Shown: in pieces, positions 1-25,978 of the stretch
Layout of the letters: every line of letters starts with the position of its first letter
How positions within the stretch are numbered: the first letter of the stretch is position 1
Position numbers and translations under genes: made by a program
Notes under the pieces: generated by a model
Told to the model about the DNA's origin: nothing
The model's input: only the letters and a program-made list of their open reading frames with translations
The model's database searches: none
IMG/VR virus record: IMGVR_UViG_3300031952_000121
Coordinates: 1-25,978 of that record
Origin: a virus
Direction: 5' to 3' (one strand)
DNA length: 25,978 nt

Positions 1-107
1 ACTGCGGGGTTCCCGTGCTCTCCATGCATTCTCCTTACGAGATCGCTTCGAAAGTCGACATCTACGAAGGGTTCAAGGCCTACCTGGCGTTCCTGTCAAG
101 CCCTTGA
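1..107 (+). CDS. C-terminal end of M18-type aminopeptidase (partial, host gene)
   Basis: This is an open frame entering from the left edge (first full codon at position 3) and ending at TGA 105-107. The 34 visible residues contain GVPVLSMHSPYEIASK followed by a short helix-like tail. That matches the C-terminal end of M18 (aspartyl) aminopeptidases as I know them, where a Met-His-Ser segment close to the C-terminus contributes a metal-binding His. M18 enzymes are cytoplasmic metallopeptidases that remove N-terminal acidic or other residues from peptides. It is the only plus-strand gene in the window and converges on the phage operon, so I take it as the chromosomal flank. The assignment rests on a short segment and is moderately sure. 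Confidence 0.6.
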   Translation, partial: CGVPVLSMHSPYEIASKVDIYEGFKAYLAFLSSP

Positions 108-286
108 AGAACCTGGGGCAAGGCGAAATTTTCCGGGTGCATTTTTGAAAATTTAGCCTAAATAAGGATATTTGACTGGGTAAAAACGGATTTTAAAAAA
201 GCCGTTCCAGGCTGGGTTCCTGATACGGCTTTTTTGGTGGTCAAAAATCAAATCAGATTTTAAAAACCCGGCTTAAGAGACAGCAT
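108..286. other. Intergenic region, probable prophage/chromosome junction
   Basis: No gene is seen here. The stretch is clearly more AT-rich than its surroundings. It holds the terminator and a direct repeat GATTTTAAAA at 189-198 and 256-265. Mu-like elements integrate by transposition, have TG...CA ends with internal transposase-binding repeats, and leave a short target duplication. The junction should be here if the aminopeptidase is host DNA, but I cannot fix the exact end from one side alone. Confidence 0.4.
195..235. terminator. Bidirectional intrinsic terminator
   Basis: A perfect 11-bp inverted repeat (AAAAAAGCCGT ... ACGGCTTTTTT) encloses a 19-nt loop. It has a T-run on either strand, so it can end both the minus-strand phage operon (last stop at 287) and the plus-strand aminopeptidase gene (stop at 107). 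It is the only such structure near the operon end. Confidence 0.8.
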
Positions 287-1045
287 TTAAATCTCCAAAA
301 TGGTCATCTTGCAGGCCCAATTTATGGTTGTGGCTGCCTCTCCCGTGACCCGTACCCTGGCGTCATTGCCGCTCACGTCGACCGTGCAATCCCAGGCAGC
401 CTCGCTTTCTACTATCAGGCCATCCTGGACCGATCCTTCCAGGGTCGCGGATCCCGCCGTCGGGCGGTAAACGCAAGCCCGGCGCACGTAGGATGCCCGA
501 TTTGTGTCTCCCTCTTTGGCCACTACCGCAGCCTCCACCAGGTAGGCCTTCCCCTCGGCCAGGGTGAAGGAATCCAGCGTAGTTACATCGGCCGTCGTCG
601 TCTGGACCGTGCCCTTCCGGTCGGCATGCAGGTACACCGGGAAATACAAATCCGAGGCCGTGTTCCGGTATCCCAGAACGAGGCGGTTATAGGCCTTGAA
701 ATTGGATGCCACCCCGGTAGTGACCGCGGCCTTGGCGGCAGTGAGGACCGTGTCGTTCGTCTCAGACAGGTCGACGTAGGCAAATTCGTTGTCGCTCAGG
801 GTCACACTACCCGCGGCCACTGTGTTTTGAATGGCCTGGCCGTCCGAGCGAACAAAGAGGATCCTCAATGTGGCAGACCAGCTTAGCACGCCGGTCAGGG
901 GGTTATAAACGACGACCCCGTCGCAGTGGATGATGATGTTTTTTAGGTAGGTGATTGCCTGATCCAGCGAGGCAAAAAGCGGATTGAGATGATCCGGCTT
1001 CCAGCTCGAGGTGCCCGACAATGCCGTATGAAAATTAGTCCCCAT
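287..1045 (-). CDS. Terminal fibre-like / tail-tip appendage protein
   Basis: This 252-aa protein is the last gene of the operon. The N-terminal ~45 residues are Trp/Pro/His-containing and polar. The rest is rich in Val, Thr, Ala and Gly in alternating patterns suggesting beta-structure, with no signal peptide or membrane segment. Its start overlaps the end of the upstream small coiled-coil gene by 11 bp, so the two are probably translationally coupled. Position immediately after the tail-tip genes suggests a virion appendage or receptor-binding component. I do not recognise a specific family, so the functional call is from context. A hairpin terminator follows within 55 bp. Confidence 0.5.
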   Translation of the reverse strand: MGTNFHTALSGTSSWKPDHLNPLFASLDQAITYLKNIIIHCDGVVVYNPLTGVLSWSATLRILFVRSDGQAIQNTVAAGSVTLSDNEFAYVDLSETNDTVLTAAKAAVTTGVASNFKAYNRLVLGYRNTASDLYFPVYLHADRKGTVQTTTADVTTLDSFTLAEGKAYLVEAAVVAKEGDTNRASYVRRACVYRPTAGSATLEGSVQDGLIVESEAAWDCTVDVSGNDARVRVTGEAATTINWACKMTILEI

Positions 1046-1256
1046 TATCCACCCCCTTCAAGCCCTTTTCTATTTCCTGTTTTACCCCAGGAGGAATGTT
1101 GCCCATTGAGCTCATCAGCTTCATGATATTGCCCATCATATTTTTCTGAATCTTCTGCCTGTTGTATCTCTCCTCGTCGCGGGCCTCCGCCATCGATTCC
1201 AGGAGCTTCCTATGATATTTCAGCTCCGCCATAACCTCTTTTAAAAGTTCTTCCAT
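1035..1256 (-). CDS. Small coiled-coil phage protein, unknown function
   Basis: This 73-aa protein has an N-terminal half of charged heptad-like helix (MEELLKEVMAELKYHRK) followed by a Met-rich stretch (MMGNIMKLMSSMGN) and an acidic tail. It is probably an oligomeric helix. It starts 8 bp after the stop of the tail-tip gene, with GGAGG directly upstream, and its end overlaps the next gene. This tight packing and a good ribosome binding site support it as real. It might trimerise or chaperone the neighbouring fibre-like protein, but that is inferred only from position. Confidence 0.7.
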   Translation of the reverse strand: MEELLKEVMAELKYHRKLLESMAEARDEERYNRQKIQKNMMGNIMKLMSSMGNIPPGVKQEIEKGLKGVDNGD

Positions 1257-1264
1257 CCCTCCTC

Positions 1265-2350
1265 CTATCTCATGATCTCATCCGACTCATCATAAAGATT
1301 TATGTATCCCCAGGCGCTCAAGTCCACTTCGCGCACCAGGGTCCCTTTCAGGAGCGGGCTCAGGTCGGTCAATTCCTGATCGCGTTTGTACGTAAAGGAA
1401 GCCGAGGAACCCGTAGCCATCCGGGACACTTTGGTTTCGGACCATCCCTCATCCCCGAATACTTGCCCATTGCCGATCGAAATCTCCAGGGTGAAATGAT
1501 AAACGGACCCTGCCGGCGGGGCGATCAGATGATTGTACTGATCATAGACTTTCAGGGTGACGGCCGTCTCCAGCTCCTCCCACTCGAGTTCACTGTCCGC
1601 GATCTCCATCGTGAGGATGGAGGGCTCAGGGGCGCGCCAGGATCCATCCAGGGCCGCCTGATAGATAGCCGTATCTCCGCCGGCCACGAGCACATAAGCC
1701 AACCCAACATGCCCGGCGCCCACGGACGGCTTTACCGGGTCCGCGGCCGCGGGAGTCCCGGCAACGTAATCAACCACGGAATCCGCCCCCACCGATATCA
1801 AATCAAACCGAAATTGCCCGGCCGCAGGCGCCGCATTGATGACCATCACCGCGGCGATATCTCCGCACAGCCCGCCGTCTCCGCAAAAGAAATTATCCCC
1901 TCCGTCCATTGTGATCGGCCCAAGGGCATATTCTGCACCGCCGATCCGGAAGGTGCCCACATGGACGTGGACCGCCATCTTGGGATTATTGAATACCTGG
2001 GTCGCATAGCAGCCGCTGAGGATCCCATCGCCCGACGTTCCCACTTCGGGGAAAGTATCGCCGGCAACCGGGGTGGGAATAAACCTTCCATGCCCTACGA
2101 CCTCGATTCTTCCCCTTTCTCCGCCCACATGGACGATCCGGACGGCGTTCCTGGGCTTCAACCAGGATGGGGTCTGCTCCCAGTTTTCGGGATAGCGGGC
2201 GACGACCAGAGTGTTGGATCCCTGGATCTTCACCCGGCAAAGGCGCTGATCCGGGAGGACATCCCACAGGATCGCATCGCGCGTCTCAACCTTGTCGGCA
2301 AGGGCATTGGTGATTGACCGTTTTATCAGTTTTTTCCCGTATAGCTTCAT
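1265..2350 (-). CDS. Tail-tip / baseplate-spike-like protein
   Basis: This protein has 361 aa when started at the ATG at 2350, which overlaps the hub gene's TGA as ATGA. A GTG at 2362 would add four residues but sits inside the GAGGGGTGG that looks like the ribosome binding site. Residues ~25-95 form a beta-rich module (DVLPDQRLCRVKIQGS ... NAVRIVHVGGERGRIEVVGHG) resembling the OB-like fold of phage tail-tip/spike proteins. The middle is Gly/Ala/Asp-rich and beta-rich. The C-terminal third is another beta-domain. Coupling to the hub gene fits a protein assembled on the distal end of the tail. Family membership is inferred from fold-like patterns and synteny. Confidence 0.55.
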   Translation of the reverse strand: MKLYGKKLIKRSITNALADKVETRDAILWDVLPDQRLCRVKIQGSNTLVVARYPENWEQTPSWLKPRNAVRIVHVGGERGRIEVVGHGRFIPTPVAGDTFPEVGTSGDGILSGCYATQVFNNPKMAVHVHVGTFRIGGAEYALGPITMDGGDNFFCGDGGLCGDIAAVMVINAAPAAGQFRFDLISVGADSVVDYVAGTPAAADPVKPSVGAGHVGLAYVLVAGGDTAIYQAALDGSWRAPEPSILTMEIADSELEWEELETAVTLKVYDQYNHLIAPPAGSVYHFTLEISIGNGQVFGDEGWSETKVSRMATGSSASFTYKRDQELTDLSPLLKGTLVREVDLSAWGYINLYDESDEIMR

Positions 2351-5300
2351 GCTATCCGCCACCCCTCGATCTCATCGACAACCCCTAGATCCTCCTCTTC
2401 TCCGGAGGGAATCCCTATCTTGCGGACCAATTTCGCCACCAGAATTTTCATCGAAGCCCCGGTTATCGGGTGGAGGATCTGCAGTATATCCCCCTCTTCC
2501 TCCTGCAGATGGGCAATCTTATATAATTTCACCCGGGATCTCTGCAGCCTGACCACCATGCCTTCAAAGGCCGCCACCTGGTTGCACGCCCCGATCGTGT
2601 TGCATAAGGAGTCGTTTATCACCGTGGGGATGACTCGCCCCGTCTCGGCCTGGTGGGCGGTATCGTCGTAAGGGGGAATGGACTGGATCGTCTGGCCGAC
2701 TTTGCCGAAGGGCCGGGCATGGACCTGATAATTATAGGCGGCCACGGAACAGATGATATTTAATAGTACTTGTAGCAGAAAAAGCAACATGACCATTGTG
2801 GGGCCGCACCATCCTGGTTTATAAAGATACGAATCGCAACTGTAGGCGATGGCCGCCAGACCGGCGATCGCCGCGATCAGAGCAACCACCACCGGGACCA
2901 TATTGGGTGTCGAGATCGTGATGATGCATCCCAGATCATCGTCCCGGATCGAGGTGATGCTCTCCCCGCCGCCGCCCAGTTTGAAATTGAAGCTCTTTAC
3001 CGACTGGATCACTTCCAGGCGCGGATAACGGCACCGGCGTGAATGGTCATCCGAATACCAGACATCGATATCCTTTTTCCCGCCCCACCAGCCCACCGTG
3101 CCGTTGTAACTGCGGATGGGCTCCTCGCCGAAGAGGCAATCCAGAAACTCCCGGCTTTCGCCGATCACTATTACCCTGTTTATATTGCTCGAGTAACTGA
3201 GGTCGGGTGAGAATTTTAGGATCTTGCCCAGATCCGCATAGATATGGTCGACCGGATTTAGTTCAGATATTTTTTTGAAGGTCACCTTCCCATCCACGTC
3301 CATGCGCATGAAATAACCAAAATGCTCGGCCAGCTGGTCGAGAATTTTTTTCAAATTCATCTCGACCCATTGACGATAAACGGGGGCAGCCGTATCGAAC
3401 ACCGGCACATCCATGTCTTCCATACCCTTACCGGCATGCGTGGAGAGCAGGTCTTCCAGCACGGCTTTCGGGTTGTCGCCGTTATAATGTTCGGAGACAT
3501 CCACGTCTTGCTCGTCCCAGAATTGGCGCTCGTCTTCCGCCGTCACCTGCATCTCCGGGTAGGTCCCCCGCTCATATTCAATGGAGAGATCCTTGACGAA
3601 AAAAGTTCCCTGATTCTGCCAGTAATCCGTCCCCCCGATCTTTTCGCCCAGGCGCAAGGTTATCTTCCGCCCCTTCCTCAAGTAAATGCTCAGGAGCGAA
3701 TTTGAATTGTGCGGGTCAAAAAGATGCCCATCCTTTACCGCAAAAGAAAACGGCGCCGGCGCTCCGTCTATAGAGCTTTCCCTCACATGCTCCCGACCCC
3801 TGGTCAAGTAGGAAGAGAGGTTCAGGCTCGACCCTTCCTTGTCCCATTTTATCGAGGCCTGCTGCAGATCCGTCTCGACCCAGAAGGCAAAGATCGTGCG
3901 GTTGGCGTTTTCCAGGGCTACAACGCATTGGGATTGATTGTAGCCCTGGACCAGGGGAATAGCGTCGGTCCATGACCACATTCCTGAGGAATAGGTCCCC
4001 ACTCGATAAACAGGCTGATGGAGCAAGCCATTGATATTAAATGCGATAATATCATAATAAGAAACGCTCCCAGATTCCCCGGTGATAATCATCTCTGAAG
4101 CAGAATCATAGGCCACCACGGAATAAAGATATCCGTTTGGGTGTCCTGATCGATCCATTCCTGGGACATTTGAGTTATTGAACCTCGTCCAGGTGAGAGT
4201 AACCATATCAAAGACCGCCATGCCCATCATATCTTCGCTCTGCGATGCCGGGACACCCATGTTTTTGGCGCATACGAGAAGGCGATGGGAATCCGCGATG
4301 AAAACATTTTGAATGTAGGTGATAATCGTCGGGAAAGTGGCGTAGGTTGGGATGGAAAACGTTATCACATCCGTTGTGAGATCGATGATGCAAAGCCCTG
4401 ATTTTCCCGATTCAATTGTTCCAGGAGGGTAGAGATTTGAATAAAAAGTCCCATAAATTTTATTGTTTTTATAGGCGAAATGTCCCAATCCGTGCATGGG
4501 GAAAGCGGAATTATTTGAATAATTTATTGTTTTGGTCAATATTCCGGCGGTATAAATCCTAAGCTCGCCCGCATAAATGTCTAACATAGTTCCGCCATTC
4601 GTTGCCTTATATCCAAAGGAAATGATGATTTCGTTGGTGCTAGGAAATACCTGGAAATCTCCCGCAGAGGGATAAACGGTCGAAGTCCCACCGAGTTGTG
4701 CCAAATAATCATTCAACGATGCAGGCTCATTCACCACTTCATGGAGGGTATAACTTGGACCCACCTCCGTCATATCGATATACCCAATATAAAAAAGTCC
4801 TTGGTTTCCGTATGAGTAAGAGAGGAAAAGCAGATAAAGGCGCTTCGCATCTGCGTCCAGGTAGCATTTCACCAATTTCCTGGTCCCGTTTGCACAAGTT
4901 GGCGGATCTATGTTCTTTGTCAAACCATACGTCGGATTGTCTTGAAAATTGAATTGGGTAATCGTATCCGCTTCTGAATCTAAAATGGCGGCATAGTGCT
5001 TTCCAGAATAATCATCCCCGACAATTCCAACATAGTGACCATTGGAATGGCACCGATCAAGAGCGACATATAAAGAAGATTTCCAAATTGAATTGAAAGC
5101 AGGAACCGATGGAATGGAATGGCCCAACGTGTTCCAGCAAGCATCGATCACCCAAGTATCAATGTCAATTCTTAGAACGCAAGATATCCCTATGGTTCCC
5201 GGATTACAGGCGCAATAGATCTTCCGAGCAATTGAATCAAAATGAAGCCCAGACACCCGGATTTCATCCTCACCGCAGTATCCGGTATCAGTTTTATTCA

Positions 5301-6180
5301 TATGAAGTGCGCCGGATTGCTCGGTATAAATCGCATGGATTTGATTGGCGACCTTTTGCGCGGCTACCGGATGGAGCCCGACGGTATCATAGGTCGAGAA
5401 GTTCGTGAAATTCGCCGCATTGGCCCAGGTGGATCCATTGTCCGCGCTGGTCGAGTAATAGACGTTGACCAGCTCATTGTTTCCGCTGGTGGATTCCAGA
5501 TAATCGAACCAGCACCAGATCTCCCCGGTGGCTATCTGGAGGAGATGTGGGTTCTGGATCCGTTTCGAAGCCGTCAAACCGCCGATCGAGCAGGTTCCTT
5601 CCGCCGACCAAGTCGAGAAATCAGAAGACGTTCTCTTGCGGATATAATAAGTGGGCCCGGAGACGGTCTTATCCGCGTAGACCAGAAAATAGCTGTTCGA
5701 GCTCAGACGGATGATGAAAGGGCTGGAAATGACGTGGGCAGCGGTGGACCAGGTGGCGATTTCCGCCTGAGCGGTGACCGTCTCCCCCTCGGGAGTCAGA
5801 ACCAGGGAACGTAGTTTTTCATTGCCCGAATAAGTGCAATGGAGAATGATGCCGATATTTCCGCCGGCCAGTTCGCACAAGGCCGCCTCGTCGGCGGAGT
5901 AATTGGCGGGGAGGGAGATATCCACCCAGTGGAATTCCGTCCGGGAAGCGTCGGTATAAAGATATTTGAAAGCCGCGGTCCCGAAGGTGTAGACCTTGCA
6001 GATCCGGCCGGAGGAATGCATGATAACATTCGGCTTCGATTCATTGGTGGCTTCCGCGGTGAGCCGGACGCCGTCGAAAGGAATGTCATCCACCGCGCCC
6101 GAAGAGATTACTTCGATTATGGGCCGATGGCTGATTCCATCTTGAGCCGCCTGGAGGGTTGGGTCGAGGGCGAGTGACAT
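2347..6180 (-). CDS. Tail hub/tip protein with inserted beta-propeller and TM hairpin
   Basis: This 1277-aa protein appears to be three parts. Residues ~1-45 form a short hub-like N-terminus. Residues ~50-785 carry a long repetitive beta-rich region with sialidase-type Asp-box signatures, the clearest being STSADNGSTW near residue 245 and SSDFSTW near 185, implying a beta-propeller. Residues ~785-1277 carry a tail-hub region (ITLRLGEKIGG, then a segment ending ...VTFKKISELNP). Within the last part are two hydrophobic stretches, about 1094-1114 and 1129-1149, separated by a Cys-containing loop. The hub normally caps the tail tube and anchors the tip; the propeller could bind or cleave a surface glycan. 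Start ATG 6180 abuts the previous stop. The 4000-5100 region is visibly more AT-rich than its neighbours, which suggests acquisition of the propeller. Confidence 0.65.
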   Translation of the reverse strand: MSLALDPTLQAAQDGISHRPIIEVISSGAVDDIPFDGVRLTAEATNESKPNVIMHSSGRICKVYTFGTAAFKYLYTDASRTEFHWVDISLPANYSADEAALCELAGGNIGIILHCTYSGNEKLRSLVLTPEGETVTAQAEIATWSTAAHVISSPFIIRLSSNSYFLVYADKTVSGPTYYIRKRTSSDFSTWSAEGTCSIGGLTASKRIQNPHLLQIATGEIWCWFDYLESTSGNNELVNVYYSTSADNGSTWANAANFTNFSTYDTVGLHPVAAQKVANQIHAIYTEQSGALHMNKTDTGYCGEDEIRVSGLHFDSIARKIYCACNPGTIGISCVLRIDIDTWVIDACWNTLGHSIPSVPAFNSIWKSSLYVALDRCHSNGHYVGIVGDDYSGKHYAAILDSEADTITQFNFQDNPTYGLTKNIDPPTCANGTRKLVKCYLDADAKRLYLLFLSYSYGNQGLFYIGYIDMTEVGPSYTLHEVVNEPASLNDYLAQLGGTSTVYPSAGDFQVFPSTNEIIISFGYKATNGGTMLDIYAGELRIYTAGILTKTINYSNNSAFPMHGLGHFAYKNNKIYGTFYSNLYPPGTIESGKSGLCIIDLTTDVITFSIPTYATFPTIITYIQNVFIADSHRLLVCAKNMGVPASQSEDMMGMAVFDMVTLTWTRFNNSNVPGMDRSGHPNGYLYSVVAYDSASEMIITGESGSVSYYDIIAFNINGLLHQPVYRVGTYSSGMWSWTDAIPLVQGYNQSQCVVALENANRTIFAFWVETDLQQASIKWDKEGSSLNLSSYLTRGREHVRESSIDGAPAPFSFAVKDGHLFDPHNSNSLLSIYLRKGRKITLRLGEKIGGTDYWQNQGTFFVKDLSIEYERGTYPEMQVTAEDERQFWDEQDVDVSEHYNGDNPKAVLEDLLSTHAGKGMEDMDVPVFDTAAPVYRQWVEMNLKKILDQLAEHFGYFMRMDVDGKVTFKKISELNPVDHIYADLGKILKFSPDLSYSSNINRVIVIGESREFLDCLFGEEPIRSYNGTVGWWGGKKDIDVWYSDDHSRRCRYPRLEVIQSVKSFNFKLGGGGESITSIRDDDLGCIITISTPNMVPVVVALIAAIAGLAAIAYSCDSYLYKPGWCGPTMVMLLFLLQVLLNIICSVAAYNYQVHARPFGKVGQTIQSIPPYDDTAHQAETGRVIPTVINDSLCNTIGACNQVAAFEGMVVRLQRSRVKLYKIAHLQEEEGDILQILHPITGASMKILVAKLVRKIGIPSGEEEDLGVVDEIEGWRIA

Positions 6181-6554
6181 CAGGTCACCTCGCTGAGGAT
6201 CAGGAGGGTCATGCGGACGTTTTTTCTCTGAACGCCGGCCGAAGATTCGAGGTGCAGATGATAATAACCGTCGAGGCTTGTGATCTTGACATTGTAGGTT
6301 TTTTCACTCCCATCCTGGGGATCGAAGACCAGTTCGTCCCCCGCCTGGTAGAGCTCATCCAAATCATCGAACTGGAGGGAAGGCATTTTATCCCAGGAAA
6401 AAGGGAACTCTTCCCCGGCGATAAACGCTCCCCAATCATAGACCGCCACGGATCCCCAGGTTTTTTTATAGGAGATGATTCTTTTCGGCCGGATGATGGG
6501 GAGCTCCGCAGGGTTGGCCTCGAAGGTAAGGGTTCCGAGGATCATGTTTCCCAT
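6180..6554 (-). CDS. Distal-tail-like phage protein
   Basis: This 124-aa beta-rich protein has aromatic residues typical of tail proteins (KTWGSVAVYDWG, EEFPFSWD). There is no signal peptide. Its ATG shares a base with the tape-measure stop (TGATG at 6552-6556) and its stop abuts the hub gene, so it is translationally coupled on both sides. Siphophages usually place the distal tail protein between tape measure and hub, and the size and position fit. Sequence alone does not prove it; another tail completion protein is possible. Confidence 0.55.
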   Translation of the reverse strand: MGNMILGTLTFEANPAELPIIRPKRIISYKKTWGSVAVYDWGAFIAGEEFPFSWDKMPSLQFDDLDELYQAGDELVFDPQDGSEKTYNVKITSLDGYYHLHLESSAGVQRKNVRMTLLILSEVT

Positions 6555-8821
6555 CAGTAGGAATACTCCTTGATCATCCTGCGGACCGTCGATTCCACGG
6601 TTTTCTCCAGCTCGCCCCTCAGCCTCGAGGCGAACCGCGGGTCATTGACATTCACCGGGACGTTGACCGTCAGCGCCTGGCCCCCGCCGGCGCCCGCGGC
6701 GACTTCCTTTTTCGACCACACCCGCTCGCCTTTTTGCAGGATCGCCGGGTATTCGTCCGGCTGCAGGCCTCCATGAAGCCGGGGGATCACCCGGTACATC
6801 TTGGGTTTATCCCCGCCTTCATGCATGATCCCGTAGGCCCCTTCCGCCCCATAATAGGATCCGGCATACGGGCCGCCGGCGAAAGCGCTCATCACATATT
6901 GGAGGATGGCCTTCGACGCTTTTTGAGCCAAGAGATTGCCGATATTTCGGGAAATGGATTCGAAAAAGTTCTTCAGGGTATAGCCCAGTTTTTGAAAGTT
7001 CCCGGTCATGACATTAAAAAATCCATCGGTGAAAGCCCCTTGCATGCTCTGCGCCGTGGACTTGGCCAGGTCGACGTATTGCTGGCTCGTATTGCTCCAG
7101 TCCCGGATCTGCTGCTCCCAGCCCGCGGCAAAGCTCCGGTATGGATCCAGAAGTCCGGCCTCGATGCGGATCTGCTTGATCTTCTGCGCCCGGTAAGTCT
7201 CGATATCGATCGCTTCCTTCACGCTCTCATCCAGGGCGTCGATCTCCTCCTCGATCTGCTGCTCGCGGAAGGAGGCATAATCCTTGCCGTAGGAGAAAAG
7301 ATTGTCATACATCTCTTTGTAGAGCTGGGTCATCTGGTTTATTTTTTCCCGGGACATTTCCATGGCCAGAGGCATCCCCTCAAGCCATTCGGCGGCGGCG
7401 CCGGCGCGCTTTTGGAAACGCTCGAAAGGTTTTCCCCGGATCTCGTCGAGCCATGCATAATAGGCCCGGTCCTTTTCCTCCATCTCCTCCCGCATCGCCC
7501 GCTCATCGTGCAGGATCTGCTCGTGCTTGGCCCATCCATCGGCATCCAGTTTCGCCGCCGCCTCGGTGTAATATATCCGTTTGTCAAAATTGAATTTTTC
7601 CAGCTCGGCGACGTGGCGGATCTTCAATTCGGCTTTCTTCTCCGCGTCCACCTCGCCGGCCAGTTCCGCAGCATGCTTCTTTTTGAGCGCCTCTTCTTCT
7701 TTCCCTTGCAGCTCGAGGATCCTCGCTTCGGTCGAGAGGCGGAAGGATTGCCACTCTCTCTCCTGCTCCGGAGTCCGAGGGGCGATGGGAGATTTTTCCT
7801 TGGTTCGCGACGGAATTCTACCGATAAAACGTCTTTCTTCTGCTTCAGGCGGGGATAAGGCGGGCGATGCACCGTAGGCGGGAGGGATCCATGCGGGTAA
7901 TCCCTTTCCCGACCACCATTTTTGCATCATCGTGAAAAGATTATTCTCCGGGGCGGCCATTTCTTTTTGAGTGCCCCCGCCGATCAGATCTTTCATTACG
8001 GACGCATACCACTTGAAGAATTTATCCGCGGAAGATTGCGCCGATTTAAATATCTCTTCCCATGAATCCTTGATTTCCGCTTTTGATTTGGAAATTGTCT
8101 CGGCATAGGACTCGTGGGCGGCGGTTAATCCTTTGGTTTTCTCTGTGAGTTTCTCGATGGATAGTCCAAGCGCAAGTTTCAATTTCGCCGTGTCGGTCAG
8201 GCGATCTTTGGTTACCCCCAGACTTGAGGCTAATTTGTCATATTCCCGTTCAAGATCTACCAGCCCGACATATGCGCGTATGGCGCGCATATTACCGGTG
8301 GCAAGAGCGACTCCGAATTTATCCCATGCCTCGGCCAGCGTATCCCCGACGACCGGCGCCTGTTTGGCCAGGAGTTCCATCAGCCGAATGATTTGACTGG
8401 GATCCATGCCTTCTTGGATCATCCGGCTCGATCGAACCATGATGTCGCTCGCGTCCATCGTGCCCCGGGCCGCCCGCTGTAGAGAGGCGATCAATTCCTC
8501 CGAGGCGACCCCGGCAGCCTGAGCTACATTCCGAAAAGCCCGCTCGGTCCGCTCGACGGCCGCGCCCATCTCGCCCCATGCCATCATTTTGCGCGGGATG
8601 TAGAGAATCTTATTAAGGATCTCTAAGCCCTGGTTCAGGGCGACCGTCAGGGCGAACCAGTTTTTTTGCAGGCCGGAGAAGATCCCGCCCAGGTTCCGGG
8701 CTTCCTGACCCGTCGTCTTGCTGCGCTCTTCGATGCCCTTTAAATGCTTCTCGAGGTCCGACAGGGCGCCCTTGGCCCGGTCCAGGGCTTCGATCGTGAT
8801 TTGGATTTTCTGATCCGCCAT
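6554..8821 (-). CDS. Tail tape measure protein
   Basis: This 755-aa, highly helical protein sets tail length and is ejected ahead of DNA. The N-terminus (ITIEALDRAKGALSDLEKHL) is the coiled-coil start seen in many tape measures. An amphipathic/hydrophobic patch lies around residues 55-80. Residues ~345-560 are strongly charged Glu/Lys/Arg coiled coil. The C-terminal ~120 residues are typical of lambda-type tape measures: a Gly/Tyr-rich part, HEGG and LHGGLQPDEYPAILQKGERV, a Gly/Ala linker and a final beta/helix segment. It follows the frameshifted tail-assembly chaperone, the usual order. The length implies a relatively short tail. Confidence 0.9.
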   Translation of the reverse strand: MADQKIQITIEALDRAKGALSDLEKHLKGIEERSKTTGQEARNLGGIFSGLQKNWFALTVALNQGLEILNKILYIPRKMMAWGEMGAAVERTERAFRNVAQAAGVASEELIASLQRAARGTMDASDIMVRSSRMIQEGMDPSQIIRLMELLAKQAPVVGDTLAEAWDKFGVALATGNMRAIRAYVGLVDLEREYDKLASSLGVTKDRLTDTAKLKLALGLSIEKLTEKTKGLTAAHESYAETISKSKAEIKDSWEEIFKSAQSSADKFFKWYASVMKDLIGGGTQKEMAAPENNLFTMMQKWWSGKGLPAWIPPAYGASPALSPPEAEERRFIGRIPSRTKEKSPIAPRTPEQEREWQSFRLSTEARILELQGKEEEALKKKHAAELAGEVDAEKKAELKIRHVAELEKFNFDKRIYYTEAAAKLDADGWAKHEQILHDERAMREEMEEKDRAYYAWLDEIRGKPFERFQKRAGAAAEWLEGMPLAMEMSREKINQMTQLYKEMYDNLFSYGKDYASFREQQIEEEIDALDESVKEAIDIETYRAQKIKQIRIEAGLLDPYRSFAAGWEQQIRDWSNTSQQYVDLAKSTAQSMQGAFTDGFFNVMTGNFQKLGYTLKNFFESISRNIGNLLAQKASKAILQYVMSAFAGGPYAGSYYGAEGAYGIMHEGGDKPKMYRVIPRLHGGLQPDEYPAILQKGERVWSKKEVAAGAGGGQALTVNVPVNVNDPRFASRLRGELEKTVESTVRRMIKEYSY

Positions 8822-8822
8822 C

Positions 8823-9430
8823 TCATGCCTCGCGGCCTGCGATGCCTATTTTTTTATCGCATGCCGTGCAATCTTTCTTCCCTTTGAAAGCCTGTTTACA
8901 GGTCTGGCAATACTTATCCTCGACTTCATCTTTATCTTTCACCCCGAGAAAATGCAGCACCGCCTCGCGAAAGAGCAGCTCCCGGGATCGGTGCTTCAGA
9001 TAAGCGGTGCATTCTTCGGGGGTGAACCCCCAGAGGATTTCTTCCCTTTTGGTGATATCTCCGCCTGAGAGGAGGACGCAGGCATTATCGACCCAGGTCT
9101 CATCTGTTCTATCTTGCCCCTCACTTCCATCAATTTCTGAGAGAACAAATGAACCGGGCTCAAATCGAAAAAATCGTTTACCACTTCCAGCGAAATCATG
9201 GCGTCAATGTTCCGCTCGATGAATTCCGCCGAGGCCTCCAAGTTCTTCTCTTTCAGTGATACGCCCTTCTCCATCAGAAGGATGGCTATGCACCGCGGAT
9301 GGGCGAAAATATCCAGCGGGTCCGCTTCTCGCATCTCGGCAATGAGCTCCATAATCTGTTTCCATTGGCCGAGAACCAGCGGCCGTTGGATGAAGATCTT
9401 GCCTCCGATTTCATATTTCTTCTCCTTCAT
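8823..9430 (-). CDS. Tail assembly chaperone, -1 frameshift fusion (G-GT type) with zinc-ribbon C-terminus
   Basis: The 0-frame reads GAT TTT TTC at 9167-9175, giving a T TTT TTC slippery heptamer. After a -1 slip the frame is open from 9167 to TGA at 8823-8825 (114 sense codons), adding RFEPGSFVLSEIDGSE... and ending in GIAGREA two bases before the tape-measure ATG. The fused product is 202 aa. Its C-terminal region has two CxxC pairs, CQTC and CTAC, separated by ten residues, a likely zinc ribbon. Many tailed phages make such a fusion at a fixed ratio, so that the N-terminal domain binds tail tube protein and the C-terminal domain binds the tape measure. The heptamer is seen directly; its efficiency is inferred. 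Confidence 0.75.
8996..9430 (-). CDS. Tail assembly chaperone, short (unshifted) form
   Basis: This is a 144-aa protein. The N-terminal ~88 residues (KIFIQRPLVLGQWKQIMELI ... VVNDFFDL) resemble small helical tail assembly chaperones found between tail tube and tape-measure genes. The C-terminal tail after the slippery site is low-complexity (Ser/Pro/Lys), as expected of a segment that is not the conserved domain. It starts after a 70-bp AT-rich repeat-containing gap. A -1 frameshift at 9167-9173 would give the longer fused form, listed separately. The family call is from synteny, size and the frameshift signal. Confidence 0.75.
   Translation of the reverse strand: MKEKKYEIGGKIFIQRPLVLGQWKQIMELIAEMREADPLDIFAHPRCIAILLMEKGVSLKEKNLEASAEFIERNIDAMISLEVVNDFFDLSPVHLFSQKLMEVRGKIEQMRPGSIMPASSSQAEISPKGKKSSGGSPPKNAPLI
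9167..9173 (-). promoter_or_regulatory. Programmed -1 ribosomal frameshift site
   Basis: T TTT TTC sits in the correct phase (X XXY YYZ) in the chaperone frame, 175 bp before the unshifted stop. The -1 frame has no stop from here to 8825. Confidence 0.7.
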
Positions 9431-9443
9431 CGGGTCTCCTCTT

Positions 9444-9500
9444 TTCCAATTTGCAATTTGAAATTTGCAATTTGAAATTTGCAGTTTGCAATTTTCAATT
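9444..9500. repeat. AT-rich heptanucleotide-type repeat
   Basis: The whole gap between the tail tube stop (9501) and the chaperone gene is made of alternating ATTTGCA and ATTTGAA units with a few changes near 9480-9500. The period is seven bases. It codes for nothing and has no inverted symmetry that would make it a terminator. It looks like a dispersed host-type repeat inserted between two essential tail genes. Confidence 0.8.
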
Positions 9501-10892
9501 TTATAGATTTGCCTGCGGGTTCTTCAGTTCGATCCAAAGCGCGGAGGCGTCGGAATCGTCATTGTAATAGGCCTCAAAGGGCAGCTCGACCAGCACTCCC
9601 TGGGGCCCGGGGATGACCGGCGCCTGCGGCTTGAAGATGATCTCGTCGAAGTTGAAGGTCAACTTCTCATCGCCGACGGTCCCATCGCCGACGCCCTTGG
9701 TCAGCACGATTTGCAGGGATGTTTCCGTGTGCCCCACCGCCAGATTATAAAGGGTCATATCTTCGAACAGCGCAGTTAATTGCCCGCTCACTTTAGCGAT
9801 CCCGGAGGGGAGAGAATATCTCTGCCCGGTCCCATCGATGACGAAAACTGAGCCATCCAGGTTGTTCTCAACGGTAAAGGTGACTTCGGTGGCCGTCCCC
9901 AGGGGAGAGCCTCCCCGCTTGATGATCGCTTCGAAACCGTCGAAGGGCGTATGGCCGAAGTCGATCGGGCTGCCGTCATGGGGCAGGGGAGCCACGGTCT
10001 CCACCGCGCCCATGAAATTGAACCGCGCCTCCAGGATCCCGGCAGGACGCACCGTGACGCTGAAGGAGTTTATCTTGCACCCGTTATACCTGGCATACTG
10101 GGCGATGTCGGAAAACTGCTTTTCGACCTGGAGCCCCGCGGGCAGGTTGCTGATCTTGAAGGTATGGGTATAAGGACCCGATTCGGTCCGGCTATAAGAC
10201 CCTAGGGCGTGCTTAAACAGCCTGCCCATGTATGGGTTGAGCTCCGTGGTGATGTCCCCGGAGACTTCCCGCGTTCCCCTCGAGGGGGCGTTCGGATTCC
10301 GCGTCGAGCGGATGGCATTGGAGGAGAAGAGCTCCCGGCTCATCCGTAGACTCTCACTCAGGAAAGGGATGAACAGACCATCTTTAATGGCCCGTACGTC
10401 GTCGATGTTGAGGATGAAAACTCCCTTGTCCACCGCCTGTTTGATGGCGATGGAAATGAGCAACAGGTCGGTTGCCGGATTGGCCAGGGCCAGTTTCACC
10501 CAGGTCCAAGTGTTGGCCACTATCGCCGGCAGGCTGATTTCCTCCAGCGGGTTCACGCATTCGGCCGTGTCGTCGAGCAGGAGATGCAGGTCGGCGGCAT
10601 TGAGATTCACGCTGGATTTCACCCACATGCCTATGTGAGTATAATCGGCCAAGCTGGCGACGGAAATCACCTCCGAGGCCAGGATCCCCACGGCCGCCCC
10701 CTCGGCCATCGTCAGCTTGAGGGATTTGGTTCCCACTTTGTAAACCACCGCATCCGCCTCGATGGTCACGCCCGACGGCGCGACTTCGTTCCACACGTCT
10801 TCGCAATCTTCAATTACGAGCTCCGGAGCGGACTTGAAAGTGATTTCCTCGGCCACGATCAACCGTCCATACGATCCTTGTGCCTGAGCCAT
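9501..10892 (-). CDS. Tail tube (major tail) protein with inserted jelly-roll-like domain
   Basis: This is a 463-aa protein. Residues 1-23 and ~170-463 look like one tail tube fold: LSESLRMSRELF, RSTRNPNAPSRGTREVSGDI and LNPYMGRLFKHALGSY are the kind of motifs seen in siphophage tube proteins that polymerise around the tape measure. Between them (about 24-169) lies a carbohydrate-binding-module-like beta-sandwich: CEDVWNEV, a VGTKSLKLT strand, YTHIGMWVKSS, TWTWVKLAL, and FILNIDDVRAI just before the tube fold resumes. The insertion would project from the tail surface. The gene follows gp37-like DUF1834 and precedes the chaperones, the expected tube position. No sheath gene accompanies it. Confidence 0.75.
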   Translation of the reverse strand: MAQAQGSYGRLIVAEEITFKSAPELVIEDCEDVWNEVAPSGVTIEADAVVYKVGTKSLKLTMAEGAAVGILASEVISVASLADYTHIGMWVKSSVNLNAADLHLLLDDTAECVNPLEEISLPAIVANTWTWVKLALANPATDLLLISIAIKQAVDKGVFILNIDDVRAIKDGLFIPFLSESLRMSRELFSSNAIRSTRNPNAPSRGTREVSGDITTELNPYMGRLFKHALGSYSRTESGPYTHTFKISNLPAGLQVEKQFSDIAQYARYNGCKINSFSVTVRPAGILEARFNFMGAVETVAPLPHDGSPIDFGHTPFDGFEAIIKRGGSPLGTATEVTFTVENNLDGSVFVIDGTGQRYSLPSGIAKVSGQLTALFEDMTLYNLAVGHTETSLQIVLTKGVGDGTVGDEKLTFNFDEIIFKPQAPVIPGPQGVLVELPFEAYYNDDSDASALWIELKNPQANL

Positions 10893-10924
10893 AAAATCCT
10901 CCTTTTTACCCCTTTTCTTTGTAG

Positions 10925-10946
10925 GGGCGACCCGGCGTGGTCGCCC
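10925..10946. repeat. Intercistronic GC hairpin ahead of the tail tube gene
   Basis: The arms GGGCGACC / GGTCGCCC pair perfectly around a 6-nt loop. The sequence is nearly the same as the hairpin at 18067-18087, including the preceding TAG. A T-run follows only on the plus strand, so it would not terminate the phage transcript. Confidence 0.75.
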
Positions 10947-10964
10947 TTTTTTCCTTTCGGGGGA

Positions 10965-11378
10965 TTATTGTTTTTTCAGATGCACCCCATACCTCAACCC
11001 ATACATCAAAATTCCCGACTCCGCCGAGATCAGCTCCTCGCTCACCGGCCAGGCCCAGCCATATGTCAAAACTTCATATCCGGTCAGTTTGGCCCGCACG
11101 GCCTCGATGATGGTGTTGCAGTCTTCGGAGCATTTTCTCCGCGATTGTAGATTCTTATTGATCAGGATGACCCCATAGGAAAGCCCGCTGTCCGTCAGAT
11201 TCGCCCCGATCACTCCCTTGGGTTCGAATACGGTCCCCTCATAAACCAGGTAGAGCGCCGGTACCCGCGCCGGTTGGGTCAGCAGATCTTCCTCATCCCC
11301 CAGCCAGGCGTCTACCAGGGCCACCGCGGATATCTCCTGCAGCCTGGTGATCAGCGTGTTTTGTATCTCGGTCAGCAC
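10965..11378 (-). CDS. Mu gp37-like DUF1834 protein (head-tail connector region)
   Basis: This is a 137-aa protein with GTG start at 11378. The N-terminus (MLTEIQNTLITRLQEI) and the layout LVYEGTVF ... YGVILINKNLQSRRK ... GLRYGVHL fit the DUF1834/gp37 family of Mu-like phages, which lies next to gp36 and just before tail genes. It is probably a tail-terminator or connector component. Its ribosome binding site is the last GGAGG unit of a heptameric GGAGGTT-type repeat at 11388-11417. Length is usual for the family. Confidence 0.75.
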   Translation of the reverse strand: MLTEIQNTLITRLQEISAVALVDAWLGDEEDLLTQPARVPALYLVYEGTVFEPKGVIGANLTDSGLSYGVILINKNLQSRRKCSEDCNTIIEAVRAKLTGYEVLTYGWAWPVSEELISAESGILMYGLRYGVHLKKQ

Positions 11379-11387
11379 TATTCTTTT

Positions 11388-11417
11388 GCCTCCAACCTCA
11401 AACCTCCAGCCTCCACC
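11388..11417. repeat. GGAGG(C/T)T heptamer repeat supplying a ribosome binding site
   Basis: On the minus strand about four 7-base units (GGAGGCT, GGAGGTT, TGAGGTT, GGAGGCA) run in tandem between the gp36-like and gp37-like genes. The last unit lies 10 bases before the GTG start at 11378, so the repeat doubles as the Shine-Dalgarno sequence. Confidence 0.65.
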
Positions 11418-11422
11418 ATCTT

Positions 11423-11878
11423 TTAATAATCATCCAGCGACCCCGACGACCCGTCGCTCTTCTTGCCCCGGGTGAATACCCGGTCCTCGGCCGAGGTGCT
11501 CGCCTTGATCTGGTCGCTCTCTCCTTCCGGTTCGGTCGCTGCCCCGATGGATATCGAGCCGGCGGCGATCTTCTCCAGAATGCGCAGGGAATTATTGTAC
11601 CGGTCCACCCGGGTCTTGGGGATCTCTTCCATCCGCCGGCTGTAGAGGTGGTAGATGGACATCTTGATTGAGAGCTGCTTCACAATGTCCGGGATCGGCG
11701 CGGTGAAAGGAACCGTGTATTTTGTCCCCAGGTAGGAATTGATCTCCGCGTCCGCCTGGGCGATCGCCTCGGAGATCCGGACCTGGTTGACCGTCCCCAC
11801 TCCTTCATCATCGGTCAGCTGGACCAGCGTTTCCTCGGGAAGATTTTTCTTGATGTCCGCATACGCGCAATAGGCCAT
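11423..11878 (-). CDS. Mu gp36-like DUF1320 head-tail connector protein
   Basis: This is a 151-aa protein. MAYCAYADIKKNLPEETLVQ, RISEAIAQADAEINSYLGTKY, and a central ...IYHLYSRRMEEIP... helix are characteristic of DUF1320 (Mu gp36) as I know it, a connector-type protein of helical fold. The final ~40 residues are polar and low-complexity (Ser/Gly/Asp/Glu). Its ATG overlaps the stop of the upstream 109-aa gene by one base, showing coupling. Together with the gp37-like gene it restores Mu synteny after the appendage block. Confidence 0.85.
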   Translation of the reverse strand: MAYCAYADIKKNLPEETLVQLTDDEGVGTVNQVRISEAIAQADAEINSYLGTKYTVPFTAPIPDIVKQLSIKMSIYHLYSRRMEEIPKTRVDRYNNSLRILEKIAAGSISIGAATEPEGESDQIKASTSAEDRVFTRGKKSDGSSGSLDDY

Positions 11879-12207
11879 TATTCCGCCTCCACTTCCGCTT
11901 CGATCTGGATGAGCAGCAGCCCCCAGACGATGCCGTTGGGGTTGGACGGATCATAGACCACCAGGGCCGCCCGGTAATCCCCCGCGGGGATAGACTGGCC
12001 CCCGAGCGAGATCCGGACCTCTCCCGTGACATATCCGGCCTTGACCCACTGGATGGGATCCAAGTCCCCGTTGTCCGAATCGATCAGCAGGGAATCGAAG
12101 CTCAGGGTCATCCGGGTGACGCTGGAGAGGTCCACGGCCGAGCCGTCGGCTTTCAGGATGATATCGATCCTGTTGTCGTGCCCCAGGTAGACGATTTCAT
12201 GTTCCAT
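11878..12207 (-). CDS. Unknown phage protein, beta-rich (109 aa)
   Basis: The sequence HEIVYLGHDNRIDIILKADG followed by VTRMTLSFDS and GEVRISLGGQSIPAGDYRAALVVYDPSNPNG suggests a single Ig-like or immunoglobulin/baseplate-upper type beta-sandwich. The C-terminus is acidic. There is no signal peptide. It lies between the fibre-domain gene and gp36-like gene and overlaps the latter by one base. I do not recognise a named family. Its position suggests a small head or appendage accessory protein. Confidence 0.6.
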   Translation of the reverse strand: MEHEIVYLGHDNRIDIILKADGSAVDLSSVTRMTLSFDSLLIDSDNGDLDPIQWVKAGYVTGEVRISLGGQSIPAGDYRAALVVYDPSNPNGIVWGLLLIQIEAEVEAE

Positions 12208-12241
12208 CGCAGGTCCTCCGCCCGCCGAGGGACGGAATCAT

Positions 12242-13084
12242 TTAGCTCAGACTCGCATCCAGGGCCCCGGCCGCGAATTTGACCGTATCCCCCGCCGCGG
12301 GAGTCTGATCCACCACCTGGTCATTGTCAAACGCCAGGGTATTTCCCGCGTCGAGCGTTCCGCCGTCGACGATCGCCATCCCAACCACTCCAGACCATCC
12401 TCCCGCGCCCACCGTGGGGAAGGTGATATCGTGCTGGTTCTGCGTCGCCCCGCCGGACACGGCCTCCCATGCCGGGGAGGCCCCGCCGGATTTATTTACC
12501 AGCACCCTGGCATAAGCGGTCCCGGCCACCTCCTTGCCCGCCGTGGTCAAGGTCGTGTCTGCATCCGCACCGGTTTGATCCAGCAGGGCGATGTAGGTCG
12601 CCGGCTGGGCATAGGCCGTATTGCGGAACATGAGATCCAGGAGCTTATGCACCAGGTAATCGGTAAACCCTTCGCCCGCTGAAGCCGAGATCTCTACGTA
12701 AACCTGGGCGCTCGCGACGCTGGGCGTATTCCCGGACACGGGCGCGAAGGATGCGGAAAAAGCCCCGTGGGCCAGCATGTTCCCGGCCCCGTAGGTCGCC
12801 GAGTCCACAATCGCCCAGTGGGTGACCGTGCCCCATGCCCCCGTGGCCTGATTAAAAGTCACTATCGCGTTCTGGGTCACCTTCCGGCTGGCGGCAGCCC
12901 CGAAAGTGATCGCCTTCCGGGTATAGTTGTTGGAGTTGGCCACTTCGCTCATGGCCGCTCCGGTGCCGGCATCGGTGGGATCGGCGGTGCACAAAGCCAG
13001 GTAGACGGCGGCCGCCGGAGAGTGGGCCGACCCGAACAAATGGCCTAATAAAGCATTTTCCGCGAAATCACTGAGGGAACCCAT
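12242..13084 (-). CDS. Phage fibre-type protein with duplicated domain
   Basis: This 280-aa protein consists of two copies of one domain. Copy 1 (about 1-135) begins SDFAENALLGHLFGSAHSP and continues with YLALCTADPTDAGTGA, then TVTHWAIVDSATYGAGNMLAHG. Copy 2 (about 137-280) begins TDYLVHKLLDLMFRNTAYAQ and continues with YIALLDQTGADADTTLTTAG, then GVVGMAIVDGGTLDAGNTL. Each is the beta-rich domain commonly annotated as 'phage tail fiber protein' in Mu-like and other prophages. A head-located or tail-located appendage is possible. The gene lies in the appendage block between capsid and connector genes, and GGAGG sits directly upstream of its start. Confidence 0.75.
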   Translation of the reverse strand: MGSLSDFAENALLGHLFGSAHSPAAAVYLALCTADPTDAGTGAAMSEVANSNNYTRKAITFGAAASRKVTQNAIVTFNQATGAWGTVTHWAIVDSATYGAGNMLAHGAFSASFAPVSGNTPSVASAQVYVEISASAGEGFTDYLVHKLLDLMFRNTAYAQPATYIALLDQTGADADTTLTTAGKEVAGTAYARVLVNKSGGASPAWEAVSGGATQNQHDITFPTVGAGGWSGVVGMAIVDGGTLDAGNTLAFDNDQVVDQTPAAGDTVKFAAGALDASLS

Positions 13085-13099
13085 CGCGCTAAACCTCCT

Positions 13100-15424
13100 T
13101 TATACATTGTGAATGGTCCGCCGAGCGGTGATCGAAACCGCCTCCCTTTCGGAAGAGATTGATTCCAGGCCCCGGAGAGAACTTATGATCTCGATGCTCG
13201 GATCGATGATCACTCCCAAGGCCCCCATGATCAGGATGAGATCGTCCGGAGTGATGGACGATCCCCTTATGTCCGCGAGCAGCATCCTGGCCACGGCCGC
13301 CTGGATCTCCGGGGTGACCGATTGTCCCGCGCACAGGGCCGAAAGAGTCCTGGCCATCTGTAAAGATATCGCTGGGGACAAGCTCACCCCGGTGATTGCC
13401 GCCGCCAGGTTCAGGATGTTTTGAATGGCGACATCCGGGGTCGAACTCTCCCCGGAAAGGGTCGCCAGCAAAGACCGGGCCACGCTCGCCAGTATGTCCG
13501 GGGACACGCTCGCGCCATAGATAATCGCACCCAGGGAGCGCACCGACGTCGCCGAGATCCCCGGAGTGACGCTCGCCCCCGCGATGGCCGCGATCAGGCT
13601 GATGATCCCCTGGAGGGTGATCGAGATATTTGGAGTGACGCTGCTCCCGATAATGGCCGCAGCGAGCGCCCGGACGATCGTGAGGGAAATTTCCGGCGTC
13701 AGGCTCCCCCCGGCGATCGCCGCCGACAGGGCCCTGTTTATTGTTTGGGTGATTCCCGGCGTCGCGCTGGCGCCCTGGATGGAGGCGATCAAGAAATGGA
13801 CAAGTTGCGCGGAGATCTCCGGCGTGAGGCTCTGCCCGGACACGGCCGCCAGTAAGGCGCGGGACATCGCCGCGGCTGCCGAGGAAGTGAGGCTCTGCCC
13901 CGATATCTGGGCGGGCAGCGCCCTTATGGTCGTCGCCCCGATCCCGGGCGTGGCGCTGGCCCCGGAGATCAGTGCTGCCAGGGCGCGGGCCAGGGCCGCG
14001 TTCGCCTGCGGGGTCGAGCTGGCCGCCTGCAGGTTGGCCAGGAGGGCCCTGGATAGGCTGGCCGAGGCCACCGGGGTGAGGCTCTGCCCGGACACGGAAC
14101 CCAGTAGCGCGCGGGCCAGGGCCGCGGAAACGGAAGGAGTGAGGCTCTGCGCCGATATCTGCGCGGGCAGCGCCCTCACGGTCGTCGCCCCGATCCCGGG
14201 CGTGGCGCTGGTCCCGGAGATCAGTGCTGCCAGGGCGCGGGCCAGGGCCGCGTTCGCCTGCGGGGTCGAGCTGGCCGCCTGCAGGTTGGCCAGGAGGGCC
14301 CTGGATAGGCTGGCCGAGGCCACCGGGGTGAGGCTGGCGCCGGTCAGCGCGGAGAGCAGAAGCCGGACCGTGGTCGCCGATATTGCAGGGGTTGAACTGA
14401 TCCCGCCGATGGCCGATAAGATCGCCCGCGTGGAGGTCGACCCAATGCCTGGGGTTAAGCTGGCTCCGGCGATCGCCGCCAGGAGATTGCGGATCTCCCC
14501 CGCCGCCACATACTCATCCGCCCCGATGTCCCAGGTTCCACTTCGAGTTATGCCATCTATGTCATCCAAGAAAAGACCGGACCCGGGATTGGCAACTCCA
14601 AGGTCTTTTGCTCCAACATCAGCCGCAGCAAGGTGGAAATCGGTTGCACCGACAAAGGTGAAAGTATGGGAAACATGGTCATGGATGTTTCCTCCGCCTG
14701 TAACTGTGTATCCAATGGCTGCGTCGTCCGTAGCATTATAATCAGTCCCAGCCGCAAAAGTTCCCGTTGCTCCCGTTGTGCATCCATTAAGGATATTATT
14801 GATTCCTATAACACCATTTTCAATATTATTTAGGATACCAACACCGCAACCGCTGATGGTATTATTATATGCCACCATGCTGGAACCACTGCTTAAACGG
14901 ATACCAGAATTTGCATGGTCATAAATTATGTTATTATAAATCTTCCATCCAGAACTATTTGTGTTGTTTTCATAAATGAACTCACTTCCGGTACTGCTAA
15001 CGCACCTAGAGATATTATTAAAAATCCTGACATCTGCAATCGCCCCCGTGCTGCATGTTATGGTATCGCACCCGCCAGTGACGGTAAATTGCAAGTATGA
15101 AATCCTGGTCCATGATGCCAGAATATTAATGGCTGTTGATGAACCTGTAGACATGCGAGACTTAGTATCATCCCAAACCCCAGCATGGCGGTAACTGGTG
15201 CCACCGTAGATATTAATATATTGGGTCGCAGATATGGTCCACCCAGCGATAGTGAAGCCTGTCGTGTCTGCTGTTCCTGCTGTACACCGGCAATCGGCAG
15301 CCGCTATCTCATCCCGAACTCCAGTCAGGTCTCCCTGCTCACCGGCTTCCCAGTCGAAGAGGGAGTCGTAGTCGTAACCTGCGCCAGAATCGGGATCTAT
15401 TACATGTGTTACTGTGGTTGCCAT
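13100..15424 (-). CDS. Beta-helix plus 21-residue-repeat appendage protein
   Basis: This is a 774-aa protein. Residues ~1-310 look like a right-handed parallel beta-helix, with runs such as IFNNISRC, KIYNNIIYDHANSGIRL and YNNTISGCGVGILNN, ending in DIDGITRSGTWDIGADEY, an ending common in secreted beta-helix proteins. Residues ~312-735 are about 20 tandem 21-residue repeats, consensus roughly RALLAxISGxSxTPxIxA. The last ~40 residues are non-repetitive. No signal peptide is seen. A trimeric or solenoid fibre on the virion is the likeliest role. The repeat half is very GC-rich and the beta-helix half is AT-richer, so the gene looks like a recent fusion. Its exact location on the virion cannot be read from sequence. 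Confidence 0.65.
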   Translation of the reverse strand: MATTVTHVIDPDSGAGYDYDSLFDWEAGEQGDLTGVRDEIAAADCRCTAGTADTTGFTIAGWTISATQYINIYGGTSYRHAGVWDDTKSRMSTGSSTAINILASWTRISYLQFTVTGGCDTITCSTGAIADVRIFNNISRCVSSTGSEFIYENNTNSSGWKIYNNIIYDHANSGIRLSSGSSMVAYNNTISGCGVGILNNIENGVIGINNILNGCTTGATGTFAAGTDYNATDDAAIGYTVTGGGNIHDHVSHTFTFVGATDFHLAAADVGAKDLGVANPGSGLFLDDIDGITRSGTWDIGADEYVAAGEIRNLLAAIAGASLTPGIGSTSTRAILSAIGGISSTPAISATTVRLLLSALTGASLTPVASASLSRALLANLQAASSTPQANAALARALAALISGTSATPGIGATTVRALPAQISAQSLTPSVSAALARALLGSVSGQSLTPVASASLSRALLANLQAASSTPQANAALARALAALISGASATPGIGATTIRALPAQISGQSLTSSAAAAMSRALLAAVSGQSLTPEISAQLVHFLIASIQGASATPGITQTINRALSAAIAGGSLTPEISLTIVRALAAAIIGSSVTPNISITLQGIISLIAAIAGASVTPGISATSVRSLGAIIYGASVSPDILASVARSLLATLSGESSTPDVAIQNILNLAAAITGVSLSPAISLQMARTLSALCAGQSVTPEIQAAVARMLLADIRGSSITPDDLILIMGALGVIIDPSIEIISSLRGLESISSEREAVSITARRTIHNV
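13160..14500 (-). repeat. 63-bp tandem repeat array coding for 21-residue units
   Basis: The repeats lie in frame within the 774-aa gene. Each unit has Arg-Ala-Leu-Leu at one end and a Ser-x-Thr-Pro turn near its middle. About 20 units can be aligned by eye, most exactly 21 residues, two with one extra residue. The most similar units are four apart. Confidence 0.85.
13882..14335. repeat. 252-bp higher-order repeat (two near-identical copies)
   Basis: Positions 13882-14083 and 14134-14335 are almost identical at an offset of exactly 252 bp, which is four 63-bp units. Only scattered base changes separate them, so this duplication is much younger than the basic 63-bp repeat. Confidence 0.85.
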
Positions 15425-16336
15425 TTATGCCTTTAGTCTTTTACTCGTTAGGAGCATCTTATCCCTGAGTTTATTTAAAAGCTGTATCCTGGTTATCGTC
15501 ATGATCCCGCCAGCCGCAATCACGGCGTCAACATCTGCCGAGGCCACATTATATCGGTGGCGCAGATAGGTCTGCTCGGCCTTCTCCTTCACATCCTCCC
15601 GGAATCGGGCTAGGATGTTGGAACGCTCAATCTCTAAAGTTAAAGTTCTATTAGTCCATCCAAAACTTGATCCTCCTCTATTCAAAACTTGTGTAAGGAT
15701 TTCCGCTTTAATATTTGCCTCGGCCATCGGGTCGTCTGCATGAGTAACCACAAATTGCTCAATGATCACATTGCAATTTGCAGAGATTCGGCCTATTCCG
15801 GTAGTGGAACTGTAAGAGACGAGAGTGAAAACGACGGAGGAAACATCCCTTTCCCAAAAGGACGTGGACCGAACCGCATTCCAGAGGCTGAAAGTGAATT
15901 GGCAAGAGTTTGTGGTGAAGGTGGTATTTATGCAACCCCAGTTAATCAGGAATGATTCAATCTTGGCCCGAGTCAGATTGTTCTGCCCTGCGGCCCCAGG
16001 ATTCTGTTCAAAGACCCGGACCACATAAAGACCCTGCTGTGCATTCTGAGAAACGATCTGATAGGCAAAGTCATCTTTCCAATTATCACGCCACGCAATT
16101 GCTTCCGCTACCGTAATCTCCGGGCATTTGACGAGGACGAATTTTCCTTCCAACAGAATAAGTCCATCGGTAATATCTCTTCTCCAGTATGGATAACATG
16201 AATATTGCCAATTCGGGCCATCGCTCCAACCATCGGGCTTGATATTGATGATATCGCCCCGTTTATGCACCCCGCGCCGATCTTTCTCAAGGTCGGGGTG
16301 AACATAGTCCGCTACTTTGATCAGGATTTCAGCCAT
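15425..16336 (-). CDS. Unknown phage protein (303 aa)
   Basis: The N-terminus (MAEILIKVADYVHPD, then VHKRGDIINIKPDGW) resembles the opening of small phage proteins concerned with user-type 'DxxKDRRG' motifs in other prophages. The remainder is mixed alpha/beta, with a helical C-terminus (ARFREDVKEKAEQTYLRHRY). There is no signal peptide and no membrane helix. The DNA is AT-richer than the capsid genes. It abuts the beta-helix gene (stop at 15425, next start at 15424), suggesting translational coupling and a shared role, for example chaperone or base of the appendage. I do not recognise a family. Confidence 0.6.
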   Translation of the reverse strand: MAEILIKVADYVHPDLEKDRRGVHKRGDIINIKPDGWSDGPNWQYSCYPYWRRDITDGLILLEGKFVLVKCPEITVAEAIAWRDNWKDDFAYQIVSQNAQQGLYVVRVFEQNPGAAGQNNLTRAKIESFLINWGCINTTFTTNSCQFTFSLWNAVRSTSFWERDVSSVVFTLVSYSSTTGIGRISANCNVIIEQFVVTHADDPMAEANIKAEILTQVLNRGGSSFGWTNRTLTLEIERSNILARFREDVKEKAEQTYLRHRYNVASADVDAVIAAGGIMTITRIQLLNKLRDKMLLTSKRLKA

Positions 16337-16417
16337 AATTCAAATCCGCATCGTTACGCGGCACCGGATGAAATCTTTTCCGCGGCTATCGCAACCGAAC
16401 GCCTTTGGCACTTTGCT

Positions 16418-16804
16418 TCATTGCACCTTGATAGTGACGCGAAAGTTCACCGGAACACCCGGAGCCAAGAAATCGACCCGCGCTAAGACCTCGTTGGAAA
16501 AGTCCGACTCGTTCCCGGCGCCGTCAAAAGCTGTTAGCACGAAGTAGTAGGTAAGAACCTGCCCGGTGGGGCTGGTCAGAATGAATTCCTGCGTATAGGT
16601 TGCGCTGGGAGTGCCAGAGTAAGTGAAGGTGGCCAGCCTATCATAGACGCCGGAAGCGTTTCCGTAGTAGAGATTCCAACCGGCCAGATCATCCACCGGG
16701 AGGGGCTGCTCCCACTGGAAGGTAAGTTCCTTTGTGCCTGTCTGAGAAAAGGCAGGATTAACCAGCAGCACGATGGAGATCAAGAGAGCAAATAATATTT
16801 TCAT
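16418..16804 (-). CDS. Secreted fibronectin-type-III-like protein
   Basis: This protein has 128 aa when started at the ATG at 16804, which has GAGGGG five bases upstream. The longer frame opening at 16999 is rejected because it overlaps the 58-aa gene and adds a random Arg-rich stretch. Residues 1-21 form a clear Sec signal peptide (MKILFALLISIVLLVNPAFS). Residues ~27-120 look like an FnIII domain: TFQWEQPLP, GWNLYYGNASGVYDRL, and YYFVLTAFDGAGNESDFSNEV. There is no lipobox and no anchor. The product is expected in the periplasm or outside the cell, which is odd for a gene in the head cluster. It may be a cargo gene acting on the lysogen. Confidence 0.75.
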   Translation of the reverse strand: MKILFALLISIVLLVNPAFSQTGTKELTFQWEQPLPVDDLAGWNLYYGNASGVYDRLATFTYSGTPSATYTQEFILTSPTGQVLTYYFVLTAFDGAGNESDFSNEVLARVDFLAPGVPVNFRVTIKVQ

Positions 16805-16821
16805 ATCACCCCTCGTTTCAA

Positions 16822-16843
16822 GGGGCGGCCGAAGGGCCGCCCC
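16822..16843. repeat. Intercistronic GC hairpin between 58-aa gene and FnIII gene
   Basis: The arms GGGGCGGCC / GGCCGCCCC pair perfectly around a 4-nt loop. There is no T-run on the transcript strand. It sits between the stop of the 58-aa gene and the ribosome binding site of the FnIII gene. Confidence 0.75.
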
Positions 16844-16853
16844 CTCCGGATCA

Positions 16854-17030
16854 TCACTTTTTCTCGTCTTTTTTCTCGGGCTCGGCCTTGATCGGGATGA
16901 TGTTGGATCCGACCTTCCGCGCCTCCGCCTCCGACAGGTCGATGACCTCTCCCGGGGCATAGGTCCTCGCGGATTTATCCCCCTCGCGGCCAAAGACAAG
17001 GTGCATGTCCTTCACGACGTATTTAGGCAT
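16854..17030 (-). CDS. Small phage head-region protein (58 aa)
   Basis: This short gene starts at ATG 17030 with AAAGGAG five bases upstream and ends in tandem TGA codons. The protein begins MPKYVVKDMHLVFGREGDKS and continues with a YAPGEVIDLSEAEARKVG motif and a Lys/Glu-rich tail. The pattern 'YxPGExIdLseeeA' is the usual mark of small proteins that follow major capsid genes in many prophages, function unsettled. Its own ribosome binding site and flanking hairpins support it. Confidence 0.8.
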   Translation of the reverse strand: MPKYVVKDMHLVFGREGDKSARTYAPGEVIDLSEAEARKVGSNIIPIKAEPEKKDEKK

Positions 17031-17048
17031 GGTTTCTCCTTTCTTGTC

Positions 17049-17070
17049 GGGGTGATCGGCCGATCACCCC
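17049..17070. repeat. Perfect 22-bp palindrome downstream of major capsid gene
   Basis: GGGGTGATCGG is followed directly by its reverse complement, with no spacer. It lies 31 bp after the major capsid stop and 19 bp before the 58-aa gene start. No T-run follows on the transcript strand, so it is not a typical terminator. Confidence 0.8.
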
Positions 17071-17100
17071 TTATTCCGCCTCCCGGATTTCGCAGCCCGC

Positions 17101-18039
17101 TTATGCCACCGCATCCTGGATGAAGTATCCCAGGTCGGAGGCGACGACCTTTTCGTCGCTGTTCCAGGCCACTTTAAGGAAATGCGCCCCTTTGATCCCG
17201 CGCTTCTGATCGAAATCCCGCTGGGTCTGCCGGAGCATTTCGACAAAGGTCCCGCCGAAGGTGATCGACCGGACTCCAGGATTGGCCTCGACATATAGGG
17301 CCGCACAGTGCTTGCCCCACAGCCGGGCGTAAGCCGGCGTCTGGCCTTCCTTGCTAGTGATATACCGGGTTCGGCCCACGAGCCATTTCTCCACCTCGAA
17401 GAGCCCGGCGCATTCCTGGATCGTGGCCAGACCCCCGGGGCTCCCCTGGTAGCGCGTCGATCCCTTCACCGCGTCCAGGATCTCGGGTAATTTGCGGAAC
17501 ACCACCCAGACGTCCGCCCCCATGACAACCGTGTTAGCCCGTACGAAACAGGTTTCGATGGCCGTCAGCAGGTTGCCGATCGGGTCATCGGCCGTGCTTC
17601 CCCACTGGCCGGTCCCGGAAAGCTGGACCTTATTCCCGCTGGGATAGGTGCCCGCGGCGAAAAGGAGGTCCACGACTCTCTTCTCCTGGGCGATGTCCAT
17701 CAGGAGGTTTAGAAAATCGTTGGTGTCGATCTCCGGCTGCACCGGGTTGTCGGCGTTATCGATGGATTCTTGGGGCAGCCAATCGGAGAGAGCGTGGTCC
17801 TTCACGGAATAATTGCCCGTAGCGACCCCCCAATCGACTTCGTTGGGCAGACTCTTGGGGCCGATCATGTCGCTGACCAGTTTGAAACTGTCCGCCTTGT
17901 TATATACCGTATACAAGTCGGACCTTTTGTTGACCTTGATGATCGGCATAAGCTCCGCCCAGATCATGGCCAGGTTGCGATACTTGATGCTCAGGTTCGT
18001 GAGCACCGCGTCGACGTGCAGATCTTTGGGTTCCGGCAT
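17101..18039 (-). CDS. Major capsid protein (HK97-fold type)
   Basis: This is a 312-aa protein. It begins MPEPKDLHVDAVLTNLSIKY and has ...MIWAELMPIIKVNKRSDLYTVYN..., a pattern typical of the 'major capsid protein' family with a short N-arm found in Mu-like and other prophages. The middle is helical (the NDFLNLLMDIAQEKRVVDLLF spine-like helix is split by few prolines), followed by TVVMGADVWVVFRKLPEIL and a late LWGKHCAALYVEAN strand. It follows protease/scaffold and cement genes and has a strong GGAGG upstream. Length is on the small side but usual for this family. Confidence 0.85.
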   Translation of the reverse strand: MPEPKDLHVDAVLTNLSIKYRNLAMIWAELMPIIKVNKRSDLYTVYNKADSFKLVSDMIGPKSLPNEVDWGVATGNYSVKDHALSDWLPQESIDNADNPVQPEIDTNDFLNLLMDIAQEKRVVDLLFAAGTYPSGNKVQLSGTGQWGSTADDPIGNLLTAIETCFVRANTVVMGADVWVVFRKLPEILDAVKGSTRYQGSPGGLATIQECAGLFEVEKWLVGRTRYITSKEGQTPAYARLWGKHCAALYVEANPGVRSITFGGTFVEMLRQTQRDFDQKRGIKGAHFLKVAWNSDEKVVASDLGYFIQDAVA

Positions 18040-18066
18040 TTTCGTTCCTCCTTTAAATAAGGGTAG

Positions 18067-18087
18067 GGGCGACCCGGCGGGTCGCCC
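18067..18087. repeat. Intercistronic GC hairpin ahead of the major capsid gene
   Basis: The arms GGGCGACCC / GGGTCGCCC pair perfectly around a 3-nt GGC loop. It is preceded by TAG on the plus strand and matches the repeat near the tail tube gene. It falls between the cement protein stop (18097) and the capsid ribosome binding site. Confidence 0.8.
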
Positions 18088-18096
18088 GTCAATCGG

Positions 18097-18864
18097 TTAA
18101 ATGCTCATCACGTATTCGACGAAGAAAACCGCCTTGCCGGCGGTCAGTTTATGGACCGCGACCGTCAGGACGAGCTCACGGGCGGCCGTCATCTTGATCA
18201 TCGTAGCCGCCGTTCCGACGGGGATCAGCTCAAAAATCCCCGAAAGCGTATCCGCATCCACTGCCGCCAAGAGGTCATCATCCTGGTCCTGGGATCCGAC
18301 CTTAATGGTCCCATCGTTGCTCGTGGAAACGAAAGCAGTGATGATATCGCCGATTCCCCGGGTGATGATCGCGTTGTCCGGGATGGTGACTCCCAGGGGA
18401 TAAGCGCCCACCGCCCGTTCCCCGCCCGAGCCGGCCGCCACGTCAAAGATCGCCGTGGCCACCATCTTGAAGGAATTGCCGTTCACTCCGGCCGGGCTGT
18501 TGAGGATCCCCGGGGCCAGGAATGCGGGGATGACGTCGTTGAGGACGCCCGAGGCCATAGCGAACCCGATGATGTTCTGTCCGAGGACCGCGGCCACCGC
18601 CATGCCGTTGGCGTCCGAGGTCAGAGGCCCACCCCTCGTGACCGATCCGCCCAGTTTCACGTTGCTGATGCCCGAGAGCATGACCCTCACTCTCTCGGCC
18701 GCCGCCGAAGTGATGTGTTGAAAAACTCCGACGAGATTGTCGGTCGCGGCCGCCGCCTGCGAAAGCGTGTCGTCATCCGCCCCAAACTTGGCAATCAGGT
18801 ACTGGGTGGCGATCGCGGCGGTGCACTTCACCGTCTTTTCCATTCCGGAAGTGACTCCTATCAT
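18097..18864 (-). CDS. Capsid cement/decoration protein, DUF2190-like, with C-terminal extension
   Basis: This is a 255-aa protein. The N-terminal ~115 residues match DUF2190 capsid cement proteins as I know them: ATQYLIAKFGADDDTLSQA, NLVGVFQHITSAAAERVRVM, GGSVTRGGPLTSDANGMAV. DUF2190 proteins stabilise the capsid shell. Residues ~120-255 form a second beta-rich domain (YPLGVTIPDNAIITRGIGD ... AVDADTLSGIFELIP ... LTAGKAVFFVEYVMSI). The DUF2190 family is usually 100-130 aa, so the second domain is an addition. It precedes the major capsid gene, with a GGAGG ribosome binding site. Confidence 0.8.
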   Translation of the reverse strand: MIGVTSGMEKTVKCTAAIATQYLIAKFGADDDTLSQAAAATDNLVGVFQHITSAAAERVRVMLSGISNVKLGGSVTRGGPLTSDANGMAVAAVLGQNIIGFAMASGVLNDVIPAFLAPGILNSPAGVNGNSFKMVATAIFDVAAGSGGERAVGAYPLGVTIPDNAIITRGIGDIITAFVSTSNDGTIKVGSQDQDDDLLAAVDADTLSGIFELIPVGTAATMIKMTAARELVLTVAVHKLTAGKAVFFVEYVMSI

Positions 18865-18890
18865 GGTTTCTTTCCTCCTTATTGGATGTA

Positions 18891-18912
18891 GGGCGTGATC
18901 TCTGATCGCGCC
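18891..18912. repeat. Intercistronic hairpin ahead of the cement protein gene
   Basis: The arms GGCGTGATC and GATCGCGCC pair over nine positions with one mismatch in the transcript (a G-T wobble in the plus-strand form), around a 3-nt loop. It lies between the scaffold stop and the cement gene. Confidence 0.55.
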
Positions 18913-18923
18913 GTTCTCTGTTT

Positions 18924-19514
18924 TTACCTTTCCTTGAACAGGTCCGGATGCTCTTTGGAGACCGCCAGGACCGCTACTTTGTAACCGACCTTGTTCTTCT
19001 CCGCATAGTCCGAGATCAGTTTGTCCCTCTTCTCCCCATCGGTCCCGCCCGTGTCCGCTCCGCGGGTAGCCACTTCCCGGAACTCAATCTGCGTGGGCAA
19101 CCCGCCGAGGAAGGACTTCATAAACTCGAGGGGCGTCTGCTTCTTCACCGCCTCGCCCTCTTTAAACTCCATCATCGTGGCGGCGTTCCCGATCTCGACC
19201 AGGAAAGGGGTGAGCCCGACGCCGATCTTTTCCATCGCCGGGACGACTCGCCCTTCCTTCTTCAGACCTTCGACGAAAGAAACGATTTCAGTTTTCCGCG
19301 TCTCGCGTTCCTTGGCCGCGACGGCCGCCTCCCGATCCTTGATGCCCTTTTCCTTTTCCGAGAAATCCTTGCCGGCTTTTTCGATCGCCAGGCGCTCCCT
19401 CTCCTTCACCTCGGCCTCGGTGAAGGTTTTGGGCGAAACGACCTGCAGCTGATCCTCCGGGATCTCGTCGATCGCCTTGGTGAAAATGCCCTTCAAAATC
19501 TCTCTTAATCCCAT
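18924..19514 (-). CDS. Scaffold protein from internal start (Mu Z-like)
   Basis: This nested in-frame product begins at the ATG at 19512-19514 and has 196 aa: MGLREILKGIFTKAIDEIP, then long charged coiled coil with ERERLAIEKAGKDFSEKEKG and later GGLPTQIEFREV. A strong AAGGAGG lies seven bases upstream, inside the protease codons. Mu itself makes scaffold Z from an internal start of gene I. The protein guides capsid assembly and is then lost or cleaved. The start is supported by the ribosome binding site, not proven. Confidence 0.8.
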   Translation of the reverse strand: MGLREILKGIFTKAIDEIPEDQLQVVSPKTFTEAEVKERERLAIEKAGKDFSEKEKGIKDREAAVAAKERETRKTEIVSFVEGLKKEGRVVPAMEKIGVGLTPFLVEIGNAATMMEFKEGEAVKKQTPLEFMKSFLGGLPTQIEFREVATRGADTGGTDGEKRDKLISDYAEKNKVGYKVAVLAVSKEHPDLFKER

Positions 19515-20444
19515 CTTCCTTCCTCCTTTGCTTTCGGAATATTCTCCGATCTTGAATTTTTTCTCCTTTTCCTGTAAACGCCGGTTTATAATTCCACGCT
19601 CCTCGGAGCTGTATTGCGCCTGGTTGTCCGGCTTTCCCCAGTAGGCCGCGGCTGCCCGCGTCTGGTCCGCGTTGGGGCACGGGTAACGGTAATTGACCGG
19701 ATCCAGGAATTCATCGTCGGGGACGGCCGCCCATTCCCCCGGCTTGGTCACGTGCCCATCTTCCTTGGCCGCAATCCCGTATTTTTTCGCCCGCGCCTCC
19801 TGCGCTTTCTTTTCTTCCTCCCGGTCCTGGAATTCGACCGTGACCCCTTCGCCGCTGAATTTGATATCCGCCAGACCCTTCACCGCCGGCGCCGTCGCCC
19901 CCAGGAAGCCGATGTGTTTAAGGCTCAGTTTGGGCTGCAGGTAAAAGGCGGCACTTCTTTTCTTGAACATCCCCTGCCTTACCATCTCGGCAAATTCCGG
20001 GATCGCGTCGCGCAGCCTGGCGAAGAGAATTTTCCCTTCCCTCTTCAATGCCTCCGTCCAGGCCCAGGCCGGATGGTCTTCTTTCGGGTGCCCGATCACC
20101 GCCGGCGCCTCGTGGTGCCGGGGGTCGTAGTTTTTTATGATCTCGTCCAGGTCCGCTTCGCTCCATTCCCTCTCTTCCCCCGAGGAGTCCCGCTGCTTCC
20201 CGGCCCGGAAGATCTCGATCCATCCGGAGAGTCCCTCGTTATGCTCGGCCTTGGCCACCCACTCGTCTTTCTCATTTTTTTCAAACTTGTTTTTAACCGC
20301 CGCCCAGGCCACGGCGAAGCATTTTTCTTCGTCTCCCTTGTACTGGTCGAAGACGGAATTGAAGGCCGCCATCCAGATCTCCTGGCCGTGCTCCGGCAGG
20401 GCTTTCACCGCATCCGGAAGTTCCTCTTTTTTGCCGTATGGCAT
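18924..20444 (-). CDS. Mu I-like prohead protease with N-terminal ChaB domain and C-terminal scaffold
   Basis: This is a 506-aa protein. Residues 1-~66 look like a ChaB domain (MPYGKKEELPDAVKALPEHG, then FNSVFDQYKGDEEKCFAVAW and WAAVKNKFEKNE). Residues ~72-195 resemble the Mu gpI protease: IEIFRAGKQRD, HHEAPAVIGHPKEDHPAWAW, MFKKRSAAFYLQP, LKHIGFLGATAPAVKGL. His119 and Ser164 are the candidate catalytic residues by alignment from memory. Residues ~200-300 are a charged linker, including a second short YPCPN...YWGKPDNQAQYSS segment. From Met311 on is a coiled-coil scaffold that can also be made on its own. Gene order (gpG, I/Z, capsid) is as in Mu. ChaB is normally a stand-alone 75-aa protein; its fusion to the phage protease is unusual. 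Confidence 0.85.
   Translation of the reverse strand: MPYGKKEELPDAVKALPEHGQEIWMAAFNSVFDQYKGDEEKCFAVAWAAVKNKFEKNEKDEWVAKAEHNEGLSGWIEIFRAGKQRDSSGEEREWSEADLDEIIKNYDPRHHEAPAVIGHPKEDHPAWAWTEALKREGKILFARLRDAIPEFAEMVRQGMFKKRSAAFYLQPKLSLKHIGFLGATAPAVKGLADIKFSGEGVTVEFQDREEEKKAQEARAKKYGIAAKEDGHVTKPGEWAAVPDDEFLDPVNYRYPCPNADQTRAAAAYWGKPDNQAQYSSEERGIINRRLQEKEKKFKIGEYSESKGGRKMGLREILKGIFTKAIDEIPEDQLQVVSPKTFTEAEVKERERLAIEKAGKDFSEKEKGIKDREAAVAAKERETRKTEIVSFVEGLKKEGRVVPAMEKIGVGLTPFLVEIGNAATMMEFKEGEAVKKQTPLEFMKSFLGGLPTQIEFREVATRGADTGGTDGEKRDKLISDYAEKNKVGYKVAVLAVSKEHPDLFKER
19522..19528 (-). promoter_or_regulatory. Internal ribosome binding site for scaffold start
   Basis: AAGGAGG on the minus strand, seven bases before ATG 19514, sits within the Ser-Lys-Gly-Gly-Arg-Lys codons of the protease. 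It matches the Shine-Dalgarno consensus, and its position decides the nested start. Confidence 0.8.
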
Positions 20445-20495
20445 TTCAACCCCCTGTTTTCCCCGGTCCGGGCCTCAAGTACGCCCGCCAGGGCT

Positions 20496-20525
20496 TTAAA
20501 TCGTGTTCATGAACATAGGTGTCAA
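20496..20525 (-). promoter_or_regulatory. Candidate sigma70-type promoter with palindromic operator
   Basis: On the minus strand, TTGACA (20520-20525) is followed after 18 bp by ATTTAA (20496-20501). The spacer holds a perfect 12-bp palindrome TGTTCATGAACA at 20504-20515. The arrangement, an operator between -35 and -10 boxes, fits a repressible promoter that would transcribe the protease/scaffold and later genes. The gap from gpG stop (20598) to the protease start (20444) is the longest in the head module and contains no gene. The -10 match is imperfect. Confidence 0.5.
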
Positions 20526-20597
20526 GCAAATTGGACCAACCCCACGTGTTTTCTCCGGTCGCCCTTCCTGGGCCGAATTTGGGCGATTTGCCGTTTT

Positions 20598-21122
20598 TCA
20601 TTTTCGGGCCAGCAAGTAGTCGGAAATCGCCGCCCGGATCTCCGTCCAGTCTTCCTCCTGGACTTTGAGGTAGGGCCGGGCCGGGATATCGACCTTTTTC
20701 CCCCGTCCGGCCTTGCCCCCGAGTTGGTGGATCGCCCCATAGATTTTGTTCGTCCCGATTTCCACTTTGTCCGGGTAGGCCTTATAATGGATCGAGCCCA
20801 TCAATCCCCCGGCCATGCCCTGGCCGATGAGAATTTTCTTGCCTTGGATGTATCGCTGAAACCCCACCGTCAGACCACCGCGTTTTTTGAACGCCTTTCT
20901 TTTCTTTCCCATCGTGTAGCCGAGCTCGTAGGAAATGCCCTTGAGGGGTTTCCATTTTTCCGGCCGGCCGCCGGCCTCGAAGTTGCGGATCACCGACGTG
21001 CGCACGATGCTCCCGATGATTTTCATCGCCGGGGACAGGTTGGAGGTCCTTTCCCTAAGCCTGGCGATCAGATCCAGGACGCCCTGGTCTTCGATTTTTA
21101 CATCGAGGGTCACACCGGCCAT
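20598..21122 (-). CDS. Mu gpG-like phage virion morphogenesis protein
   Basis: This protein has 174 aa from ATG 21122; a GTG at 21158 would add 12 residues but overlaps the MuF end further and has a poorer ribosome binding site. The N-terminal part reads VTLDVKIEDQGVLDLIARLRERTSNLSPAMK, then IVRTSVIRNFEAGGRPEKWKPL, and later GSIHYKAYPDKVEIGTNKIYGAIHQLGG and PARPYLKV. These are the usual landmarks of the Mu G/phage_tail_S family (gp31, a tail-completion or connector-type morphogenesis protein). Length is normal. It is coupled to the MuF gene. Confidence 0.9.
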   Translation of the reverse strand: MAGVTLDVKIEDQGVLDLIARLRERTSNLSPAMKIIGSIVRTSVIRNFEAGGRPEKWKPLKGISYELGYTMGKKRKAFKKRGGLTVGFQRYIQGKKILIGQGMAGGLMGSIHYKAYPDKVEIGTNKIYGAIHQLGGKAGRGKKVDIPARPYLKVQEEDWTEIRAAISDYLLARK

Positions 21123-21313
21123 TTTTCCACGTCCACTTTTCCCGGGTTGTAATCCCACCCGGGATCGATTCCCACCGGTATCCTGTGCTCAGTCCCCGTC
21201 GACTTATCCAGCCATCGGTAAAATTCCGGATCCGGGGCTTTTGTTTTTACCGGGTATCGTCCCTGGCCTTCTTGCCCTTTCAACCTTTCCACCTCCCGGA
21301 TGGATAAATTCAC
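21110..21313 (-). CDS. Post-TGA part of MuF protein, also open from a GTG
   Basis: This 67-codon segment in the MuF frame begins at GTG 21311-21313, three codons past the TGA. It contains EVERLKGQEGQGRYPVKTK and the near-terminal GIDPGWDYNPGKVDVEKW, which resembles the C-terminal end of full-length MuF proteins. It could be reached by read-through, selenocysteine insertion or restart; no good ribosome binding site precedes the GTG. It is not an independent gene in my view. Confidence 0.6.
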   Translation of the reverse strand: MNLSIREVERLKGQEGQGRYPVKTKAPDPEFYRWLDKSTGTEHRIPVGIDPGWDYNPGKVDVEKWPV

Positions 21314-21829
21314 GACCCCTCACTTGCATCCCCATCCGTTCGGGGGATAATGCGTATTCCAGAAAGGATCATCCGCCGGAAGGACCAGGTTGTACCATTT
21401 CATGTGCTCCGGCCGCTTCTCGATCGAGGTTGAAGCCACGTATCTCCAATATGGCCTGGCTGCCAGGACATCCGGATCGCTCATCTGGGCGTAATGCCCG
21501 GCGCTGTAAGCCACGCTCACGTTGGTATTGAAGATAACCCCCGTTCTCCATCCCCGACCGCCTTTGTAGCTCCAGCCGTATTTTTGAATGATCTGATCGA
21601 AAGCCTTCCGGAAATCCTGGATCGTGGTCCCCTCGGCGATCCCGCTATCGACGGCGGTCCGCAAATCCGCGAGGAGGTCATCCTTCATCGCCCCGGCCAC
21701 GGTAAAGGCCCGCGTGTGCATCTCTTTCCAGAGGTCCGTCCAGGCCCTGGTGGGCAGATTCACCTTCTGCCGGAAAAAGGCGATGGCCTCATCAAAAGGC
21801 AGATTCAGATATTCAGCGCTGGGCGGCAT
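21110..21829 (-). CDS. MuF-type head morphogenesis protein (gp30) with in-frame TGA
   Basis: The frame opens at ATG 21829, overlapping the portal gene by 17 bp. Residues ~1-70 are helical (LPFDEAIAFFRQK, LLADLRTAVDSGIAEGTTIQ), and residues ~85-170 carry the MuF landmarks GGRGWRTGVIFNTN, SVAYSAGHYAQM and LPADDPFWNTHYPPNGWGCK. TGA at 21320-21322 (codon 170) follows Cys-Lys, where the family normally reads WGCRCR, so TGA replaces the second Cys; a single base change from TGC would do. The same frame continues for 69 codons with family-like sequence (NLSIREVERL ... GIDPGWDYNPGK) to a stop at 21110. MuF proteins join head and portal and take part in packaging or ejection. Either selenocysteine insertion or a nonsense mutation explains this; a short form of 169 aa results if TGA stops. 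Confidence 0.85.
21288..21304 (-). promoter_or_regulatory. SECIS-like hairpin downstream of in-frame TGA
   Basis: In RNA the segment folds as UCCAUC - CGGGA - GGUGGA, a 6-bp stem with one U-G pair and a 5-nt loop whose second base is G. It starts 15 nt after the TGA. Bacterial selenocysteine elements are hairpins just downstream of UGA with a G among the first loop bases, so size and distance fit. Short hairpins are also common by chance. Confidence 0.3.
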
Positions 21830-23312
21830 CGAACCTCCCCGACAAATCCGCCAGGGTCATGGCCCGCTGTATCAGGTTTCCAAGGGATGCCGGGTCCATC
21901 CGGCCGTGAGCCTCGATCATCTTGTTCCGGAATTCCTCGAGGGATTGACAGTTCCGGAGAAGAGCCTCGATCGGCATCATCAGGTCATCTGTGGAAGCCT
22001 CCGCCAACGCCCTATCCGTGATCCCGTCGATCGTCGATGCGGGCAGGCCCCTTTCCGAGAATTGCGGCGTTCCCGGAAACAGGCCGGCACCGGCGGGAGG
22101 CACAACCAATTCATCATCTTCCTCCGGCTCCGGTATGTCGTAGGTCTCATAAAAATATCTCTTCGGCGCCGGCACTCCGATTTCCCGCACCAGGATCTTA
22201 TCTCTATCCGCCAGGGCTTTGAGGTCCTTCTCCGGCTGGGTTCGCACCCAGAGTTTGGGGTAAACCGCCTGCACCCCGAAGTTGAAATCCACGATCCAGC
22301 GAATCAGGGTGGCATTGAGGCATTCACAGAGCAGGTCCGCATCGGCCTTCACGTAATCGGCACGGATGTCAACGGCCTGCTCCTCGCTGCCCAGTTTGCC
22401 GGGGGTCGCCTCGGCTGATGCGGTATGGCCCAGGACCGCCTTGCTGATCTGCTTGTCCATGAATTCGCACAGGGATTCATAGGTATTGATCGAGCTCTGC
22501 CGCGCGGCCTCGATCAATTCAATCAACATCCCATCCGGAGTGATGACCGCGGACTCCTGCTGCATGGCCCCCAGGGCTTCGAGGAGTTTGTCTTGCTCCT
22601 CTTTATCGGTGCCGGGCGGATACTTTCCCCAGGGGGTGGGGGCCCCGAATTTCTCCGCGAAAATCACCCAGAACTTGATGCCGTGTTTCTTGAACCAGAC
22701 GGGCCACCAGCACTTTTGCCCCAGGCCTTTGCCGTAGGGGTTATCCGATGATCCATAGGTAAAGATGATGAATTTGCGGTCCGGGACCGGCTCCCCCTCG
22801 ATCATGGAACTGGGTGTCAGAAGGCGGAGCTCGCGCTCAGGGGTGAATATGAACCGGCGCGGGTGTTTGGCCAGGATCTTATCGATCAATATCTTGCCGT
22901 TCGAATACTGCCACATGATCTCCGCGCCATAGAAGCCGTAGAGGATCCCCTGGAGCATCTCCTGCCGCGCCTGGTCGAAATTGCAGGAGAGGAGGACCTG
23001 TTTCACGAAGTCGGCTATTTCCTGCGCCTTCTTTTCTTCCGCGGTCGGCCGCCGCCGGTCCGCGCTCGGCTGCGCCGGATCCACCTGCCATTCCTTATTG
23101 ACCACCGCCAGGTAGCGCGTCTGGAACACGGAACTCGCATGCGCGTCCCGGTCCACCTCGTCGTAGAGTTTAATTCCCTTACCGGCCGATTCGGAAAGAA
23201 GGACCGGGTCCGGATTCTCCAGGCGCTTCAACCAGCCGGCGAAGATCTCGATGTCCTTCGCCGCTGTGGCGACCTCGTTGATTTCCGGTTTTTTGACTGC
23301 TTCGTCAGCCAT
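21813..23312 (-). CDS. Mu gp29-like portal protein (DUF935)
   Basis: This 499-aa protein forms the DNA entry vertex of the head. Landmarks that fit DUF935 include LYDEVDRDAHASSVFQTRYLAV, FDQARQEMLQGILYGFYGAEIMW, KYPPGTDKEEQDKLLEALG, ISKAVLGHTASAEATPGKLGSEEQAVDIRADYV and LNATLIRWIVDFNFG. The last ~90 residues (from PEEDDELVVP) are the flexible end. Length matches the family. AGGAAAGGGAA precedes the ATG. It overlaps the MuF gene by 17 bp, and the usual terminase-portal-MuF order is kept. Confidence 0.92.
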   Translation of the reverse strand: MADEAVKKPEINEVATAAKDIEIFAGWLKRLENPDPVLLSESAGKGIKLYDEVDRDAHASSVFQTRYLAVVNKEWQVDPAQPSADRRRPTAEEKKAQEIADFVKQVLLSCNFDQARQEMLQGILYGFYGAEIMWQYSNGKILIDKILAKHPRRFIFTPERELRLLTPSSMIEGEPVPDRKFIIFTYGSSDNPYGKGLGQKCWWPVWFKKHGIKFWVIFAEKFGAPTPWGKYPPGTDKEEQDKLLEALGAMQQESAVITPDGMLIELIEAARQSSINTYESLCEFMDKQISKAVLGHTASAEATPGKLGSEEQAVDIRADYVKADADLLCECLNATLIRWIVDFNFGVQAVYPKLWVRTQPEKDLKALADRDKILVREIGVPAPKRYFYETYDIPEPEEDDELVVPPAGAGLFPGTPQFSERGLPASTIDGITDRALAEASTDDLMMPIEALLRNCQSLEEFRNKMIEAHGRMDPASLGNLIQRAMTLADLSGRFDAAQR

Positions 23313-23379
23313 TTCCCTTTCCTATGGCCGCGCCGCGCGCGCTCCTACAATCCGCAATCCGCAATCCGCAATCCGCAAT
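23313..23379. repeat. AATCCGC heptamer repeat plus GC-rich palindromic unit
   Basis: The gap between terminase stop and portal start is filled with about four AATCCGC units (23348-23379) next to a palindrome-like CGCGCGCGG-type segment (23324-23346) reading TGTAGGAGCGCGCGCGGC on the minus strand, a REP-like unit. The terminase stop codon TGA directly adjoins the heptamers. Confidence 0.75.
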
Positions 23380-24912
23380 TCACAGGTAGGTTTCCATCCT
23401 GGTGAAATCCCTCTTTACCCCCGTGCTTTTGTATTCGATCTTCCCCGCCGGCCGGTTCGCCGCCTGGGCGGCCAGGGCCTTGGCCCAGAAATGATCCGCG
23501 TGCCCGGTCTCCTCCGTCTTGTCCGCGTCAAAGCGGAAATGGCCGGTGGAAGTCTCGTATTTCTTGACCGAGTGCAATGAATTGCGGATTGTATTGCTCA
23601 TCGGGATCCGCGACTGGAGGTCCTCGAAATTTTTCTTCAGCCCCGTGGCGAGCGCTTCTTTACTGGCCACGGTGAAGTCGATCCCCTCCACCTTCCATTC
23701 CCCGAACTTCTCAATGGCTTCCTCGGCGATCTGCATGCCCAGACCCGTCTGGTCGATGCAGGCCCTTTTCATCCCCGGATGGCTTAAGAGTTGAAATAGG
23801 ATTCTCTTCTGCACGAAGAAGGGCTGCTTGAGCATCTCGATCACCGTCCGGGTCCAGGCCACCCCGTCCTTCAGCTCATCGAGCCAGATCACCGAAAGGT
23901 CCCGCTTCCGCGCCACGTCGAACCCAAGGTACAAATCCCCCACAACCCCCCTTTGGAAAAGGGGGGCAGGGGGGATTTGCTGGAGGAGAGGAGGTTCGAG
24001 GTTGGTGCGGCGGAATTCCTTGTAAGCGTCCTTCGCTTCATCCAGCAAAGCCTTCGCCCAGTCGGGCGTCGTTTCGCATTCGTCGTTCTCCACTGAGGCG
24101 ATGAGGTCATAGGTCAGGAAGGCCGTGGCCTCGTCCAGGAACTCCACCTCGTATTCCTGCGCCCAACCTTCATCGTCCCCGAAACCATTTTTAAGTTCCT
24201 CCACGGTCGTGGGCTTCCCGCTTTCATCCCGGAGCACCAACCCTTCTTTAATCGCCACCTGGATCGGCACCACGTGCTTGGAATACCCGTTGTCCGCCGT
24301 GCAGAGCTCGTAAAATTTATTCTTCTTGCCGAAGGGCGTCGAAATGACCCGGATCTTGTACCCCCGGGTGATGGTGGGATAGAGCGCGCGCCAGATGGCC
24401 CGGCTGTCCTTGTGCAGGGCGAATTCGTCCAGGAGGATGTTGGCGCTCCAGCCCCGGGCCGTGTCCGGGTTGGCCGGCAGCCCGATGATCCGTGACCCGT
24501 TGGGGAATACGATCTCCAGCATCTTATATTCGGCGTCGTCGCCCTTGAACGTCCCCTCGACCTCTTCTACGGCCACGCCGATCGCCTTGGCGTGGACCGT
24601 GGCCTGGACGATGAGCTGTTTGGACTGCCTTTCCCCACGGGAGAGGCAGACCCACATGGTCTTGTGCTCGTAGGAGTCGAGCACCGCCTCGAGCGTCGCC
24701 CCGAAGGTCTTCCCCCCCTGCCGTGTCACCCGCCCGACTTTAAAGCGCGACTTATCCTCCACCCACCGCTTCTGGTAGATGGTCAGCGGGATCAGAGGCA
24801 ATTGCGGATTGCGGATTGCGGATTGCGGATCGGTTTTTTTGCCCTTTGCCGAATCTGCGTAATCTGCGAAATCTGCGGATATATCTTTAGGCCGTTGTGC
24901 CCGTGATGCCAT
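23380..24912 (-). CDS. Large terminase subunit (Mu gp28-like), with repeat-derived peptide insertions
   Basis: This 510-aa protein is the packaging motor ATPase and nuclease. Walker-A-like RQGGKT lies at 64-69, Walker B ILLDEFAL near 160, and nuclease LGFDVARKRD, with Asp332 as a likely metal ligand, is followed by CIDQTGLGMQIAEEA. It begins inside the gp27-like gene (26-bp overlap). Residues ~11-37 are encoded by two short repeats: three 9-base units giving ADFADYADS, then AATCCGC-type heptamers giving DPQSAIRNPQ. Residues ~312-327 (IPPAPLFQRGVVGD) come from a 46-bp palindromic repeat exactly at the ATPase/nuclease linker. All three keep frame, so the gene may still work. Confidence 0.92.
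   Translation of the reverse strand: MASRAQRPKDISADFADYADSAKGKKTDPQSAIRNPQLPLIPLTIYQKRWVEDKSRFKVGRVTRQGGKTFGATLEAVLDSYEHKTMWVCLSRGERQSKQLIVQATVHAKAIGVAVEEVEGTFKGDDAEYKMLEIVFPNGSRIIGLPANPDTARGWSANILLDEFALHKDSRAIWRALYPTITRGYKIRVISTPFGKKNKFYELCTADNGYSKHVVPIQVAIKEGLVLRDESGKPTTVEELKNGFGDDEGWAQEYEVEFLDEATAFLTYDLIASVENDECETTPDWAKALLDEAKDAYKEFRRTNLEPPLLQQIPPAPLFQRGVVGDLYLGFDVARKRDLSVIWLDELKDGVAWTRTVIEMLKQPFFVQKRILFQLLSHPGMKRACIDQTGLGMQIAEEAIEKFGEWKVEGIDFTVASKEALATGLKKNFEDLQSRIPMSNTIRNSLHSVKKYETSTGHFRFDADKTEETGHADHFWAKALAAQAANRPAGKIEYKSTGVKRDFTRMETYL
23933..23978. repeat. Palindromic repeat inside the terminase gene
   Basis: AAATCCCCC at the left end is matched by GGGGGGATTT at the right, and CCCCCCTTT by AAAGGGGGG in the centre around GGA. 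A second copy is at 25431-25470. It is translated as PPAPLFQRG in the terminase. Confidence 0.9.
24799..24886. repeat. Two short tandem repeats in the terminase 5' end
   Basis: At 24799-24832 about four AT(T)GCGG heptamers occur, and at 24851-24886 three AATCTGCGx nonamers. Both are in frame and code for the N-terminal extension of the large terminase. Confidence 0.85.
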
Positions 24913-25420
24913 AAATCTCTTCCTTGATCATTGTCAGGGCCTCGGGGCTCAGCCCCCGGGCCTTCCCTTTTTCCTCGATGTTCTTCACCGCCTGCCGCGC
25001 CTTATCCCTAACCTCGCGCGCCCACTTCTTCTGGGTGACAGCGGCCCGGTTCAGCCGGGCGATCATAATCCCCATTTTGGAAATATTTGTCTGCTTCGGA
25101 TCTATGTCCTCCATTTTGATCAAAACATTAAACGCTTTTTCCTGGCAAAGCCGGGTCAGCGCCTCGCCCATCGCGCCCTCTTCGTCCCCCACCGCCTCGG
25201 TGATGGCCTTGGCCTGTTCGGTAGCTATCTTGATGGCGGACAGCTTGTTCTCGAATTCCTTCCCGTACCGATGGGCGGCCGACCGCGAAATCTCGAACCC
25301 CTGCTCCTTCAGCCAGCCCGCCAGCCCGTCATAATCGGCGAACCCGCCGGCGATCAGCCGCTTCTCAAAGGCCTCCCGGATATCCCTCGGCAATCTGGAT
25401 ATAGAAGATCTCGGCGGCAT
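24887..25420 (-). CDS. Mu gp27-like DUF3486 protein (small terminase type)
   Basis: This is a 177-aa protein. It opens with PPRSSISRLPRDIREAFEKRL, followed by GFADYDGLAGWLKEQGFEISRSAAHRYGKEF, the DNA-binding-like part typical of DUF3486. The remainder is helical, with MEDIDPKQTNISKMGIMIARLNRAAVTQKKW in the middle and a C-terminus of KARQAVKNIEEKGKARGLSPE. The family occupies the small terminase slot in Mu-like phages and is thought to recognise packaging DNA. Length and position just before the large terminase fit. The start has GGGAG six bases upstream. Confidence 0.92.
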   Translation of the reverse strand: MPPRSSISRLPRDIREAFEKRLIAGGFADYDGLAGWLKEQGFEISRSAAHRYGKEFENKLSAIKIATEQAKAITEAVGDEEGAMGEALTRLCQEKAFNVLIKMEDIDPKQTNISKMGIMIARLNRAAVTQKKWAREVRDKARQAVKNIEEKGKARGLSPEALTMIKEEIYGITGTTA

Positions 25421-25430
25421 TCAAACTCCC

Positions 25431-25505
25431 AAATCTTCCCCCCTTTGGAAAAGGGGGACTGGGGGGATTTCAATCCGCAATCCGCAATCCGCAATCCGCA
25501 ATTGG
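25431..25505. repeat. Palindromic repeat followed by AATCCGC heptamers
   Basis: 25431-25470 is the second copy of the CCCCCCTTT-GGA-AAAGGGGG palindrome found in the terminase gene. It is followed at 25471-25505 by about four AATCCGC units. Together they fill the gap between the gp26-like and DUF3486 genes. Confidence 0.9.
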
Positions 25506-25506
25506 C

Positions 25507-25821
25507 TCACCACCACACCTTGGGGCGGGCGATCCCCGGAAGGCAATCATCGTTATATTCCACGATTTGCACCCCATGCCAATTGATCTTGGCGAACCAG
25601 ATCGGACGGTCGCGCTCACTGATAGTCAGCAGCCCCCGGTCCGCCAGGTAATCCAGCTCCCTGCGCAGCTCCGTAATCGTGAGATCGGGGATGCAGGGAT
25701 CGATGGCGTTGCGGATAATGGCCTCCGATGCCCCCACCGGCTGGGCGGCATAAAGGGACCGCAGGATCATCCACCGCAATTCTTCCCGCCGCGCTTTTTC
25801 CAGATCCACTTTTCCGCTCAT
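25507..25821 (-). CDS. Mu gp26-like winged-helix protein
   Basis: This is a 104-aa protein. After a helix (RREELRWMILRSLYAAQPVG), a helix-turn-helix-like stretch (ASEAIIRNAIDPCIPDLTITELRRELDYLADRG) and a beta-wing (LLTISERDRPIWFAKINWHG) follow, the layout of winged-helix proteins often labelled ArsR-like in Mu-type prophages. It lies between DUF2730 and DUF3486, the gp26 slot. Its ATG overlaps the DUF2730 stop as ATGA. Whether it regulates transcription or acts in head assembly is not settled. Confidence 0.85.
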   Translation of the reverse strand: MSGKVDLEKARREELRWMILRSLYAAQPVGASEAIIRNAIDPCIPDLTITELRRELDYLADRGLLTISERDRPIWFAKINWHGVQIVEYNDDCLPGIARPKVWW

Positions 25822-25978
25822 TCCTCGATCTCCTTTGATTTATTCCCGGCGGAGATTAAGTCCCGCAGGCGGTCCAATTTTGTCAGAATGGTGACCTCGT
25901 GGCGGATGAAATCCTCCCGCCGCTCATAGGAGAGCGGGAGATCCGCCTTCATCTCCAGGACCTCCCTCTCCAGCGTCT
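25818..25978 (-). CDS. DUF2730-like protein, C-terminal part (gene continues past the right edge)
   Basis: The frame runs in from the right edge and stops at TGA 25818-25820. The 52 visible residues (LEREVLEMKADLPLSYERRE, then DFIRHEVTILTKLDRLRDLI) match the C-terminal pattern of DUF2730 (gp25 slot in Mu-like phages), a small protein with an N-terminal membrane segment not visible here. Coupled to the gp26-like gene by ATGA overlap. Function is unknown in the family. Confidence 0.85.
   Translation of the reverse strand, partial: TLEREVLEMKADLPLSYERREDFIRHEVTILTKLDRLRDLISAGNKSKEIEE

Follow-up and report, generated by a model that had tools for sequence, protein, structure and literature searches.

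The window analysed here is the whole of a 25,978-bp virus record from a Mu-like phage; it is a virus contig, and the host genome is not part of the record. Its large terminase gene is flanked by the genes for a Mu-type portal and a Mu gp27-like protein (Table 1). We assign the terminase to the Mu gp28-like group from its Pfam matches to Terminase_6N and Terminase_6C (residues 64-267 and 330-481) and from the conserved ATPase and nuclease residues, of which G67, E163, D332, D387 and D473 are invariant among 30 relatives and K68 is nearly so. A palindromic repeat falls in the linker between the two Pfam matches. The ATPase and nuclease domains on either side of it both look intact, and the protein probably keeps functioning despite the insert. 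In the AlphaFold2 model the flanking domains are well predicted, with an overall pTM of only 0.51, and pLDDT drops below 50 at residues 1-38 and 312-320, the latter being the sole internal segment of the terminase below that value. These two stretches match the two places in which the protein bears repeats. Elsewhere in the window, a head-region gene (18924-20444) has a ChaB domain at its start (Pfam PF06150, E 7e-19), and the gene at 13100-15424 encodes a protein with many repeats of about 21 residues and contains a 252-bp direct duplication of 90% identity (13809-14312).

The terminase repeat (AAATCCCCCACAACCCCCCTTTGGAAAAGGGGGGCAGGGGGGATTT) is a 46-bp imperfect inverted repeat whose arms can be extended by one further C/G pair. 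It touches 16 codons (QIPPAPLFQRGVVGDL), and residues 314-322 read PPAPLFQRG. Its predicted RNA fold has an MFE of -39 kcal/mol, as against -20.8 +/- 3.2 for dinucleotide shuffles (z -5.8; none of 200 as low). Among 23,709 54-nt windows from 96 terminase genes, the one that holds it ranks in the top 0.02% for stability. The second copy shares a 33-nt block with the terminase copy at 94% identity; both stand singly, 1.5 kb apart. At the site of the second copy the empty state is clear, since L014 and L004 show a tight stop-start junction there. Nothing in Rfam matched positions 23000-25978, and a GTAG or CGTC end tag is absent from both ends of both copies. The N-terminal tail of the terminase, which carries one of the 7-nt arrays in Table 1, holds a AATCTGCG-type repeat too (ISADFADYAD; 24830-24912), and repeat-like peptides occur in the corresponding tails of L011 (PPSRGRVRVGG) and L006 (NSELQTPNF). 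A 7-nt array of another type (CAATTTGAAATTTG) lies between genes at 9447-9493. A perfect intergenic palindrome at 17049-17070 (GGGGTGATCGGCCGATCACCCC), followed by TTATT, may be a terminator or another repeat.

Table 1. Genes and repeats in the terminase region of the window, and repeat families in the terminase linkers of the clade.
Feature	Position	Strand	Remarks
Mu-type portal	21813..23312	-	orthologues in L009 and L019 bear their own in-frame repeats
7-nt array (CAATCCG/ATTGCGG type)	23348..23380	.	in the gap from terminase stop to portal start; not present at the L014 junction
Large terminase (Mu gp28-like), 510 aa	23380..24912	-	Terminase_6N and Terminase_6C
Family A palindromic repeat	23933..23978	-	in frame as terminase residues 312-327
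7-nt array (CAATCCG/ATTGCGG type)	24800..24830	-	read in frame as PQSAIRNPQLP in the N-terminal tail of the terminase
Mu gp27-like protein (PHROG terminase small subunit)	24887..25420	-	
Second family A copy, shortened arm, 40 bp	25431..25470	-	in the space separating the gp27-like gene from the next one
7-nt array (CAATCCG/ATTGCGG type)	25471..25503	.	beside the second palindrome copy; absent at the L014 and L004 junctions
Family A			terminase linker of the window and L003
Family B, GTAGGGGCGATTC type			terminase linker of L014 and L056
Family C, GTAGGGAAGGGTTT type			terminase linker of L009, L013, L010 and L062
Family D, GTAACTCAGGG type			terminase linker of L005
Family E, GGGACACTTCCC type			terminase linker of L008

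Related terminases were extracted and aligned with the window protein. Its linker measures 21 residues, whereas those of relatives without the repeat measure 14-15 (L006, L011, L012, L069) or 19 (L004), so that most near relatives without the repeat have linkers shorter by 6-7 residues. Since the repeat touches 16 codons, part of the native linker has been replaced. The right end of the repeat doubles as the native G-D-L codons that precede the first nuclease strand. Neither a target-site duplication nor a clean empty site emerged at the linker, where the flanks differ and some native residues have been replaced.

The family A pattern was searched for in 395 genomes sampled from the phylum of a Geobacteraceae MAG; it matched 89 of them, and a reversed-pattern control matched none. 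A single genome gave up to 96 and 98 matches on the two strands, numbers that are upper bounds on copy number, since a symmetric palindrome may count once per strand. One genome (G204) contains a core identical to that of the window repeat, and the class is present in Nitrospirae MAGs too. Family B has 20 sites in another genome (G070). In 652 kb of repeat-rich genomes, with genes called simply as long ORFs, 55 of 63 family A copies are intergenic, as opposed to 14% of random positions; six overlap a gene edge, and the two inside a gene are a pair in one doubtful ORF. Neighbouring copies are bimodally spaced, 15 of 28 pairs lying 7-45 nt apart. As a short, multi-copy and mainly intergenic palindrome, family A has the properties of a REP. 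These results bear out the first-pass annotation where it described an inverted repeat in the terminase with a further copy between genes, and where it took the segment for a dispersed repeat inserted into the ATPase-nuclease linker: the relatives lacking it have shorter linkers, and its class is spread through bacterial genomes. The same annotation suggested that the repeat spreads in coding DNA. As a general habit this is not supported, given the predominance of intergenic copies; the in-frame state of the terminase repeat is better read as the outcome of selection afterwards. A general pre-adaptation through frame openness was considered and rejected, since the window copies are open in six of six frames and the 63 genomic copies average 3.3 of six.

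The 7-nt array was found in 20 of the 395 genomes, 17 of them positive for family A (hypergeometric 2e-9, kinship ignored). Genomes that share the array and family A are candidate hosts, which is no proof of infection. Searching 29 genomes from the class of G204 for the terminase yielded only one distant partial match, of 46%.

Y1 transposase genes are present in all 26 of the repeat-rich genomes tested and in 15 of 26 repeat-free ones (p 0.0003, kinship ignored). At one of 15 Y1 loci (L206) the Y1 domain has a family A repeat about 110 nt away, on one side with none on the other; within 2 kb of the remaining 14 none was found. At L200, a hairpin like the element E of L008 adjoins a Y1 transposase gene. 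With a nearby repeat at only one of the 15 loci, a RAYT is a candidate and not an established mobiliser of family A. No transposase can be linked to this family with confidence; Y1 presence correlates with the repeats.

Insertions recur in the terminase linker and make it a hot spot. Within one clade it holds at least five unrelated palindromes (families A-E; Table 1) or none, the latter in seven members (L004, L006, L007, L011, L012, L060 and L069). When 96 terminases were scanned for ungapped palindromes, a test that leaves out the window's own repeat with its internal loop, all five palindromes scoring 12 or more sat at query positions 311-314, that is, in the linker. In families B and C an initial GTAG belongs to the palindrome itself. 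On a tree of the terminase core, with the linker excluded, the repeat label changes at least seven times; because some of the 17 sequences of the clade are partial and some near-identical, the independent changes number about seven. The first-pass annotation also suggested a long stay of the prophage in this host lineage; acquisition can be quick, since different repeats occupy terminases that are 95-97% identical: L008 (family E) and L009 (family C) are 95.3% identical in the core, and L010 (C) and L056 (B) 96.6%. Between L009 (3257-3285) and L013 (608-636), whose compared core is 99.6% identical, the palindromes show paired differences that leave the stem intact (AAGGGTTTGAAACCCTT and AACGGTTTCAAACCGTT), a pattern to be expected from template switching or from replacement by another copy. 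The clade members come from metagenome assemblies, and chimeric contigs could affect single cases, though an effect on as many as ten sequences drawn from several samples is hardly likely.

The window and L003 represent a single phage species, with 97.7% identity over 11 kb. Their terminase genes are mosaic relative to each other, with 72-89% DNA identity in parts and about 100% at residues 273-322 and 423-510, through recombination or chimeric assembly. We therefore rejected L003 as proof that the insert was retained through divergence. The corresponding linker of a distant Acidobacteria terminase (L095, 10925-11053) contains tandem repeats of the GGAAATAGGAAATAGG type.

In-frame repeats occur in three kinds of protein of the related phages: terminase, portal and scaffold-region protein. 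Element E is found in the terminase linker of L008 and in the portal of L009, 94% identical over 68 nt, and the L009 portal has a second repeat-like insert (VGNGLKPFR) in its Portal_Mu region. The C-terminal part of the L019 portal contains NPPQPPFAKGG, and a protein of L101 resembling the 18924-20444 product contains NPPCPPLEKGG. In L009 the portal (3956-6136; 726 aa) is fused to a second C-terminal region, and the family E repeat lies in the joining region.

Our results favor the explanation that a host-type repeat was copied into the terminase linker and survived there by tolerance and selection, which we consider likely. A palindromic repeat of a kind dispersed between genes in bacteria infected by related Mu-like phages would have been copied into the terminase gene, perhaps by REP-type transposition, by template switching between repeats, or by recombination with DNA of the host or of another phage. 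It would have landed in the unstructured ATPase-nuclease linker and replaced part of it, and may have survived because it has no stop codon, keeps the net change in frame, and sits in a linker that tolerates varied length and sequence. Unrelated repeats have entered the same linker in sister phages, with rapid exchange or loss. Repeats may arrive now and then anywhere, and an essential protein would keep only those that stay in frame, contain no stop and lie in an unstructured stretch. The hot spot would then be one of tolerance, since inserts elsewhere in an essential gene would be purged; it is selection, we infer, that accounts for the linker as the site. The explanation should be interpreted with some caution, as the bacterial copies compared come from genomes not tied to this phage as hosts and terminase function is judged by sequence alone.

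The linker could instead be an active exchange site that takes up and swaps strong host hairpins, either through a targeting mobility system or because the hairpin is useful. We consider this unlikely, and the evidence differs for its two forms. In the first, a transposase or recombination system would prefer the linker sequence, so that arrival there would be more frequent than elsewhere. The repeated arrivals at one place agree with this, as do the overlap between the right end of the terminase repeat (GGGGATTTG) and the native GG.GAT.T codons for G-D-L, and the repeats beside Y1 genes at L200 (E-like) and L206 (family A, about 110 nt away). However, the edges of the insert vary between members, the families have no common end sequence, inserts also occur in portal and scaffold-region genes, and 14 of the 15 Y1 loci have no family A repeat within 2 kb, so that targeting appears unlikely. 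In the second form, an mRNA stem-loop (for example, one causing a pause between domains) or a DNA stem-loop would itself be selected, and any strong palindrome would serve. The families differ and yet are mostly palindromic, the paired changes between L009 and L013 preserve the stem, and the strongest palindromes of the 96 genes are all in the linker. A useful hairpin is nevertheless difficult to reconcile with the seven clade members that have no linker palindrome, with the ordinary stability of the linker windows of L006, L011 and L012, and with the disordered N-terminal tail, which also gathers repeats, including non-hairpin 7-mer arrays; the paired changes would be produced equally by template-switch correction or by replacement with another copy, and we regard this form as unlikely too. 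Finally, the view that the segment is an ordinary native linker with a chance resemblance to the repeat draws on the proline-rich linkers of many relatives and is refuted, to near certainty, by the z of -5.8 of the near-palindrome, the second copy within the window, the identical core in a bacterial genome and the different palindromes of sister terminases.

The results show that packaging genes of phages can contain bacterial-type repeats. The clade offers a natural series in which closely similar essential phage proteins differ in the repeat that fills one hinge. Such a series lets one test whether genomic hairpins in linkers are tolerated or used, how often they move, and how new peptide sequence joins proteins. 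We found no report of such repeats in phage terminases in the literature, in a search of incomplete coverage.

Three known systems invite comparison. The GTAG- and CGTC-tagged intragenic REPs are short palindromes, mostly intergenic, often paired and sometimes within genes (Di Nocera et al. 2013, PMC3733652). Flexible linkers or loops were proposed to make the intragenic copies neutral, and in two Xanthomonas species recB carries different REPs at roughly one position (PMC3733652). The present repeats share these general properties, being short, mostly intergenic, often paired and sometimes intragenic palindromes, but here they sit in the terminase of a phage, close sisters have at least five families in a single linker, and neither end of family A is tagged with GTAG or CGTC. 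Rickettsia palindromic elements (RPE) are found in frame in many unrelated protein genes, whose products tolerate them (reviewed in PMC10969869). The likeness drawn here is one of description and lies in the in-frame insertion into conserved protein genes (terminase, portal, scaffold-region); RPE are about 150 bp long and frequent in Rickettsia genes, whereas the present repeats measure about 28-60 bp, are largely intergenic in bacteria and occur in phage packaging genes. With REPINs, or REP doublets with RAYT (PMC3116915), family A has in common its close pairs (15 of 28 at 7-45 nt) and the presence of Y1 in 26 of 26 repeat-rich genomes; it differs in that only one of 15 Y1 loci has a nearby repeat, on one side, and in that the two copies in the window stand alone, 1.5 kb from each other. 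What appears to be new is the phage terminase as the site, the count of families that share a single linker, and their fast turnover among sisters.
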